Part shown: positions 1 to 64,000 of the stretch, one piece after another
Numbering within the stretch: the first letter of the stretch is position 1
How the letters are laid out: each line of letters begins with the position of its first letter
Assembly (NCBI RefSeq): GCF_040218225.1
Contig: NZ_JAVJQO010000006.1
Span: 310,001 to 374,000 of the forward strand
Origin: Gracilimonas sp.
GTDB taxonomy: Bacteria; Bacteroidota; Rhodothermia; Balneolales; Balneolaceae
DNA: 64,000 nt
Direction of reading: 5' to 3'
Translations under genes and position numbers: made by a program
The notes under the pieces: generated by a model
Told to the model about the DNA's origin: nothing
The model's database searches: none
Seen by the model: only the letters and a program-made list of their open reading frames with translations

Positions 1-1
1 T

Positions 2-295
2 ATTTCAGGCGATACTATTTATAAGTCTGAGATTGCCAAGCAAGTTAATGACTTAGGAGATACAAAATTGTTTATCCCTCATTTGGGTAAAGCTCAGTTT
101 AAATATCTATCAGGTAATCTAAGATACACTATGAATGAAACTGATTTAAAGCACTTCATAACGGATTTAAGTCCGGAAAGAATTTTTCCAGTTCACAACG
201 AGGGCTGGACTCACTTTAATAAAGTTCAAAATCCTGTAGATGATGATTTTAAGAATAGGTTAATTAAAAAAAATGAATTTGAAACGGACATATAA
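2..295 (+). CDS. MBL-fold metal-dependent hydrolase, C-terminal part (5' end outside window)
   Basis: An open frame runs in from the left edge and stops at 295. The visible 97 residues contain an ISGDT segment near the edge, then IPHLG, and a final FPVHNEGWTHF block. These match the last beta strands of the UlaG/RomA-like metallo-beta-lactamase fold, where SGDT supplies a metal-ligand Asp and the late His closes the dinuclear site. The N-terminal HxHxDH metal motif must lie outside the window, so the substrate cannot be judged. The next gene starts 6 bases after the stop, so the two may be co-transcribed. Confidence 0.7.
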   Translation: MSGDTIYKSEIAKQVNDLGDTKLFIPHLGKAQFKYLSGNLRYTMNETDLKHFITDLSPERIFPVHNEGWTHFNKVQNPVDDDFKNRLIKKNEFETDI

Positions 296-301
296 AAGAG
301 C

Positions 302-709
302 ATGATTGAATTCATCTGCGCAGTTATAACAACAACGTTTATCATTGGTATTGGAAAAGCTAAAATCTTTCGATTTGAAAAGGACCGTAGTTATTTCCCA
401 ACGATTCTAATAGTTATAGCACTTGTCTATATACTCTTTGCAGTCATGAGTTCTAATGTAGACGTTATAATTGCAGAAGCAGTAGTAGCTACAATGTTTA
501 TTACAGGGGCTTTATATGGCTCTGTAAACTCATTAAGAATGGTAGCCATACTTCTTATAGTACATGGCTTGTATGATTTTATTCATCCACACATCTTTAA
601 CTATAATACAGTCCCTTCTTGGTGGCCCATATTTTGTTTATATGTTGATGTAATACTTGGAGTTTGGATTTTTTTCAGATACAACGACAGAAAAGTAAAT
701 CACCTTTGA
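302..709 (+). CDS. Small four-helix membrane protein, unknown function
   Basis: This 135-aa protein is mostly hydrophobic, with about four predicted membrane spans (roughly residues 2-17, 30-52, 57-88 and 105-125). Short charged loops separate them (KIFRFEKDRS and RYNDRKVNHL). A Trp-Trp-Pro (SWWPIFCLY) precedes the last span. I do not recognise a catalytic motif or named family. The gene lies immediately after the MBL-fold hydrolase, on the same strand, and ends just before a convergent minus-strand nitrilase gene. A membrane location is clear from composition; the function is open. Confidence 0.55.
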   Translation: MIEFICAVITTTFIIGIGKAKIFRFEKDRSYFPTILIVIALVYILFAVMSSNVDVIIAEAVVATMFITGALYGSVNSLRMVAILLIVHGLYDFIHPHIFNYNTVPSWWPIFCLYVDVILGVWIFFRYNDRKVNHL

Positions 710-724
710 GATAGCTTAGTATCC

Positions 725-1447
725 TTACAAAATCCTGTTTGTCACGATTCCAGTCTCTGTATCAAATATGATAATACCTTCTTTATTTCTTGGCATTTGG
801 AAAATTACCTTTCCTTTTTGCCAAGCAGTAGACTGACCAGCACATTGTAAACCGTCGGCCTCTCCAACAGCATTGGACATTAATACAGTAGAACCAAATT
901 TAAATGAAACGTCTTTCAATCGCTTTAGGGCTTTATTAATATTGTGTCCGAATTTAGCAACGCTTGCCATGTATATCATTTCGTTTTGATTTGCAGCTTC
1001 AATGTGTTCATCAATAAAAATCTCATAGCAGATTCCTACCGATATTGGAAATTCTGGTATTATAGGTAATGAATCATCTTTTACGGCAATAAAATAATGC
1101 TCTTCGTCCGGGTGTAAGTATCTTTTAGAATAGACCTTTCTTTCGCCATTTGGATAAAATAGCAGAATGGAGATAGTAATTCCTTCTTTTTGACGTAGAG
1201 GTAAACCTATGCCTATTGTCATATTTTTTTCTCTACTAGCTGCTCCAAGCTTCATCAAACGCTTATCATTTATTTCAAATGCTAAACTTTCTGCTAATTT
1301 TGGTTCATAACCAGTTATTGAAAGTTCTGGAAATAGCAAGAGATCAGAATTTCTAGCAAATTGTTCATTTATAAACCGTAGATGATTTTCCAGATTTAAC
1401 TCAATATCACCTGGAAATGATTTTAATTGTGCTATTCCAACTTTCAT
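725..1447 (-). CDS. Carbon-nitrogen hydrolase (nitrilase superfamily)
   Basis: This 240-aa cytoplasmic hydrolase carries the full Glu-Lys-Cys triad of the nitrilase superfamily: E41 in LLFPELSITGYEP, K108 in YSKRYLHPDEEHYF and C140 in ISVGICYEIF. Such enzymes hydrolyse amides, carbamoyl groups or omega-amides. The length is slightly below the usual 260-290 residues, but the core is intact. The start MKVGIAQLKSFPGD is the standard first beta strand of the family. It is the last gene of a long minus-strand block, following a GNAT acetyltransferase by 35 bases. The substrate cannot be assigned. Confidence 0.85.
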   Translation of the reverse strand: MKVGIAQLKSFPGDIELNLENHLRFINEQFARNSDLLLFPELSITGYEPKLAESLAFEINDKRLMKLGAASREKNMTIGIGLPLRQKEGITISILLFYPNGERKVYSKRYLHPDEEHYFIAVKDDSLPIIPEFPISVGICYEIFIDEHIEAANQNEMIYMASVAKFGHNINKALKRLKDVSFKFGSTVLMSNAVGEADGLQCAGQSTAWQKGKVIFQMPRNKEGIIIFDTETGIVTNRIL

Positions 1448-1482
1448 GGTTTAAAATGAGCCATTATTTGTGATTCAAAAAT

Positions 1483-1947
1483 CTAATTTTCCGAAATATT
1501 CAAAGTAAATCTAACCTTTTGTTTACCAATCGCTCCCTCTCTATTGTAAAACTTAATTGCACCTTCATTGAATGATGGGGTTTGCCATTGAACTTGACTA
1601 TAACCATTTGAAGAAGCAAAATTATGTATTTTTTTCATGACTTTTGCACCAATACCTTGCCCTCTATGCCCTTCTTTAATAAATAAACAGTCAAGGTATA
1701 GGTAATTTTCGGCATCCCAAGTAGAAAATTGGGGTATTAAAGTTACATAGCCAATAAAATAGTTTGCCTTAGTAATGACCCAGCATTCTATTTTCTTATT
1801 CTTCCCAAAAATAGCTTCTTCAAGTTTATTAGCTTTTCCTTCACTGAAATACTCTGCCTTTTCATATTCTGCATGTAATTCACATAGCTTAGTTAGGCGA
1901 TCAAGCTCATCTCTTCTTATTGTTCTAATCTGGTAATGCTTTTTCAT
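1483..1947 (-). CDS. GNAT family N-acetyltransferase
   Basis: This 154-aa single-domain GNAT transfers an acetyl group from acetyl-CoA to an unknown amine. The acetyl-CoA pyrophosphate loop is visible as HRGQGIGAKVMKK (motif A), preceded by the beta-4 strand LYLDCLFIKEG. It is followed by the beta-5/alpha-4 segment with NEGAIKFYNREGA, typical of the family. The overall pattern resembles diamine or spermidine acetyltransferase-like members. Its start lies inside the 3' end of the upstream LysR-type regulator gene (23-base overlap), so the two are probably translationally coupled. Confidence 0.82.
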   Translation of the reverse strand: MKKHYQIRTIRRDELDRLTKLCELHAEYEKAEYFSEGKANKLEEAIFGKNKKIECWVITKANYFIGYVTLIPQFSTWDAENYLYLDCLFIKEGHRGQGIGAKVMKKIHNFASSNGYSQVQWQTPSFNEGAIKFYNREGAIGKQKVRFTLNISEN

Positions 1948-2824
1948 ACTGAATATTCTGTTTCATGAAGTTTAAAAATTGTTCTAAAAACGGAGGACGG
2001 CTTTGTTTTAAATATGCTGCATAGTGTGTTCTGTGTAGTCCTTTCTTGGTAACTCGGAGTGTTGTAATTGAATCATCTAAATATGGCATTAAAGTCCACG
2101 ACGGTAGCACAATTACCCCCATATTTGCTTTCACTAGCTGAATTGAGGCTTCTGTTAATGGTAAGACGGTTAAACTCTCCGGTTCAATATTGTTAGGTTT
2201 AAGTAAGTTTTCATAAACAATTACACTCTCAAGTGGCCTGGAATGAATAATGAGATTCTCAGACTTAAAATCTTCAGCATCTACATACTTCTTTTCTGCC
2301 CATAAATGATCAGTTGATACAACAGCAACCATCTCATCTTCAAATAGAGGCTTATATTCAAGGATATTTTCGTGCTTTTTGGTATTTGTAAAAGCAATTT
2401 CTAGTTCACCATCTAACAAGAGTTCTATGGCATGGTGTGTTCCCTCTACTTTAATATCTATTGATACTCTTGGATACTTTTCGTTGAACTTTTTTAAAAC
2501 CGGTGGTAACCAATAATAACTTGTATAGCATTCTGTACAGACTCTTAATGTACCAGTCACCCCATGATTTAGCTCGTCAATAGTCTTCTTCAGGACATCA
2601 ACTTTATTCGTAATATCTTTGGCAGATTGATAAACTTTTTTTCCAGCTTCCGTTAAAACAAGTTTTCTGTTTATACGATAGAATAAATCTGTTTCTAATT
2701 GAGTTTCAACCTCTTTTAATTGATGGCTCAGTGCAGATTGAGTCAGAAACAGCTTTTCTGATGCTTTCGTTAAACTTCCTTCTTCTACTATTGCCTTTAC
2801 AAGCTTTAGGTATCGGATTTCCAT
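1925..2824 (-). CDS. LysR-family transcriptional regulator (MetR-like)
   Basis: This 299-aa regulator has an N-terminal winged helix (residues 1-60), including SLTKASEKLFLTQSALSHQL, and a periplasmic-binding-like effector domain (about 90-295). The effector-domain segments CTECYTSYYWLPPVL and LPSWTLMPYL resemble MetR, the homocysteine-responsive activator of methionine genes. No methionine biosynthesis gene lies next to it here. It sits between a quinone-oxidoreductase gene (upstream) and a GNAT gene that overlaps its stop, so its local targets may be these genes. The MetR-like call is by resemblance only. Confidence 0.8.
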   Translation of the reverse strand: MEIRYLKLVKAIVEEGSLTKASEKLFLTQSALSHQLKEVETQLETDLFYRINRKLVLTEAGKKVYQSAKDITNKVDVLKKTIDELNHGVTGTLRVCTECYTSYYWLPPVLKKFNEKYPRVSIDIKVEGTHHAIELLLDGELEIAFTNTKKHENILEYKPLFEDEMVAVVSTDHLWAEKKYVDAEDFKSENLIIHSRPLESVIVYENLLKPNNIEPESLTVLPLTEASIQLVKANMGVIVLPSWTLMPYLDDSITTLRVTKKGLHRTHYAAYLKQSRPPFLEQFLNFMKQNIQYEKALPD

Positions 2825-2834
2825 AGTGTAATGC

Positions 2835-3845
2835 TTAGAGTTTAATTACAACTTTGCCAATATGACTACCACTTTCTAGATACCTAAATGCACTTTTAAC
2901 TTCTGAGAAACCAAATATTTTATCGACTTTCGGTTTAATTTCATTTACCTCTATTGCCTGTACCATACTCTCAGAAGAGGCTTTACTACCTGTAGAAATG
3001 CCCATTAGTTTTGCCATTCTAAGGTCTAAGTGTTCGACCACATCAATAGTAATCTTTGACCCTGTTATAAAACCTACAGTACCAACTATCCCATTCATTT
3101 TAATGGCTTCTAAAGATTTTCGAATGGTTGCATCTCCTGCAATATCTAATGTTATATCTACACCAATTCCATCTGTTAACTCCTTTACACTTTTGGACCA
3201 ATCAGGGTTTTCTTTGTAATTAATAACCTCATCAGCGCCAAGATTACTGAGAAAGTCCATCTTTTCTTTAGTGGATGTTGTAGCTATAACTTTAGCGCCG
3301 GCTGCTTTTGCAAATTGAAGGGCAAAAATTGATACCCCCCCAGTCCCTTGAGTTAATACAGTTTGACCAGCTTGAAGATTGCCTGTTTCAAATAATCCCG
3401 ACCAGGCTGTTACTCCGGCTATAGGAAGCGTTGAGGCTTCTTCAAAACTTAAATTCTCTGGGGCTTTGACTAATCCATGTTGAGGTACATTCACGAACTC
3501 TGATAATATGCCTTGAGTTTGAAGTCCTACACGAATTTTGGATGTTTGTGGAGTAATAGGCCCATTAATCCAATCTCTTACATAATGAATATAGACCTTA
3601 TCTCCTATGTTCCACTCCTTCACACCTTCCCCAACCTTTGTTACTACTCCTGCTCCATCAGAAAGTGGCACATATGGATTTGGCAGTTCTGGTCCAAATG
3701 AACCATTTACAAGTATCAGATCTAGGTAGTTTAGCGAGGCCGCTTTAATGTTTACCTGAACTTCATTTCTAGCTGGATCTGAAACTTCAGTTTCCACTAA
3801 TTTAAGATCTTCTATATCTCTTATATTTTGCTGCACTTGAATCAT
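2835..3845 (-). CDS. Zinc-independent MDR-family NAD(P)H oxidoreductase (quinone-oxidoreductase type)
   Basis: This 336-aa medium-chain dehydrogenase/reductase has an N-terminal GroES-like catalytic domain (1-125) and a Rossmann cofactor domain with GTGGVSIFALQFAKAAG near residue 167. The end of beta-2 has TTSTKEK, which favours NADPH. The Cys/His ligands of the catalytic zinc and the four-Cys structural zinc lobe are absent. That places it with quinone oxidoreductases and enoyl reductases rather than alcohol dehydrogenases. It lies in a minus-strand run 10 bases upstream of the LysR gene. A role in quinone or enone reduction is inferred. Confidence 0.83.
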   Translation of the reverse strand: MIQVQQNIRDIEDLKLVETEVSDPARNEVQVNIKAASLNYLDLILVNGSFGPELPNPYVPLSDGAGVVTKVGEGVKEWNIGDKVYIHYVRDWINGPITPQTSKIRVGLQTQGILSEFVNVPQHGLVKAPENLSFEEASTLPIAGVTAWSGLFETGNLQAGQTVLTQGTGGVSIFALQFAKAAGAKVIATTSTKEKMDFLSNLGADEVINYKENPDWSKSVKELTDGIGVDITLDIAGDATIRKSLEAIKMNGIVGTVGFITGSKITIDVVEHLDLRMAKLMGISTGSKASSESMVQAIEVNEIKPKVDKIFGFSEVKSAFRYLESGSHIGKVVIKL

Positions 3846-3862
3846 GTCATCAACCTTTCATT

Positions 3863-4528
3863 TCAATTTTTTGTTGTGATTTTTTCCACCTCAGATAGAA
3901 CTTTCGGGAATTCTCTATACCCATCTGATTTCAAGAAATGCCCCCCGGTTTCAAGCTCAATCATTTTTGCATTTAATCTATGGGCTAAGTTTTCGATATG
4001 ATCATATGGTACTATTGGATCATTCTTAGCTCCAATTACTACCACTGACTCCGTGATTTTTTGCAGACTATCAGTTTTTATTTCAGGGGTTAAAAAAGTA
4101 TTCAGTTCAGGAAGCTTAGGAAGTGGTTCTAGAAAACCAGAAACTAAAATCAGCCCGCCCAATTCAATATCATTATTCTCTACTCTCCCCTTTTGTAGAT
4201 GTTGTAACACTGTTACACAACCAAGGCTATGGGCTATTATGTAGACATTTTTATCATAATTTTTGATCTCTTCGTCAAGAGTTTTCAACCATTCAGCAGG
4301 ATCTGGATTAGAAGAGTTTGGGAATTCCACTATGCTTGCTTCAAAATTTCTCATACGAAGCTCTTCCTTTAACCATTGGAACCAATGATCATTTGAACTT
4401 GCCCCATAACCATGTAGAATAAGTACCTTTGAATTTATTTGACTATTCCCTTCCATATTTTGACCTAGTACATTTAATGATAGACCTGAAATTATTATGA
4501 GCAGTATAGCTAGTACTTTAAAATGCAT
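3863..4528 (-). CDS. Secreted RBBP9/YdeN-type alpha/beta hydrolase
   Basis: This 221-aa hydrolase has a Sec signal (hydrophobic VLAILLIIISGLSLNVLG). It has the RBBP9/YdeN serine hydrolase pattern: LHGYGASSNDHW near the start, a nucleophile elbow AHSLGC (Ser about 101), an acid in GAKNDPIVPYD and a His in ETGGHFL. I start it at the internal ATG at 4528, because an AAGG ribosome-binding site lies 6 bases upstream and the upstream GNAT stop is at 4530. A longer reading from 4552 would overlap that gene. Intracellular RBBP9 relatives usually lack a signal peptide, so export is a point of interest. Confidence 0.78.
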   Translation of the reverse strand: MHFKVLAILLIIISGLSLNVLGQNMEGNSQINSKVLILHGYGASSNDHWFQWLKEELRMRNFEASIVEFPNSSNPDPAEWLKTLDEEIKNYDKNVYIIAHSLGCVTVLQHLQKGRVENNDIELGGLILVSGFLEPLPKLPELNTFLTPEIKTDSLQKITESVVVIGAKNDPIVPYDHIENLAHRLNAKMIELETGGHFLKSDGYREFPKVLSEVEKITTKN

Positions 4529-4529
4529 T

Positions 4530-5039
4530 TTAGACCTTACTAAATAGTTCATCGTACTTAATAGTCCCCTTTAGAATGCTTTTAAAATCTCTGTTTAGGA
4601 ACTTTATCATGAATACATCGTCTGGAACATCAAATTCAGACTTAACTCCATATTTGGCAGATGACTCAAAGCCAAATTTGGAATAATACTCTTTATGCCC
4701 TAGTACAACCACTGCATCAATCTCTTGCTTCTTTAGAAATTTCAAACTTCTTCTAACTAACTTTGATCCTACCCCACTTTTTTGGTATTTCGGTAAAACG
4801 GCCATCGGACCTAAACCAAAGATTGAAATATTATTTTCCGGACCGTCAAGATAAACTGGAGTAAATAAAATGTGACCAATAACTTCTCCATCTTTAATAG
4901 CTACAAATGAGTAAAAGTTTGTGAGCTTTTCTCTAAGCTTATCAATCAAATTGGCTTCAGCATTACTTGGAAATGCCTTAATAGTTAAACTTGAGATAGT
5001 ATCAATATGCTCGGGTCTTTCTTGTAACACTTTTATCAT
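4530..5039 (-). CDS. GNAT family N-acetyltransferase, YhbS-like
   Basis: This 169-aa protein matches the YhbS/COG3153 branch of GNAT acetyltransferases. Strands GEVIGHILFTPVYL and IFGLGPMAVLPKYQKSGVGSKLVRRSL contain the acetyl-CoA loop (QKSGVG). The characteristic VVLGHKEYYSKFGFESSAKYG segment follows. Substrates of this branch are poorly known. It ends one base before the preferred start of the hydrolase gene, consistent with coupling, and is separated by 44 bases from the upstream alpha/beta hydrolase of the efflux operon. Confidence 0.85.
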   Translation of the reverse strand: MIKVLQERPEHIDTISSLTIKAFPSNAEANLIDKLREKLTNFYSFVAIKDGEVIGHILFTPVYLDGPENNISIFGLGPMAVLPKYQKSGVGSKLVRRSLKFLKKQEIDAVVVLGHKEYYSKFGFESSAKYGVKSEFDVPDDVFMIKFLNRDFKSILKGTIKYDELFSKV

Positions 5040-5083
5040 ATACCAAAGCTCTTATTCGTTCATTTTATAAGTAGACGAATTAT

Positions 5084-5947
5084 TTAGTTCAAAGACGAAG
5101 TTTGTGAAGACTCTACCGGAATTTCACACATTAAAAAATTCATGCATGTTTGTATAACATCTTCGTCCCATAGTATTCTGTAGTGACCTTTATTTTTTAC
5201 ACTAAACAGCTCTACATTCTTTGAATTGCCTGCAATTTTTTTTGCTCCTTTATAACTCAAAACTCTATCATCGATATCATGTACGAGCAAAATTCGTTCA
5301 ATCGAGGTTTTTTTTATCAGATTGCTAATTTCAAGTTCAGAAATGTTTTTCTGGAATTTTTTAGAGATATATTTCATAAAATCGTCTTCCATCTTTTGAT
5401 CAAAATTCAATAAAGTTGTAAAGCCTTTTAGGACGTCTTCAAATCTATTAGGAGAAGTTACCAGAATCAGGTTCTTAACTTTTAGATGGTCGTTCTGATG
5501 AAGTGCATATATCAAAGCAGCACTACCAAAGGAATGAGTAATTATTGTATCAGGTTGATCGAGCTCAATGATTTCTTTTATTACATTTGAAAATTCAATT
5601 ATGTTAGTCAGCCATCCCTCACTTTTCCCATGTGCAGGCCCATCAAAAGACAGTATTTGGTATCCCCTTTTTAGTAATGGTTCTACAAATCCACCTAGTC
5701 CCCCGGCATTTGACTCCCAACCATGTATTAATAATGCATTCTTATCCCCATTACCCCACCAGTAAACCTTAATCAATTTATCATCAAGGCTTACTGATGT
5801 GGTATTAGCAGATTCTAGTACTCTTTTTTCTCTGTTTCTAACTGTTTTATTGATTGGATAATTAAAAAGTAAAAATGACGAGTATGTCCCGAACTTTGGT
5901 GATAAGGCATATATCATTTTTATTATTCTGCTAATTATTTTAATCAT
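5084..5947 (-). CDS. Alpha/beta hydrolase at the end of the RND efflux operon
   Basis: This 287-aa alpha/beta hydrolase shows LIHGWESNAGGLGG (oxyanion region), the SFDGPAHGKSEG strand, a nucleophile elbow ITHSFGSAA (Ser with Thr replacing the first Gly), an acid in LLVHDIDDRVLSYKGA and a catalytic His in NKGHYRILWD. The start is the ATG at 5947, which overlaps the RND transporter stop as TAATG and has AGAGG upstream. A longer reading to 6061 would run inside the transporter gene. Tight coupling to the efflux genes suggests action on the exported compound or membrane lipids, but the substrate is unknown. Confidence 0.82.
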   Translation of the reverse strand: MIKIISRIIKMIYALSPKFGTYSSFLLFNYPINKTVRNREKRVLESANTTSVSLDDKLIKVYWWGNGDKNALLIHGWESNAGGLGGFVEPLLKRGYQILSFDGPAHGKSEGWLTNIIEFSNVIKEIIELDQPDTIITHSFGSAALIYALHQNDHLKVKNLILVTSPNRFEDVLKGFTTLLNFDQKMEDDFMKYISKKFQKNISELEISNLIKKTSIERILLVHDIDDRVLSYKGAKKIAGNSKNVELFSVKNKGHYRILWDEDVIQTCMNFLMCEIPVESSQTSSLN

Positions 5948-8900
5948 TATATGACCTCTTCTTTTCTCGTAAACCAGGTGTAAAGTATGGGTACTATTAC
6001 GAGGGTTAATAATGTTGATGAGACCATTCCACCAATAATTGTCCACCCTAATGGTGACCAAAGGCTAGTATTTGATAAAGTGAGGGGAATTAAACCGACG
6101 ATAGTAGTGGCTGTTGTAAGCACAATAGGTGTAAACCTAGTCTTACACGCTTTAATAAGACCAACATCGAAATCACCGATCTCTTGGATGAGAGTATTAG
6201 CATAGTCAACAAGGATGATTGAATTATTTACGACAATACCTACAAGACTTATGAACCCAACAAATGCGAAAAATGAAAAGGACCAATTTGTAATAAATAA
6301 TGCTATGAAAGAACCAGTCACTGCCAACGGTATTGCAGAGAAGATTATAAGGGGTTGAAGAAATGATTTGAATTGTAGTACCAATACAGCGAAAATCCCA
6401 ATCAGAGCTATGATTAACAATGATCCTAAATCACCAAAGGACTCTTGCTGTGACTCATACTCTCCGGCAACATAGTAATCATATCCCCTTGGCCAATTTA
6501 GCCTATCCAACTCTTCAATTATGGATTCCGTGACTTCAGTCGTTTTATCTGGATTTATAACATTGGCTGTAACAGCTGTCGTTCTTGTTAAGTCGTAATG
6601 TAAAAGTTGAGGTATGGACTGCTCAAATTTAAGCCGAATGAGTTGTTTAATAGGAATGGCTTCATTGAGCTTTGAAGTAACAGTAATATTATCGAAATCA
6701 TCAATTGATGGTGATTGCCCTACAGGTAGACGAACCACAATTGGGTATTCTTCTCCGTCATTAAGTGTAGTTTGATCTATCGTAAGCCCAGATATTCCTG
6801 CTTTTACTGCTCTATCAATTGCTCCGATTGACACATTATATAGAGCGGCTTTCTCTTTATTTATCTCAACTTTTAAATCAGTTTTTGATATTGCAAGAGG
6901 ATTATCTACATCTTTTGTTCCCTCTTGATCCCTTATTACCTTTTCAACATTCTGAGATAATGACTTAAGAGTGTTAAGCTTCTGGCCTCTTATTCGAATT
7001 TCTATAGGGGCATTAAAAGGTGCACCATTTTTTAATTCACGAAAGGATATTTGGCCCCCTACATATTCCGAAAAATCTTCTCTTAATTGTTCTAAAGTTG
7101 AATAAAACTTTTTCGGATCCCATGTTTTAAAGTTAACTAAAACCTGACCATGGTTAGGCTTATACTTTTCAGGAATTCTATTGTAGTATACTTGAGGGTT
7201 TCCATGGCCTGAGTTTGAAATATATTTCTCAACGTAATCTGTAGAATCTAATACTGACTCTATAAATCTTACTGCATGATCGGTTCTGTAAATATTAGAT
7301 CCTTCAGGTGTATCAACATTTATAAGAAGCATAGGTTTATCTGCAGTCGGAAAAAAACTAACACCAATAGAGGGAAATAATGCTAAAGACCCACCAAATA
7401 ATATCAAAGCACCAATTACCACATAAATGCTTTTACTCAGCGCAAACTTTAGAATAGGTTCGTAAACTCTATTTATAATTACCATCAGATATTTATCAAC
7501 TGTTGATGAGTTTTTATCATTGATCTTCTGAATAAAAATATTCGCTACTATTGGTGTTAAGCAAAGTGCCAAGATCAGAGATACAATTAGCGTAATTATC
7601 ACAGTTATCGGCAATGACCGTAGAAATTCTCCCGGTCCGCTTTGAAGGAAAGCAAGGGGGGCAAATGCCAATACTGTTGTCACAGTAGAGCTAATTATAG
7701 CGTAACTAACTTCTGATGTACCCTTTATTGCAGACTCAAGTATTGAATAGCCTTCCTTCTTAAATCTTACGATGTTTTCGATGACTACGATCCCATTATC
7801 AACAAGTAGACCAAGTGCAATAACTAGTGATGCAATAGAGATTTGTTGAAGCCCATAACCAATTTGATTAAGCACACCAATCGTTATAATCATCGCTATT
7901 GGAATGATGATCATGACGACTGCTGAGGACCTCATTCCTAGGAATAAAAAAATCATAAGGCCTACAAGTAAGACCCCTTGTAAGAGATTAAAAAAGAAAC
8001 CATTGATTCTATCCTTAACCGCCGGAGCCTGTTCAAAGACAACATCTAACTGAATGTCAGACCTTATATTCTCTTTAATTGAAGTAAGTTTTTGAGATAC
8101 TTTTTCAGAAATATCAATCAAATTTTCATCAGCACCTCTTTTAACCGCTAAGTAAATAGCCCGATTACCATTGACTCTTGCAAGCCACCTTTCATCTTGG
8201 TGATCAATATTTATTTTAGCTACATCGCTTAAACGAATAATTGATCTACCAATACCAATTGGCATGTTTTTTATGTCCTGTAGTGACTCAAAGCTGCCAC
8301 TTGTTTTAATCGTGAAATACTTATCCTGAACATTTATTGAACCACCGGGTATATTTTGATTTTCATCCCTGATTCCACTTATAAGCTGATCGAGTGATAC
8401 ACCATAATCATTAAGCCTTTCGAAATTTACCTCTACCCTTATTTCTTCTCTGGGTATAGCTACAATTTCTGTAGACTGAACACCTTTTATCTCTTCTAAC
8501 TGGTCCTGGATATTATCCGCTACATCCTTTAAATCAATGAAGGTCGCCGAGTTCGAAACTAATGCCAACTGCATAATTACAGTTCTATCTTCAGGTTTAT
8601 ACTGCTCAACAGACAACCTTTGTATCCCACTTGGTAATTCTTGACGAATAGCATTTATTTCACTGCTTATGTCATCATATTGTTCGTCATAGTCTATTCC
8701 AAATTCACCTTCCACCTGAATGATGGCCAACCCATCAGTTATCTCAGTATAGATTTCTGCAACGTTTTCTATTTTATCTACACCTTCTTCAATAGGATCT
8801 ACCACTAATTCTTCCATGTCTTCTGGCCCTGTTCCAGGGAGTACGACTGTAATGGTGTAGTTTGGTAAAGAGAGTTCAGGGTCTTCAGAACGAGGCATAG

Positions 8901-8991
8901 TAAAAAAAGAATAAACCCCGACTAACATGGCTAATAGAACGAGAACAAAAACAAAGCGGTAATTTTCAATAGCAATTCTTGGTAGTTTCAT
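5947..8991 (-). CDS. RND efflux pump, inner-membrane permease (AcrB/MexB-like superfamily)
   Basis: This 1014-aa protein has the RND layout: one N-terminal membrane helix (10-28), a large periplasmic porter domain with PNYTITVVLPGTGPEDME, and six membrane helices around 330-485 including the proton-relay helix ALGLLVDNGIVVIENI. A second periplasmic half and a C-terminal helix block (about 855-1005) with VGIVVNNSIILVDYAN follow. It uses the proton motive force to export drugs or other hydrophobic compounds. The length is normal for the HAE1 branch. It follows the adaptor gene by one base and is coupled to the hydrolase downstream. Confidence 0.93.
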   Translation of the reverse strand: MKLPRIAIENYRFVFVLVLLAMLVGVYSFFTMPRSEDPELSLPNYTITVVLPGTGPEDMEELVVDPIEEGVDKIENVAEIYTEITDGLAIIQVEGEFGIDYDEQYDDISSEINAIRQELPSGIQRLSVEQYKPEDRTVIMQLALVSNSATFIDLKDVADNIQDQLEEIKGVQSTEIVAIPREEIRVEVNFERLNDYGVSLDQLISGIRDENQNIPGGSINVQDKYFTIKTSGSFESLQDIKNMPIGIGRSIIRLSDVAKINIDHQDERWLARVNGNRAIYLAVKRGADENLIDISEKVSQKLTSIKENIRSDIQLDVVFEQAPAVKDRINGFFFNLLQGVLLVGLMIFLFLGMRSSAVVMIIIPIAMIITIGVLNQIGYGLQQISIASLVIALGLLVDNGIVVIENIVRFKKEGYSILESAIKGTSEVSYAIISSTVTTVLAFAPLAFLQSGPGEFLRSLPITVIITLIVSLILALCLTPIVANIFIQKINDKNSSTVDKYLMVIINRVYEPILKFALSKSIYVVIGALILFGGSLALFPSIGVSFFPTADKPMLLINVDTPEGSNIYRTDHAVRFIESVLDSTDYVEKYISNSGHGNPQVYYNRIPEKYKPNHGQVLVNFKTWDPKKFYSTLEQLREDFSEYVGGQISFRELKNGAPFNAPIEIRIRGQKLNTLKSLSQNVEKVIRDQEGTKDVDNPLAISKTDLKVEINKEKAALYNVSIGAIDRAVKAGISGLTIDQTTLNDGEEYPIVVRLPVGQSPSIDDFDNITVTSKLNEAIPIKQLIRLKFEQSIPQLLHYDLTRTTAVTANVINPDKTTEVTESIIEELDRLNWPRGYDYYVAGEYESQQESFGDLGSLLIIALIGIFAVLVLQFKSFLQPLIIFSAIPLAVTGSFIALFITNWSFSFFAFVGFISLVGIVVNNSIILVDYANTLIQEIGDFDVGLIKACKTRFTPIVLTTATTIVGLIPLTLSNTSLWSPLGWTIIGGMVSSTLLTLVIVPILYTWFTRKEEVI

Positions 8992-8992
8992 A

Positions 8993-10051
8993 TCACTCCT
9001 CTAAGACCTTAACAATATCACCACTTTTCAAAAATTTACTTCCTCTAGTAAATACTTTTTTTAAACCAGTTAACTCTTTTGCATCAACAATCAGTTGATC
9101 ATTTAAAATATATTTTGGTCTGACATGTCTCTCTTCCACTCTTTCTGACTGATCAGTTATTCCATAAATAATGATATCCTCATCTTTGGGCTCAACGATA
9201 GATTCTATAGGAATACTTACATAATTAGCTGCATTAGAAGGGTAAATTACTACCGATCCAAACATCCCTTCCTTTATGGACGTAAAAGGTTGTCTTAACT
9301 GAAGTTCTATTTCATATGTCCCTGCATTTGGATTTGGGGTCTCCGCTATTTGGCTTACAATCGCTTTTACCTTTTGACCGGGATATGAGGCTAGCGAAAC
9401 ACTCGCGCTATCACCTAGACTTATTAGGCTAACTTCCTGATCAGTCACGGAAGTCCTAAAAATGAGGTCTTGACTACTACTAATCGAATAAACAGGTATA
9501 CCAGGTTGAATTAGCTCACCCTCTTCTACGAATTTGCGAGTAATTTTCCCATCTATTGGTGAAGTTATAGTGGATTGGTCATAGTTAAATTTTGCTATTT
9601 GAAGCTCATTAGCTGCTATTTCTACTTTAGTTTTTAAGTCTTCAACCTGTGTTAGTGTTGCACTAGAATCACTATATAACGTTTTGACCCTTTCAAAATC
9701 ACGTTCTGCCTTTTCAAGTGCATATTCAGCCACATTTTTCTTTGCTTCAATCTCTTTTAGATTTATTTCCGCAAGTACCTCACCTTTTTTTATTTGTGAC
9801 CCAATTTGTTTGTGCAAAATTTTTACAAAACCCGGTGTTTTAAACGATAAGCTCATCGACTTTCCATAAGCGACATTTCCAGTTCTTTTGATTAGAATTG
9901 GTTCTTGAGAGTGTATTAACTCAACAGCATAGGCTTGTTTTGTCAACACATTATCCTTTTGCTTGCTTGAATCGTCTGTCTTTGAACTACACCCATAAAT
10001 GAGGATGAACATCAGAAGTATTGCAAATTTCAAGACTTTAAATCGTTTCAT
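8993..10051 (-). CDS. RND efflux periplasmic adaptor (membrane fusion lipoprotein)
   Basis: This 352-aa protein starts with a lipoprotein signal (ILLMFILIYGC, lipidated Cys near 21). It has the HlyD/MFP order: barrel-sandwich strand SLSFKTPGFVKILHKQIGSQIKKGEVLAEI, a coiled-coil hairpin about residues 105-155, the return strand STITSPIDGKITRKFVEEGELIQPG, then beta-barrel and membrane-proximal domains. It bridges the RND permease and the TolC-like channel. It lies 9 bases after the TolC gene and one base before the permease gene, forming one operon under the TetR regulator. Confidence 0.92.
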   Translation of the reverse strand: MKRFKVLKFAILLMFILIYGCSSKTDDSSKQKDNVLTKQAYAVELIHSQEPILIKRTGNVAYGKSMSLSFKTPGFVKILHKQIGSQIKKGEVLAEINLKEIEAKKNVAEYALEKAERDFERVKTLYSDSSATLTQVEDLKTKVEIAANELQIAKFNYDQSTITSPIDGKITRKFVEEGELIQPGIPVYSISSSQDLIFRTSVTDQEVSLISLGDSASVSLASYPGQKVKAIVSQIAETPNPNAGTYEIELQLRQPFTSIKEGMFGSVVIYPSNAANYVSIPIESIVEPKDEDIIIYGITDQSERVEERHVRPKYILNDQLIVDAKELTGLKKVFTRGSKFLKSGDIVKVLEE

Positions 10052-10060
10052 ATTTATATC

Positions 10061-11461
10061 CTATTTAATGTTTTCAACTATTGAATCTAGTCGTGCTATT
10101 TCCTTTAACAGATCATATTGCGCTATTAGCTTTTTGAGTTTTGATCTTTGCAAATCCTTTTGCGCTTCCAGATACTCTAGAAAAATTACCTCCCCCTGCT
10201 CATATCTATTTTTCACAATATTAAATCGTTCGTATGCACTTTTCTCTCCTAACTTTCTTGTACCTAGCATTGCACGAGCATGACTTACTGCTTCTTTTGA
10301 GTTCATGACTTGTAATTCAATCTGGTCTTGAAGTGTTTGAATTTTATTCTCATTCTTTTGTAGCTTAAGACGTGCTTTTTGAATTTCTTTGGTATGTTTC
10401 AAAGCATTGAATAGCTCCCATTTAAGACCAAACCTAATCAACATGAATTCTTGATCTGAAAAATTGTAGCCTACCCCTTGATAACCAACATCTGCTGAGA
10501 CAAATATTTCTGGAAGCCTGCCATATTTTTCTCGCTGAAGAGTATACTCCAAAGCTTGACTGCCTTTTCGCAATGCTTGAAGATCACTTCGGTTTCGTAG
10601 AGCTGAATTCACTGAATAATCTTCACCTTCAGCTATAAACATACTCAGGGTTTCTTCTGATTGTATTATATCTGTACCTAATGGGCGATTGAGAAGTATA
10701 TTGAAATAATATTTAGCTTTAGACTTCTTGTTTTTAAAGCTCAGTATTTCACTTTCTGTATTACTTAGTTCGAGCTCTGTCTGACTTAGGACATCTTTCG
10801 TTATTTCACCATTTTTAAATAGTGATTTATTGTACTCTAATACTTCTTCTAATTGGTTCTTTGTGCTTTGGTGTATTTCTACTGCTTTAACCGCACTTAA
10901 ATAATTGTAATACCCAATTTTGACTTCTTTTATCAGCTCGTTCTTAAAAGCCTCTTTCTTTATATCCTGGACATCTTGTAAAGACCTTTGTGCTTTGTAG
11001 GAATAAAAAATATCGGTATTGAAAAGTGGTTGAATCACCCTGAGCTTCGTCTCCTGAAAGTCATCCAATAATATCGGAGTGCTAACATTTTCAAGATTTG
11101 TCGGAAAACGATTTTCACCAAGCAGGTCGTTAACAGAGCCATATAAAGGGTTTAATAGATCTCCGACTGGTACATCTATGGTTCGGCCACCTTCAGCTAT
11201 GTCATATGAGGCTTGTAAAGAAATATTGGGTAGAAAATACGAGCGTGCTATCTCTGAATTCTTATCTGCTATTTTCACATTTAGCTGTTGCTCTATGAGA
11301 CCTTTATTGTTTTCTAATGCAATGGATATATATCGATCTAATTCACTCGATTGTGCATTGGCCCTGAAAGACAACAAAAGAGTTGCAAGGGTAATAAAAA
11401 TATACCGATTGGTATATTTTGAGTTAAAAAAAACCACAAGTCTACTTCTTAGAAATTTCAT
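10061..11461 (-). CDS. TolC-family outer-membrane efflux channel
   Basis: This 466-aa protein has an N-terminal signal ending near ANAQ and two OEP repeats rich in long helices, typical of TolC-like trimeric channels. The helical stretch with TKEIQKARLKLQKNENKIQ and the closing RFNIVKNRYEQGEVIFLEYLEAQKDL region are characteristic. I use the ATG at 11461; a TTG codon lies just before it and a GTG at 11437 is also possible. The first 20 bases overlap the tetR 3' end. Unusually, a 24-bp operator-like palindrome (11397-11420) falls inside the signal-peptide codons. Confidence 0.87.
   Translation of the reverse strand: MKFLRSRLVVFFNSKYTNRYIFITLATLLLSFRANAQSSELDRYISIALENNKGLIEQQLNVKIADKNSEIARSYFLPNISLQASYDIAEGGRTIDVPVGDLLNPLYGSVNDLLGENRFPTNLENVSTPILLDDFQETKLRVIQPLFNTDIFYSYKAQRSLQDVQDIKKEAFKNELIKEVKIGYYNYLSAVKAVEIHQSTKNQLEEVLEYNKSLFKNGEITKDVLSQTELELSNTESEILSFKNKKSKAKYYFNILLNRPLGTDIIQSEETLSMFIAEGEDYSVNSALRNRSDLQALRKGSQALEYTLQREKYGRLPEIFVSADVGYQGVGYNFSDQEFMLIRFGLKWELFNALKHTKEIQKARLKLQKNENKIQTLQDQIELQVMNSKEAVSHARAMLGTRKLGEKSAYERFNIVKNRYEQGEVIFLEYLEAQKDLQRSKLKKLIAQYDLLKEIARLDSIVENIK
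11397..11420. promoter_or_regulatory. TetR operator copy 1 (inside the 5' end of the tolC-like gene)
   Basis: A perfect palindrome with 10-base arms, AAAATATACC and GGTATATTTT, around a GATT centre. It matches a second site upstream of tetR (12049-12072) at 23 of 24 positions. Typical TetR/AcrR operators have this size and symmetry. Its position inside the tolC coding start could let the regulator act as a roadblock or repress an internal promoter. Confidence 0.75.
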
Positions 11462-12041
11462 CAATCAAATTCTCTAGTTGTTCAAAAGCATAGTTCATAT
11501 GCTGGGCATCTTTATACATCTTCATTAACATTATACTACCTTCATAAATAGATACAAATAAAGAGGCAATTTTTTTGGGCTGCACATCTTCATTAATCTC
11601 CCCAGCGACAATACCATTCTTAATAATTTCTTCCACTGTCCCAGACCAAATATTTAACGTTTGCTTAACTTTTGGTCGGAGTACCTCATACGAATCATCG
11701 CTTTCTGTTGCAGTGTTTAAAATTGGGCATCCACCTTTAAACTGAGGGGTATTCACGTTCTTTTTATAACTATGTATAATAGCTTTTAACTTATCAATAC
11801 TGCCTTCTGTGCTTCTGACCTGACTTTTTATATTATCAATCAAGATTCTACGATTGTAGTCAAAAGCTGCAACCGCTATGTCATCTTTTGAGTTAAAATG
11901 CCCATATATACACCCTTTCGTAAAGCCAGTTGCTTTTTCTATGTCAGACATTGAAGTGGGCGCATATCCTTGAACATTAAAAAGGTGTGCTGATTCCTCA
12001 ATGATTTTGTTTTTCGTTATGTCTGATTTTTCGTACTTCAT
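11442..12041 (-). CDS. TetR/AcrR-family repressor of the efflux operon
   Basis: This 199-aa regulator has an N-terminal HTH (residues 8-55), including NVQGYAPTSMSDIEKATGFTKGCIYGHF, followed by an all-helical ligand domain with GGCPILNTATESDD (TetR_C of the AcrR/YxaF kind). I start it at the ATG at 12041, because family members begin a few residues before KNKIIEESAHLF. A TTG-initiated reading from 12077 would translate the operator. It is the first gene before tolC-MFP-RND and overlaps tolC by 20 bases, so it most likely represses its own operon until a pump substrate binds. Confidence 0.88.
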   Translation of the reverse strand: MKYEKSDITKNKIIEESAHLFNVQGYAPTSMSDIEKATGFTKGCIYGHFNSKDDIAVAAFDYNRRILIDNIKSQVRSTEGSIDKLKAIIHSYKKNVNTPQFKGGCPILNTATESDDSYEVLRPKVKQTLNIWSGTVEEIIKNGIVAGEINEDVQPKKIASLFVSIYEGSIMLMKMYKDAQHMNYAFEQLENLIDEISKK

Positions 12042-12076
12042 TGCGAATAAAATAAACCGATTGGTATATTTTGTCA
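12042..12076 (-). promoter_or_regulatory. tetR promoter with TetR operator copy 2 (12049-12072)
   Basis: The 24-bp dyad has arms AAAATAAACC and GGTATATTTT with centre GATT, one base different from the copy in tolC. Read on the minus strand, TTGACA precedes it and TATTTT follows with a 17-base spacer, a good sigma70-like arrangement in which the operator fills the spacer. The tetR ATG begins about 8 bases after the operator, so the leader would be very short or absent. Confidence 0.65.
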
Positions 12077-12101
12077 AATAATATTTATTAAAACAGCTTT
12101 C

Positions 12102-13073
12102 TTAATTCATTATTTGGCCTTTAAACTTGTCTAATGACATATTTTGACCAGATATTACAGTAAAAATATGATTAAACTTTTTGAAGTAATGTCTATTCGC
12201 CATAATTGCAGTGAGCCCTACAACCCCACTGGGTTCAGTGTAGACCTTATGCCGATCTAACATCCATAGTAATGTTTGTTTTATATCATTTTCTGAGACG
12301 GAAATAAATTCATCAACTAATGAATTAACTATAGGCCACGTAACACAATCTTTTTCAATATAGCCCCCAATTCCTTCCGCTATTGAATAATCAAGCTTAT
12401 AATCACCTGGATACTTTTGGGTATCGTACCATCTTTTAAGAAAGGCAGCCTTGTTTTGCTGAACCCCAATTATGTGTAAATCAGGATTAATGCTTTTTAG
12501 GATGATTGCCATACCTGAGATATACCCTCCTCCCCCCACTCCACAAACCAAACAATCTATATCTGAGAATTCATCCATAGACTCAAAGGCCATTGTGCCA
12601 GCACCCTCTATCATATCTAGATCATCATATGCAGAAACGAATATTTTACCTTCTTTCTTTGCTTTCCTTTTTGCAATTATTGAAGCTGCTTCAACGGATT
12701 CATGGAAAAATAGTTTAGCACCATTTTCCTTTATATCTCTTATCCTGTCTTTATCAGCAGATTTCGGCATGTGAATTTCAACATCAACCCCTAATACCTT
12801 TCCAGCATATGAAAGTCCGACACCGTGTCCACCAGCCGTAGGCGCTACATATGATGGATCTTTAAAACTGTTTCGTGTTTTGAGAATTTTATTAATGCTA
12901 CCTCTTGGTTTAAAACTCCCAGATACTTGCTGATTCTCTAATTTAAGTTTCACATCTAGGTCATAATCTTTTTTTAAATTTTGAGAATATAATACAGGCG
13001 TTTTTACTATATAGTTTGATATACGATTATCCGCCTGAATAATGTCATTAGGGGTAATTTCAAATTGAATCAT
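12102..13073 (-). CDS. PLP-dependent threonine/serine dehydratase-like enzyme
   Basis: This 323-aa fold-type II PLP enzyme carries the lysine Schiff-base motif SGSFKPRG (K55), the phosphate-binding glycine loop CGVGGGGYISG, and the ligand segment near VYTEPSGVVGL. These fit the catabolic threonine deaminase/serine racemase branch, which produces 2-oxobutyrate or pyruvate plus ammonia. There is no C-terminal ACT domain, so no classical isoleucine feedback. The residue after the catalytic motif and the overall length agree with TdcB or SRR. It follows the DinB gene by 3 bases and ends before the tetR promoter. Exact substrate uncertain. Confidence 0.82.
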   Translation of the reverse strand: MIQFEITPNDIIQADNRISNYIVKTPVLYSQNLKKDYDLDVKLKLENQQVSGSFKPRGSINKILKTRNSFKDPSYVAPTAGGHGVGLSYAGKVLGVDVEIHMPKSADKDRIRDIKENGAKLFFHESVEAASIIAKRKAKKEGKIFVSAYDDLDMIEGAGTMAFESMDEFSDIDCLVCGVGGGGYISGMAIILKSINPDLHIIGVQQNKAAFLKRWYDTQKYPGDYKLDYSIAEGIGGYIEKDCVTWPIVNSLVDEFISVSENDIKQTLLWMLDRHKVYTEPSGVVGLTAIMANRHYFKKFNHIFTVISGQNMSLDKFKGQIMN

Positions 13074-13076
13074 CTA

Positions 13077-13571
13077 TTAATTTACTTTTCTTAGTTCCTC
13101 TTCGGTCATACCGAACATAGGTGGCGTTTCAACCCCAATCATATTCAAGTAAATATAAAGTTGACCTCTATGGTGAACTTCATGCTCAACCATTGCTCTT
13201 AACCACTTCCAAATTGTGATCTTTGTTCTTCCAGGGATGAGGCATTTCTTTTTTAAATCTTCATCATTTAAGGATTGAAATACTTCCAATGATTCCTGAC
13301 GACTGATTTTATAAAACGCCATGACCTCCTCATAACCGTCCGCTAACTTTTTATCACACCCTTTATATCTACTTGGGTTTCCAATGACCGTTTCAGCATA
13401 CATATATCTTTCAATGGCTGCTATATGACGAATAATATCAGCAATAGTAAATTTACCCTCACTATATGTCCAATCTAAATGTTCAGGCTGAATAACTGAG
13501 AGTAACCGATCAGTTCTTTTTCTAATATTGTGGTAGTAGTCAATAAATGATGATACACTATCGATAGTCAT
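13077..13571 (-). CDS. DinB/YfiT-like four-helix metal-binding protein
   Basis: This 164-aa protein has the DinB superfamily pattern of three metal-ligand histidines on a four-helix bundle: one in ADIIRHIAAIERY and two in MVEHEVHHRGQLYIYL. Many members are thiol-transferases or metalloenzymes of low-molecular-weight thiol metabolism; others have no known role. The C-terminal MIGVETPPMFGMTEEEL is common to the branch found in Bacillota and Bacteroidota. It is the first gene of the pair with the PLP dehydratase and diverges from the AraC regulator gene. Confidence 0.8.
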   Translation of the reverse strand: MTIDSVSSFIDYYHNIRKRTDRLLSVIQPEHLDWTYSEGKFTIADIIRHIAAIERYMYAETVIGNPSRYKGCDKKLADGYEEVMAFYKISRQESLEVFQSLNDEDLKKKCLIPGRTKITIWKWLRAMVEHEVHHRGQLYIYLNMIGVETPPMFGMTEEELRKVN

Positions 13572-13625
13572 TTTTGCTCTTTATTTAAGTTGGTTAAATC
13601 TCATATATATTAGCTATGCAATCAA

Positions 13626-13662
13626 TTGAGCATTATTTATGTGTATCATTATATATGCTCAA
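13626..13662. promoter_or_regulatory. Inverted repeat in the dinB-like / araC divergent promoter region
   Basis: Arms TTGAGCAT (13626-13633) and ATGCTCAA (13655-13662) are perfectly complementary and 21 bases apart, about two helical turns centre to centre or slightly more. They sit between the divergent DinB-like and AraC-type genes. A regulator binding site is plausible; no binding data can be seen. Confidence 0.4.
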
Positions 13663-13717
13663 CCAAAATTAGGACAAAATTTCAATATTTTTATTAGTTA
13701 AAAAGTGGTTACCGGTC

Positions 13718-14644
13718 ATGATCATAAACAGCACAAAAGAAATTCCTCTTGTTACTCTACCAAAATTCCGTGAAAGATATACTTCACTAAAAAGTACAGG
13801 ACATTACAAGAATTTTGACTTACTTCATCTTAAAAGTTTCTCCGGGTCACTTCCCTCACATCGAATAGACTTTTACTTGGTAATACTGTTAGAAAAAGGG
13901 GAAATGGAATTAGAATTAGGCTCAAGTGAATACAAGCTCGATCAACCCTCTCTTATCTTTATCAATCCACAAATCGTGTATAAGGCTAAAACAATATCAG
14001 AGAATTTAATTGGCTATTGCCTCTTATTTTCAGATGATTTCTTTCAATCAGGATTACCAAGTTCTAGAAAACTAAGAACAAGCCCTCTTTTTAAAATCTC
14101 CAATCAGCCTATTTTATGTTTAAAGGATGAACATGTTGAATACTTAAATCAACTCATCTCATTGATTGAGGATGAATTGACCTTTCTCAGTTCAACTGAT
14201 TATAGAGTTATTCAAAGCTTGCTGCATGCGATCATAAACAAATCTGAATCTCTGTATCAGAAGGGACACTGCAAGCTTCACAAACCGGTTGATTCGAGTT
14301 CTTTATTAGTTCATCGTTTTCAAGAGCTCTTGTTGAAAGATTTAGAACCTATTAAGGAGCACTATCCTATCACTATGCATACTGTAAAAGAGTATGCTGA
14401 TGAATTGGATGTATCACAGAATTATTTAAACGACACTATAAAAAAAGTAACAGGTAAAACCGCCGGTCAACTTATATCAGAATATCTCATAGATCATGCT
14501 ACTATATGTTTGAAACACTCAGATCTTGAAATTTCAGAAATTGCTTTCCGACTTGGCTTTGATGAACCATCATACTTCTCTCGTGTTTTTAAAAAAATAA
14601 TTGGTTTATCTCCCACCGATTATAGAGATCATACTAATCTGTAG
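13718..14644 (+). CDS. AraC-family transcriptional regulator
   Basis: This 308-aa regulator has an N-terminal cupin-like sensing domain (about 30-150) and a C-terminal AraC double HTH (about 205-305). The HTH carries VKEYADELDVSQNYLNDTIK and the signature ISEIAFRLGFDEPSYFSRVFKK followed by SPTDYR. It lies 90 bases upstream of an Old Yellow Enzyme-SDR-serine hydrolase-azoreductase run on the same strand. This arrangement is common for activators of electrophile or quinone detoxification. Regulation of that run is inferred from position. Confidence 0.86.
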   Translation: MIINSTKEIPLVTLPKFRERYTSLKSTGHYKNFDLLHLKSFSGSLPSHRIDFYLVILLEKGEMELELGSSEYKLDQPSLIFINPQIVYKAKTISENLIGYCLLFSDDFFQSGLPSSRKLRTSPLFKISNQPILCLKDEHVEYLNQLISLIEDELTFLSSTDYRVIQSLLHAIINKSESLYQKGHCKLHKPVDSSSLLVHRFQELLLKDLEPIKEHYPITMHTVKEYADELDVSQNYLNDTIKKVTGKTAGQLISEYLIDHATICLKHSDLEISEIAFRLGFDEPSYFSRVFKKIIGLSPTDYRDHTNL

Positions 14645-14734
14645 ATTCTACTACTGCAGCTGTACTTATTACTAACACCTGCCAAATTAGATGTGATAGA
14701 TTCTTGAAGAGTTAATAACTGAAAGAAATATCAC

Positions 14735-15865
14735 ATGGACTCAGAAATTTTATTTAATGATTTAAAGCTTGGAAATCATCTTTTAAAAAATAGAATTGTT
14801 ATGCCTCCCATGACCAGATCCAGGGCTGGTCATGGAGATGTGCCAACCTCTTTAATGGCTAAATATTACCAACAAAGAACCAGTGCAGGTTTAATTATTT
14901 CAGAGGGTACGCAAATCAGCCAACAAGGAAAAGGTTATGCGTGGACACCAGGTATTCATTCACCGGAACAGGTAAAGGGCTGGAAAGAGGTTACAGATGC
15001 AGTTCGCAAAAAGGATGGGGTTATATTTGCCCAATTATGGCATGTTGGTCGCGTATCTCATACATCTCTCCAACCAGCTAATAAGGCTCCTGTTTCATCT
15101 TCAGAACTAGTCGCTGATGGAGTTAAAGTTTATATCGATCCAGAAAATAAAGGGCCAGAAAGTGGTGCCGGAGAAATGATTCAACACTCTAAACCGTCTG
15201 CCTTAAGTTTTGAAGGTATAAATAACATTATCCATGATTTCAAAAAAGCTGCCAAAAATGCCAAAGAAGCTGGATTTGATGGAGTAGAAATTCATGCAGC
15301 GAATGGCTACTTAATCAACCAATTCATCGATTCTCAGGCTAACAATAGAAAAGACAAATATGGAGGTAGTGTTCATAACCGTCTTCGCTTTCTTAAAGAA
15401 GTTACCCAAACAGTTTGCAAAGTCTTTGAGCCAGATCATGTCGGTGTTAGATTAGCACCTCTAACTACTCTTCAGGGATGTATTGATGACAACCCACGTG
15501 AGACCTATATAGAGGCTGCAAAAATTTTAGAAAGTATTGGTATAGGCTACATCCATATAGCAGAAGCTGACTGGGATGACGCACCGGAGATGACTCTTGA
15601 ATTTAGAAATGCCTTCAGAAATACTTTTTCAGGAAAGATGATTTATGCAGGTAAATACAACCTAAAAAAAGCAGTTAAAGCAATACATGATGGATGGGCT
15701 GACATGATCGGCTTTGGTCGTCCATTTATAGCTAATCCTGATTTACCTACTCGTTTAAAGTATGGAATAGCACTAAATAAAGGCAACCCAGACACATATT
15801 TCGGTGGTACTGAAATAGGATATACAGACTACTCAAACGCTAATTTAAAACAGAAAGAGAAATAG
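14735..15865 (+). CDS. nemA: Old Yellow Enzyme family alkene reductase (NemA-like)
   Basis: This 376-aa FMN-dependent TIM-barrel enzyme reduces activated C=C bonds (enones, maleimides, nitro compounds) with NAD(P)H. Visible features are RIVMPPMTRSRA at the N-terminus, FAQLWHVGRVSH, the active-site pair in VEIHAANGYLINQF followed by DSQANNRKDKYGG, the RLAPLTTLQGC strand and the FMN phosphate site IGFGRPFIANPDLP. The length is standard for N-ethylmaleimide reductase. It ends one base before the SDR gene, so the two form an operon, probably under the upstream AraC-type regulator. Confidence 0.9.
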   Translation: MDSEILFNDLKLGNHLLKNRIVMPPMTRSRAGHGDVPTSLMAKYYQQRTSAGLIISEGTQISQQGKGYAWTPGIHSPEQVKGWKEVTDAVRKKDGVIFAQLWHVGRVSHTSLQPANKAPVSSSELVADGVKVYIDPENKGPESGAGEMIQHSKPSALSFEGINNIIHDFKKAAKNAKEAGFDGVEIHAANGYLINQFIDSQANNRKDKYGGSVHNRLRFLKEVTQTVCKVFEPDHVGVRLAPLTTLQGCIDDNPRETYIEAAKILESIGIGYIHIAEADWDDAPEMTLEFRNAFRNTFSGKMIYAGKYNLKKAVKAIHDGWADMIGFGRPFIANPDLPTRLKYGIALNKGNPDTYFGGTEIGYTDYSNANLKQKEK

Positions 15866-15866
15866 G

Positions 15867-16658
15867 ATGGAGTTACAGTTAAAAGGAAAAAAAGCTTTTG
15901 TAAGTGGGTCAACGCAAGGCATTGGGTTTTCAATAGCTAAAGTTCTACATGAAGAAGGAGCAGATGTAATAATTAATGGCCGAACCGAGAAAAAGGTCCA
16001 GAATTCTGTTCAAAAACTCTCAAAGTTAAAAGGGGGTACAGTTACAGGTATTGCCGCCGATTTTAGTGAACAAAAACAGGTCACATCTATCATTGATCAG
16101 TTTGCCGAACTTGACATACTCATCAACAATGTTGGTTTCTTTGAACCAAAAGCTTTCCCTCATATTTCTGATCAAGACTGGTTTGAAATTTTTGAAGTCA
16201 ATGTCCTAAGTGGCATACGATTATCACGACACTACTTACCCAAAATGCTGGATAATGGTTGGGGAAGAATAATATTCATTTCTAGCGAGTCTGCCATAAA
16301 TATACCCGAAGAAATGATTCATTATGGTATGACGAAAACAGCACAATTAGCTGTTAGCCGAGGTTTAGCAGAACTCACAAAAGGTTCAAATGTGACCGTT
16401 AATTCTGTTCTCCCAGGGCCAACAAGATCAGAAGGTATTGAAGATTTTTTAACTAATCTGGCTGAAGAAGAAAACAAAGCTAAAAACGAAATCGAGCAAG
16501 AATTTTTCAATGACGTTCGACCTACTTCATTGATTCAAAGGTTTGCTGAAGTTAATGAAGTTGCCAACTTGGTTGCCTTTCTATCCAGTCCGTTGTCTTC
16601 AGCTATTAATGGTACATCACTTCGAGCCGATGGTGGTGTAGTAAAATCAATTTTATAA
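15867..16658 (+). CDS. Short-chain dehydrogenase/reductase (SDR)
   Basis: This 263-aa classical SDR has the dinucleotide motif VSGSTQGIGFSIAK near residue 12, the structural DILINNVGF motif, the catalytic Ser in FISSES and the YGMTK catalytic pair. The NGRTEKK after beta-2 favours NADPH. The C-terminal SAINGTSLRADGGVVKSIL is the usual SDR ending. It begins one base after nemA and is followed 16 bases later by a serine hydrolase gene. It probably reduces a carbonyl made or handled by the same operon; the substrate is unknown. Confidence 0.88.
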   Translation: MELQLKGKKAFVSGSTQGIGFSIAKVLHEEGADVIINGRTEKKVQNSVQKLSKLKGGTVTGIAADFSEQKQVTSIIDQFAELDILINNVGFFEPKAFPHISDQDWFEIFEVNVLSGIRLSRHYLPKMLDNGWGRIIFISSESAINIPEEMIHYGMTKTAQLAVSRGLAELTKGSNVTVNSVLPGPTRSEGIEDFLTNLAEEENKAKNEIEQEFFNDVRPTSLIQRFAEVNEVANLVAFLSSPLSSAINGTSLRADGGVVKSIL

Positions 16659-16674
16659 CAAAAAATATCTAATC

Positions 16675-17991
16675 ATGAATTTTTTAAAAACATCACTTTT
16701 AATTGTCTCCTTATTATTTATTGTAACTCAAGTTAAAGGTCAAGATCACCAAGTAGATAATCTTGATAATCAAAGAATCCTTAGGATTGATGCCATAATA
16801 GAAAAACACATTCAACAAGAGCATATTCCAGGTGCAGTAGCTCTGATTATTAAGGATGGCTCAATCATATATAACAAGGCTTTTGGGCATGCTGATATCG
16901 AAGAAAATATTCCAATGAAATCGGATGCGATTTTCAGAATAGCATCTCAATCGAAGGCTCTAACTAGTGTTGGTGCAATGGTTCTTTGGGAGCGTGGAAA
17001 ATTCCTATTGGATGACCCTGTTTCAAAATATATTCCAGAATTTAAAGATATGAGGGTTCTAGACACTTACAATACCCAACTAGGTTCATATACGACAATT
17101 GAAGCAAAACGAGAGATTACCATTAGAGATTTATTACGTCATACCTCTGGAATTGCCTACCCGGCAATATTCAGTGATCCAACAATGTGGAAGATTTATG
17201 AACAGGCCGGTATTCCAACAGGCATCGGAACCACTATACCTACTATTGGTGAAAAGATGAAAGATCTTGCTGCACTTCCGTTAATGCACCAGCCTGAAGA
17301 ACGGTTCACGTATGGTTTAAATATCGATCTGCTTGGCTACCTGATTGAAATGTGGAGCGGCCAGCCACTCAATCAATTCTTAAGAGAAGAACTTTTTGAG
17401 CCACTAAATATGAAGGATACCTGGTTTTATCTTTCTAAAGATAAGCACAACAGATTGGTAGAAGTATATGAAATCAACAAAGAAGGACATTTAGTTGAAG
17501 TAAACCATCCTATGTATGAAGGAGTTGATAAAGATTTCCCAAAAATGAATGGAACTTATTACTCTGGCGGTGCAGGTTTAAGTTCCACAGCAATTGATTT
17601 AGGTAGGTTTTACAGTATGTATTTAAACAAGGGCGTTCTTGATGGAAACAGAATTCTTGCCTCAAGTACTGTAGATTTGTTATTAACTAATCAACTTAGA
17701 GATAATGTGAAGATTTCACCTATGCCACCGCAGCCTGTGGATTTTCAATTTTCATTAGGTGGATTCGCCATAGAGACAGAAAAGAATGATTACCTATCCC
17801 CTAGAACTATTGGAGCCTTTGGTTGGGGAGGAGCATTCAATACCCATGGTTGGGCTGATCCAGAGAATAAATTAATTGGTATTCTATTGACTCAAGAGTA
17901 CTTATCGCCCTATTTCTCAATTGGCAAAGAATTTGAAAATGCAGTTTACCAATCTTTAGATGAAATATATCAACATTTACATAATGAGTAA
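16675..17991 (+). CDS. Exported serine hydrolase, class C beta-lactamase/DD-peptidase fold
   Basis: This 438-aa protein has a Sec signal (LLIVSLLFIVTQVKGQ) and the beta-lactamase fold. The nucleophile motif is S91-Q-S-K94 in RIASQSKALTSVG. A YGLN second motif (FTYGLNIDLLGYLIEMWSG) and the late FGWGGAFNTHGWADPE block follow, common in esterase-type family VIII members. True beta-lactamase activity is unlikely from these motifs; an esterase or peptidase role is more typical. It is the third gene of the nemA-SDR run, 16 bases after the SDR gene. Confidence 0.85.
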   Translation: MNFLKTSLLIVSLLFIVTQVKGQDHQVDNLDNQRILRIDAIIEKHIQQEHIPGAVALIIKDGSIIYNKAFGHADIEENIPMKSDAIFRIASQSKALTSVGAMVLWERGKFLLDDPVSKYIPEFKDMRVLDTYNTQLGSYTTIEAKREITIRDLLRHTSGIAYPAIFSDPTMWKIYEQAGIPTGIGTTIPTIGEKMKDLAALPLMHQPEERFTYGLNIDLLGYLIEMWSGQPLNQFLREELFEPLNMKDTWFYLSKDKHNRLVEVYEINKEGHLVEVNHPMYEGVDKDFPKMNGTYYSGGAGLSSTAIDLGRFYSMYLNKGVLDGNRILASSTVDLLLTNQLRDNVKISPMPPQPVDFQFSLGGFAIETEKNDYLSPRTIGAFGWGGAFNTHGWADPENKLIGILLTQEYLSPYFSIGKEFENAVYQSLDEIYQHLHNE

Positions 17992-18078
17992 CTCTAAACA
18001 AATGCATGAAGAGAATTCACTTTCAATAGTTTTCTAAGCATGGGAAGTTTCGATAAAATAATCAAATACTAATATACA

Positions 18079-18756
18079 ATGATCAATCTTTTAAATGTAC
18101 AGGTTAGCCCAAGACGCGATAAATCACTAAGTAGAAATCTTTCTGAAACATTCATTTCTCATTTAAATGATTTCGACTCGGATTTGGAAATAGTTCATCG
18201 TGACCTTTCTAAAGTTCCTCCTCAATTTGTTGATTTGAATTGGATTGCTTCTGCATTCACTGATAGTTCTGAACGCTCGCATGAACAAAGAAAAATACTC
18301 CATAAGTCTGACAAGTATATTGATGAGATTAGATGGGCAGAAATTATCGTGATTGGAACTCCAATGTTCAACTATGGTATGCCAGCCGCATTAAAAGCCT
18401 GGATAGATCAAATTGCGAGAATTAGTGAGACGTTCAGTTTTGACTTGAATAGAGGAGACTTCCCTATAGAACCTATACTTAAGAATAAAAAATTGGTTGT
18501 CTTGACTTCCTCGGGAGAGTTTGGCTTTGATGAAGGTGAGATAAGAGAGACTCAAAATCATTTGATACCACATTTGCGCACGTGTTCCCATTATCTAGGT
18601 GTAGATAAGAAGAAGGACCTCTACCATATCGGTATAGAATTTCAGGAGTTCAAAGATGATAGGCATCAAAAGTCTATCAAAAATGCACATCAAAAAGCAC
18701 AAAGATTGGCTGAAGAAATTTCTTTCTGTGATAAAAATTTAGAGAAAGTTTCATAA
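18079..18756 (+). CDS. azoR: FMN-dependent NADH-azoreductase (AzoR-like)
   Basis: This 225-aa flavodoxin-fold enzyme matches AzoR/AcpD. The N-terminal FMN phosphate loop reads VSPRRDKSLSRNLSE, then PMFNYGMPAALKAWIDQI contacts the flavin, and VVLTSSGEFG lies in the third strand region. AzoR reduces azo dyes and quinones with two electrons from NADH. Its stop overlaps the start of the next gene (ATAATGG). Together with nemA and the SDR it points to a quinone or electrophile stress cluster. Confidence 0.87.
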   Translation: MINLLNVQVSPRRDKSLSRNLSETFISHLNDFDSDLEIVHRDLSKVPPQFVDLNWIASAFTDSSERSHEQRKILHKSDKYIDEIRWAEIIVIGTPMFNYGMPAALKAWIDQIARISETFSFDLNRGDFPIEPILKNKKLVVLTSSGEFGFDEGEIRETQNHLIPHLRTCSHYLGVDKKKDLYHIGIEFQEFKDDRHQKSIKNAHQKAQRLAEEISFCDKNLEKVS

Positions 18757-19178
18757 TGGACCCCAAAAAACAGACTATTCAGGAATACTTCCGGAAAATT
18801 GATAGCGGAAACACGGATTACTTAAATCTATTTACACAAGATGTAAATTTCTTCTTTCCAAAATTTGGAACACATCAAGGTGTTGATGCACTTAGAGACT
18901 TTCAATCAGTCATGAGCGAATATCTTAATGATATATCTCATGATCTAAAAAATTTCAATTATATATCTCAACATAATACAATAGTAGTTGAGGGTACTGA
19001 AAATGGAACTTTAAAAGATGGCACATCATGGCCAAATATTGATATTTCTACTGGGAGATTCTGCAGCGTATTTGAGTTTAGGAGTAACCAGATTAGCAGA
19101 ATGTTTATTTATGTGGACCCGGATTATGCAAGTTTAGACCAAGAAAGAGTACAGCTTTTAAAGAACCCATCATATTGA
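18756..19178 (+). CDS. SnoaL/NTF2-like domain protein
   Basis: This 140-aa protein has the NTF2-like cone fold pattern: an N-terminal helix (TIQEYFRKIDSGNTDYLNLFTQDVN), a FPKFGTHQGVDALRDF loop and curved strands with RFCSVFEFRSNQISRMFIYVDP. Such domains act as isomerases, hydrolases or small-ligand binders. No catalytic residue set can be named. Its start overlaps the azoR stop, so the two proteins are likely made together. The molecular role is unknown. Confidence 0.75.
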   Translation: MDPKKQTIQEYFRKIDSGNTDYLNLFTQDVNFFFPKFGTHQGVDALRDFQSVMSEYLNDISHDLKNFNYISQHNTIVVEGTENGTLKDGTSWPNIDISTGRFCSVFEFRSNQISRMFIYVDPDYASLDQERVQLLKNPSY

Positions 19179-19268
19179 TAGGTACATTGATTAATGAAAA
19201 ACGTTAATAAGTTTAGTTAATTCAAATACCAGCTGCAGGGAAATAAACTAATAATAAACTCTTGATAC

Positions 19269-19844
19269 ATGATGTATATAGAAAAAGCTACCCCAAGACA
19301 TGCCAGGGGCATATTAGATATTTACAAACCTGCGCTGGAAAATACAGCAGCAAGTTTTGCTGTAAAAGCTCCTTCAATTGATGAAATAAGGCTTAAAATA
19401 GAACACACAATTGTTAGATATCCTTGGCTTGTATATGTAGTCGAATCTCAGGTAGCAGGATATGCTTATGCTAACATTCACAGGTCAAGAGAAGCTTATC
19501 AATGGTCAGTTGAACCATCTGTGTACGTTCATCCTAATCATAGAAATAAAGGTATTGGAAAGTCTCTCTATACAACATTATTCAATATCTTGACCTATCA
19601 AAACTTCGAAAAAGCTGTAGCTATTATAACGATACCAAATGAAGCAAGCATCGCATTACATAAGTCTTTTGGATTTGAACATGTAGGAGTATTCAAGAAA
19701 GCTGGATATAAGCTAGGTAAGTGGCATGATACATCCTGGTGGGAATTAAACCTAAGAAACAATATAAATTCTAAACCTAAGACGATTATACCCTTCAAAG
19801 ACATCGAAAAGGATCAACTCAACAATTTAATTAATGGATCTTAA
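19269..19844 (+). CDS. GNAT acetyltransferase, phosphinothricin/arsinothricin acetyltransferase-like
   Basis: This 191-aa protein strongly resembles the PAT/ArsN1 family: IYKPALENTAASF near the start, SREAYQWSVEPSVYVHPNHRNKGIGKSLY with the acetyl-CoA loop, and the closing GVFKKAGYKLGKWHDTSWWEL. Known members N-acetylate phosphinothricin, arsinothricin or methionine sulfoximine and protect glutamine synthetase. The start is an ATGATG pair, so residue 1 is ambiguous by one codon. It follows the NTF2-like gene by 90 bases and overlaps the next gene by 11. The C-terminal 25 residues extend beyond the usual family end. Confidence 0.85.
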   Translation: MMYIEKATPRHARGILDIYKPALENTAASFAVKAPSIDEIRLKIEHTIVRYPWLVYVVESQVAGYAYANIHRSREAYQWSVEPSVYVHPNHRNKGIGKSLYTTLFNILTYQNFEKAVAIITIPNEASIALHKSFGFEHVGVFKKAGYKLGKWHDTSWWELNLRNNINSKPKTIIPFKDIEKDQLNNLINGS

Positions 19845-20638
19845 AAAGGTCTTACTTTTCTCTTCCGGACTTATAAGTCTCCTGCTTTCAGCATATAATT
19901 TTGCCGTAAATGATACCCTGCCAAACTTAATTGTATCTCAGGTAAATAATATTGACAGTATTTCAATTTTTGAGACTAATTCCCTCTACCTTATAGTTCA
20001 CGGAATAGTACTTGGATCTATATCCCCATTCATTTTTGATAGAAGAGTAAATTTTTACAGGCAATACAAATCTTTATTATTTGCGACAGTTTCAGTGGGT
20101 TCTATTTTTATACTTTGGGATAATTAAATCCTACAAGAGTGTTTGGACATTTAATAACTCGTACTATCTTGGAATAGACTTATTTGGGCTTCCGTTAGAA
20201 GAGATCTTTTTCTTTATCACTGTCCCTATCGCTTGTCTGTTCATCAAAGAATGTTTGCAATACTTCCAAAAGATCCCATCAATCAAAAATGATGGGATAC
20301 TTATTTTAATTGGTATAGCCTATTGTACACAGCTATATACATCAACTGTTTGTTTACTAAGTGCCTCAGCCATTGGATGGCACTACGTATTTGGCAAAAT
20401 TGATACTCGATCTAAAACATACATTACGTTTGGCGTCTCACTAATTCCATTTCTAATCATCAATGGTATTTTAACTGGACTTTTTACCGAAGAACCACTG
20501 GTTCAATATAATTCGGGTGAATTTTCCGGTATTAGTATCTGTACTATACCTATAGAAGATGCAATCTACCTATTTCCGCTATTGCTACTGAATATTTCGG
20601 TATATGAAATCTTTATTTATGAGTCATCCGCTTCTTAG
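19834..20638 (+). pseudogene. Lycopene cyclase domain protein (CrtYcd-like), frameshifted near 20123
   Basis: Two overlapping frames together encode one membrane protein of the heterodimeric-type lycopene cyclase family. The first frame (19834-20127) ends FILWDN-stop. The second frame continues with IIKSYKSVWTFNN, then LPLEEIFFFITVP and, near the C-terminus, GILTGLFTEEP and CTIPIEDAIYLFP. These are family signatures. Family members usually read WD(I)IK...VW without a break. The join looks like loss of two bases in GGATAATTAAA or a one-base insertion. An N-terminal extension of about 50 residues is also present. It is either inactivated or a sequencing error; programmed frameshifting is less likely. 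Confidence 0.72.
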
Positions 20639-20653
20639 TTTATTAGCTTAGCA

Positions 20654-20688
20654 ATACAAAGTCGGGTCATCAATACCCAACTTTGTAT
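20654..20688. repeat. Strong hairpin downstream of the lycopene cyclase remnant
   Basis: ATACAAAGT (20654-20662) pairs perfectly with ACTTTGTAT (20680-20688), with an inner GGGT/ACCC extension. No T-tract follows, so it is a weak candidate for a rho-independent terminator. The right arm recurs as a direct copy at 20792-20800. Confidence 0.6.
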
Positions 20689-20716
20689 CAGCAAAAGGAT
20701 AAACTATAACATTAAT

Positions 20717-20808
20717 GCAAGGCTGATATTCGGTGGGGAATCCCCCGGTCTGCACAAATGATAATGCGGAAGATTGGGGATACCGAATAACACTTTGTAT
20801 AGCCTTGC
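20717..20808. repeat. Three-tier inverted repeat (cruciform or structured RNA) between lycopene cyclase and radC
   Basis: Three nested complementary pairs are visible: GCAAGGCT (20717) with AGCCTTGC (20801), TATTCGGT (20727) with ACCGAATA (20782), and ATCCCC (20740) with GGGGAT (20776). A competing local GGGGAATCCCC hairpin overlaps the inner arm. The element lies just beyond the radC stop and at the probable left edge of the island. It lacks integron attC core triplets. It may be a transposon end, a recombination site or a structured RNA. Confidence 0.6.
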
Positions 20809-20819
20809 GAGAATGTTCT

Positions 20820-21281
20820 CTAAAATAGCCCCCTATTCCTCAACGATGTGTAGCTACCAGGAGTTAGTATTAAATGGTCATCCACTGGAATACCTAAAAT
20901 CTTTCCTCCCTCATTCACTCGCTTTGTAAGGCTGATATCGGCACTACTTGGTTTTGTGTTCCCAGACGGATGATTGTGAGCCAATAAAATGCTATTGGCC
21001 GCCGATTTGATGGCGTAAGCGAATATCATTTTAGGATCAACAATTGTAGCTGTGGCTCCACCTTTTGAAATTTCAGCTAATCCCTTAACGCCTTTGGCAT
21101 TATCAAGAAACATGACATAGAAGGACTCTACAAGCTCCATTGTCCCTTCTCGCCAATTCTCACGAAATATTTGATGGGCTAAATCTGGATTTGTTACGAC
21201 CGGGCGATCAAAATCTCTCCTGTCGGTGATATAGACCAACTCAACCTCAGTGACTTTAAATAAATCTATGCTCTCTGACAT
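20820..21281 (-). CDS. radC: RadC-family JAB/MPN domain protein
   Basis: This 153-aa protein is a short RadC with the JAB metal motif H102-N-H104-PSGNTKPSSAD115 after SILLAHN. The N-terminal helix-hairpin-helix of full RadC is absent, as in the versions common on Bacteroidota mobile elements. The start is the ATG at 21281, which has a perfect GGAGG ribosome-binding site 4 bases upstream. That site lies in the 3' arm of a 9-bp hairpin. Biochemical function of RadC is unsettled; a nuclease or deubiquitinase-like role has been suggested for JAB proteins. A decayed copy sits 2.3 kb away. Confidence 0.88.
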   Translation of the reverse strand: MSESIDLFKVTEVELVYITDRRDFDRPVVTNPDLAHQIFRENWREGTMELVESFYVMFLDNAKGVKGLAEISKGGATATIVDPKMIFAYAIKSAANSILLAHNHPSGNTKPSSADISLTKRVNEGGKILGIPVDDHLILTPGSYTSLRNRGLF

Positions 21282-21311
21282 AAAACCTCCTTTAATAGAT
21301 TTGGAGGTTTT
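21282..21311 (-). promoter_or_regulatory. radC leader hairpin that sequesters the ribosome-binding site
   Basis: In the mRNA, AAAACCTCC pairs perfectly over 9 bases with GGAGGTTTT across a 12-base A/T-rich loop. The 3' arm contains the complete Shine-Dalgarno GGAGG and directly abuts the AUG. The same architecture, with a G-U pair replacing A-U, is kept in the remnant copy at 23608-23633. A translational switch is inferred. Confidence 0.7.
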
Positions 21312-21406
21312 TATATCTCTAATCACATAGAATTAGTACGCACAAAAAAGGCCATCTTTCGATGACCCCAAAAAACTTCAACTAATTGCTCTCTTGATAA
21401 CGAAAA

Positions 21407-21670
21407 CTAGCAATCTGGAATATTATCTAAATTATCGGTGCAAGAGCTATTCGGATCTGTGCGTAGATATTTTCCATTTACGCCGTTTACGACATGGATA
21501 TCAGCACGTCGACCATACGAATCCTGTACATAATAGGTGTGCGTATTGTTCTCGATCTCATTTATAGCTGAAGATTTACCTTTTGGACTCCAGTATTGAC
21601 CTGGATTACATAGAGACGTGATGTCACCATCACTATCTTTTCCGGACTTTGTGACTCTTCGGTCTGCCAT
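21407..21670 (-). CDS. DUF3892 domain protein
   Basis: This 87-aa acidic protein begins ADRRVTKSGKDSDGDITSLCNPG and ends YLRTDPNSSCTDNLDNIPDC, which I recognise as the DUF3892 pattern (ITxLxxPG, YYVQ, YLRT and a final DNL..LP-C). It contains three Cys. No function is known for the family. It follows the 56-aa basic protein gene by 18 bases and the LRAT-like gene before that, so the three appear to form one minus-strand operon. Confidence 0.7.
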   Translation of the reverse strand: MADRRVTKSGKDSDGDITSLCNPGQYWSPKGKSSAINEIENNTHTYYVQDSYGRRADIHVVNGVNGKYLRTDPNSSCTDNLDNIPDC

Positions 21671-21688
21671 TATTCTATCCTGTTTAGT

Positions 21689-21859
21689 TTACTTTTCCCG
21701 ACGTACGCCTTTGAAAGGCTTATTGTCAGCTTTCTGATCCATAAATTTTCCATCAGGACCTCGTTTAGTCCAGCGTTGATTTTGGGGATTGTAGGTTTGA
21801 CTTCTATCTCTGACAGCACCTTTACGATGTCCGTCTCCTGTTGGAGGGTTAGTTGCCAT
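21689..21859 (-). CDS. 56-aa basic protein, unknown function (PPTGDGHRKGAVR family)
   Basis: This small basic protein begins MATNPPTGDGHRKGAVRDRS and ends FKGVRREK, a pattern I have seen in short uncharacterised proteins near mobile genes. I start it at the ATG at 21859, because AGGAG stands 8 bases upstream; a longer reading to 21931 would overlap the LRAT-like gene. It is rich in Arg, Lys, Gly and Pro and probably unstructured without a partner. It lies between the LRAT-like and DUF3892 genes. No function is assigned. Confidence 0.65.
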   Translation of the reverse strand: MATNPPTGDGHRKGAVRDRSQTYNPQNQRWTKRGPDGKFMDQKADNKPFKGVRREK

Positions 21860-21870
21860 GGTATTAGCTC

Positions 21871-22275
21871 CTATCTTTTTGATGTTAATGTTAAAAGTAA
21901 TCCAGTTCCTACGATGAAGGCTGTTGACCAACCCGCAAGTTGTGGACTTTGTGGCTTGAGAGAAAAAGCATCTGAAACAAGATGCTCACAATTGTAGGAA
22001 AATAAATTATATGGACGCTCTAGTAAGCTGTATGCTTTTTGTACAGCTCTCTGTCCTAGCATGAAATTATCTGGGACTGACACAATTGAAAGCTCTTGGC
22101 CGCCAAGAAAATCTTCAAGTGTATGTTCTACGACTTTTCCATACTTGGGTGTATTTGATATTACAGTTGGTTGGCCGTAATGATAATTACCAGTAACGAT
22201 CCCAACATGCTTTATAAACGTTTTGGGCACTGAAATAACAGTCCCAATCTGAAATTTTGAATTATTTACCGGCAT
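21871..22275 (-). CDS. LRAT-like (NlpC/P60 permuted) cysteine hydrolase/acyltransferase with C-terminal membrane anchor
   Basis: This 134-aa protein has the lecithin:retinol acyltransferase layout: a catalytic His in KHVGIVTGN (H23), a second polar position in VVEHTLEDFL (H51) and the hallmark YNCEHLV with nucleophile C96. A hydrophobic tail, AFIVGTGLLLTLTSKR, can anchor it in the membrane. Relatives are phospholipases, acyltransferases or amidases that use a thioester intermediate. An AGAGGAA site precedes the ATG. It is the first gene of a trio and diverges from the XRE gene across shared operators, which suggests a regulated effector role. Confidence 0.78.
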   Translation of the reverse strand: MPVNNSKFQIGTVISVPKTFIKHVGIVTGNYHYGQPTVISNTPKYGKVVEHTLEDFLGGQELSIVSVPDNFMLGQRAVQKAYSLLERPYNLFSYNCEHLVSDAFSLKPQSPQLAGWSTAFIVGTGLLLTLTSKR

Positions 22276-22329
22276 TAAATTCCTCTACATTTTCTTTAGT
22301 AATTGTGTGTCAACCATGATATATTACCA

Positions 22330-22393
22330 CAAGTGAAACACGTTTCGTTAATAATACACGATTCGCAACTGTTTCGCAAGTGAAACGTGTTTT
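22330..22393. promoter_or_regulatory. Twin XRE operators in the LRAT/XRE divergent promoter
   Basis: CAAGTGAAACACGTTTC begins at 22330 and CAAGTGAAACGTGTTTT at 22377, 47 bases apart. Each centres on AAAC-N2-GTTT symmetry. A third related inverted element (GTTTC...GAAAC, 22371-22386) overlaps the second copy. Location between divergent genes, one of them an HTH repressor, fits autoregulation plus control of the LRAT operon. Confidence 0.6.
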
Positions 22394-22418
22394 ATTTTTG
22401 AACCAATGGAGATCATCT

Positions 22419-22769
22419 ATGTCTAGCAATGTCGATATTCAAAAATTTTCAGCTATGGTTAAGGATAAGCGTGGGGGTATTGGCTTAAGAGAAACCGCAA
22501 AGAAAATTGGGGATGTAAGTCCCTCTACTCTTTCAAGAATTGAAAAAGGAAAAATTCCTGATCTTGATACGTTTGTAAAAATCTGCCAGTGGCTCGATGT
22601 GTCTCCTGATGAGTTTGTTCCAGGCTTTAGTGGTAAATCAATAGAAGATCAGATGCAGGGCAAACCGACATCGGAATTGATCGCTTTTCATTTACGAGCC
22701 GACCAAGCTATGTCTCCTGATTTAGTCGAGGCTTTAATTACTATGGTTAAAGCCGCTGAAAAACAATAG
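22419..22769 (+). CDS. XRE-family HTH repressor (ImmR-like partner of ImmA/IrrE protease)
   Basis: This 116-aa regulator has an N-terminal HTH (residues about 8-62) with LRETAKKIGDVSPSTLSRIEKGKIPDLDTF and a helical C-terminal tail (ELIAFHLRADQAMSPDLVEALITMV). I place the start at the ATG at 22419, with GGAG 7 bases upstream; the longer reading from 22380 runs through an operator. The ImmA/IrrE protease gene follows within 30 bases. In known pairs such as ImmR/ImmA the protease inactivates the repressor on a signal, which is the likely logic here. Confidence 0.83.
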   Translation: MSSNVDIQKFSAMVKDKRGGIGLRETAKKIGDVSPSTLSRIEKGKIPDLDTFVKICQWLDVSPDEFVPGFSGKSIEDQMQGKPTSELIAFHLRADQAMSPDLVEALITMVKAAEKQ

Positions 22770-22795
22770 ATTAAGAGGAAAAATGTCCAAGTACC

Positions 22796-23374
22796 ATGAA
22801 ACATGGCTTCAAGAAAAGAGCAAACCGAATATCAAAAAAGGCCAGACTTAAACTGGGCCTACAAGTAAAAGACTATCTTAATCCAAACGTTTTAGCAGAG
22901 GCAATGAAAGCCCAAATTATAGACCCTGCAAATCTAAATATACCTTCAGAATCTTTAGATACTTTACTTAATCATAGAGAGGATGAGTGGTCGGCTCTCG
23001 GGGCTCATATTAATGGAAATCCAACGATCTTTATTAACTCATCACATCCCAAAACAAGGATTGAAGCTAGTATCATGCACGAATTAGCTCATTTCATCTT
23101 AAAACATGAACCAATGGGTGCTGTTAATTATTTTGGTTTACCATTAACTCGGTTTGATAAAGAGCAAGAAGAGGAAGCTGAATTTTTAGGAGGGTGCTTA
23201 CAAATTCCAGAAGAGTGTCTGTTCCCTTTATTTGCTTTCGAAAAATATAATCTTCAAAAACTTGCAGAACATTTTCACTGCTCAAAGCAAGTTGCTCGTA
23301 TGAGATATAATCAAGAAGGAATTCGCTACCGAGTCAATGCCTATAAAAAAAAGTACAAGCAGTCTAAAAATTAG
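22796..23374 (+). CDS. ImmA/IrrE-family zinc metalloprotease
   Basis: This 192-aa protein has HELAH at residues 95-99 in ASIMHELAHFILKHEP and a downstream EEEAEFLGGCLQIP with the third-ligand Glu. Both are standard for COG2856 peptidases. The N-terminal KHGFKKRANRISKKARLKLGL matches the family. The ribosome-binding site AGAGG (22774-22778) is placed for an ATG at 22783 in another frame, not for 22796. One base between the two ATGs would fuse them to the usual N-terminus. The true start may therefore be damaged or depend on re-initiation. It probably cleaves the XRE repressor. Confidence 0.83.
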   Translation: MKHGFKKRANRISKKARLKLGLQVKDYLNPNVLAEAMKAQIIDPANLNIPSESLDTLLNHREDEWSALGAHINGNPTIFINSSHPKTRIEASIMHELAHFILKHEPMGAVNYFGLPLTRFDKEQEEEAEFLGGCLQIPEECLFPLFAFEKYNLQKLAEHFHCSKQVARMRYNQEGIRYRVNAYKKKYKQSKN

Positions 23375-23391
23375 GTTTTTCCATTCCCTTA

Positions 23392-23668
23392 GAAATTTTC
23401 AGCTAGTCCTTTCACGCCTTTGGCATTATTAAGAAACATAACATTAAAGACTCTACTTGCTCCATTATTCCCTGTCGCCAATTCTTATGAAAGATTTGAT
23501 GGGCTAAATCTGGATTGGTTTCGACCAGACGATCAAAATCTCGCCTATCGGTTATATACACCAACTCAACCTCGGTAACTTTAAATAAATCTATTCTCTC
23601 TGACTTGAACCTCCTTTGATAAATTTGGAGGCTTTATAACCATAAGCGCACTTTATAGATACGCACAT
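23392..23668 (-). pseudogene. Decayed 5' copy of radC with its leader
   Basis: This stretch is clearly homologous to the first half of the intact radC gene and its leader (21067-21345). Read in the coding direction it gives SERIDLFKVTEVELVYITD and NPDLAHQIF. The ATG is destroyed (GGAGGTTCAAGTC in place of GGAGGTTTTATGTC), one base is lost after the VES codons, and the JAB half is missing. The leader hairpin around the ribosome-binding site is still recognisable. It is a direct repeat of the functional copy and encloses the LRAT/XRE module. Confidence 0.88.
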
Positions 23669-23671
23669 TTT

Positions 23672-24178
23672 TTAATTATCAACCAAATGGAACTGATTCG
23701 AAATACTTACTTTATGACTCTTGACACCAAATGGAGTAACTAGTGTCATATTCAATTCGATACTTCCATTACAAACTTCAGTATCATTAAACTGCTCCTT
23801 AGCTCTTTTTTCACCACTAAATCCAAGGTACTTATTAAAAGAATAGTCCTGACTGTAAGTACCCGATTTCAAGCTTATGAATTTAGTGCTAGGTATAGTG
23901 ACAAATTTTTTCCTGCCAATGTCGCACTCAATTTGAATAGACAGAATTTCATAATCGTAATAAGGCGAGTAATTACTAGCAGCTAAATCGATTCTAAAAT
24001 ATGTATCGTGACCTCGACAAAAAATTTTTGGAACATCCTTTAGTTCAACTCTTATCAGTTCCAAATCGAGTGGAAAAAACTTTTTCTGGAGATATTTTGA
24101 AAACTTAGAAATCACCCAGAGAAAAGATCTTTTTACAACATAAAAAGCAGGTTTAGTAGCTGATATAAGTTCACTCAT
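23672..24178 (-). CDS. Unknown beta-rich protein encoded with the TIR gene
   Basis: I do not recognise this 168-aa protein. It has a hydrophobic amphipathic N-terminal helix (residues 10-35, VVKRSFLWVISKFSKYLQKK) and then alternating strands with FRIDLAASNYS, ILSIQIECDIG, KFVTIPS and GSIELNMTLVTPFG. These suggest an immunoglobulin-like sandwich. Its ATG lies 9 bases after the TIR gene stop behind a GAAGGAA site, so the two are almost certainly co-translated. It may be a membrane-associated sensor or a specificity partner of the TIR protein; this is inference only. Confidence 0.6.
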   Translation of the reverse strand: MSELISATKPAFYVVKRSFLWVISKFSKYLQKKFFPLDLELIRVELKDVPKIFCRGHDTYFRIDLAASNYSPYYDYEILSIQIECDIGRKKFVTIPSTKFISLKSGTYSQDYSFNKYLGFSGEKRAKEQFNDTEVCNGSIELNMTLVTPFGVKSHKVSISNQFHLVDN

Positions 24179-24187
24179 TTCCTTCTC

Positions 24188-25168
24188 TCACATTCTTTGG
24201 AAAATTTTATACAGCTCATCCAATTTCCTCTCCTTCAGATCTTTCAATGAAGTAATTGGTTTTGCTAAATCCAGCCTTTCATTGGCTATTTTATGAACAT
24301 CTTTATTCGAAAACCCCATTTGAGTTGCCTTAGTATATATAGATTTATATGTCTGTTTTCTCCAAGCTTCATTATTTGGTCTCCTTAATGTCTTTCTTTT
24401 AATACCGATTTGTTGACGAAGCCATTTAATAACATCAGGATATTTTTCCTTCGGTATTGTCTTATAGGAAGTGACTTTGAAAGTGTTATAAAGCTTAGAG
24501 TACCACTCGCCATATGAACTACCTTTTCCTGCTTCTTCACTTATTTTAGAAAGAACTCCTACTAATCTTTTAACCTCGAATGCATCTTCTTCAGTAATAT
24601 GTATCTCCGATGGTATTATCTCCTTTCTGATAACTTTTTTATCCGTCTGAATATAATCTCGACCGACTTGAATGTTCCCATCTCCCTTAGCTATTTGCTT
24701 TATATAAGAGTCAGGTTTTTGTTTCATTATTTTTTCAGAAGATTTCAGGTCTGAGGGTTTGCGCTTTTTATTAATAATCGCATCAATATCTGATAAGAGT
24801 TTTTTCTTCATTTCCATTGCAGATAAACCTACTAGATCTAAATACACAATCTGTGAGAGCAACCCTTCTAAGCTACATTCTCTTACACGTATGGGTATGA
24901 GAAATTGAAACTCACCGGTTGGGTCTTTCGCAAAAGCTGCTGCCCATTCCGGTTGTGTAAATTTTGAAGCAAGATAATCCGGAGATAGAACTGCAATCGT
25001 TCGCTTGGCTTTTTTGGCAGCTTCATCCATTTTAAGTACAAAGTTCGATCCAGTGCCAAAGTCCCCTGATTGCATCATGCAAGAATATCCCACCTCCTCT
25101 AGCCAACCCTTTAAGCGTTGGGCCATAAAAGAGTCTTGCTTGTTGTAGCTTATAAAAAAATCGACCAT
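24188..25168 (-). CDS. TIR-domain protein with C-terminal ORF6C-like domain
   Basis: This 326-aa protein starts with a TIR domain (1-135): DFFISYNKQD, LSPDYLASKFTQPEW with the candidate NADase Glu at 74, and LIPIRVRECSLEGLL. A glycine-rich linker, GDGNIQVGRDYIQ (163-174), is a motif seen in bacterial immune proteins. The C-terminal half has an ORF6C-like segment, SKLYNTFKVTSYKTIPKEKY (about 224-243), a DNA-associated fold from phage antirepressors. TIR proteins of this kind often deplete NAD+ during phage defence. The gene is coupled to an unknown 168-aa gene in a mobile island. Confidence 0.82.
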   Translation of the reverse strand: MVDFFISYNKQDSFMAQRLKGWLEEVGYSCMMQSGDFGTGSNFVLKMDEAAKKAKRTIAVLSPDYLASKFTQPEWAAAFAKDPTGEFQFLIPIRVRECSLEGLLSQIVYLDLVGLSAMEMKKKLLSDIDAIINKKRKPSDLKSSEKIMKQKPDSYIKQIAKGDGNIQVGRDYIQTDKKVIRKEIIPSEIHITEEDAFEVKRLVGVLSKISEEAGKGSSYGEWYSKLYNTFKVTSYKTIPKEKYPDVIKWLRQQIGIKRKTLRRPNNEAWRKQTYKSIYTKATQMGFSNKDVHKIANERLDLAKPITSLKDLKERKLDELYKIFQRM

Positions 25169-25244
25169 ATCGAATCTTTTATTTGAGTACTGTTGATATT
25201 TTTGAAAATAAAAATAAGATATCTATAGCTAAAATTGGGAATTC

Positions 25245-25826
25245 TTATTTTCTTACAAAATCTAACAATGATTCATAGTTGTGCACATCAGCAGATCTGA
25301 GAGCTTGTATATAAGCTGTCCTTACATCCCCTTCTTCTAACAAACTCCCTGATCCCCAACTAAATGGCCCTTGATCAAGTGCTTTTTCAAGTAAGACATC
25401 TGTCATTACTCGTGCATGCCGACCGTTACCATTCGGGAATAAATGAATTTGTACAAGCCTGTGATGAAAACGTGTTGCAATTTCATCTGGTGAATAGGTT
25501 TCATGATCTATCCAGTACCGGACATCGTCCAACAATTGTCGAAAATGTATTGGAATTTGCGCCCAATCTACACCGATATTTTTATCCGTTTGGCGATAGT
25601 CACCTGCCCAAGCCCAAACCTTACCAAACATCTCTTCATGAAGCTTTCGAATGAACTCTTCACTCAGATAATCTTTTCGCCGTGTACGATCTAACCAACT
25701 GTAGGCATCGATAATATTCCTTTGCTCCCATTCATTGAGTTCTTCCCGTGTACTGATATGAGGAATGAGAAGTCCTTCCTTCTCATCCTCATCAATTGGA
25801 GTTGCTCCTTCTGGATAATCAAACAT
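25245..25826 (-). CDS. Mobile mystery protein B (Fic/DOC-family toxin)
   Basis: This 193-aa Fic-domain protein has the active-site loop HLFPNGNGRHAR (residues 128-139), fitting HxFx(D/N)GNGR for AMP or nucleotide transfer. It has the typical mobile-mystery-B beginning, DYPEGATPIDEDEKEGLLIPHI, and KVWAWAGDYRQTDKNIGV. The TIGR family is always paired with an HTH protein and is thought to be an addiction module. Its start lies 3 bases after the mystery A stop. No inhibitory (S/T)xxxE(G/N) helix is obvious at the N-terminus, so control may be by the partner. Confidence 0.9.
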   Translation of the reverse strand: MFDYPEGATPIDEDEKEGLLIPHISTREELNEWEQRNIIDAYSWLDRTRRKDYLSEEFIRKLHEEMFGKVWAWAGDYRQTDKNIGVDWAQIPIHFRQLLDDVRYWIDHETYSPDEIATRFHHRLVQIHLFPNGNGRHARVMTDVLLEKALDQGPFSWGSGSLLEEGDVRTAYIQALRSADVHNYESLLDFVRK

Positions 25827-25829
25827 CTA

Positions 25830-26291
25830 CTAATCCCAAAAATTCTTAGGTTCTTCGACCAGAATTTTATCCACCAGATCATTCAGAGCTTCCTCCTGCT
25901 CCTCATCAGAGACTCCCTGAAGCTCTAACTTCATTGAATGGTCTATCCGATTCAATCGCTTTTTGGCAATTTTCAAGGCCTGTTCACGGACTATTTTCTC
26001 AAGGTCTTGTTCTGGCACAAAACCATAGACAAACTTCACCCCTAACCCATCAGCCATTTTCTTCAAGGTTGAGAGTTTTACATCACCATTGACTTCAGCT
26101 TGCTCAATCCTGTAAACCCGTGCCCGGTCAAGGTCAACTCGACTACCTAATTCTTCTAATGTCATGCCCAATCCCTCACGAATAGCATTTATCCATCCGC
26201 CAGAAGGCACCGCCATTTTCAGGAGAGGTTTAAGCTTCTTCAATTTCTTATCAAGCTGTTTGCGTATAAGCTTTTTATCCCAATAGTTCAT
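25830..26291 (-). CDS. Mobile mystery protein A (HTH antitoxin-type regulator)
   Basis: This 153-aa protein has a basic coiled N-terminus (LIRKQLDKKLKKLKPL), then an XRE-type HTH at about 35-95 (MTLEELGSRVDLDRARVYRIEQAE), and a helical acidic tail. The pattern matches mobile mystery protein A, the obligatory upstream partner of the Fic protein that follows. Four evenly spaced 18-bp dyads lie immediately upstream of its start and are its probable operators. Autorepression of the pair is inferred from this layout and from the addiction-module model for the family. Confidence 0.88.
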   Translation of the reverse strand: MNYWDKKLIRKQLDKKLKKLKPLLKMAVPSGGWINAIREGLGMTLEELGSRVDLDRARVYRIEQAEVNGDVKLSTLKKMADGLGVKFVYGFVPEQDLEKIVREQALKIAKKRLNRIDHSMKLELQGVSDEEQEEALNDLVDKILVEEPKNFWD

Positions 26292-26324
26292 AATTGTGCC
26301 TTTTCACTGCATTAAACAGCACTT

Positions 26325-26440
26325 GTTGATATTTATAACAACATAATAGTACCAAACGTTGTCATATATAACAACATAATATACGTTTCGTTGTCATTTT
26401 TAACAACATTTTGGAGTATTGAGTTGTCACCTATGACAAC
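26325..26440 (-). promoter_or_regulatory. Array of four 18-bp operator dyads upstream of mobile mystery A/B
   Basis: Dyads of the form GTTGT-N8-ACAAC begin at 26325, 26358, 26390 and 26423. The last is best (GTTGTCA-N4-TGACAAC); the first is the weakest on its left arm. Start-to-start spacing is 33, 32 and 33 bases, close to three helical turns, so bound repressors would lie on one face of the DNA. They occupy the promoter region of the HTH/Fic pair. Confidence 0.75.
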
Positions 26441-26562
26441 ATCTGTTCATTTATGGGCATATTTGACAATAAAAAGTATCAGATATGAGCACAGGAATAG
26501 CTGAGAGAGTTGAGAGTGGGTAAATGAGAGAAAAGTTTGACCTATGTTGTACCCGAAATAAA

Positions 26563-26585
26563 AAAGGCCGCTAAAAGCGGCCTTT
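26563..26585 (-). terminator. Rho-independent terminator after tRNA-fMet
   Basis: Read on the minus strand, AAAGGCCGC and GCGGCCTTT form a 9-bp stem with a 5-base loop, followed by a run of T. It lies 7 bases beyond the tRNA 3' end. Confidence 0.85.
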
Positions 26586-26591
26586 AAGTAG

Positions 26592-26664
<73 letters not shown>

Positions 26665-26780
26665 GTGAAGGCTTACAATATACGACTAATGTCCTACCGA
26701 TATCAAGAGTTTTTTTAGATTTCTCACTAATCTTTCAGTTTATGATTTTGTAATTTCCGAAAAACAGAATAAAAGAAGTT

Positions 26781-28043
26781 ATGATTGACAGTAAGAAAGC
26801 TATAGAGCTAGAAAACAAATATGGTGCACACAATTACCATCCCCTTCCGGTAGTACTTTCCAAGGGAAAGGGTGTTCACCTGTGGGATCCTGAAGGCAAT
26901 CAATACTATGATTTTCTTTCTGCATATTCGGCCGTAAATCAAGGGCACAGCCACCCTGATATTCTTAAGGCCTTAACTGAACAGGCAAATACATTGAGCC
27001 TGACCTCAAGGGCGTTTTATAACAATGTGCTTGGTGAGTATGAAAAGTATGTGACTGAATATTTTGGTTTTGACAAGGTGCTCCCAATGAACACTGGTGC
27101 GGAAGGCGTTGAGACAGCTATAAAAATATGCCGGAAATGGGCGTATGAAAAAAAGGGAATTCCTGAGGAAGAGGCTCAGATCATAGTTTTAGAAAATAAT
27201 TTTCATGGGCGTACTACAACAGTAATTTCTTTCTCAAATGATCCGGATGCAAGAAAAAATTTCGGGCCATACACACCAGGGTTTATCAAGATTCCATACA
27301 ATGATATTGAAGCACTTGAAGAAGCTCTTAAGCAGCCAAATATAGCCGGCTTGCTGGCCGAGCCAATCCAGGGTGAAGCTGGTGTTGTAGTTCCGGATAA
27401 TGACTACATACCAAAAGCAGCAGCCCTATGTAAAGAAAACAATGTCCTTTTTATAGCCGACGAAATTCAAACAGGTATTGCCCGTACTGGAAGCCTGCTG
27501 GCTGTATGCGGCGACTGCACATGTGAGGGTAATTGTGAACGTCAGTCAACCTATACCAAACCGGACATGCTCATCCTTGGAAAAGCATTATCGGGTGGAG
27601 CATATCCGGTGTCTGCAGTGTTAGCTGATAATCATATTATGGAGGTTATTAAACCAGGCCAGCATGGATCAACTTATGGCGGAAACCCTCTTGCATGTAA
27701 AGTAGCTATTGCCGCCTTGGATGTAGTTCAGAATGAGAAGCTGGCTCAAAATGCCCGCAGCCTGGGAGTACTCTTCCGGGCTGAGATGCAAAAACTTGTG
27801 GATGAGTTTGACTTATTTGTAAAGGTTCGCGGAAAAGGACTTCTGAATGCGGTAGTGATCAACGACTCGCCGGATAGCGATACCGCGTGGAGATTTTGCC
27901 TTTCTTTAAAAGACAATGGTCTCCTTGCCAAACCTACTCATGGAAATATTATTCGCTTTGCTCCGCCTCTTGTTATGACTGAAGAACAGCTCCTGGATTG
28001 TGTTCGCATAATTCGGGAAACGCTTATAAACTTTACGAAATAA
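26781..28043 (+). CDS. rocD: Ornithine--oxo-acid aminotransferase
   Basis: This 420-aa fold-type I PLP enzyme converts ornithine and 2-oxoglutarate to glutamate semialdehyde and glutamate. [41 protein letters not shown] and [19 protein letters not shown] with the PLP Lys are diagnostic of RocD/OAT. A Cys-rich insert ([20 protein letters not shown]) before the PLP Lys is a feature of the Bacteroidota-type enzymes. It lies alone downstream of the tRNA gene and is convergent with the response regulator gene, 5 bases apart. Confidence 0.93.
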
Positions 28044-28048
28044 ATAAA

Positions 28049-28801
28049 CTATACCCCAAGCCAATCTTTTAGTTCGGGGGTTTTATTCCGGCTGATGACG
28101 ATCTCATCTTCAACCGGAGGGGTTAAATTTACCGTTACCTGCCCTTTAAAATAAGGCTCCAGATCTTTAACTGAATTTATGTGGGTGATAAACTGCCGGT
28201 TCAGCCTGAAAAAGACATCCGGATTCAGCATTTCTTCCAGTTCAGTTAATGTGAAGTTAACTATATACTTCTTTTTCTCTTTTGTGACCAACCATACGAG
28301 TTTGTCACTGGCCATGAAATAGGCGATTTCATCAATGTGCAATGGAAATAATTTCCTGCCCAATTTGACTAAAAAACGGTCTTTATAATTGGTCTCATGC
28401 AGTATCTCTTTAGCAAATTTGAAAGCCAGCCCGTCATCAAATGTCTGTTTCATCTTTTGATACTTCTGAAAACCCCTTGCTATATCATCACGTGAAATGG
28501 GCTTAACCAGATAATCTATACTATTCAGCTTAAATGCCTTTAGCGCATATTCATCATAAGCAGTGGTAAATATAATCGGAGTATTAATCTCGATTTTATC
28601 CAGGGTTTCAAAACAAGGACCATCAGCCAGCTCTACATCCATGAAAATCAGATCTAAATCGTGCTTTCGTATTACGGATAAGGCTTCCTCACCGGTTTCC
28701 ACTGCAGCTATAATTTCAGCATCTTCCTGAACTTCTTTTATGTGCTTTGAAATCTGCTTACTTGCAGGAGCCTCATCTTCGCAAACTAGAATCTTCATCA
28801 T
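28049..28801 (-). CDS. LytTR-family response regulator
   Basis: This 250-aa regulator has a receiver domain (1-120) with phosphoacceptor Asp in DLIFMDVELADG, TTAYDEYALKAFKLNSIDYLVKP as the switch and output face, and a LytTR DNA-binding domain (about 148-248) including RFLVKLGRKLFPLHIDEIAYF and FFRLNRQFITHINSV. It is the AlgR/AgrA/LytR type. Its start overlaps the histidine kinase stop (ATGA), so they are a coupled two-component system. The target genes are unknown; the beta-propeller gene upstream is in the same operon. Confidence 0.92.
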   Translation of the reverse strand: MMKILVCEDEAPASKQISKHIKEVQEDAEIIAAVETGEEALSVIRKHDLDLIFMDVELADGPCFETLDKIEINTPIIFTTAYDEYALKAFKLNSIDYLVKPISRDDIARGFQKYQKMKQTFDDGLAFKFAKEILHETNYKDRFLVKLGRKLFPLHIDEIAYFMASDKLVWLVTKEKKKYIVNFTLTELEEMLNPDVFFRLNRQFITHINSVKDLEPYFKGQVTVNLTPPVEDEIVISRNKTPELKDWLGV

Positions 28802-29829
28802 GCAGTCATTTTAATTATAGGTATCTGAACCACAAACTCCAGTTCATTCTTTTTAATATGAACCGGCTTGTCTGTAAAATATTTATACCGGTCAGAAATA
28901 TTCTTCAAACCTACCTCCGTGCTTTTTATAGAACTCTTTTTAGGCTGAAGATTATTTCTCACCTCAAGCTGCTCATCATCAATAACCTTGATCGAAATAT
29001 TTAAAGGATGGCGGGATGATATTTCGTTATGCTTAACTGCATTTTCCACCAATATCTGTAAAGTAGCTGAAGGCACCCTGTAATCTCCATGCCCATTTAC
29101 CGATATGCTGCAAGTGAGTTTTTCATTGAACCGAATTCGAAGCAGAAACAGGTATTTCTTTATGAACTCAATCTCATCCTTTAACAAAACCAGCTCTTCA
29201 TTTTTTTGATTAAGCACATACCTGTAAATGTCACTCAAAGCATCCAAATATCTCTGCGCTAATTTAGGGTCTTCATCAATAAGAGCATTTAATACATTGA
29301 AATTATTAAACAAAAAATGAGGACTTATTTGAGCCTGGAGCACACTTAGACGTGCTTTTGCATTTTCTTTTTCAAGAATCTCGTTCTCCAGTAATGACTT
29401 CTTCCAGTCTTTAATTATAACATCAGCATTCACAAAGGCAGCGATGGACAACGAAAAGCTAAGTGCAAAGAGGTTATACTCAATCATACCCGGAAACCAT
29501 ACACTCATATCCCAAAGCGTTTGGTAGAGCAGAACCATTACAGGGGTAACAATGGCTGGAGTAATCATTGCGGTCAACCCAATTTCAACCCACAACCTTT
29601 GGGGTACTTTTTGCTTCCATGGCAACACTCCTTCCAGCCACTTGCTTTTAAATGTGTGCATTTCGAATAATGCGATCAGAATCAGAAATACAGCTACCGA
29701 GTACTCCAGGTGTGAGTACAAAGTCATATCAGCAAAATCATATCCTCTTATCAAATACAAAAATGTATAGGAAGGCATTGCAAGAATAAGGGAAATAAAG
29801 ATTCTCTTTTTTAAGGTATTAAACCTCAT
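28798..29829 (-). CDS. LytS/YehU-type sensor histidine kinase
   Basis: This 343-aa membrane kinase has about four N-terminal membrane helices (10-30, 36-56, 78-100, 118-140). It has the His_kinase motif LQAQISPHFLFNNFNVLNAL around residue 190, with the phosphorylated His in PHFLFN. A degenerate HATPase domain (LQILVENAVKHN, then VGLKNISDRYKYF) ends it. Such kinases partner with LytTR regulators. It overlaps both neighbours: TAATG with the propeller gene before it and ATGA with the regulator after it. Confidence 0.92.
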   Translation of the reverse strand: MRFNTLKKRIFISLILAMPSYTFLYLIRGYDFADMTLYSHLEYSVAVFLILIALFEMHTFKSKWLEGVLPWKQKVPQRLWVEIGLTAMITPAIVTPVMVLLYQTLWDMSVWFPGMIEYNLFALSFSLSIAAFVNADVIIKDWKKSLLENEILEKENAKARLSVLQAQISPHFLFNNFNVLNALIDEDPKLAQRYLDALSDIYRYVLNQKNEELVLLKDEIEFIKKYLFLLRIRFNEKLTCSISVNGHGDYRVPSATLQILVENAVKHNEISSRHPLNISIKVIDDEQLEVRNNLQPKKSSIKSTEVGLKNISDRYKYFTDKPVHIKKNELEFVVQIPIIKMTA

Positions 29830-31109
29830 TAATTCTGCCCGGTTTTTGTAAGCCTGAAAATTTTCAACTTAGGCCATTCATCAAGTTTTGGTTTATTATC
29901 ATCCCCATAATACCCCCAGGGGCTGTTTCCAATATAGTACAAATCTCCATTTACCCAAGTCCCTAAAGTAGGCTCATTTATATCCTCTCTGGCTTGATCC
30001 GGAAATACCAGTGTTTCAGAATTCCCCAGTCCGTTTTCATTAAGGCTTATTTTAGCTACTCGTTTAGGAATGGTCCCATTCTGCAGGATAATTAGCTTCC
30101 CTCCCTTTTGATAAATTCCATCTCCTCCTCTAAGCCATTCATTTTCATTGATCAGAGGCTTAATCTCTCCTGTATTAATTTCAATTCTAAAGACTCCGGT
30201 AATGTAATCCGATACATATAAAAACCTCTCATCGTCAGACAAAGCCAGCCCCTGCAAATTCCACCACTCATCATGTCTAAAGGCTGCGTTCAATACATCG
30301 TTACGATCAATGGTAAATACTTCAGGATTCTGGCTATCTGTAATAAATATTTTTCCTTTCTCAGTAGTAGTTATATCTCCGAACGTATGTTCACCGTCAG
30401 TTGTATAGCTTGATAATATCTTTTTGCCTGCTTTACTGATCTTCAAAACTGCTGATTTACCCTTGTCTTCTTCTGTATATCCTGAAAACTGAGGCATAGC
30501 AGATGTAGTTACCCATAATACATCTGAGTAAACAGGATCGGCAATTATTCCCATGGCTGACCAAAATCCGAATTCCTTTAAATCCATAAAGGGCTCCAGG
30601 TTCCCTTCTGCTTTTTTGAACCTATAAATCAAGCCCTCTCTGATGTCCGTCAAATAAAAATCGCCGGTATGGTGATCGTAAGCTATACCTTCAGGATGCA
30701 GGCCCGGCTCTTCGAATTCAAAAGCTACCTTACTCGTTTTTACTATTTTCCGATAATCAAGTACCTCTTCATTCAACTTCTTCCATGCATCTGAGCTTTT
30801 CAAAGAGCTAAAATCTGTTGTATCTAATATTTCTGGAGAAGCATAAAAATGTAAAAGAACTTTGAGTGTTTTAAAGGCTTGTTCCGTCTCACTATTCAGC
30901 ATATAACCTTTTGCCAGGTTGTACATAATTACTGGATGATTAGGACGAGCTGAATCAGCCTTCTCCATATTCATCTTAAAAGATTGAACGTCTCCCTTTT
31001 TCAGATCCTCTTGGGCAGTATTATAAAACACAATGTATGATTGTGCTGGTGAATCAACTGTTTGGAGAGTAATTGCAAAGAATATTAAAAGCTTAAGTGA
31101 TTTTGTCAT
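29829..31109 (-). CDS. Exported TPR plus SMP-30/NHL-type beta-propeller protein
   Basis: This 426-aa protein starts with a signal peptide (LKLLIFFAITLQTVDSPAQS). A short TPR-like region (about 45-100, MYNLAKGYMLNSETEQAF) and a six-bladed propeller of SMP-30/NHL type follow, with PEGIAYDHHTGDFYLTDIREGLIY and LYVSDYITGVFRIE. I start it at the ATG at 31109, where the signal begins; a longer reading to 31157 has no support. It resembles periplasmic gluconolactonase-like or ligand-binding propellers. The gene heads the kinase-regulator operon, so it may sense or process the signal of that system. Confidence 0.75.
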   Translation of the reverse strand: MTKSLKLLIFFAITLQTVDSPAQSYIVFYNTAQEDLKKGDVQSFKMNMEKADSARPNHPVIMYNLAKGYMLNSETEQAFKTLKVLLHFYASPEILDTTDFSSLKSSDAWKKLNEEVLDYRKIVKTSKVAFEFEEPGLHPEGIAYDHHTGDFYLTDIREGLIYRFKKAEGNLEPFMDLKEFGFWSAMGIIADPVYSDVLWVTTSAMPQFSGYTEEDKGKSAVLKISKAGKKILSSYTTDGEHTFGDITTTEKGKIFITDSQNPEVFTIDRNDVLNAAFRHDEWWNLQGLALSDDERFLYVSDYITGVFRIEINTGEIKPLINENEWLRGGDGIYQKGGKLIILQNGTIPKRVAKISLNENGLGNSETLVFPDQAREDINEPTLGTWVNGDLYYIGNSPWGYYGDDNKPKLDEWPKLKIFRLTKTGQN

Positions 31110-31298
31110 AAAGTTTTTCAGGATGAAATTGTTACAGGCTGAATTTATAATGCACAAAACTTAAATACGATCTGTTACCTACCTGAGAATAGCGCTTCAT
31201 CCTTTAATAATATCACTTCATTTTCTTTGATGAGCTCGCATTGAACGTATTCGATATTATCTAAACTGTACACCCACAACTTTTTTAGTACAGCAAGA

Positions 31299-32414
31299 AT
31301 GAAGCAAACAATATTTTTCTGGCCCGAGAGATGTTTTCAGTATGTGTTTATCCTCTGCTTTCTTATCGCTTATTCCGGATGTTCCACTCCATTATCAACA
31401 GACAAAAAAGAACCGTCAACAACAAATTGGGATAACCGATTTCGGTTAAATAATGGAATGGTAATTGATGTCTTTATTCCAGAAAATTATACACCAGATT
31501 CCACCTACTCCCTTTTACTTCTGAATGATGGTGAGAATATGTTTGGGGATTTTTCCTGGAACATGGATCAGATTCTTCAAAACCTGATTTCAAGTGGGGA
31601 CATCAGGCCCGTTATTGCTGTAGCTATTCACAGTCGGGGGAAAAGAAACAATTGGTATATACCCTACAATGACCCCTGGATTACATCAAACTGGGGACCA
31701 TACAAACCAAAAGCCCTCAATTATGCGCAAGACATTTTTACCGAGGTGATTCCTTTTATAGACGAAAAGTTCTCCATTGACACCACTGAAGTTGGGATCT
31801 TGGGAGCGTCTCTTGGAGGACTGATCTCTACTTGGATGGGGCTTAATTTTCCTGAAAAAATAAAATATTCAGCCGGGCTATCGGGCTCGCTTTGGGTAGC
31901 TGATTACAGCATTTTCTCTGAGGTAGATGGACCTTATAATTCCGGGCAAAAATTTTGGTTTGATATAGGTACCAACGAATGGAATTATTACATCCCTTTA
32001 TATGCTGAATTAGATCGGAGTGGATTGATGCCGGGCGTACAAAATTTTTATTACGAAGTACCAAACGGAGCTCATTTTATAGAAGATTGGATTCAAAGAA
32101 TCGACCTTCCTTTAAAAGTCTTCTTCAGCACTGATAAAAACCCTGAACCAGTCTCTCTTGAAGTAGTTTTGGAATGTATTCCAAGCCAATCTTCTCCCGG
32201 AAAATATTTCAGAAGAATGAATCCCATAATAACACTCTCTAATCAGGTTAAATATTCACTAGCACATACTGCTTCATACACCCTTTTAAGTGGAGATGCA
32301 GAACTTGGTTCCGAAGGAAGCTTCATAAATAACCCTGACTCTGAAATTGAAATACTGGTTGAGTATAAGACGTTTTCAAAAACAGTTGAAATACCTGTTG
32401 GCTGGTGTAAATAA
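31299..32414 (+). CDS. Esterase D/enterochelin-esterase-like lipoprotein
   Basis: This 371-aa protein has a lipoprotein signal (FILCFLIAYSGC, lipid Cys near 28) and a COG2382/Esterase_PF00756 domain. Signs are LLLNDGENMFGDFSWNMDQIL, IAVAIHSRGKRNNWYIPYNDP and the nucleophile elbow LGASLGGLIS, with an acidic residue in GTNEW and a His in NGAHFIEDW. A C-terminal CBM-like beta domain (about 285-370) follows. It is probably a periplasmic esterase anchored by lipid. It is monocistronic, diverging from the propeller-kinase operon. Confidence 0.82.
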   Translation: MKQTIFFWPERCFQYVFILCFLIAYSGCSTPLSTDKKEPSTTNWDNRFRLNNGMVIDVFIPENYTPDSTYSLLLLNDGENMFGDFSWNMDQILQNLISSGDIRPVIAVAIHSRGKRNNWYIPYNDPWITSNWGPYKPKALNYAQDIFTEVIPFIDEKFSIDTTEVGILGASLGGLISTWMGLNFPEKIKYSAGLSGSLWVADYSIFSEVDGPYNSGQKFWFDIGTNEWNYYIPLYAELDRSGLMPGVQNFYYEVPNGAHFIEDWIQRIDLPLKVFFSTDKNPEPVSLEVVLECIPSQSSPGKYFRRMNPIITLSNQVKYSLAHTASYTLLSGDAELGSEGSFINNPDSEIEILVEYKTFSKTVEIPVGWCK

Positions 32415-32547
32415 CTGTATGTGGTCTAGCACTGATACCCTATCAAAAAAAGGCAATTCTAACTTTAGTGTATTTAAACGCTATTGAGGCAATTCGCTCT
32501 ATTTGGTAGCTTCTGCTAATAGTAAATTTTATGTTAGGAGTTAATAA

Positions 32548-33897
32548 ATGCGAGATAGTATGACAATTACCCCCGATCAGGTTCGATCGATATTAAGTAA
32601 GCATATGCTTACAGACGGATATGAAATGGTCCTGGACCTCGAAGAAAGTGAAGGTCCTTATTTATACGATTCAAAGTCAGGTAAACGCTATCTGGATTTT
32701 TTCACTTTCTTTGCTTCAAACCCTCTGGGTATGAATCATCCCAAGCTAGCGCAGGATGAAGATTTTATAGCTAAACTAGGCCGTGTGGCTATCAATAAAC
32801 CTTCTAACTCAGATATCTACACACAAGACATGGCTGAGTTTATGGAATCATTCGATCGTGTAGGAATTCCTGATTACATGCCCTATTCTTTTTTCATCTC
32901 AGGAGGTGCACTTGCTGTTGAAAACGCCATGAAAGTAGCCTTTGACTGGAAGGTGCAGAAAAACTTTGAGAAGGGTTACAGAGAAGAAAAGGGCCACAAA
33001 GTTCTGCATTTTGAAAAAGCTTTTCATGGGCGTTCTGGCTATACCTTATCCGTGACAAATACAGTTCCTAATAAAGTAAAGTACTTCCCGAAATTTGACT
33101 GGCCGCGAGTTGTTAGTCCGGCCATGACTTTTCCAGCTACTAAAGAAAATATTCAGGAAACAGCGCAACAGGAAGAATTAGCTATTGCTCAAGCCGAAAG
33201 ATATTTCGAGCAGTTTAAAGATGACATTGCCTGTATTTTAATTGAACCCATTCAGGGTGAAGGTGGTGACCGACACTTCCGCCTTGAGTTTCATCAGGCA
33301 CTAAGAGATTTAGCTGATAAACATGAGGCCCTTCTTATTTATGATGAAGTTCAAACCGGAGTAGGAATGACGGGAAAGTTCTGGGCTCATGAACACTATG
33401 TTAAACCAGATATTTTAGCCTTTGGAAAAAAAGCTCAGGTTTGTGGTATTTTGGCTGGCAATCGTGTAGACGAGGTTAAAACGAATTGTTTCCATGTTTC
33501 ATCCCGGATTAACTCAACATGGGGTGGTAATCTGGTTGATATGGTTCGGTTCGGTCGAATTCTGGATATTATTGAAGAAGAAAAACTAGTCGAAAATGCC
33601 TCTAAAGTCGGGAATTACCTTCAAACCAGATTGGAGGCTTTAGCCGATAATCACGAATATTTTACCAATCCACGAGGCAAGGGCTTGTTTTGCGCTATTG
33701 ATTTACCCGATGGGCATTCCCGTGATGCCGTAATTAAAGAATGCGTTAGTAACGGACTGATGATACTCTCTTGTGGGCCAAACACCGTCCGTTTCCGACC
33801 ACCTCTTACTATTACGGAAGATCAGATTGATGAAGGACTGGATATTCTTGAAAAGGCATATAAAACATCTTTAGATAAATGTCCGGTTGCTGATTAA
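32548..33897 (+). CDS. lat: L-lysine 6-aminotransferase
   Basis: This 449-aa fold-type I PLP aminotransferase moves the epsilon-amino group of lysine to 2-oxoglutarate, giving 2-aminoadipate semialdehyde. SKHMLTDGYEMVLDLEESEG, FFTFFASNPLGMNHP, PYSFFISGGALAVENAMKVA and DILAFGKKAQVCGILAG (PLP Lys in GKK) are typical of Lat. The length fits the 440-450 residues of the family. Its stop shares a TTAA with the convergent propeller gene. With the glutaryl-CoA dehydrogenase gene at 61 kb it supports a lysine breakdown route. Confidence 0.92.
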   Translation: MRDSMTITPDQVRSILSKHMLTDGYEMVLDLEESEGPYLYDSKSGKRYLDFFTFFASNPLGMNHPKLAQDEDFIAKLGRVAINKPSNSDIYTQDMAEFMESFDRVGIPDYMPYSFFISGGALAVENAMKVAFDWKVQKNFEKGYREEKGHKVLHFEKAFHGRSGYTLSVTNTVPNKVKYFPKFDWPRVVSPAMTFPATKENIQETAQQEELAIAQAERYFEQFKDDIACILIEPIQGEGGDRHFRLEFHQALRDLADKHEALLIYDEVQTGVGMTGKFWAHEHYVKPDILAFGKKAQVCGILAGNRVDEVKTNCFHVSSRINSTWGGNLVDMVRFGRILDIIEEEKLVENASKVGNYLQTRLEALADNHEYFTNPRGKGLFCAIDLPDGHSRDAVIKECVSNGLMILSCGPNTVRFRPPLTITEDQIDEGLDILEKAYKTSLDKCPVAD

Positions 33898-34769
33898 TCT
33901 TGACTTATTTCAAAGCCAAGTTCTTCAAAATTTAGACTATAGAAATTGCTTCCGGTATGGCCTAATTCTTTGCTGCTTGCCCACACGATGATTTTTGATT
34001 CGTAAATAATCCTTGGATTTAAATCTGATCCAGTTGTATTTATTCTGTCAATATGAACTGGTGAAGACCACATCCCAAATTTATCTTTTTTACTAAAGTA
34101 TAAATCTCCATATGGAGACAAGCCTTCCGGACGTCCGGAAGACTCAAAAATCATCCAATCTCCCTGTAACGATATTATAAGGTTCCATTCGCCGTGTGGA
34201 GAGTTTACTTTTCCCTCCAGCAGCTTTGGCTTTGAGTACCTGCCATCTTTTGTGATCATCGAGACATAGATATCACCTAGTCCCGGGCCTTCTTCCCTGA
34301 TTGAAGTGAAGTAAACATTCCCATCTCCATCTGTAACGGGACTAGCTTCATAACCATCAGAGTTTATTATATCCAAAGGAGTTGGTTCTCCCCATGAATT
34401 TCCATCCTTTTTTACCATCCATATATCTGGATCACGATTACCTTTCTTTCCAGAATATGGGCGATTGCTTACAAAAAATGCTTTTTCCCCGTTCTGAGAA
34501 ATAAATACATCTGAATCAGACCAGGGGGAATCCTTATCGCTAAAATCTGCATAACCTGAATTAATCCAGTTCTCATCCTTCTTTACATACCGATGAATTT
34601 TTGATGGAGGATTTTCCCTGCTTCCCCACTTTCCATCATGACGTACCACATAGGCCACATTTTCATCCGGTGTAAAGGCAATTCCATAGTCTACTTTATC
34701 TGTTGATAAAGTACCATCACCAAACAGAGTAATAAGCGATTGCAGAAGTATGACTTTAAAAAACATCAT
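33894..34769 (-). CDS. Exported WD40-like (PD40) beta-propeller protein
   Basis: This 291-aa protein has a signal-like N-terminus and repeated PD40/TolB-type strands: DVFISQNGEKAFFVSNRPYSG, NRDPDIWMVKKDGNSWGEP, GDGNVYFTSIREEGPGLGDIYVS and YGDLYFSKKDKFGMWSSP. These repeats form a propeller that binds proteins or glycans outside the cytoplasm. The domain is often part of OmpA-linked proteins, but no OmpA tail is present here. Its start overlaps the esterase gene stop by 4 bases (ATGA), so the two are coupled. Confidence 0.8.
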   Translation of the reverse strand: MMFFKVILLQSLITLFGDGTLSTDKVDYGIAFTPDENVAYVVRHDGKWGSRENPPSKIHRYVKKDENWINSGYADFSDKDSPWSDSDVFISQNGEKAFFVSNRPYSGKKGNRDPDIWMVKKDGNSWGEPTPLDIINSDGYEASPVTDGDGNVYFTSIREEGPGLGDIYVSMITKDGRYSKPKLLEGKVNSPHGEWNLIISLQGDWMIFESSGRPEGLSPYGDLYFSKKDKFGMWSSPVHIDRINTTGSDLNPRIIYESKIIVWASSKELGHTGSNFYSLNFEELGFEISQD

Positions 34770-35920
34770 GATCCTGAGTTACTTTTTTGAACTTCAGCTA
34801 AGTTCCGCTCGATGACCGTCCGCATTCTTGGTGGCATGTTCCCTACTTCCAGTGCTTTCCGGTAATTTTGTATGGCCAATTCTTTTTGGCCATCCTCAGC
34901 AGCCACAGCTCCCAGAAAATAGAACACTTGATAGCTTTCATCATAAACAGAAGCCAGCCATTGCAAAAGTTCTATAGCTTCTTTTGTCTTGCTTTCACCA
35001 GCATGAAGGTTATAAGCATAGGTTCTGATGGACTCCTCTGGAAGCCGAAAGCGATATCCATATTCTGAGGTTGAGTGTTCATACCAGGATTGAATTGCCT
35101 TTTTGCCTCCTTCATTCCAGGCTGAAATTGATTCCTGCTCAAATTTATCAACCGGAAATAGCTTTTTTAATCCCTCATGCAGCGTAATGGAAACGTTAGT
35201 AAAGTGATCTTCTCCTTCATGAATATTCGAATATAATTCGAGGTGATCCGCATTACCGCTTTCTTCCAAAAATGATACGTATTCCTCTATAGCGGTATTG
35301 TTCGTACGGTCATTGGTTCCTGCAGTCGCATATACAAAAGGTTTATTGTTCAACTCCTGGAATTCATACTCTCCATACATGAACCGGTCTTTCCACCACA
35401 CACTCGGACTTACCGCTATGTAAGCTTCAAAAAGCTCAGGCTGAGATTTCAATGTATACAGAGAAAATAATCCTCCAAAACTATGGCCAAACAGAATTCG
35501 GTAGTCACTTAAATTATACTCTTGTTCCATTTGAGGTATCAGCTCTTCCTCAACAAATTCTAAAAATTTCTCAGCGCCACCACTCCCAGGATATCGCTGA
35601 TTATCTTCTGTCGGAGTAAAATCCCTGGTTCGGTTAATGTTATCCAGACTTACCACTGCCATATCAGGAATTCGATTCCACCGAACAAAGTGGCCAACCA
35701 TCCCGGAAACTAACTCATGATTCCATTCCCCATCTAAAACATATAAAACCGGAAGAGGCTCCTGAACAGTTTCTGGAAGAAATACTTTACCGGACCTGGT
35801 TTCATCCAAGACTTCAGATTCTAAAGAAAAGTCATGGTGTATGTAGTTCAATTGCTGCGCATACAGCCCGTTGATCAAAAAAAGGCCAACTGAAAATATC
35901 AGAGTTAATTTCCTGCTCAT
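34766..35920 (-). CDS. Secreted esterase (IroE-like alpha/beta hydrolase) with TPR tail
   Basis: This 384-aa protein has a signal peptide ending near LYAQQ and an Esterase D domain with LPVLYVLDGEWNHELVSG. The nucleophile elbow is RILFGHSFGGLFSLY, with an acid in TNDRT and a His in GEDHFTNV. A C-terminal TPR-like tail (about 300-378, VFYFLGAVAAEDGQKELAIQ) may bind partners. It belongs to the enterochelin-esterase/IroE group, which cleaves ester-linked siderophores or other secreted esters. It is the first gene of a pair with the PD40 propeller gene. Confidence 0.84.
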   Translation of the reverse strand: MSRKLTLIFSVGLFLINGLYAQQLNYIHHDFSLESEVLDETRSGKVFLPETVQEPLPVLYVLDGEWNHELVSGMVGHFVRWNRIPDMAVVSLDNINRTRDFTPTEDNQRYPGSGGAEKFLEFVEEELIPQMEQEYNLSDYRILFGHSFGGLFSLYTLKSQPELFEAYIAVSPSVWWKDRFMYGEYEFQELNNKPFVYATAGTNDRTNNTAIEEYVSFLEESGNADHLELYSNIHEGEDHFTNVSITLHEGLKKLFPVDKFEQESISAWNEGGKKAIQSWYEHSTSEYGYRFRLPEESIRTYAYNLHAGESKTKEAIELLQWLASVYDESYQVFYFLGAVAAEDGQKELAIQNYRKALEVGNMPPRMRTVIERNLAEVQKSNSGS

Positions 35921-35996
35921 AAGAGATTTTTTGAGGTTAAGAAGTTCTTCATTTTAATGAAATCCAGTCCTTCATTGGAGCTTTTTACTGAAATAT

Positions 35997-36177
35997 AGTG
36001 TCAGTTCATTCTGCATTTTGAACATGTGCTTCCTGTATGGAGAATATTTCGAGAAGAAGAAATAAGTGAATGGAAAGAAATGGACCGGATTGAAACCGAA
36101 GTAATCGGGAGCAAGATGTTACCTCCTCATGAATTCATGAAAGGGATTCTTGAATTAATAAGGTTAAATAATCACTA
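35997..36177 (+). pseudogene. Remnant open frame of unknown origin
   Basis: After an in-frame TAG at about 35997, a frame runs to TAA at about 36177 and reads HFEHVLPVWRIFREEEIS, then EVIGSKMLPPHEFMKGI. It has no good start and looks like the C-terminal end of a longer protein. The family is not recognised. Confidence 0.3.
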
Positions 36178-36178
36178 A

Positions 36179-36320
36179 ACCGAAGCCTCTTTTACTTTCA
36201 GATATAAATTAAAATCCGGCAGACCAGGCATGTTAATGGAAAATTTCTTTGTACGCCCTCAGTTTAAAGATGCTGCAAAAAAATTTCCAGAAGGACTCAA
36301 CGGTGTTGCCGAGACAAAAT
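36179..36320 (+). pseudogene. Remnant of an SRPBCC-like protein C-terminus
   Basis: A short plus-strand frame reads FRYKLKSGRPGMLMENFF, then VRPQFKDAAKKFPEGL, and stops at 36320. The segment resembles the last helix of SRPBCC/polyketide-cyclase proteins, which often end with a membrane-near strand and a helix like FxRPxFKxxxxxxxxGL. No start or ligand-cavity part is left. The assignment rests on one short pattern. Confidence 0.33.
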
Positions 36321-36335
36321 AGATTACAAGAGAAT

Positions 36336-37193
36336 TCACAAAAACTTATATGCACTGATAACTTTAAAATCCGGCGTCTTATTCATCAAATCTTCCAGTA
36401 TCCATTTGTGGTTAGCACCCACAACCACCATAAGCCGGTCACCTGGTTTACTTATTTTCAACAAATGTCCCATCATGCGAATATTCCTTTGATAAATGCG
36501 GCCCAACCAGTCCGGCCCCATCCAGTTTTCAGCTATACCCACTCTCATCTCATACATGTGCATACGGTTTGCATTTATTTGTTGGGCTTCCGGCGAATTC
36601 TTCAAACGAATATGTTCATATAACGGAAGTGATCTGAGCAAGCTGTCGTTGAAGGCAAAATTTGAGCCAATCTGTTCCATATGCTCTTGAGTGAAAGCAG
36701 AATCATGTTGAGCTGCATACTCATTGAAACCGGAAAAGGTGAATCCTTCCAGAGATCCAATAAACTCCGGCTTATTGTCAAAAAGGTAAATGGAATCATG
36801 ATCCATTCTATGTGCCATTTTAAACCCAAGCTGGAATGTTTCATTAGCAAGGGTGTCAATGGAAAGTGTTCCAGCACGGTATCTTTGATAAACTTCATTG
36901 TAACGATCCGTGTATTGGGGCTCTTTTTCAATCACAACTTTAGTTGGCTGAAACTTCTCTAAAGCATTCAGGATTTTATCTATTTCTTTCTGGTTCTCCG
37001 GGGAAAGCTCATCGATGTCAGTTTCCTGGGCAAAGTGATAAGAGCCTATAACCATTGTTTGAATCTTTGGCTCAACAGTGAATGGCTTAAGGGCAATATC
37101 TTTTGGTACATATGCATTTTGCTTTTCCGGGCTAATACAGGAATCAAAAGACAAGAAAAACAGACAGAATAATGGTAGGTACACTGATTTCAT
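36336..37193 (-). CDS. DUF5694 lipoprotein (TraB/GumN-like fold)
   Basis: This 285-aa protein begins with a lipoprotein signal (VYLPLFCLFFLSFDSC, lipid Cys near 19). Its core has VMVIGSYHFAQ-type first strand (TMVIGSYHF), FQPTKVVIEKEPQ and the closing MVVVGANHKWILEDLM. It therefore resembles the TraB/PrgY/GumN fold, whose His and Glu residues suggest metal-dependent hydrolysis. I use the second Met (37193), just before the signal. The gene is alone between a remnant field and a divergent-looking SDR region. The function is unknown. Confidence 0.75.
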   Translation of the reverse strand: MKSVYLPLFCLFFLSFDSCISPEKQNAYVPKDIALKPFTVEPKIQTMVIGSYHFAQETDIDELSPENQKEIDKILNALEKFQPTKVVIEKEPQYTDRYNEVYQRYRAGTLSIDTLANETFQLGFKMAHRMDHDSIYLFDNKPEFIGSLEGFTFSGFNEYAAQHDSAFTQEHMEQIGSNFAFNDSLLRSLPLYEHIRLKNSPEAQQINANRMHMYEMRVGIAENWMGPDWLGRIYQRNIRMMGHLLKISKPGDRLMVVVGANHKWILEDLMNKTPDFKVISAYKFL

Positions 37194-37344
37194 GTTCAAT
37201 ATCACAGTATTTTTTGACTTTACATTAGTCAGAGCTTTTAAGCTATTTAATACCGCTTAACTGTACGAGAAATTTACTAGCTTTTAGTGAATATTCACCT
37301 AACAAAATCAGCTTTTCAATTGTATAAACGAGTCGCGACTTTCT

Positions 37345-38064
37345 TTATACTAACTGATGACTTTCCGGCTGAATCACCATTTCATTCATAACGGAACCTG
37401 AAGGTTGGTTAACGGCATAGAACACAGCCTCAGCTACTTCACCCGGAGTAAGCATCATCTCTTTCTTGACACGCATGTTCACTCTTTCGTCATCCCAGAA
37501 AGGCGTATCTACCCCACCTAGGTAGAGTAAAGAGAATTTGGTTTTTCCACGTCTTTGTTCTTCAATCAAAGCTTTTGTAAACCCCTGGATGGCAAATTTT
37601 GAAGCTGCATATACCGATGCATTCTTCATAACAAACTTACCCATTGTACCGGGAAACATGACCACTGAGGTTGTTTCGTCTTCTTTCATATTTTTCATCA
37701 CCGTTTGGGTAACCAGAAAAGTTCCGTACACGTTGGTGTCGATAATTTCTTTGGCGTCCTTCGGATCAATTTCCATGAAAGGCTGTATTATACCCTGTCC
37801 GAATGCATTCACCAGGACATCAATTTTACCCAGTTGATTCACTATTTCACTAGTCATTTTTTCAACAGAAGACTGATTGGTCGCATCCACTTCTATCGCG
37901 AATGCTTCTCCGCCGTTGTCATTAATCTCTTTAGCAACTCTTTCGACATTGGCTTTATTTCGGGATGCCAATACCACCCTCGCTCCCTCTTTGGCAAATC
38001 GTTTAGCAGTTGCACTTCCAATTCCACCCGACCCGCCTACAATGAGTACGATTTTATTTTCCAT
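37345..38064 (-). CDS. Short-chain dehydrogenase/reductase (SDR)
   Basis: This 239-aa classical SDR has the cofactor loop VGGSGGIGSATAKRFAKEG (about 8-26), the NADPH-favouring LASRNKAN after beta-2, and DVLVNAFGQG in place of NNAG. It has an unusual catalytic site: VMFPGTMG where the Ser motif should be, followed by the intact pair in YAASKFAIQG. It reduces or oxidises an unknown carbonyl. The upstream gene is on the same strand 65 bases away. Confidence 0.86.
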   Translation of the reverse strand: MENKIVLIVGGSGGIGSATAKRFAKEGARVVLASRNKANVERVAKEINDNGGEAFAIEVDATNQSSVEKMTSEIVNQLGKIDVLVNAFGQGIIQPFMEIDPKDAKEIIDTNVYGTFLVTQTVMKNMKEDETTSVVMFPGTMGKFVMKNASVYAASKFAIQGFTKALIEEQRRGKTKFSLLYLGGVDTPFWDDERVNMRVKKEMMLTPGEVAEAVFYAVNQPSGSVMNEMVIQPESHQLV

Positions 38065-38129
38065 AATCTGATAATTTTTCTTGATAAATAGTCATCAGGA
38101 AAAATTAGAAAACAGGGTTTTTCGTTCCT

Positions 38130-38867
38130 CTAATTTTGAGGAATCTCTTTAACGATAACATCGGTTCCAAGGTATTCTTTTGAATCTTCATGATACCAAT
38201 GTCTGAATCTAGGAATGATAACCTCTTCGAATGTAAATTCCCCTCCAAAATGAATAAGCTCATCTTCCTGATTAGAATCTTCATGATGATCAAACTTCAA
38301 CCCAACTAATGAATAGTCTTCTTTAGCAATGTGGAGCACCCAATATTTGCTAATTATTTGTTCAATAAGCTCAACACGAATCGTATATATTTCCATCTCT
38401 TCAAATACTCCATCTTCTCCTCTTTGAATTTCCTCAACTACATTTTTATTTAAAGACATTGGAAGTCCATTAAGGATTTGGTAAAATGATTTATACCCAC
38501 TGTTTCTCCCGGCATTAAGCCTATATTTTTCTCTAATAGCTTCCGAAAAATCATCGCTCCCATTGAGTAATATTTTTGCTTCTCCAGTTGGTGTTATAAT
38601 TCGCTCTATCACCCCTTCTTCCACTGTTCGGGTTAGCCTGAACTCTCCCGTAGCGTTGTCCAGGTAAAGTATAGAATATCTAGAGGGAGTTTGAGGACGA
38701 GGTTCCTGAAGATGAATATGGAGCTTAGCCGATTCCCAATTTGCATTCGGATCGTGTCTTTCCTGACTCAACCTAAGGATCTCCGACGGCGTCTTGTCTT
38801 GTGCAACCAGCTTCGGCTGAATACTTACGATCAGCATTAGAGTGGCCAATAAATAAAGGAACCTCAT
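38130..38867 (-). CDS. Exported protein of unknown function (DUF6503-like)
   Basis: This 245-aa protein has a clear Sec signal (FLYLLATLMLIVSIQPKLVAQ) and then a beta-rich body. The start HDPNANWESAKLHIHLQEPRP is similar to secreted Bacteroidota proteins of the DUF6503 kind, which look like outer-membrane lipoprotein-sorting beta sheets. KYWVLHIAKEDYSLVGLKF lies in the C-terminal half. No catalytic motif is visible. It follows another small secreted gene by 14 bases, so the pair is probably an operon. Confidence 0.6.
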   Translation of the reverse strand: MRFLYLLATLMLIVSIQPKLVAQDKTPSEILRLSQERHDPNANWESAKLHIHLQEPRPQTPSRYSILYLDNATGEFRLTRTVEEGVIERIITPTGEAKILLNGSDDFSEAIREKYRLNAGRNSGYKSFYQILNGLPMSLNKNVVEEIQRGEDGVFEEMEIYTIRVELIEQIISKYWVLHIAKEDYSLVGLKFDHHEDSNQEDELIHFGGEFTFEEVIIPRFRHWYHEDSKEYLGTDVIVKEIPQN

Positions 38868-38881
38868 ATACTTATGTTTTT

Positions 38882-39403
38882 CTACTTGCGATTATAGTGA
38901 ATTTGCCAATTTACAGACCATGTTTCTCCACCATCTATTGAAGACTCCCAATCCCAGGTAAAAGAATTTTTCTCAATATCGTAGAATACCATTCGGTTTA
39001 TAATGGTGCCTCCCTGAGGACCGGGCCTTTCATCTGTTTGAAAGATTCTCTTATTCCCATCTATCAACCCTTTCAGGTCGATATACCCCCCCTGATTGTC
39101 TACCCAGGTTTGATGCCAGGATTCCCTTTGTGGATTATAAACCGATACACTCATGCCTTTATATCCTTCGATTCTTCCTTTTGTAGCTTTAAAATTTTCC
39201 TGAATAACGACACCATCAAGTGTTTTTTCAATTAGATTTGTACCTGCACCGGCATTCCCCTGGTTATCGGTCCACGATAATTCCCATTCTCCAACCCAGA
39301 AATCGAAGTACGCTTCAGGTTCTAAATCAGAGATGCTTGTTTGAGCATAAGATGTATTGTAAACAGCCAAAGCCATCACCGTTAGAATCATAATTAATTT
39401 CAT
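38882..39403 (-). CDS. Exported DUF1579-like protein
   Basis: This 173-aa protein has a signal peptide ending near NTSYAQ. It begins its mature part with FDFWVGEWELSWTDNQGNAG, a pattern of DUF1579-type proteins (a calycin-like beta barrel with the FD-WVGxW motif). Later strands include SWHQTWVDNQGGYIDLKG and NSFTWDWESSIDGGETWS. Such proteins may bind small hydrophobic ligands, but no function is established. It is the first gene of a pair with the DUF6503-like gene and lies opposite an AraC regulator gene. Confidence 0.68.
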   Translation of the reverse strand: MKLIMILTVMALAVYNTSYAQTSISDLEPEAYFDFWVGEWELSWTDNQGNAGAGTNLIEKTLDGVVIQENFKATKGRIEGYKGMSVSVYNPQRESWHQTWVDNQGGYIDLKGLIDGNKRIFQTDERPGPQGGTIINRMVFYDIEKNSFTWDWESSIDGGETWSVNWQIHYNRK

Positions 39404-39543
39404 AGCAGAACCATTAGTTGAAAGTTGACCGAATCATACAGAATCTGGCTGATAGTACCCTTGTAAAAAAGACGAATTTCTGATTAACATTCATTAGTAT
39501 TTTGCGTTGAAGTACACATATAGCAAAGTAAGAATCACATTTT

Positions 39544-40386
39544 ATGGATTACGTTGAATACACGGCTCCGAAACATGTACGTCATCTTGTAGAATCTTAT
39601 TGGATCAGCACTCTGCATCCGGATGATTTCGAACAGGATTATGACTTCATAATTCCTGACGGCAGCACAGATGTTATCTTTATGCTAAATGGAAATTACC
39701 TGAGAGATGATGTGAAGAAGAACAAAAAGCATTTGGTAGAATATTGCAGTCTGGTTCCGGCTTTTAGTAAAGCGGTAAAAGTATATCAAAAACCATACAC
39801 TAAATGCCTGGGGATGAGATTCAATCCAGGAGCTATTCAACAACTAACCGGAATAAGCCTGCAAGAACTAAATGAAGCAGGTTACCCTCTGGAACAGGTC
39901 ATGCCAGAACTCGCTGACCTTGCTATGGATGAAGCTCTTAAGAATACTCCTGCCCCAAAAATTATTGAAAAGATTAATGCGTGGCTTTCATCACAGGTTA
40001 AAGTACCCAGGCAGAATCATATTATATCTGCTTTCATTTCGGAGGTAGTAAAGAATCAGGGATCTGTGACTGTAAAAACATTCTGTGATTCCTTTGGGAT
40101 GCATAAATCTACCTTAGAAAAGAATTTTAAGCATGCTACAGGCCTTACCCCAAAGCAGTATGCAAACCTCATACGCTTCAATTACCTGTTGAATAAGTTG
40201 ATGTTTTCAGGAGAAAGCCTCACCCAAACCGGATATGATCTTGGCTATTTTGACCAAAGTCACATGATCAAAGACTTTAAAAAAGTAATAGGAATTACTC
40301 CCAAAGATTTTCTCGAAAAGAAGTTTACCGTACCAAAGCTTGCTGCTTTATCTATTTCAAATAAAAAGCAGCATTTCGGATCATAA
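39544..40386 (+). CDS. AraC-family transcriptional regulator with DUF6597-type sensor domain
   Basis: This 280-aa regulator has an N-terminal domain of the DUF6597 kind (APKHVRHLVESYWIS, DFIIPDGSTDVIF, CLGMRFNPGAI) and a C-terminal AraC HTH. The HTH carries SVTVKTFCDSFGMHKSTLEKNFKHATG and LTQTGYDLGYFDQSHMIKDFKK followed by TPKDF. It is divergent from the secreted-protein pair and convergent with purL. Its ligand and targets are unknown. Confidence 0.87.
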   Translation: MDYVEYTAPKHVRHLVESYWISTLHPDDFEQDYDFIIPDGSTDVIFMLNGNYLRDDVKKNKKHLVEYCSLVPAFSKAVKVYQKPYTKCLGMRFNPGAIQQLTGISLQELNEAGYPLEQVMPELADLAMDEALKNTPAPKIIEKINAWLSSQVKVPRQNHIISAFISEVVKNQGSVTVKTFCDSFGMHKSTLEKNFKHATGLTPKQYANLIRFNYLLNKLMFSGESLTQTGYDLGYFDQSHMIKDFKKVIGITPKDFLEKKFTVPKLAALSISNKKQHFGS

Positions 40387-40395
40387 AAAAAGATA

Positions 40396-42633
40396 TCAGG
40401 CTTCCATCGCTTTGGGGATCGCACTTTCATAGGTTTTTTCAGCAGCAGCAACATTCAGCGAAACCAGGTCTTTGATTTCGAGAGCATCTCCTTTAACCAC
40501 ACCCAATTCAAACATCGGAACATTTGCTTCTTCAAAGTGATGTTTTGCCGTTTGCAGTTCAGCTGCCGGGATAGTGATTACCACCCCTGATTGGGCCTCG
40601 CTGAACAGAATTTCATGAGTAGAACCTTTCATCGTTTCCACAGAAACCTCTGCTCCTTTTTTACCAAAAATGGCCATTTCAGCAAGTGTAATAGCCAATC
40701 CACCGTCAGAGACATCATGAGCAGCTGTAACCAAACCAGTTTTAATGGCGGTTAACAACGCTTCCTGCAGTTTTACCTCAAAGTTAAGATCTATCTCTGG
40801 GGCGTCACCGGTTGTCAGCTCATGGATTGTTTTCAGATACTCACTTCCTCCCAATCCCTTTCGGTCAGCTCCAATGTAAAGAACAACATCGCCCTCTTTT
40901 TTGAATCCCGGAGTTGTTACATGCTTCTCTATATCTTCAATAACCCCTAGCATTCCAATAATAGGTGATGGAAAAATAGCTCCATTCGGATTTTCATTAT
41001 AGAAACTTACATTTCCTCCTGTAACCGGTGTATTTAAAGCCCGGCAGGCATCAGCCATTCCACCCAAAGCTTCTTTAAAAGTCCAGTATACTTCCGGCTT
41101 ATAAGGATTACCAAAATTCAGGCAGTTGGTGATTGCCATCGGTTTGGCTCCCGAACAAACTACATTTCTGGCTGATTCAGCTACCGCAATTTGCCCGCCT
41201 TTACGAGGATTCAGGTATACATAGCGACCGTTGCAGTCAGTTTTCGCTACCAGCCCTTTTTTACTGCCCTTGATTCGAATTACTCCTGAATCGGATGCGC
41301 CTGGACCTGTAACGGTGTTGGTACGAACCATGGTATCATATTGTTCGTGCACCCATCGCTTGGACGCGATATTTGGCGACCCAAGCAATCGTGTTACCGT
41401 CTCGGAATAATTATCATGATGATCTAATGAATCGATATCAAAACTTTGAACTTCATCAAGATAGGAAGGCTTTTTTGTTTCACGTATATATTGAGGCGCT
41501 CCACCTCCGAGTACCAGGTGCTCAGCCGGAATATCGGCTTTGATTTCACCATCTTTCCAATAGGTTACATTCTCAGTATCCACAACTTCGCCGATAACTA
41601 CTCCGTGCAGATCCCACTTTTCATATACATCAATAATTTCCTGCTCTCTGCCTTTTTCAGCTACAATCAGCATGCGTTCCTGGCTTTCAGAGAGAAGTAA
41701 TTCGTAAGCAGTCATGCCATCTTCGCGGGCGGGCACTTTATCGAGGTCAATTTTCATTCCCTGTCCGCCTTTGGCTGTCATTTCTGAAGTAGAACAGGCA
41801 ATCCCGGCTGCCCCCATATCCTGCATACCAATTACAGCGCCGGTTTTTAAAACTTCCAGGCTGGCTTCAAGTAATAGTTTTTCAGTGAATGGATCTCCAA
41901 CCTGAACACTGGGGCGTTTAGCTTCGCTTTCTTCACTGATTTCTTCGGAAGCAAAAGTTGCCCCGTGAATCCCATCACGTCCTGTACTCGCTCCTACAAT
42001 AATAACCGGGTTTCCAAGTCCTTTTGAAATCGCAGATGCCGTTTCCCCTTCCTTCACCAATCCAATACTCATGGCATTTACAAGTGGATTGCCTTCATAG
42101 CTTTCATCAAAACAAACTTCTCCGGCTATAACAGGTACGCCAAATGAGTTACCATAATCTCCAATACCGCGAACCACTCCATCCAGTAAATAACGAACCC
42201 GTGGGTTTTCCATGGAGCCAAATCGAAGCGAATTCAAACTTGCCACCGGCCGTGCGCCCATTGTAAAAATATCGCGGTGAATGCCTCCCACTCCTGTCGC
42301 TGCACCCTGATAAGGCTCAATTGCTGATGGATGATTGTGGCTTTCAATTTTAAAAGCGCATCCTAGTCCGTCGCCAAGATCAACCAAACCTGCATTTTCT
42401 TCTCCCGCTCCAACCAGCAAATTTTCTCCTTCACTTGGGAGTTTCTTTAGTTCAACAATAGAGTTTTTGTACGAACAGTGTTCACTCCACATTACTGAAT
42501 AAACCCCCAATTCAGTAAATGTAGGCACCCGACCCAGCCGGGTTTTTATCATTTCAAATTCTTCAGCATTCAGGCCATGTTCTTCGGCCAGCTCTAGGGT
42601 AACTTCCGGTTCTTGGATCGTAGTTTGCGACAT
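40396..42633 (-). CDS. purL: Phosphoribosylformylglycinamidine synthase subunit PurL
   Basis: This 745-aa protein is the small, multi-subunit form of PurL. It converts FGAR to FGAM with ATP and glutamine-derived ammonia in purine synthesis, together with separate PurQ and Pur[58 protein letters not shown] and [19 protein letters not shown] are canonical. No PurQ or PurS gene is in the window. It is monocistronic here, convergent with an AraC gene. Confidence 0.97.
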
Positions 42634-42720
42634 TCCGATGGAGTGATTGAAGCGTTATAATTTCAGAAAGTCCAAAGGTACGATTATTTAAGAAAAGGCT
42701 CTAACTCACTTACCGCCTTT

Positions 42721-43995
42721 CTATTTTTTATTGAACCGATCGTGTATCGCTTTCTCCAGTTCTTCACGGTGGTCTGGATGCGCAATTCCAGTCAAAGCTT
42801 TTGCACGCTGGCATAAATTTTTTCCATACAGATTAGCCACTCCATATTCGGTTACAACATAGTGTACGTGAGCACGGGTTGTTACTACCCCGGCTCCCTG
42901 TTTCAGAAAAGGCACAATGCGGCTGATTCCTTTATTGGTAGTTGACGGCAATGCAATAATAGGTTTACCTCCGGGTGAAAGCGATGCACCACGAATAAAG
43001 TCCATTTGTCCTCCTACTCCGGAATAATGGTACGTTCCTATCGAGTCGGCACAAACCTGTCCGGTTAAATCTACTTCCACGGCGCTATTTATTGCCGTTA
43101 CTTTAGGATTTCGGCGAATCACAGCAGTGTCGTTGATGTAGGCAATGTCCAGCATAGCCACGGCCGGGTTGTCATCGATGAAGTCATACGTTTTCCGGGA
43201 ACCCATAACAAATCCAGATACAATTTTTCCCGGGTGGATTTTTTTCTTCCGTCCGTTGATGACTCCTTTCTCAACCAGCTCTATAACTCCATCTGAAAAC
43301 ATCTCGGTGTGAACACCCAAATCTTTATGATTTGTCAGGCTTTTGAGTACTGCATTTGGAATGGCGCCGATCCCCATCTGCAGAGTTGCCCCATCATCGA
43401 TCAATTCAGCACAATACTTCCCGATTTTAAGTTCTGCTTCATTGGGTTCAGGAACGATCTGCTCTGGCAATGGATCATTAGCTTCCACTAAAGCATCAAT
43501 TTTATTTACATGGATAAGACCATCCCCATGCGTTCGCGGCATATTCGGATTTACCTGGGCAATTACATGCTTCGCTGTTTGAACAGCGGCAACGGTTGCA
43601 TCCACGGAAACACCCAATGAACAATACCCATGATTATCAGGAGGAGAAACGTGCACTAAAGCCACATCAAGCGGAAGAATATTATTCCTGAACAGACTAG
43701 GTACTTCGCTCAGAAATACCGGCACGTAATCTCCCCGGCCTTCATTTACTGCTTTTCTAACGTTAGCACCTACAAAAAGTGCGTTCACAAAAAAGCTATC
43801 TTTATATTCTGGTTCAGCATAAGGTGCGGGCCCCTCCGTATGAAGATGAACAACTTCCACATCTTTCAATTCCTGATGCCGGTTGGTCATGGCTTCCACC
43901 AATTGTACCGGCGTAGCTGAAACCCCGTGAACAAAAACCCGGTCTTCTGATTTAATAGCTTTTACTGCCTCTTGTGCTTTTATATATCCGCTCAT
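42721..43995 (-). CDS. Acetyl-CoA hydrolase/transferase (4-hydroxybutyrate/succinate CoA-transferase family)
   Basis: This 424-aa family I-like CoA transferase has the ATP12-like two-domain fold: GVSATPVQLVEAMTNRH, LHTEGPAPYAEPEYKDSFFVNALFVG and LQMGIGAIPNAVLKSL. The active-site region HTEMFSDGVIELVEKGVI has the catalytic Glu, and GGQMDFIRGASLSPGGKPI lies in the C-terminal part. Members exchange CoA between acetate and succinate, propionate or 4-hydroxybutyrate. It diverges from the Rrf2 gene across a region with several ATTCTAA-type half-sites. The exact acyl donor is undetermined. Confidence 0.88.
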   Translation of the reverse strand: MSGYIKAQEAVKAIKSEDRVFVHGVSATPVQLVEAMTNRHQELKDVEVVHLHTEGPAPYAEPEYKDSFFVNALFVGANVRKAVNEGRGDYVPVFLSEVPSLFRNNILPLDVALVHVSPPDNHGYCSLGVSVDATVAAVQTAKHVIAQVNPNMPRTHGDGLIHVNKIDALVEANDPLPEQIVPEPNEAELKIGKYCAELIDDGATLQMGIGAIPNAVLKSLTNHKDLGVHTEMFSDGVIELVEKGVINGRKKKIHPGKIVSGFVMGSRKTYDFIDDNPAVAMLDIAYINDTAVIRRNPKVTAINSAVEVDLTGQVCADSIGTYHYSGVGGQMDFIRGASLSPGGKPIIALPSTTNKGISRIVPFLKQGAGVVTTRAHVHYVVTEYGVANLYGKNLCQRAKALTGIAHPDHREELEKAIHDRFNKK

Positions 43996-44075
43996 AGTTA
44001 AATCTGTAAATTTGTTTTGAGGATAATATGCAGCAAGTGTGAATATTATTTAAAGAGATTCCTGTTTTTAGAAAA

Positions 44076-44154
44076 ATTCTAAATAACAAAAAAGCTCTGC
44101 CAGATATTGATTGTAATTTAGAATCTCCCTAAAATCTAATATTGATATTAGAAT
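44076..44154. promoter_or_regulatory. Candidate Rrf2 operator region
   Basis: ATTCTAAAT (44076-44084) and ATTTAGAAT (44116-44124) are exact inverted copies. A perfect 8-base-arm palindrome, TCTAATAT-TG-ATATTAGA, occupies 44135-44152, and a further TTAGAAT overlaps its end. These lie between the divergent CoA-transferase and rrf2 genes. Binding by the Rrf2 protein is inferred from position and symmetry. Confidence 0.5.
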
Positions 44155-44179
44155 ATGATTATTCAATTAATAATTACCT

Positions 44180-44644
44180 ATGAGATTAATTTCACAAGGG
44201 GCTCAATATGCCATTTCTGCGATTATAGCAATTTCCAAACATTCTGAAGAAGGTGCTGTGTCTGCTTCCTATTTATCGAAATCCCTGAATTGCCCTACGG
44301 CTTACCTCTCTCAGATTCTGGCAAAGCTTAAAGAGCCTGGGATCTTAAAATCCCGGCGGGGATTAAATGGTGGAGTTTACCTGGCCAAACCCGTGAAAGA
44401 AATAACCATGATGGATATTATTGCTGCCATCGACGGAACTGAGTTTTTTGATAAATGCTTTATGGGAATTGAGGGATGCGGCCATATTGAACCCTGCCCA
44501 TTCCATGAATTTTGGTCGGTTGAGAGGAAGAAAATCGAGAAGTGGCTTAATGATACCTCCTTTGATGATGTAGATAAACGTATGTCAAAGAAATGGTTCG
44601 ACTTGCGTTTGCAATTTTCAAATGGAGTGCCTTCATTCAGATAA
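44180..44644 (+). CDS. Rrf2-family transcriptional regulator (iron-sulfur/NO-sensor type)
   Basis: This 154-aa regulator has a winged helix (1-75) with SASYLSKSLNCPTAYLSQILAKL and SRRGLNGGVYLAKP. Three Cys follow in DKCFMGIEGCGHIEPCPF (C-x6-C-x5-C), like the cluster ligands of IscR and NsrR. It may therefore sense Fe-S status, NO or oxygen. The stop overlaps the ccoI start (TAATG), placing it at the head of the cbb3 oxidase operon. It probably regulates that operon and the divergent CoA-transferase gene. Confidence 0.87.
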   Translation: MRLISQGAQYAISAIIAISKHSEEGAVSASYLSKSLNCPTAYLSQILAKLKEPGILKSRRGLNGGVYLAKPVKEITMMDIIAAIDGTEFFDKCFMGIEGCGHIEPCPFHEFWSVERKKIEKWLNDTSFDDVDKRMSKKWFDLRLQFSNGVPSFR

Positions 44645-47106
44645 TGGGGAAGGCCACTGCAACCATATCAACTGATATTTGCTACCATTGCGGTGAGGTA
44701 TGTCTGGATGCTGTCGTTCATTTTCAGGATAAACCTTTTTGTTGCAACGGCTGCCAAACTGCTTTTCAAATTCTCGATGAAAACGGACTTTGCTCTTATT
44801 ACGACCTGGAAACTAACCCTGGAATCAACCTTAAGAATACCAAGTCTCGTACCCGCTTCGACTACCTGGAAGATGAAGAAGTGATTTCTCGTATTGCTGA
44901 CTTTCGTGATCAGCAACAACTTTCGGTTTCTTTATATATCCCCAACATCCATTGTACATCGTGTGTATGGCTGCTGGAAAACCTTCAAAAGCTGGATGCG
45001 GGTGTTCTTCAAACTAAAGTCAACTTTCTGAAACGGGAATTAGACCTTCTTATCGATGTTGAGAAGACTTCGCTTAGAAATGTAGTAGAGCAACTCACTA
45101 CCATTGGCTACGAACCGGAAATTCGCTTAGATAAGCTTGATTCAAAAACTTCGAAATTTCACCAAAACCGATCTTTGTGGCTAAAATTGGGAGTGGCTGG
45201 TTTTGCTTTTGGGAACATCATGCTCTTCAGCTTTCCTGATTATCTGGACATGGGGAACAGCGGGCTTGGCGGCCAGTTTCACATTTTCTTTGGCGCACTT
45301 AATATCATATTGGCACTACCGGTACTTATCTACAGCAGTAGTGATTATCTGAAATCAGCTTTTGCTGCTCTGAGTCAGCGTGGGGTAAATCTGGACGTTC
45401 CCATTTCAATTGGAATTGTGGCTCTATTTGGCAGAAGCGTTTATGAGATTGTTTCCGGAACCGGAACCGGCTATATGGATTCTTTTACCGGACTTATTTT
45501 CTTTCTATTGATTGGAAAACTCGTTCAGCAAAAAACCTTTAATCGTCTTTCTTTTGATCGTGATTATAAATCTTATCTGCCAATCGCTGTAAATGTCACA
45601 AATGAATACGGCATTGAAAAATCAGTTTCACTTGATAAGCTGATCCCTGGCATGGAGATCAGGCTGAGAAACCAGGAGCTCGTTCCCTGCGAATCTACCC
45701 TTCTTTCAGAAAAAGCCTTGGTGGATTACAGTTTTATAACCGGAGAATCGGATCCTGTTGAAGTTACTAAAGGGGATTTAGTTTATGCCGGAGCTAAGCT
45801 AAGTGGCACTTCTGCATTGCTCAGAACCGAAGAAGAAGTAGAAAACAGCTACCTGACCAAGCTCTGGAACAATGAGGCGTTCACCAACAACGAGAAAGAG
45901 CTCAAACTCACCAGCTTTGCTGATCGAATCAGTCCGTATTTCACGGTGTCTGTTTTAGGGATATCAGCTCTGGCGGGAATGTTCTGGCTTCAGGCGTCAG
46001 GAATGGAAATGGCGCTTTCCGTTTTTACAGCTGTTTTGATTATTGCCTGCCCTTGCGCTTTAGCACTTTCTACTCCATTTACTTTGGGTTCCGCTTTGAA
46101 TGTGCTTTCGATCAATGGGCTTTTTGTCAAAAACCATCTCTTGCTTGAGAATTTATCCAAAGCCACATCTGTAGTATTTGATAAAACCGGGACCCTTACC
46201 AATAAAGAAGAAGCAAATATCGAATTTAAAGGTGGAAAGCTTTCTTCAGAAAGAAAAATGCTCCTCTTGTCGGTATGTAAGCAATCGGTTCACCCCATTA
46301 GCCGTAAAATTGTGGCATTTTTAGAGGCTGATGTCAATGTCACTAACACGCCGGATAGTTTTTTTGAGGTATCGGGAAAAGGCATTTTCGCTTCTGTGGA
46401 TGGAAAATTGATCTGTATTGGATCCCGGGAGTTTTTGGCTGAACAAACAGAGGTTGCCGTTACCAAAATCCCAAAAACAAATTTCATTGGTTCGGTCGCT
46501 CATGTATCGGTCAATGGGAATTATCTTGGCTATTTTGGAATCAAAGCCGGACTTAGAAGTGGGGTTTCTGAACTTCTGGAAGCGCTGAAAGACCAATTTA
46601 TGACTTTCCTTATTTCCGGAGATAATGAAACACAAAAAGAAGAATTTGAAGGATACTTTGAACGGCAACAATCACTACTGTTCAATAAATCACCTGAAGA
46701 AAAGCTTGAATTCATCAAACAGCTTCAGCAGGAAAATCAAAAAGTAGTAATGATTGGTGACGGGCTTAACGATGCGGGTGCTTTGAAACAAAGTGATTTT
46801 GGGATTGCCCTCTCCGACGACATCAGTTCATTTTCTCCGGCTTGTGATGCTATTCTGGAAGGGGATTCACTTAAAAAAATGAAGAACTTCATCAAATTTT
46901 CACAGGGAAGCATGAATATCATCATCATGAGTTTTGTGCTTTCACTTTTATATAACACCATTGGGCTGGCCTTTGCCATTACAGGACACCTTTCCCCCTT
47001 AGTTGCGGCCATCCTGATGCCATTGAGTTCTATTAGTGTGATGGTATTTACCTTTTTAACCACGCGCTATAAAGCGCAACAACTGGGGCTGGCTATATGG
47101 AAGTAA
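44644..47106 (+). CDS. ccoI: Copper-exporting P-type ATPase for cbb3 oxidase maturation
   Basis: This 820-aa P1B ATPase (CcoI/FixI) has a zinc-ribbon-like N-terminus (CYHCGE, CCNGCQ), a metal-binding domain with CTSCVW, then eight membrane helices. It has the ion motif CPCALAL, phosphorylation site DKTGTLTNK, and hinge MIGDGLNDAGALKQSDFG. It supplies copper for the CuB site of the oxidase. The start at 44644 overlaps the rrf2 stop as TAATG; a longer reading from 44593 is not needed. The last 10 bases overlap ccoS. Confidence 0.94.
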   Translation: MGKATATISTDICYHCGEVCLDAVVHFQDKPFCCNGCQTAFQILDENGLCSYYDLETNPGINLKNTKSRTRFDYLEDEEVISRIADFRDQQQLSVSLYIPNIHCTSCVWLLENLQKLDAGVLQTKVNFLKRELDLLIDVEKTSLRNVVEQLTTIGYEPEIRLDKLDSKTSKFHQNRSLWLKLGVAGFAFGNIMLFSFPDYLDMGNSGLGGQFHIFFGALNIILALPVLIYSSSDYLKSAFAALSQRGVNLDVPISIGIVALFGRSVYEIVSGTGTGYMDSFTGLIFFLLIGKLVQQKTFNRLSFDRDYKSYLPIAVNVTNEYGIEKSVSLDKLIPGMEIRLRNQELVPCESTLLSEKALVDYSFITGESDPVEVTKGDLVYAGAKLSGTSALLRTEEEVENSYLTKLWNNEAFTNNEKELKLTSFADRISPYFTVSVLGISALAGMFWLQASGMEMALSVFTAVLIIACPCALALSTPFTLGSALNVLSINGLFVKNHLLLENLSKATSVVFDKTGTLTNKEEANIEFKGGKLSSERKMLLLSVCKQSVHPISRKIVAFLEADVNVTNTPDSFFEVSGKGIFASVDGKLICIGSREFLAEQTEVAVTKIPKTNFIGSVAHVSVNGNYLGYFGIKAGLRSGVSELLEALKDQFMTFLISGDNETQKEEFEGYFERQQSLLFNKSPEEKLEFIKQLQQENQKVVMIGDGLNDAGALKQSDFGIALSDDISSFSPACDAILEGDSLKKMKNFIKFSQGSMNIIIMSFVLSLLYNTIGLAFAITGHLSPLVAAILMPLSSISVMVFTFLTTRYKAQQLGLAIWK

Positions 47107-47279
47107 TTTATCTGCTTATTGCCTTCAGTTTAATGGTCGCTTTAATCTTCCTGGGATTGTTTTTCTGGGCAGTGAAAAGCGGACAGTTCGACGATCAGTA
47201 CACACCATCGATGCGTGTACTTTTTGACGATACGAATTCAAACAAAAAAACAACTAACCACAAAAATCGGGATGAGTAA
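47097..47279 (+). CDS. ccoS: Cbb3 oxidase maturation protein CcoS
   Basis: This 60-aa protein has one membrane helix (about 4-28: LLIAFSLMVALIFLGLFFWAV) and the hallmark KSGQFDD right after it, as in CcoS/FixS. It is needed for cofactor insertion into cbb3 oxidase. The gene overlaps ccoI by 10 bases and its stop overlaps the ccoNO start (TAATG). Confidence 0.93.
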   Translation: MEVIYLLIAFSLMVALIFLGLFFWAVKSGQFDDQYTPSMRVLFDDTNSNKKTTNHKNRDE

Positions 47280-49477
47280 TGTCATCATTAGAAACCTTTC
47301 ATTACGATAACGAAATCGTCCGGAAATTCGGGATAGCCACTATTATCTGGGGCTTAATCGGTTTTATAGTAGGGCTAACCATCGCTCTCAAACTGATCTT
47401 TCCTGACTTTCTAGGCTTTATACCGGAACTGTCTTACGGACGACTGCGACCACTGCACACCAATGCTGTGATCTTCGCCTTTGCCGGAAATGCCATATTC
47501 TACGGGGTCTATTATTCACTTCCACGGCTTTGTAAGGCCAGTATGTGGAGTGAGAAACTCAGTAATATTCACTTTTGGGGCTGGCAGGCTATTATTGTTT
47601 CGGCTGTTTTAACCCTTCCTTTCGGGATTAATACCAGTAAGGAATATGCTGAGCTGGAATGGCCTATTGATATCGCCATCACTCTCATTTGGGTGATCTT
47701 CGGTATCAATATGATCATGACCATCATCAAGCGCCGGGAGAAACACCTTTATGTAGCTATTTGGTTCTACATAGCTACGTTCATCACAGTAGCTGTTCTG
47801 CATGTGGTTAACTCTTTTGAAATGCCGGCCACCTTACTGAAAAGTTACCCGATTTACGCCGGTGTTCAGGATGCCCTGGTTCAGTGGTGGTATGGTCACA
47901 ATGCGGTTGCCTTCTTCCTCACCACACCCTTTCTGGGTATTATGTATTACTTCATCCCGAAAGCAGCAAACCGGCCCATATTCTCTTACCGGTTGTCTAT
48001 CGTTCACTTCTGGTCGCTGATTTTTATTTATATCTGGGCCGGACCTCACCACCTGCTTTATACTGCACTTCCCGGATGGGCTCAGGCTTTGGGTACGGTT
48101 TTCAGCTTGATGCTGATTGCACCGAGCTGGGGTGGTATGCTCAACGGTTTACTTACCCTGAGAGGAGCCTGGGATAAGGTTCGAGAAGATCCGGTACTGA
48201 AGTTCCTTGTTGTCGGTGTTACCGCTTATGGTATGGTAACTTTTGAAGGCCCAATGCTTTCTATCGCCAACGTGAATGCCATCGCTCACTATTCTGACTA
48301 TATCATTGGTCACGTACATAACGGTGCGCTATTGTGGAATGGTGGTTTAACCTTCGCGATGCTGTATTACATCACACCGAAGATCTACAAAACTAAGCTC
48401 TATTCCGTGAAGCTGGCCAACGTTCACTTCTGGTTTGCTACCATGGGAGCCATTTTCTATGTGATCCCAATGTACTGGGGCGGAATTACTCAAAGTTTAA
48501 TGTGGAAACAATTCACTGCTGATGGTCTTCTTCAGTATCCAAACTTCCTGGAAACCGTGACTCAGATCATCCCAATGTATGCGCTGCGTGCGGTAGGCGG
48601 AACCTTGTTCATTATCGGTGCAGCAATAGGTAGTTATAATATCTTTAAGACTGCCCGACAAGGTTCTCTTGAGAAATCTGAAGTTGATGAAGCTCAGGCA
48701 ATTATCAACCCTGCAGAAGGACATAAAGAAAGCTGGCATCGTCGACTGGAATCGCGCCCTATACAAATGACTGTATTGGTATTGGTTGTAATTTTGATTG
48801 GGGGTGTTGTGGAATACGTACCTACTGCCCTCGTTAAATCGAATGTGCCTACCATTGAAAGCGTGAAACCGTACACACCGCTGGAAATTGAAGGACGCGA
48901 TATTTACATCGAGGAAGGCTGTAATAACTGTCACTCACAAATGATTCGTCCATTCCGTTCTGAAACTGAGCGCTATGGAGAATATTCTAAAGCCGGTGAG
49001 TTCGTTTACGATCACCCATTCCTTTGGGGATCAAAACGGACAGGACCTGACCTTCACCGCATCGGAGGTAAATATCCTGATTCGTGGCACGTTCGCCACA
49101 TGTACGATCCAACTTCGACTTCTCCCGGTTCTATTATGCCGGCGTATCCATGGCTATTTACTCAAGACATGGACAAGGAAACCATTCCAAATCGTATCAA
49201 CGCGCTGAGAAGTGTGGGTGTACCTTATGTGGAAGGATATGAAGACATAGCTATTCGTGATCTGGAAGCACAAGCAGAAGCAATCACTCAAGGCCTGAAA
49301 GATAACGGATTTGATCAGATTGACGGAATACAAATCACTTCCGATAAAGAGATCATTGCCATTATTGCTTACATGCAACGACTGGGAATCGATATTAGAG
49401 GAGAAGAAAACCCCTGGGAAGCACTTCCGTCCAGTGACCGAATTCAAGCGAATTTCAAACCACAGCAGGAGGAGTAA
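47279..49477 (+). CDS. ccoNO: Cbb3-type cytochrome c oxidase, fused subunits I and II (CcoN-CcoO)
   Basis: This 732-aa protein fuses the haem-copper catalytic subunit CcoN (about 1-470, twelve membrane helices with GRLRPLHTNAVIFAFAG, WWYGHNAVAFFLTTPFLG and SDYIIGHVHNGALLWNGG) to the monohaem subunit CcoO. The CcoO part has GCNNCHSQMIRPFRSE around residue 547 and GPDLHRIGGKYPDSWHVRHMYDP. The fusion is normal in Bacteroidota-related lineages. It reduces oxygen at low concentration and pumps protons. It follows ccoS directly and precedes ccoQ by 2 bases. Confidence 0.96.
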   Translation: MSSLETFHYDNEIVRKFGIATIIWGLIGFIVGLTIALKLIFPDFLGFIPELSYGRLRPLHTNAVIFAFAGNAIFYGVYYSLPRLCKASMWSEKLSNIHFWGWQAIIVSAVLTLPFGINTSKEYAELEWPIDIAITLIWVIFGINMIMTIIKRREKHLYVAIWFYIATFITVAVLHVVNSFEMPATLLKSYPIYAGVQDALVQWWYGHNAVAFFLTTPFLGIMYYFIPKAANRPIFSYRLSIVHFWSLIFIYIWAGPHHLLYTALPGWAQALGTVFSLMLIAPSWGGMLNGLLTLRGAWDKVREDPVLKFLVVGVTAYGMVTFEGPMLSIANVNAIAHYSDYIIGHVHNGALLWNGGLTFAMLYYITPKIYKTKLYSVKLANVHFWFATMGAIFYVIPMYWGGITQSLMWKQFTADGLLQYPNFLETVTQIIPMYALRAVGGTLFIIGAAIGSYNIFKTARQGSLEKSEVDEAQAIINPAEGHKESWHRRLESRPIQMTVLVLVVILIGGVVEYVPTALVKSNVPTIESVKPYTPLEIEGRDIYIEEGCNNCHSQMIRPFRSETERYGEYSKAGEFVYDHPFLWGSKRTGPDLHRIGGKYPDSWHVRHMYDPTSTSPGSIMPAYPWLFTQDMDKETIPNRINALRSVGVPYVEGYEDIAIRDLEAQAEAITQGLKDNGFDQIDGIQITSDKEIIAIIAYMQRLGIDIRGEENPWEALPSSDRIQANFKPQQEE

Positions 49478-49479
49478 TC

Positions 49480-49668
49480 ATGTATAAGAATGTATTACGT
49501 GCCATTGAAGATATTGGGATATATCCAAGCATTTCCCTGATTCTGTTTTTCACTTTTTTCGTGATTATGATCATTTATCTGATCAAAAAAGGAAAGCATC
49601 ACTGGGATGATGCGGCACGCCTCCCCCTCGAAGATGATAAGATGAACTATAACCAATCAGAGCAATGA
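49480..49668 (+). CDS. ccoQ: Cbb3 oxidase subunit CcoQ
   Basis: This 62-aa protein has one membrane helix (about 18-36: ISLILFFTFFVIMIIYLI) followed by a KKGKHHWDDAARLPLEDD tail, as in CcoQ. It stabilises the oxidase complex. Its stop overlaps the ccoP start by 4 bases (ATGA). Confidence 0.9.
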   Translation: MYKNVLRAIEDIGIYPSISLILFFTFFVIMIIYLIKKGKHHWDDAARLPLEDDKMNYNQSEQ

Positions 49669-50270
49669 AAATATTAGACGACGAAAAAGATCTGCTACTC
49701 GATCATGAGTATGATGGCATCCGCGAACTCGACAATCATATGCCTGTTTGGTGGTTGTGGTTGTTCTATTTCACCATTGCGTGGGGTGTTGGCTACATGG
49801 TATATTACTATATGCTCGGTGGTCCTTCTCAGGAAGAACTCTACGAAATGGAAATGGCAGCAGCCGAAGAGCAATACAATCTGGATAGTAGCGGTGATGT
49901 TGACCCTCAGGGAGGAAGTGATTTTACCTGGGCATACCTGGAAGACGAAGCTCGCATCACTGAAGGAAAAGAGATCTTCATGAGTAACGGTAACCTTTGC
50001 TACACCTGCCACGGGAGCAATGGTGAAGGGCTTGTTGGCCCTAACCTTACCGATGACCTCTGGATTCACGGCTGTTCTGCCGAGGAAATGGCTGCAAGTA
50101 TTATCGAAGGCTTTCCCGACAAAGGTATGATCGCATACGGAAGTGGTGCGCCTATGTCTAATGATAAAGTGCAAAGCCTGATCAGTTACATAGCATCTAT
50201 TCAGGGAACGGAACCTGCCGGAGCCAAAGCGCCGGATATGAGTCGGGCCCAACCCTGTACTATTGAGTGA
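49665..50270 (+). CDS. ccoP: Cbb3 oxidase subunit III, single-haem form
   Basis: This 201-aa protein begins with the CcoP_N membrane domain (HMPVWWLWLFYFTIAWGVGYMVYYY, about 26-50). It ends with one cytochrome c domain carrying LCYTCHGSNGEGLVGPNL and the distal Met in GMIAYGSGAPMSNDKV. Proteobacterial CcoP has two haem c domains; only one is present here, as in other Bacteroidota-type enzymes. It passes electrons to CcoO. It overlaps ccoQ by 4 bases. Confidence 0.93.
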   Translation: MKILDDEKDLLLDHEYDGIRELDNHMPVWWLWLFYFTIAWGVGYMVYYYMLGGPSQEELYEMEMAAAEEQYNLDSSGDVDPQGGSDFTWAYLEDEARITEGKEIFMSNGNLCYTCHGSNGEGLVGPNLTDDLWIHGCSAEEMAASIIEGFPDKGMIAYGSGAPMSNDKVQSLISYIASIQGTEPAGAKAPDMSRAQPCTIE

Positions 50271-50274
50271 TTTC

Positions 50275-50362
50275 AGTGATGAAGTGATAATGATAAGTGA
50301 TGAGTAAGGCATTTGATCAACAAAAACCTACTTATCACTTCATCACCCAATCACTTTATCAC
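50275..50362. repeat. Self-complementary repeat between ccoP and ccoG
   Basis: GTGATGAAGTGATAA (50276-50290) and TTATCACTTCATCAC (50332-50346) are fully complementary. Both arms are built from repeated GTGAT/ATCAC words, giving several alternative pairings that extend to 50362. It could attenuate transcription or stabilise the upstream mRNA. Confidence 0.6.
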
Positions 50363-50434
50363 ATTCATAAAATCATCACAAAAGAAAAATACATTAGGGC
50401 ATTATTTGAGGTCGAATAAACGAGAGCGAAAAAA

Positions 50435-51904
50435 ATGGCATCGTTAGAAGAAAAAAGAAGAATTGACAAGAAACAGTTTCGCGACCACCTTGCTACTGTA
50501 AGTGAGGAAGGCAAGCGCAACTGGATTTATCCCAAAAAACCAGATGGCCGCCATTACAATGCCCGTAATGTAGTTGCCGTGCTCCTATTGGCTTTTTTCT
50601 TTTCAGGACCGTTCATCACCATTAATGGCAATCCCTTATTGTTACTGAACATTCTCGAACGAAAGTTTGTGATTTTTGGCGTGGCTTTCTGGCCACAAGA
50701 TTTACATCTGCTCGTCTTTGGAATGTTGTCATTCATTTTGTTCGTAGTGTTGTTTACTACCATTTTCGGGCGATTATGGTGCGGATGGGCTTGCCCTCAG
50801 ACCATTTTTATGGAAATGGTTTTTCGCAGAATTGAATACTGGATTGAAGGTGATGCAGGAGATCAAATCAGACTCAACAATAAACCCTGGAACTTCGAGA
50901 AAATCTGGAAAAAGACGACCAAGCACGGAGTCTTTTTTGGCATAGCCTTCCTGATTTCAAATATGTTCCTGGCTTATATCATTGGACCTGACCAACTCTT
51001 CGAAATCATCACCGACCCACCATCTGAACACCTTGCCGGACTGAGCTCCATGATTATTTTCAGCGGTGTCTTTTATGGGGTTTTTGCTTTCATGCGTGAA
51101 CAAGTTTGCCATTTTGTATGTCCTTACGGCAGAATGCAATCGGTAATGCTGGATAACAACTCTATCAATGTGATGTATGATTACAAGCGGGGAGAAACCC
51201 GTGCTAGTGTTAAAGACCGCTTCCAGCTTGAAAACCGTAAAGCAACCCTGGAAGACCTTGGCTTCAGTGCTAACGAAACTTTTGGCGATTGTATTGATTG
51301 TTACCAGTGCGTGAAGGTTTGCCCGATGGGAATTGATATCCGAAATGGCACCCAGCTTGAATGTGTACACTGTACAGCCTGCATAGATGCCTGTGATTCA
51401 GTGATGGAGAAAATTGATAAACCACGTGGACTCATTCGCTATTCATCGGAGAATGCCATTCGGGAAGGAAAGCAAAAAGTACTCACTCCACGCGTAGCCG
51501 GATATTCGGGTATTTTGCTCATTCTCTTAACCACTTTCGTTACGTTACTAACATTACGCCCCGATACGGAAACTTCTATTTTGCGTGAACCGGGAACCTT
51601 ATATCAAGAGCTCCCAAATGATATGTACAGCAACATTTACAACCTTAAAGTGCTGAATAAAACATTTGAAGAACTCGATTTCGAATTACGATTGGAAAGT
51701 CCTCAAGGTGAAATTATATCTCTTGGAGCAGTAGAATCTGTTCCTTCACAAAACTCTGCCGAAGGCCGGTTTTTAGTAAAAATACCTGAGTCACAACTAA
51801 CCGGCTTACAGACAGAGTTAACTTTTGGCATCTACTCAAACGGTAAAAAACTAGAAACGGTAACATCCGGATTTTTAGGTCCGGCCAATATCAGTAATAA
51901 ATAA
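50435..51904 (+). CDS. ccoG: Cytochrome c oxidase accessory protein CcoG (RdxA/FixG)
   Basis: This 489-aa membrane ferredoxin-type protein has several membrane helices and the CcoG motifs RLWCGWACPQTIFMEMVFRRIEYWIEG and CHFVCPYGRMQSVMLD. Two 4Fe-4S sites follow (CIDCYQCVKVCPMGIDIRNG and CVHCTACIDACDSVMEKI), and an Ig-like domain (about 385-485) ends it. It helps reduce or deliver copper during oxidase assembly. A 164-base spacer with a long inverted repeat separates it from ccoP. Confidence 0.93.
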   Translation: MASLEEKRRIDKKQFRDHLATVSEEGKRNWIYPKKPDGRHYNARNVVAVLLLAFFFSGPFITINGNPLLLLNILERKFVIFGVAFWPQDLHLLVFGMLSFILFVVLFTTIFGRLWCGWACPQTIFMEMVFRRIEYWIEGDAGDQIRLNNKPWNFEKIWKKTTKHGVFFGIAFLISNMFLAYIIGPDQLFEIITDPPSEHLAGLSSMIIFSGVFYGVFAFMREQVCHFVCPYGRMQSVMLDNNSINVMYDYKRGETRASVKDRFQLENRKATLEDLGFSANETFGDCIDCYQCVKVCPMGIDIRNGTQLECVHCTACIDACDSVMEKIDKPRGLIRYSSENAIREGKQKVLTPRVAGYSGILLILLTTFVTLLTLRPDTETSILREPGTLYQELPNDMYSNIYNLKVLNKTFEELDFELRLESPQGEIISLGAVESVPSQNSAEGRFLVKIPESQLTGLQTELTFGIYSNGKKLETVTSGFLGPANISNK

Positions 51905-51908
51905 TCCT

Positions 51909-52358
51909 ATGAAAAAATTTAACTGGGGAACCGGTATCGTGTTGGCGGTTACGGTTTTTGTCGTCGCTACCTTAAGTGTGGTAAGCTATATGATTTCTTT
52001 AGATTTCTACCTCGTCTCAAACGACCATTACGAGGAAGGAGTTGAATACCAGCAAACCATCGACAAAAAAAAGCGTGCCGAAAACCTGAAAAACCCGGTG
52101 GTGGTTTTGTTTGATGAGCCCACAGTTTCCATAAAGTTAATCTTCCCTAAAGAAATTATGTCTGACTCACTTTCTGGTAACGTCACTTTCTATCGTCCTA
52201 ACAACCCTGAACTGGACAAGAAATACAGATTAAACCTTGACACAGAAGGACTTCAAACCATCCCTGTAAGTGAATTTGAAAAAGGTCGCTGGAAACTAAC
52301 CGTTGAATGGCAAACCGACTCGCTTTCTTACATCGAGGAGAAAAACATTTTTATTTAA
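51909..52358 (+). CDS. ccoH: FixH/CcoH family protein
   Basis: This 149-aa protein has one N-terminal membrane helix (WGTGIVLAVTVFVVATLSVV, about 5-24). A DFYLVSNDHYEEGVEYQQTIDKKKRA segment typical of FixH follows, then a periplasmic Ig-like domain. It assists cbb3 oxidase assembly. It lies 4 bases after ccoG and 7 before the SafE gene. Confidence 0.9.
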   Translation: MKKFNWGTGIVLAVTVFVVATLSVVSYMISLDFYLVSNDHYEEGVEYQQTIDKKKRAENLKNPVVVLFDEPTVSIKLIFPKEIMSDSLSGNVTFYRPNNPELDKKYRLNLDTEGLQTIPVSEFEKGRWKLTVEWQTDSLSYIEEKNIFI

Positions 52359-52365
52359 ACAATTT

Positions 52366-53037
52366 ATGGAACTGTGGACAGGATTTACCTTAGGCCTATT
52401 AGGCAGTTTCCACTGCATTGGTATGTGTGGACCTATTGCCTTAGCCATCCCCGGGGAAAACCGGTCCACTAGTTCCATGTTTTTTCGGGGATTGCTTTAC
52501 AACTTTGGACGCATTCTCACCTACGCTTTTATAGGATTTGTATTTGGAATATTGGGATTGGGCGCCACTATTGCCGGATATCAGAATGTGCTTTCTATAG
52601 TTCTTGGAATACTTGTAATTATCTTTGCTCTTTTTCCTCACATTAAACTACCCGCAAAAGCTAATGCTCTTTACTCTGGCCTTACTTCAAAAATCACCAA
52701 ACATATTTCGAAACTTTATAAAAGTAGCTCTCGGTTTTCTTCCCTTTTTATCGGCTTATTGAATGGCTTTCTGCCCTGCGGGTTTGTAGTCACAGCTTTG
52801 GCAGCAGCCCTCATTACCTCCACTACCTTTCATAGTGCAATTTATATGGCACTGTTTGGGCTGGGAACCCTACCCGTAATGCTAATGATGAATATGGCGC
52901 CGGGTTTTATTAGTCCAGGATTACGCTCAAAGTTACGCCCCTTCTCTTCGTACTTTGCTATCATCATTGGGTTACTGCTAATTTGGAGAGGGTATTCAAT
53001 GATGGCAGGCGAACCAATGCACATGATGCATAACTAA
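52366..53037 (+). CDS. SafE/TauE-like sulfite exporter family membrane protein (CcoH-associated)
   Basis: This 223-aa protein has six or seven membrane helices, with LWTGFTLGLLGSFHCIGMCGPIALA at the start and GLLNGFLPCGFVVTALAAAL in the middle. Both are typical of the sulfite exporter/DsbD-like family found at the end of cbb3 operons. Cys in CIGMCG and LPCG suggest thiol or copper handling. I start it at the ATG at 52366, just after ccoH; a longer reading from 52303 would overlap ccoH by 56 bases. Confidence 0.87.
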   Translation: MELWTGFTLGLLGSFHCIGMCGPIALAIPGENRSTSSMFFRGLLYNFGRILTYAFIGFVFGILGLGATIAGYQNVLSIVLGILVIIFALFPHIKLPAKANALYSGLTSKITKHISKLYKSSSRFSSLFIGLLNGFLPCGFVVTALAAALITSTTFHSAIYMALFGLGTLPVMLMMNMAPGFISPGLRSKLRPFSSYFAIIIGLLLIWRGYSMMAGEPMHMMHN

Positions 53038-53739
53038 TCAAACATCCAAAGCTTTCAACAGCTGTTCAAAATCATCAAAAATTAAATCAGCAAGCTTATA
53101 TCCTTGCTCAATAGGTGTTTTTGTAAACCAGGCCACTTTCCAACTGGCTTTAGAGCCACCTACAACATCGGAGGTAAAGGAATCTCCTACATACAGAATA
53201 TCCTCCCGGTTTACTCCGGCTAACTCTGTAGAGTGATCAAAGATTTTCGGATCGGGTTTCATCACCCCCACATCTTCAGAAATGACAATATGTCTGGCAG
53301 AATCTTTGAAATTAAACTGATCAATTTTCAAACGCTGGGTCTCAGCAAATCCATTGGTTATGATACCTACCTCATATTTACCAGCCACTTTATCATAGGC
53401 TTCTTTAGCTCCTTCAATCCATTCCCAATGATTGCGGTAGTAATTCATATATACTTTCCCGGCTTTATCATACATTGACTCGTCCAGTCCAAGCTCACGA
53501 AAAGTCTCCTGAAACCGACGACGGTGCAATTCATGGCGATCAATTTCTCCCCGTCCATACTCTTCCCATAAGCCTTTGTTGATATGATGATACGTATCCA
53601 AAAGGTTGTCTTCAGAAACGCCATTAAACATATCAAAGTGCTGATGTACATCCAGAAGACCAGCTTGTTCTGCCTTTTTGTGATCTAAGAGAGTGTCATC
53701 TAAGTCAAAATAAACGAATTTGGGATTCAATTGTGACAA
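53038..53739 (-). CDS. HAD-superfamily phosphatase, YjjG-like
   Basis: This 233-aa HAD hydrolase has motif I FDLDDTLLDHKKAE (nucleophile Asp), motif II in GIITNGFAETQRLKI, the Lys in SEDVGVMKPDPKIF and motif IV in YVGDSFTSDVVGG. A helical cap lies at about 20-85. The pattern resembles YjjG, a pyrimidine nucleotidase. Its stop touches the SafE gene stop tail-to-tail. Confidence 0.9.
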   Translation of the reverse strand: MSQLNPKFVYFDLDDTLLDHKKAEQAGLLDVHQHFDMFNGVSEDNLLDTYHHINKGLWEEYGRGEIDRHELHRRRFQETFRELGLDESMYDKAGKVYMNYYRNHWEWIEGAKEAYDKVAGKYEVGIITNGFAETQRLKIDQFNFKDSARHIVISEDVGVMKPDPKIFDHSTELAGVNREDILYVGDSFTSDVVGGSKASWKVAWFTKTPIEQGYKLADLIFDDFEQLLKALDV

Positions 53740-53830
53740 TGGAACAGTTTTTGATTATTGTTGATATGTTTGAACCTAATTGAATTACGGCTCGTAACAG
53801 GGCGATAAATAAACAACTAAATCTCTACTC

Positions 53831-54421
53831 ATGAAAGCTAAATTTTGGATTATTCTCGGAGTCATTGCACTCTTCGTTTTTTATGGAATCAGTGTTAACA
53901 ACAGCCTCATTTCTCAGGAAGAAAATGTAAATAGCGCCTGGGCTCAGGTTGAAAATCAGTATCAGCGCCGGGCCGATCTTATTCCTAATTTGGTGAACAC
54001 TGTTCGGGGTGCTGCCGATTTCGAATCAGAAACGCTAACCGAAGTTATTGAAGCCAGAAGTCGTGCAACTTCAGTAAACATTAATGCCAGTGATCTTAAC
54101 AACCCTCAGGCTTTTCAACAATTTCAGGAGGCTCAAAGTCAGCTAAGCGGCGCACTTTCCCGATTATTAGTTACGGTTGAACGTTATCCTGAACTTAAGG
54201 CCAATCAAAATTTTCGAGACTTGCAGGCTCAACTTGAAGGGACCGAAAACCGTATTTCAACTGAGCGAATGAGATTTAATGAGACAGCGCAGGAATACAA
54301 TACCAAAGTTCGCAGATTCCCTGCCAGCCTGGTAGCCTCCATAGCCGGATTTGAACAGAAGGAATACTTCCAGGCCGATGAAGGTTCACAGGAAGCTCCA
54401 ACCGTTGATTTCAACAATTAA
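53831..54421 (+). CDS. lemA: LemA family protein
   Basis: This 196-aa protein has one N-terminal membrane helix (about 4-20) and the LemA helical body: NSLISQEENVNSAWAQVENQ, RRADLIPNLVNTVRGAADFE and VERYPELKANQNFRDLQAQL, then ENRISTERMRFNETAQEYNT. Function is poorly known; the gene is often beside TPM-domain genes, as here. The first residue is placed at the ATG of the helix. Two TPM genes follow. Confidence 0.93.
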   Translation: MKAKFWIILGVIALFVFYGISVNNSLISQEENVNSAWAQVENQYQRRADLIPNLVNTVRGAADFESETLTEVIEARSRATSVNINASDLNNPQAFQQFQEAQSQLSGALSRLLVTVERYPELKANQNFRDLQAQLEGTENRISTERMRFNETAQEYNTKVRRFPASLVASIAGFEQKEYFQADEGSQEAPTVDFNN

Positions 54422-54428
54422 ATTTAAT

Positions 54429-54480
54429 GACGAAAGACCAATGACCATTGATGACAACTTCCGGTCGTTGGTCCCACGTC
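54429..54480. repeat. Imperfect inverted repeat between lemA and the first TPM gene
   Basis: GACGAAAGACCAATGACC (54429-54446) pairs with GGTCGTTGGTCCCACGTC (54463-54480) with a few mismatches and wobble pairs. The arms are built from GAC/GTC words, similar in style to the repeats at 50275 and 55730. Its role is unknown. Confidence 0.5.
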
Positions 54481-54495
54481 CATAGTCATAAGACA

Positions 54496-54957
54496 ATGGC
54501 CAAATTTCTTACCGAAGAACAGGAAAAATCAATTGTTGAATCCATAAAGGAGGCTGAAAAGGAAACCTCCGGGGAAATCAGGGTTCACATCGAGAAAAAA
54601 TGTAAAGCGGAATCTCCCCTTCTAAGAGCGCAGCAAGTTTTTGCAGAACTAAAGATGCACGAAACAGAACTACGGAACGGAGTAATTGTATATGTGGCGT
54701 GGAAAGATCATAAAGTAGCAATATGGGGAGATCAGGGAATTCATGAAAAAGTGGGGCAAGAATTCTGGGAAGATGAAATAAAACTGATACTCGACTACTT
54801 CAAAAAAGAAGACTATGAAACCGGATTAAGTGAAGTGATTCTTCAGATTGGTCAAAAACTCAAAGAGAACTTCCCTTACCAAAAAGATGACGTAAATGAG
54901 CTTTCCAATCAGATTAGTTACAACAAAGAAGAGAAACAAAACGAGACTGATGCGTAA
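54496..54957 (+). CDS. TPM-domain protein
   Basis: This 153-aa protein has a TPM (TLP18.3/Psb32/MOLO-1) domain: TEEQEKSIVESIKEAEKETSGE, IRVHIEKKC, ETELRNGVIVYVAWKDHKVAIWGDQGIHEKVGQ and EDYETGLSEVILQIGQKLKENFP. No signal peptide is visible, so it is probably cytoplasmic or membrane-associated through partners. I start at the ATG at 54496 and not at 54448. It overlaps the next TPM gene by 8 bases. Confidence 0.85.
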   Translation: MAKFLTEEQEKSIVESIKEAEKETSGEIRVHIEKKCKAESPLLRAQQVFAELKMHETELRNGVIVYVAWKDHKVAIWGDQGIHEKVGQEFWEDEIKLILDYFKKEDYETGLSEVILQIGQKLKENFPYQKDDVNELSNQISYNKEEKQNETDA

Positions 54958-55708
54958 AATTTTAAGTCTGTTCATATTTCTAAGCGTCACAATTAGTGCT
55001 TTTGGTCAGGATTTTTTACCAGACCGTCCAACCGGTATGGTTAACGACTTTGCCGATATGCTCACTTCTTCTGAAGAGCAGCGGCTAGAAAATAAACTTC
55101 GAAGCTATCGCGATACCACCACTAATGCTTTTGTAATTGCTACCATCGAAAGCCTTCAAAATTACCCGATCGAGGACATTGCCCTCCAGCTCCACAATTC
55201 CTGGAATATTCAATATGAAGACCGGGGCAATGGAGTGTTAATATTGATTTCTGAACAAGACCGTGCCATGCGAATCGAAGTGGGATATGGGCTGGAAGGT
55301 GCCATCCCTGATATCATGGCTAATCGGATTATTAATGATGTAATGACTCCAAGTTTCCGTGCCGGAGATTTTTATGGAGGACTGAATCAGGCTACGGATA
55401 TTTTAATTGATTTAGCTGCCGGTGAATTTGAAGGATTTCCCAAGCGCCAATCTTCTTCCGGTGATGATGGAATACCAATTGATCTTATTATCCTGTTTGT
55501 CATTCTCATCTTCTTCCTCATTTCAAAAGGAAAAGGAGGAAAAGGCGGACGACGACACTCGCTTGGTTCTAATGGAGTTATCTTCTTTGGTGGAGGATTT
55601 GGCAGCGGAGGCGGAGGAAGCTCCTTCGGTGGTGGAGGTGGTTTCGGAGGCTTTGGCGGAGGTGGTGGCTTCAGCTCAGGAGGCGGCGGAGCAAGCGGCG
55701 GCTGGTAA
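54950..55708 (+). CDS. Secreted TPM-domain protein with glycine-rich tail (YgcG-like)
   Basis: This 252-aa protein has a Sec signal (ILSLFIFLSVTISAFGQ), a TPM domain (about 25-165; PTGMVNDFADMLTSSEEQRLE, NGVLILISEQDRAMRIEVGYGLEG, GDFYGGLNQATDILI) and a membrane helix near 180-198. It ends in a long tail of Gly, Ser and Phe. This is the YgcG/MOLO-1 pattern. The function may be phosphatase or assembly-related in homologues. The start overlaps the previous gene by 8 bases. Confidence 0.88.
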   Translation: MRKILSLFIFLSVTISAFGQDFLPDRPTGMVNDFADMLTSSEEQRLENKLRSYRDTTTNAFVIATIESLQNYPIEDIALQLHNSWNIQYEDRGNGVLILISEQDRAMRIEVGYGLEGAIPDIMANRIINDVMTPSFRAGDFYGGLNQATDILIDLAAGEFEGFPKRQSSSGDDGIPIDLIILFVILIFFLISKGKGGKGGRRHSLGSNGVIFFGGGFGSGGGGSSFGGGGGFGGFGGGGGFSSGGGGASGGW

Positions 55709-55729
55709 TTTTTACTATCCGGAATTAAG

Positions 55730-55796
55730 AATTCAAAATGAAAAATTTAAAATTGACTTGACTCAATTTTAAATTTCCAATTCCTAATTTTGAATT
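55730..55796. terminator. Bidirectional terminator-like hairpin between TPM and methionine gamma-lyase genes
   Basis: AAATTTAAAATTGA (55743-55756) and TCAATTTTAAATTT (55763-55776) are perfectly complementary. Outer arms AATTCAAAAT (55730) and ATTTTGAATT (55787) extend the pairing. It separates two convergent genes, so it could end both transcripts, although it is A/T-only and weak in GC. Confidence 0.55.
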
Positions 55797-57010
55797 TCTA
55801 ACGCTTGCTCGAGGTCGGCGATGATGTCTTCTGCACCTTCGATTCCTACAGAAATACGGACCAGTCCGTCGGTGATACCGGCCTGCTTTTTTAAGTCCTC
55901 ATCCACAATGGAATGCGTCATAGAAGCCGGATGCTGAATCAGGGTATCAACTGCGCCAAGGCTAACCGCCAACGTACACAACTTTACATTGTTCATCAGG
56001 GATACACCTGACTCATACCCACCTATAAGTTCAAAAGCGATCATTCCTCCATATCCATTTTTCATTATGGAAGAAGCTAGTGCATGCTGAGGATGAGATC
56101 CCAGTCCTGGATAGAACACATGATCTACCTTGGGGTGGCTTTCGAGGTATTGAGCCACTTTCATTCCATTTTCGGCATGTTTTTTCATTCGCAGTGGCAA
56201 TGTTTTCACACCGTTCAGAGTTAGCCAGGCATCCATCGGTCCGGCTATACCTCCAAGGTTTTTCCGGAAAATTGCAGCTTCTGATTCCTCAAGTAATTCT
56301 TTTTTAGCAACCATCACCCCGCCAATGACGGTACCGTGTCCGCCTATATACTTTGTAGTTGAATGAACTACAATATCTGCACCTAATTCAAACGGTTGAA
56401 TATGAAAAGGGGTAGCGAAGGTATTATCAACCATAAGGAGAGTTCCATGGGCTTCGGCAAGTTGAGCTATAGCCCGGATGTCTGCCACTGTCATAGTCGG
56501 ATTAGCAATACTTTCGAGATAAACCAGTTTGGTTTCAGGATTCTTTTTAAGCTCCATTTCAACCAGAAATAAGTCTGACATATCCACGAATGATGTTGAG
56601 ATTCCCAGCGCCGGGGCCTCTTCTTTCAAAAACTGACTGGTACAGCCATACAACGCATCCTGAGCTACAACATGACCACCTTTAGCCATTGCGAGTATTC
56701 CGGTTGAGATTGCAGCCATTCCACTGCCAAAAGCATATGCACCATAATCTTCAGGACGATCAAGGCCATAACATTCCAGTTCGCAAACGGCTCGCTCCAA
56801 TTCCTCAACGGTAGGATTACCCAGCCTGGAATAAACATGACTCGCCCCTCCCTCTTCATGCCGAAAAGCCTTGGCACCGACTTCCACATCATCAAAAACA
56901 AAGGTAGAAGTTTGATAAATAGGTGTAGTATGAGATCCAAACTGATCTTTATTTCTTTTCCCGGCATGAACCGCTACCGATTCGATAGTTGGCTTAGTTT
57001 TGATCTTCAT
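55784..57010 (-). CDS. megL: Methionine gamma-lyase-like PLP enzyme
   Basis: This 408-aa Cys/Met-metabolism PLP enzyme has the Schiff-base Lys K220 in VVHSTTKYIGGHG. It has the diagnostic active-site Cys C123 in ALYGCTSQFL, at the position of the catalytic Cys of methionine gamma-lyase; cystathionine gamma-synthases usually lack it. It would convert methionine to methanethiol, 2-oxobutyrate and ammonia. Its 5' end overlaps the Lrp-type gene by 17 bases, so it is probably regulated by and coupled to that gene. Cystathionine lyase is an alternative. Confidence 0.83.
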   Translation of the reverse strand: MKIKTKPTIESVAVHAGKRNKDQFGSHTTPIYQTSTFVFDDVEVGAKAFRHEEGGASHVYSRLGNPTVEELERAVCELECYGLDRPEDYGAYAFGSGMAAISTGILAMAKGGHVVAQDALYGCTSQFLKEEAPALGISTSFVDMSDLFLVEMELKKNPETKLVYLESIANPTMTVADIRAIAQLAEAHGTLLMVDNTFATPFHIQPFELGADIVVHSTTKYIGGHGTVIGGVMVAKKELLEESEAAIFRKNLGGIAGPMDAWLTLNGVKTLPLRMKKHAENGMKVAQYLESHPKVDHVFYPGLGSHPQHALASSIMKNGYGGMIAFELIGGYESGVSLMNNVKLCTLAVSLGAVDTLIQHPASMTHSIVDEDLKKQAGITDGLVRISVGIEGAEDIIADLEQALEIQN

Positions 57011-57479
57011 GATAAACAGGAATTGGGGATTGATCTTTAATCGTATTCAAGACAATGCTGGTGTGTAGGCGCTCCACATCCGGAAGCGTGGTTAGCTTAT
57101 TACGCATAAGCTGTTCATAGTCTTTGGTATCCTTAGCTACCACTTGTAAAAGGAAGTCTCCGTCACCGGTAGTATGATAGCATGCAAGGATCTCTGGAAT
57201 CTCTTTAACTGCAGATGTAAACTCTTCCAGCAAATTCAATTGATGTACACTCAGTGTAACTTTCACAAAGGCTGTAAAACCACGGCCAATCGACTCTTTA
57301 TCAATTCTGGCACTGTAGCCTTCAATGATTCCCTCTCGTTCCAGCCTTCTGACCCTTTCTAAGGTAGGAGTAGTAGTCAGCCCGATCTTCTCGGCCAAAT
57401 CCTTGTTTGCTATTCTTCCCTCTTGCTGAAGAATGGCTATAATTTTTTTATCAACACTGTCCAATTTTTGAAAATTCAT
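56994..57479 (-). CDS. Lrp/AsnC-family regulator
   Basis: This 161-aa regulator has an N-terminal AsnC HTH (about 5-55: LDSVDKKIIAILQQEGRIANKDLAEKIGLTTTPTLERVRRLE) and a C-terminal RAM ligand-binding domain. The RAM domain carries FVKVTLSVHQLNLLEEF and ILACYHTTGDGDFLLQVVAKD. It probably responds to an amino acid such as methionine. It overlaps the megL start and lies downstream of a palindrome-rich spacer. Confidence 0.92.
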   Translation of the reverse strand: MNFQKLDSVDKKIIAILQQEGRIANKDLAEKIGLTTTPTLERVRRLEREGIIEGYSARIDKESIGRGFTAFVKVTLSVHQLNLLEEFTSAVKEIPEILACYHTTGDGDFLLQVVAKDTKDYEQLMRNKLTTLPDVERLHTSIVLNTIKDQSPIPVYHEDQN

Positions 57480-57545
57480 AGCAGAATATTTGACTGAATT
57501 ACATGCAAAATATAATCAAATATGCTGTATTTATCTATATTCAAA

Positions 57546-57588
57546 GACTAATATGTCTATTATACTAGTATTATAGCATAATATGCTA
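57546..57588. promoter_or_regulatory. Palindrome cluster upstream of lrp-megL
   Basis: TAGCATA-A-TATGCTA (57574-57588) is perfect. GAC-TAATAT-GTC (57546-57557) and ATACTAGTAT (57562-57571) are further symmetric elements. An A/T-rich series of short palindromes is what Lrp-type octamers bind. They lie 67-109 bases before the lrp start. Confidence 0.5.
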
Positions 57589-57674
57589 ATAAACAATGAG
57601 ACGTAGAATAAAGTTCTTTCAGCCTGCCAGATATGGCCAAGTTGCTTAGATAAAATTCTATCCTTTTTAGATAT

Positions 57675-58967
57675 TCAGTCTACCAAAGCAACCTGAAGAT
57701 CCATCAAGTTATTTCCTGTCGGTCCTGTTTTGAGCAGTGTATCCATCGCTTTATGAAAGTGATAGGAGTCGTTTCTCTGTAAATAGTTCTCGGGCTCTAA
57801 TTTCTTTTTACGGGCTTTTAAGGTCGTCTCAGAATCAATAATGGCTCCCGAAGCATCGGTGGGACCATCAACTCCATCAGTAGCAAAGCTCAGCAAAGAA
57901 ATTGTATGCTGTCCTTCTATAGAGACAGCTGCGTTTAGGGCCAGCTCCTGATTTCGCCCTCCTTTTCCATCTCCCTTCACATTAACGGTGCTTTCTCCGT
58001 AATAAATAAGAGCTGCTGGTTTTTTGATGTTCGACTTTCTACTCAAAACCGAAATAGCATCACTGCATATTCTCTTTGAAATTTCTTTCACATCAGAGTC
58101 ATAAGCCGATTCATCCACCCGCACATTAAAGCCTTCCTCATTCAGATAAGCACCAACATTCTCAGCTAATATACCTGCTCCTGAAATTACCTCAACATCA
58201 TGTTTCTCCCATTTAGAAGTTTCCGGTTTTGGGGTTTCCGGGCTGTCTCCATGCATTCCTTTAGATATCTGAATTCGAACTGAATGAGGAATAGCTTCCC
58301 AAAGCTTGTACTGTTTTAGAATCTGAAAAGCTTGCTTAAAGGTTGATGAATCGGGCACTGTAGGGCCACTTCCGATAAACTCAGGATTATCCCCGGGCAC
58401 ATCAGAAAGGATAACAGAAATAAGTCTGTTTTCACAAAAAAGCTGTCCAAGTCTGCCGCCTGCTGTTTCTGAAAGGTGTTTGCGAACAATATTAACTTCG
58501 TGTATAGAAGCACCTGAATTTAATAGCAGTTCGCAGGTTTTGTAGTACTCATCAATTTCAATGCCCGGGGCAGGAATACAAAATAAAGACGAAGCCCCTC
58601 CCGATAAAAGAAATATAATAGTGTCCTCTTTGGGAATTTGCTTAGCCAACTCCCAAAGCTCGTAGGATGAAGAAACCGAGTCAGAATCTGGATAAGGGTG
58701 GGAGCCTTTAAAAACCTGAACCGTATTTAAATCCCTTGAGCTTTGTGGGGCTATTACCATTCCATCTGCTATCTCTGAACCAAAAAAAATTTCAGCCTGT
58801 TTTGCCATCTCAAAAGAAGCTTTGCCGGCACCTAAAACCCAAACTTTTCCTTCTATCTGTAATGATGAAAAAATATCTGAAAGATTCAGATCAAAGAAGT
58901 GTCCCTCTACTATTTTTCTAACTAATTCCTGTAATGTTGAGCGATGTTTAACTGATTTTTCACTCAT
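57675..58967 (-). CDS. Glycerate 2-kinase (MOFRL family, GckA/TtuD-like)
   Basis: This 430-aa protein has a DUF4147 N-terminal domain with VLGAGKASFEMAKQAE and LLSGGASSLFCIPAPG, then NIVRKHLSETAGGRLGQ and VILSDVPGDNPEFIGSGPTV. The MOFRL C-terminal domain (about 310-425) ends with LLSFATDGVDGPTDASGAI. Members phosphorylate glycerate to 2-phosphoglycerate. The motifs and length match the family. The gene is alone on the minus strand, next to an exosortase-like gene. Confidence 0.9.
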   Translation of the reverse strand: MSEKSVKHRSTLQELVRKIVEGHFFDLNLSDIFSSLQIEGKVWVLGAGKASFEMAKQAEIFFGSEIADGMVIAPQSSRDLNTVQVFKGSHPYPDSDSVSSSYELWELAKQIPKEDTIIFLLSGGASSLFCIPAPGIEIDEYYKTCELLLNSGASIHEVNIVRKHLSETAGGRLGQLFCENRLISVILSDVPGDNPEFIGSGPTVPDSSTFKQAFQILKQYKLWEAIPHSVRIQISKGMHGDSPETPKPETSKWEKHDVEVISGAGILAENVGAYLNEEGFNVRVDESAYDSDVKEISKRICSDAISVLSRKSNIKKPAALIYYGESTVNVKGDGKGGRNQELALNAAVSIEGQHTISLLSFATDGVDGPTDASGAIIDSETTLKARKKKLEPENYLQRNDSYHFHKAMDTLLKTGPTGNNLMDLQVALVD

Positions 58968-59012
58968 TATATATTTATATATCCTGTATGCTGTTTTTAA
59001 AAAATTACCTGA

Positions 59013-59531
59013 TTACGCAAAAGCTTTTTGTTTCTGAGAATCAAATGAATCTGCAAAATTCACCCAAACCATCCATAGTATAAATATTACGATATAGAAA
59101 ATTGCTGTGGTTGAATAGTCATGTGTGAAATCAAAGAATTCAGGCCAGTTTGCCTGAGTGATTGTTAAGGTGATTACCCTCAGAATGTTTACAATGTATA
59201 TAATCCCTATACCCACAAAACAGAAGCTGGCTTTATTTTTCCAGTCTCCGGGATAAGCCAGAATGAAACCTAAAAACAGCCCCATTGCTGCAATCCCATT
59301 ACACCCATCTACAATTTCAATCCCGGGATACTCACCAATTCCAATAATGCGATTCACGGTAAAAACATCATACCCAAAAAAATCTATAATGCCGGCACTC
59401 ACACCAATGATGTTCAAAGACAACCAGTAATCAAGACTCCCATCGGGTAGCAGCCATAGTTCATAAAGCATATACCAAATAACAAAAATAAACAGGGCCT
59501 TCGCTATGAATTTAAATATTGGAGAGTTCAT
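59013..59531 (-). CDS. Exosortase/archaeosortase-like membrane protein
   Basis: This 172-aa protein has about five membrane helices and the exosortase catalytic triad: Cys in IEIVDGCNGIAAMGLF, Arg in YIVNILRVITLTIT and His in FDFTHDYSTTAIFY. It is shorter than the usual 200-300 residues. Exosortases process C-terminal sorting signals of secreted proteins. No sorting-signal target or polysaccharide genes are seen next to it. The gene stands alone between a glycerate kinase and an acyl-CoA dehydrogenase. Confidence 0.78.
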   Translation of the reverse strand: MNSPIFKFIAKALFIFVIWYMLYELWLLPDGSLDYWLSLNIIGVSAGIIDFFGYDVFTVNRIIGIGEYPGIEIVDGCNGIAAMGLFLGFILAYPGDWKNKASFCFVGIGIIYIVNILRVITLTITQANWPEFFDFTHDYSTTAIFYIVIFILWMVWVNFADSFDSQKQKAFA

Positions 59532-59744
59532 TTTTTCTGATTAAAACAATGGATTAAAATAAATTCTTAGAAATATAAAGTGTTGAAGATCAACTTATTT
59601 AAACTTTTACTTTTTTATCGATTTTAATTTTGCTGTGTACCACAAAAACAATTTTTACACATTCCGAACGATATTAATTATACAATCCGTTATCTTGGAA
59701 GCGGTTCCAATCAAGAAATTTAAATAGATAGTAGTACAAAAATT

Positions 59745-60917
59745 ATGGATGCTGTTTTAGACCGAGAGTTATCATTTGAACTTACCGAAGATCAGAAAAT
59801 GATCCGGGATAGTATTAAAGAATTTGTAGAACGAACTGTAGCTCCATCGGTGATGGAAAGAGATAACAGTAAAAAATTTCCTCATGACATTGTTAAACAA
59901 TTGGGAGAGTTGGGCATGCTGGGCATCTACCATGAAGAACAATATGGCGGTGCCGGTTTTGACGTTGTTAGTTTTTGCCTGGCCCTCGAAGAAATAGCCC
60001 GTTGGGATGCCTCTCTTGCTTTAACTGTAGCTTCTCACACCTCTTTGGGAACAGGCCACATTGCTATAGCAGGAAATCATGATCAGAAACTGAAGTACAT
60101 GCCCGCTCTCACCAAGGGACAAAAGCTGGCGGCCTGGTGTTTAACAGAACCTGGCTCAGGTAGTGATGCTTCCGGGATGAAATCAACAGCTATCAAAGAA
60201 GGCGATAAATATATCCTTAATGGCTCCAAGATTTTTATCACTCAGGGTTCTGTGGGAGATGTGTATGTGGTGCTTGCAAAAACAGATCCTTCCAAAGGTG
60301 TAAAAGGGATTTCTGCCTTTATTGTAGAACGTGAATGGGATGGCGTAAAGCCCGGAGAAGGCATGCATAAATTAGGCATGAATTCTTCTGATACAACCGA
60401 AGTGGTATTCGAAAATGTGGAAGTACCTGCCGAAAATTTACTTGGTGAAGAAGGACAAGGTTTTATTGATACCATGAAAGTACTGGATGGCGGCCGTGTT
60501 GGAATTGCGGCTCTATCTGTAGGCATTGCCCGGGGAGCTTTAGAAGAATCTCTCAAATATTCAATGGAGAGAAAGCAGTTTGGTCAAGCCATAGGTAATT
60601 TCCAATATATGGAAGGTAAAATGGTTGACATGGCTACAGAAATTGATGCAGCGCGCTTACTAGTTCATCGTGCAGCATGGCTTAAAGATCAAGGAAAGCC
60701 CTACACCAAAGAAGCCTCCATGGCCAAATTATTTGCTTCAGAATTATCTGTACGCGCTGCTGATGAAGCCATTCAAATTCATGGTGGCTATGGCTACACC
60801 AAAGAATACCATGTGGAGCGATTTATGCGGGATGCCAAGCTCATGACCATTGGCGAAGGAACTTCTGAAGTTCAGCGACTTATCATTGCCCGTGAGCTTA
60901 AAAAAGAGCTTGTATAA
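59745..60917 (+). CDS. Acyl-CoA dehydrogenase (short-chain type)
   Basis: This 390-aa FAD enzyme has the standard ACAD order: [38 protein letters not shown] (FAD/substrate site), [18 protein letters not shown], and [12 protein letters not shown]. The C-terminal catalytic region is [21 protein letters not shown]. The catalytic Glu seems to lie in [16 protein letters not shown]. Short or medium acyl chains (butyryl-type) are likely. It ends before a strong hairpin terminator and a second ACAD gene. Confidence 0.93.
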
Positions 60918-60942
60918 ATAATAACCTATTGTTGTTGGAATA

Positions 60943-60979
60943 AAAGCCTGTAGTTCATCATGAGCTGCAGGCTTTTTTT
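60943..60979 (+). terminator. Rho-independent terminator after the acyl-CoA dehydrogenase gene
   Basis: AAGCCTG-TAG-TTCAT pairs with ATGAGCTGCAGGCTT including G-U pairs, and a run of seven T follows. It separates the two acyl-CoA dehydrogenase genes. Confidence 0.85.
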
Positions 60980-61066
60980 GTTATATCTGCTGATAATCTC
61001 TTTCGGGCTAAGACATATTTTTCTTACTATTCATGAATCCAACATCAAGACAAAAACGCTTAAACC

Positions 61067-62275
61067 ATGCCAAAGAATTTATTCAATATCGACGACGCTT
61101 TTCTTTTTGAATCGGAACTTAACGAAGAAGACCGGCTCATCATGGAAACGGCTCGTGATTACGCCCAAAGCAAACTTGAGCCTCGTGCCCTGAAGGGAAA
61201 TACCGAGGAGTATTTTGATCAGGATATCGCAAAAGAAATGGGCGAAATGGGTCTGCTCGGCGTTACGGTTCCTGAAGCATATGGTGGCTCTGATGCCAGC
61301 TACACGGCCTATGGTTTAATAGCCCGCGAAGTTGAACGGGTTGATTCAGGCTATCGGTCTTTTATGAGCGTACAGTCATCATTGGTGATGTATCCAATTT
61401 CAGAGTTTGGAACCGAAGAACAAAAGCAGAAATTCCTCCCAAAATTGGCTACTGGCGAAATGATAGGATGCTTTGGACTCACCGAACCAGATCATGGTTC
61501 TGATCCCGGCTCTATGGTGACAACCGCTGTGAAAACTGATGGGGGCTGGATTATGAATGGCGCCAAAATGTGGATCACCAACTCCCCTATTGCAGATGTA
61601 GCTGTTGTCTGGGCAAAGGCAAAAGAGAATAAAGAGGACGAAGGTGTAATCCGTGGGTTTTTAGTTGAAAAAGGAATGGATGGGTTTTCTGCTCCCCACA
61701 CCAAATATAAAATGAGTTTACGTGCATCAGAGACCGGAGAGTTGGTTTTTGATGATGTCTTTATCCCCGACGAAAATGTCTTCCCGGATATAAAAGGACT
61801 GAAGGGGCCGTTTATGTGCCTCAATTCAGCACGATATGGAATTGCATGGGGAACGGTTGGAGCTGCAGAATTTTGCTATCAGCGGGCGCGTGATTATGTT
61901 TTGGATCGCAAGCAGTTTGGGAAACCGCTGGCAGCCAATCAGCTTATCCAAACCAAGCTGGCAAATATGATGACCGACATCACGTCTATGCAGATGCTTG
62001 CCTACCGATTAGGAAAGCTAAAAGACGAAGGCCGTGATCATCCTTCCATGACTTCCCTCGCCAAGCGAAACAATTGTGGAAAGGCCCTCGAAATTGCCCG
62101 TATCTCCCGCGACATGCATGGCGGGAATGGCATTGTGGGTGATTATCGGGTTATCCATCATGTAATGAATCTGGAGTCCGTTAATACCTATGAGGGTACT
62201 TATGATATTCATGGGCTCATTCTTGGCCGTGAAATTACCGGCATTCAGGCATTCACTCCTAAAGGGAATGACTAA
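61067..62275 (+). CDS. gcdH: Glutaryl-CoA dehydrogenase-like acyl-CoA dehydrogenase
   Basis: This 402-aa ACAD has signatures of glutaryl-CoA dehydrogenase: [54 protein letters not shown] and the catalytic Glu region [20 protein letters not shown]. It converts glutaryl-CoA to crotonyl-CoA and CO2. Together with lat in this window it suggests lysine degradation through 2-aminoadipate and glutaryl-CoA. It ends 2 bases before the YccF gene. Confidence 0.9.
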
Positions 62276-62277
62276 CC

Positions 62278-62652
62278 ATGAACATCCTTGGCAATATCAT
62301 CTGGTTTATTTTCGGCGGAATATTTGTAGCAATAGAATATGCTATTTCAAGTCTGCTTTTATGTCTGACTATCATTGGAATTCCATTCGGACTTCAGACT
62401 TTTAAACTGGCCAGGCTGGCTCTGTTTCCTTTTGGTAAGAAAACAGTGGTGAATGAAAAATCAGATGGTTGCCTTTCTCTTGCTATGAATATTCTCTGGA
62501 TTTTAGTCGGCGGAATATGGATCAGCATTACTCACATTGTGTTTGGAGCTATTCTGTTTATAACCATCATCGGAATCCCTTTTGCCAAACAACATTTTAA
62601 ATTGGCATCAGTAGCCTTACTACCCTTTGGCAGAGTCATCGTTAAGGATTAA
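62278..62652 (+). CDS. YccF-domain membrane protein
   Basis: This 124-aa protein contains two YccF repeats: IIWFIFGGIFVAIEYAISSLLLCLTIIGIPFGLQ and ILWILVGGIWISITHIVFGAILFITIIGIPFAKQ, each with a GIPF motif and about two membrane helices. The family has no firm function. Its start is directly after the acyl-CoA dehydrogenase gene, so it may ride in the same transcript. Confidence 0.9.
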   Translation: MNILGNIIWFIFGGIFVAIEYAISSLLLCLTIIGIPFGLQTFKLARLALFPFGKKTVVNEKSDGCLSLAMNILWILVGGIWISITHIVFGAILFITIIGIPFAKQHFKLASVALLPFGRVIVKD

Positions 62653-62739
62653 TTTAGTCTTGTTCCAAATTTCGCCTTTATAACTATTTACAAGACCTTA
62701 GTTCTACTTTGTTATACATTCCAAAAAAAGGAGGAGACC

Positions 62740-63216
62740 ATGAAATCAATGAGTTTAAAAATATTTGCCGGACTTTTTTTGATGCTTATAATTCTGCAAT
62801 TTTTTGGGCCGGATACTTCTTCGCCGGCTACTGATCCTTCCAAAGATTTCATCACAAACGCACAACCCCCTGAGCAAGTGAGCAGTATCCTCAAAAGTGC
62901 TTGTTATGATTGCCATTCTTATCAAACCAAATACCCCTGGTATTCAAATATAGAACCTGTTTCGTGGTGGCTTCAGGATCATATTGACGAAGGAAGAGAT
63001 GAATTCAATATGTCATTGTGGGCTGATTACTCCACCCGTCGCGCTGATCACAAGCTTGAAGAAGCTATAGAGCTTGTTGAGGAAGAAGAAATGCCGCTGC
63101 CTTCATATACCTGGATTCACGGAGATGCCAGACTTACCTCAGAACAAAGACAGACACTAATTGAATGGTTCACCACGCTCAGAACCGAAATTTCTGCAGA
63201 TTCCCTGGATAATTAG
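62740..63216 (+). CDS. Haem-binding domain protein (Haem_bd)
   Basis: This 158-aa protein has an N-terminal membrane or signal segment (LKIFAGLFLMLIILQFFG) and the Haem_bd domain motif LKSACYDCHSYQTKYPWYSNIEPVSWWLQDHI, with one c-type haem site CYDCH. A GGAGGAG site precedes its ATG. Such proteins are periplasmic or membrane-bound monohaem cytochromes with unknown partners. Confidence 0.9.
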   Translation: MKSMSLKIFAGLFLMLIILQFFGPDTSSPATDPSKDFITNAQPPEQVSSILKSACYDCHSYQTKYPWYSNIEPVSWWLQDHIDEGRDEFNMSLWADYSTRRADHKLEEAIELVEEEEMPLPSYTWIHGDARLTSEQRQTLIEWFTTLRTEISADSLDN

Positions 63217-63302
63217 ATTCATTTTTTAAAAAACTAAACCATAAGATTAAAGGTTTTTTTCAATTCATTGATTTACTTTAAGCCACAATCTAAAAAACGG
63301 AT

Positions 63303-63803
63303 ATGACGCTTAAAGAGCAGCTTTTAAACAATACAGACGTTTTCATCAATAAGATCAACGAGTTCTCAGAAACTCAATTCAATGTTAAGCCCAATACGGA
63401 TTCATGGTCCGCTGCAGAAGTGCTGGAACATGTATATCGTTCTGAATTTGGAGTTCCTCGCCTTTTTATCGGTGAAACCAGAAAAGTAATGGACAGGAAA
63501 CCCGATGCACTTGTGGCCAAAATGAAAGCTCGCTTTTTAGAGTCTGACAAAAAAATGAAAGCTTCCGGAGTTATCCTTCCTACAGAAGGAAAGAAATCAA
63601 AAAAAGAACTGATTGAAAAATTCCGTATCAACCGTCAGAAAATTGCCGATCTGATCGACGAACTACCTCCTGACGAACTTTGCCTGAAATTTGAGCACCC
63701 TGTATTTGGACTTTTAACCCGTATGGAATGGGTTCACTTTAATATGATTCATAGTCAGCGACATATGAAACAGCTTGAACGCATTCAATCAGGACTTCAA
63801 TGA
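63303..63803 (+). CDS. DinB-superfamily protein (DinB_2)
   Basis: This 166-aa four-helix protein has the DinB_2 pattern: SWSAAEVLEHVYRSEFG with a first metal His, and HPVFGLLTRMEWVHFNMIHSQRHMKQLERI with two further His. It probably binds a metal and handles thiols, as in the DinB/YfiT group. It is unrelated in sequence to the DinB-like gene at 13 kb except for the fold. Confidence 0.84.
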   Translation: MTLKEQLLNNTDVFINKINEFSETQFNVKPNTDSWSAAEVLEHVYRSEFGVPRLFIGETRKVMDRKPDALVAKMKARFLESDKKMKASGVILPTEGKKSKKELIEKFRINRQKIADLIDELPPDELCLKFEHPVFGLLTRMEWVHFNMIHSQRHMKQLERIQSGLQ

Positions 63804-63847
63804 TATTTACCCAAAATCATTTGCAACAAAAAGGACTATCTTACACC

Positions 63848-64000
63848 ATGAGAGCTGCTTTAACGACTTTTGTACTGCTCATTTTTTCTTTTTCTTTTGA
63901 CAGTTATGCACAGAATAACCAGCTGCCCGGTGGCGAAGAAGTGGTATTTAAAAGTGGTGACCTTGTTCTCAATGGAAGGTTGATTTTACCGGATAGTGCT
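63848..64000 (+). CDS. N-terminal part of a secreted protein, probably an alpha/beta hydrolase (3' end outside window)
   Basis: A frame opens at the ATG at 63848 and stays open to the edge (51 codons). It has a Sec signal (LTTFVLLIFSFSFDSYAQ). The mature start EEVVFKSGDLVLNGRLILPD is a common first strand of secreted alpha/beta hydrolases of the dienelactone-hydrolase or BAAT kind. The nucleophile region lies outside the window. Confidence 0.6.
   Translation, partial: MRAALTTFVLLIFSFSFDSYAQNNQLPGGEEVVFKSGDLVLNGRLILPDSA

Follow-up and report, generated by a model that had tools for sequence, protein, structure and literature searches.

In TIR defence proteins, the TIR domain is found with a wide variety of sensor halves. 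Among the described systems, Thoeris is only loosely comparable with the protein presented here: its ThsB models match the TIR domain weakly and partially (14.5 and 12.4 bits; PADLOC), and the adjacent genes have other identities or are orphan, none of them being a ThsA NAD-binding/SLOG effector. For the other half of the protein, a fold comparison is offered by the Stl2-Sak pair; Stl2, the repressor of SaPI2, senses phage recombinases, and the C-terminal helical bundle of Sak, the annealase of phage 80alpha, is bound by Stl2 and works with the SSB tail (PMC11846896). A bacterial RHIM-like amyloid motif, BASS3, has also been described (PMC8086366, PMC7885112).

Layout of the locus

The window (the whole 64,000-nucleotide stretch of Gracilimonas sp. 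DNA that we analysed) contains two co-directional open reading frames on the minus strand, at the positions from which the sequence-only reading had proposed a two-gene defence system. The features of the locus, all on the minus strand, are as follows.

23646-23664, minus strand: terminator-like hairpin directly 3' of the partner stop (sequence scan, weak)
23672-24178, minus strand: orphan partner gene, 168 aa, with a predicted N-terminal amphipathic helix and then strands (ORF listing, structure model)
24188-25168, minus strand: TIR-module protein, whole gene, 326 aa (ORF listing, Pfam, structure prediction)
24188-24388, minus strand: second helical part of the module, aa 261-326 (aligned throughout with the Chlorobiales relatives; pLDDT mostly 86-91)
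24389-24601, minus strand: ORF6C-like helical part of the module, aa 190-260 (Pfam, PHROGs, structure match)
24641-24688, minus strand: linker motif GNIQVGRDYIQTDK, approximately aa 161-176 (position conserved with the Chlorobiales relatives)
24824-25159, minus strand: TIR domain, aa 4-115, with the E74 codon at approximately 24947-24949 (Pfam TIR_2)
25245-25826, minus strand: mobile mystery protein B (Fic), 76 bp before the TIR start (NCBIfam TIGR02612/TIGR02613 pair, above cut-off)
25830-26291, minus strand: mobile mystery protein A (XRE) (NCBIfam TIGR02612 or TIGR02613 pair, above cut-off)

The TIR stop and the partner start are separated by the expected 9 bases, which include a Shine-Dalgarno-like AGAAGGA; the junction reads ...AATG TGA GAGAAGGAA ATG AGT.... 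Terminator-like hairpins of the kind found after the partner gene numbered 3 in the scan versus 1.6 expected by chance. The island neighbours RadC, an ImmA-like M78 peptidase, and Fic were all identified as the earlier reading had described them. The Fic motif HLFPNGNGR is intact in mobile mystery protein B. Between RadC and the HTH/ImmA pair lie genes for an LRAT-like small protein (Pfam LRAT; 21871-22275, minus strand) and a DUF3892 protein (21407-21670, minus strand).

The TIR domain and its relatives

Residues 4-115 match Pfam TIR_2 with an E value of 2e-25 (90.1 bits versus a cut-off of 28 bits; profile positions 1-111 of 122), in agreement with the TIR domain and likely catalytic Glu74 read from the sequence. 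The closest TIRs that we found are 44-57% identical to that of the window, are plasmid-borne (Methylobacterium, Agrobacterium, cyanobacteria, Planococcus, Bosea, and Prosthecochloris), and keep E74 in all 8 cases. In two of these relatives the equivalent Glu aligns with the Glu of the solved bacterial TIR 3h16 (PdTIR), and in one of those two it also aligns with the Glu of the CRISPR-associated TIR Cat1. Since E74 is invariant and the family Glu is aligned with those of 3h16 and Cat1, cleavage of NAD+ by the window TIR through E74 is plausible from sequence. The predicted structure has a pLDDT of 41-48 around E74, too low for judging active-site geometry, and Foldseek/VIA gave weak matches for this part, predominantly to anticodon-binding-type alpha/beta folds. 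The top PDB entries, mostly tRNA-synthetase anticodon-binding domains, share a similar alpha/beta fold and were set aside as uninformative.

The plasmid and cyanobacterial proteins resemble the window protein in the TIR domain and its Glu, but their C-termini are unrelated to it (NB-ARC/TPR in Prosthecochloris; beta-rich or short tails elsewhere), and they have no clear Q-x-G linker of the window type, a loose AQTG pattern being present in one of the eight. A TIR protein on a viral contig, 48% identical to the window TIR, bears what we take, from its sequence and general knowledge, to be NB-ARC/TPR-type domains. The Methylobacterium TIR (L050, 3474-4190) carries a GDGVAAGRDATGITINKG tail and probably contains a membrane segment; glycine/GRD motifs of this kind may make up a broader class of short tails through which TIR proteins polymerise.

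The C-terminal module and the linker

The C-terminus had been called ORF6C-like and, through that domain, linked to phage. By Pfam the assignment holds in relatives with the same module and falls short in the window protein itself, which scores 17.6 versus a cut-off of 22 bits; among the relatives, ORF6C (PF10552) scores were 22.7 for one Chlorobiales protein and 25.9 and 26.4 for phage repressors, with one further score of 21.6 that just misses. Using residues 149-326 as the query against 394 genomes of the phylum, we found two further proteins with this module, both from Chlorobiales (L009, LUZT01000006.1, and L010, NZ_JAIOZR010000020.1; E values 1.5e-34 and 5.5e-33) and approximately 42% identical to the window protein across the whole module, linker included. 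A scan of genome contigs returned the same two loci and no others; the module is rare, occurring in 3/394 phylum genomes and 1/244 class genomes. Where the window protein has its TIR domain, both Chlorobiales proteins have an N-terminal Schlafen SLFN_AlbA_2 domain. The Chlorobium module gene (L010, 880-5086) is located among uncharacterised genes (DUF6236 and two unknowns), possibly another island.

The connection to phage surfaced solely through PHROGs and through the use of a Chlorobiales relative as the query; single-sequence searches of viral contigs, plasmids, and phages with the whole TIR protein or its C-terminus returned no relatives. In PHROGs, the window module matches phrog_17822 outside the HTH part (1.2e-10, profile positions 110-258 of 267); other matches to this profile in the phylum covered the HTH only (profile positions ~1-109) and were discarded. 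With the Chlorobium module as a tblastn query, we recovered a CI-like repressor of Pseudomonas phage Gregale (Casadabanvirus) over all 192 aa (2e-9), the gene for which adjoins a Ner-like antirepressor gene and a transposase, and more repressors of this type were located in viral contigs. The Gregale repressor, those of related transposable phages, and phrog_17822 have the same linker, ORF6C-like part, and helical C-terminus, with 25-29% identity between the phage repressors and the window module or its Chlorobiales relatives; these repressors are products of phage lysogeny genes and carry an N-terminal HTH DNA-binding domain, whereas the window protein has no HTH. Both repressors tested (Gregale and one from a viral contig) contain an HTH and score above the cut-off for ORF6C, and the best viral structure match to the module is a stand-alone phage ORF6C protein of 181 aa (1.8e-9, 34% identity).

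One module is therefore joined to three N-terminal domains, namely, TIR, Schlafen AlbA_2, and HTH, and the window protein is modular, a swappable effector on a phage-regulator-derived module. The suspected phage link is borne out in that the module is shared with phage repressors and genuinely related to phage regulators. Because the same tail occurs with a different effector in other bacteria, it is probably the tail that senses phage and the front end that acts, and the role of the module is probably in sensing or oligomerising; the presence of one tail on two different effectors also means that the sensor half can be separated from the effector and tested. The fusion of TIR and module was found in a single copy, that of the window, and with only one such protein known, it could have arisen by chance.

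No part of the protein is modelled better than the module, with residues 190-326 helical at a pLDDT of mostly 84-93. In the predicted structure, residues 191-260 can be superposed on 139-204 of 8qe9 chain 1A (Z score of 9.6, root mean square deviation of 1.5 Å over 66 residues), a chain that we identified as the Sak annealase from the paper's chain naming (1B = Sak) and domain limits (PMC11846896); the same chain naming speaks against a match to the Stl repressor. The Sak C-terminal bundle thus resembles the predicted ORF6C part in fold, but a comparison of Sak C-termini with the module gave no sequence-profile support (hhalign probability of 0.1%). As small helical bundles can also match by arrangement alone, we treat this modelled likeness as a lead and make no claim of homology.

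The linker GNIQVGRDYI is present at residues 164-173, as had been read. The equivalent segments in the Chlorobiales proteins are NLQVGVNQGTI and ITQIGINEGTV, and the forms in phage repressors are related but degenerate. The RHIM core tetrad is [VI]-Q-[VILC]-G, which IQVG (residues 166-169) fits, and no other RHIM-type tetrad was found in the 7598 aa of the remaining window proteins. The segment is modelled as disordered, with a pLDDT of ~30. The BASS motifs so far described are terminal (PMC8086366), whereas the window IQVG sits between two domains; amyloid-type signalling through the linker is a possibility only.

Mode of action, rival readings, and genomic setting

We tentatively favour, with somewhat less than even confidence, a stand-alone anti-phage TIR effector that responds to a signal from the phage. 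Its C-terminal module, of the phage-repressor kind, would detect a phage-derived protein or DNA state; once engaged it would oligomerise and draw the TIR domains together, a clustering that the flexible, IQVG-containing linker would permit. The N-terminal TIR would be the killing part, halting infection by depleting NAD+, most likely through E74, and the adjacent orphan would serve as an accessory, not as the obligatory half of a conserved pair. If the sensor half is indeed borrowed from phage lysogeny repressors, it would provide a direct route from the phage's own switch to an immune trigger, and the poorly understood ORF6C domain would gain a testable role. A more specific form of this scheme seems improbable to us: the module would be a domesticated phage-repressor sensor of a phage replication or recombination component, mounted on interchangeable effectors (TIR, Schlafen AlbA_2), with a RHIM-like linker driving TIR clustering. 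SSB-coated single-stranded DNA and an annealing protein are named as example triggers because of the fold match to the Sak bundle.

The partner is probably a real gene, since its open frame of 171 codons exceeds the longest (146 codons) that arose among 60 random 8-kb sequences matched to it in composition. Its family is as unrecognised as was first reported: Pfam, NCBIfam, PADLOC, and PDB returned nothing for it, PHROGs nothing significant, and searches of 394 genomes of the phylum, 244 of the class, plasmids, phages, and viral contigs gave no credible relatives; weak matches (E values of 0.003 or higher, many of them interrupted by stops) were dismissed as chance. As to the description of it as beta-rich, strands follow a helix at residues 8-34 in the model, but this single-sequence model is poor (pLDDT of 47), too poor to serve as a fold-search query. 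By sequence, the N-terminal helix is amphipathic (hydrophobic moment of 0.58, residues 15-32).

A true two-gene system, in which the orphan is required, for example as a sensor, a membrane-targeting adaptor, or an inhibitor of the TIR, would account for the 9-bp spacing, the Shine-Dalgarno-like sequence, the common strand, and the terminator-like hairpin after the orphan, as well as for a frame of a length unlikely to arise by chance. Set against this, the orphan is missing beside both Chlorobiales module genes and has no relatives in any of the collections searched, and there is one TIR-module copy for comparison; the idea of a conserved pair is weakened, and we consider an obligatory two-gene system unlikely. 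The partner may instead be an accessory (e.g., a membrane anchor, adaptor, or inhibitor) or a passenger. The unit might also extend in the other direction, the TIR gene being the cargo of a mobile cassette in a toxin-antitoxin-like or four-gene arrangement with the upstream XRE/Fic mobile mystery genes A and B. All four genes are co-directional, Fic and TIR being 76 bp apart, and this gap has no promoter- or terminator-like match on the minus strand in a scan that omits Bacteroidota promoters; mobile mystery A/B is, however, a family of its own, and we regard such a unit as quite improbable.

The least probable reading, and in our judgement a very doubtful one, is that the protein regulates without killing, its TIR lacking NADase activity and serving, on a repressor-derived module, as a scaffold for protein interactions. 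TIR domains can act as scaffolds, the module is otherwise known from repressors, and the TIR model is uncertain at the active site, but the catalytic-type Glu and the invariant family residues are retained, and Pfam detects no DNA-binding HTH in the window protein.

The stand-alone effector is also to be viewed in its genomic setting. An aminotransferase gene (26781-28043) was found in 8/9 genus relatives, and all eight share with the window a tRNA-Met located just upstream of this gene; past the tRNA-Met, gene content in the genus relatives is mostly unlike that of the window. In a sister genome (G001), the slot beside the tRNA-Met (L070, 429-9742) holds GajA (Gabija), a type IIG restriction-modification protein, a methyltransferase, and a PDC-S18 candidate, together with a RadC gene that is 93% identical in DNA to the window RadC. 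The locus beside the tRNA-Met is a defence-gene hotspot, and this location suggests a defence role by association; the defence-type neighbourhood that had been described is upheld by the GajA and restriction-modification genes occupying the corresponding slot of a sister species beside the same RadC. We looked for a direct repeat of the tRNA-Met end marking the insertion boundary and did not find one. Searches of nine genus relatives did not find a lycopene-cyclase-like gene that the window has at 20081-20638 (plus strand; region 19834-20638), and the variable region may thus reach past the RadC-Fic stretch. A truncated second copy of the 5' part of RadC (23397-23645), approximately 2 kb from the intact RadC (20820-21326), points to duplication or recombination within the island.
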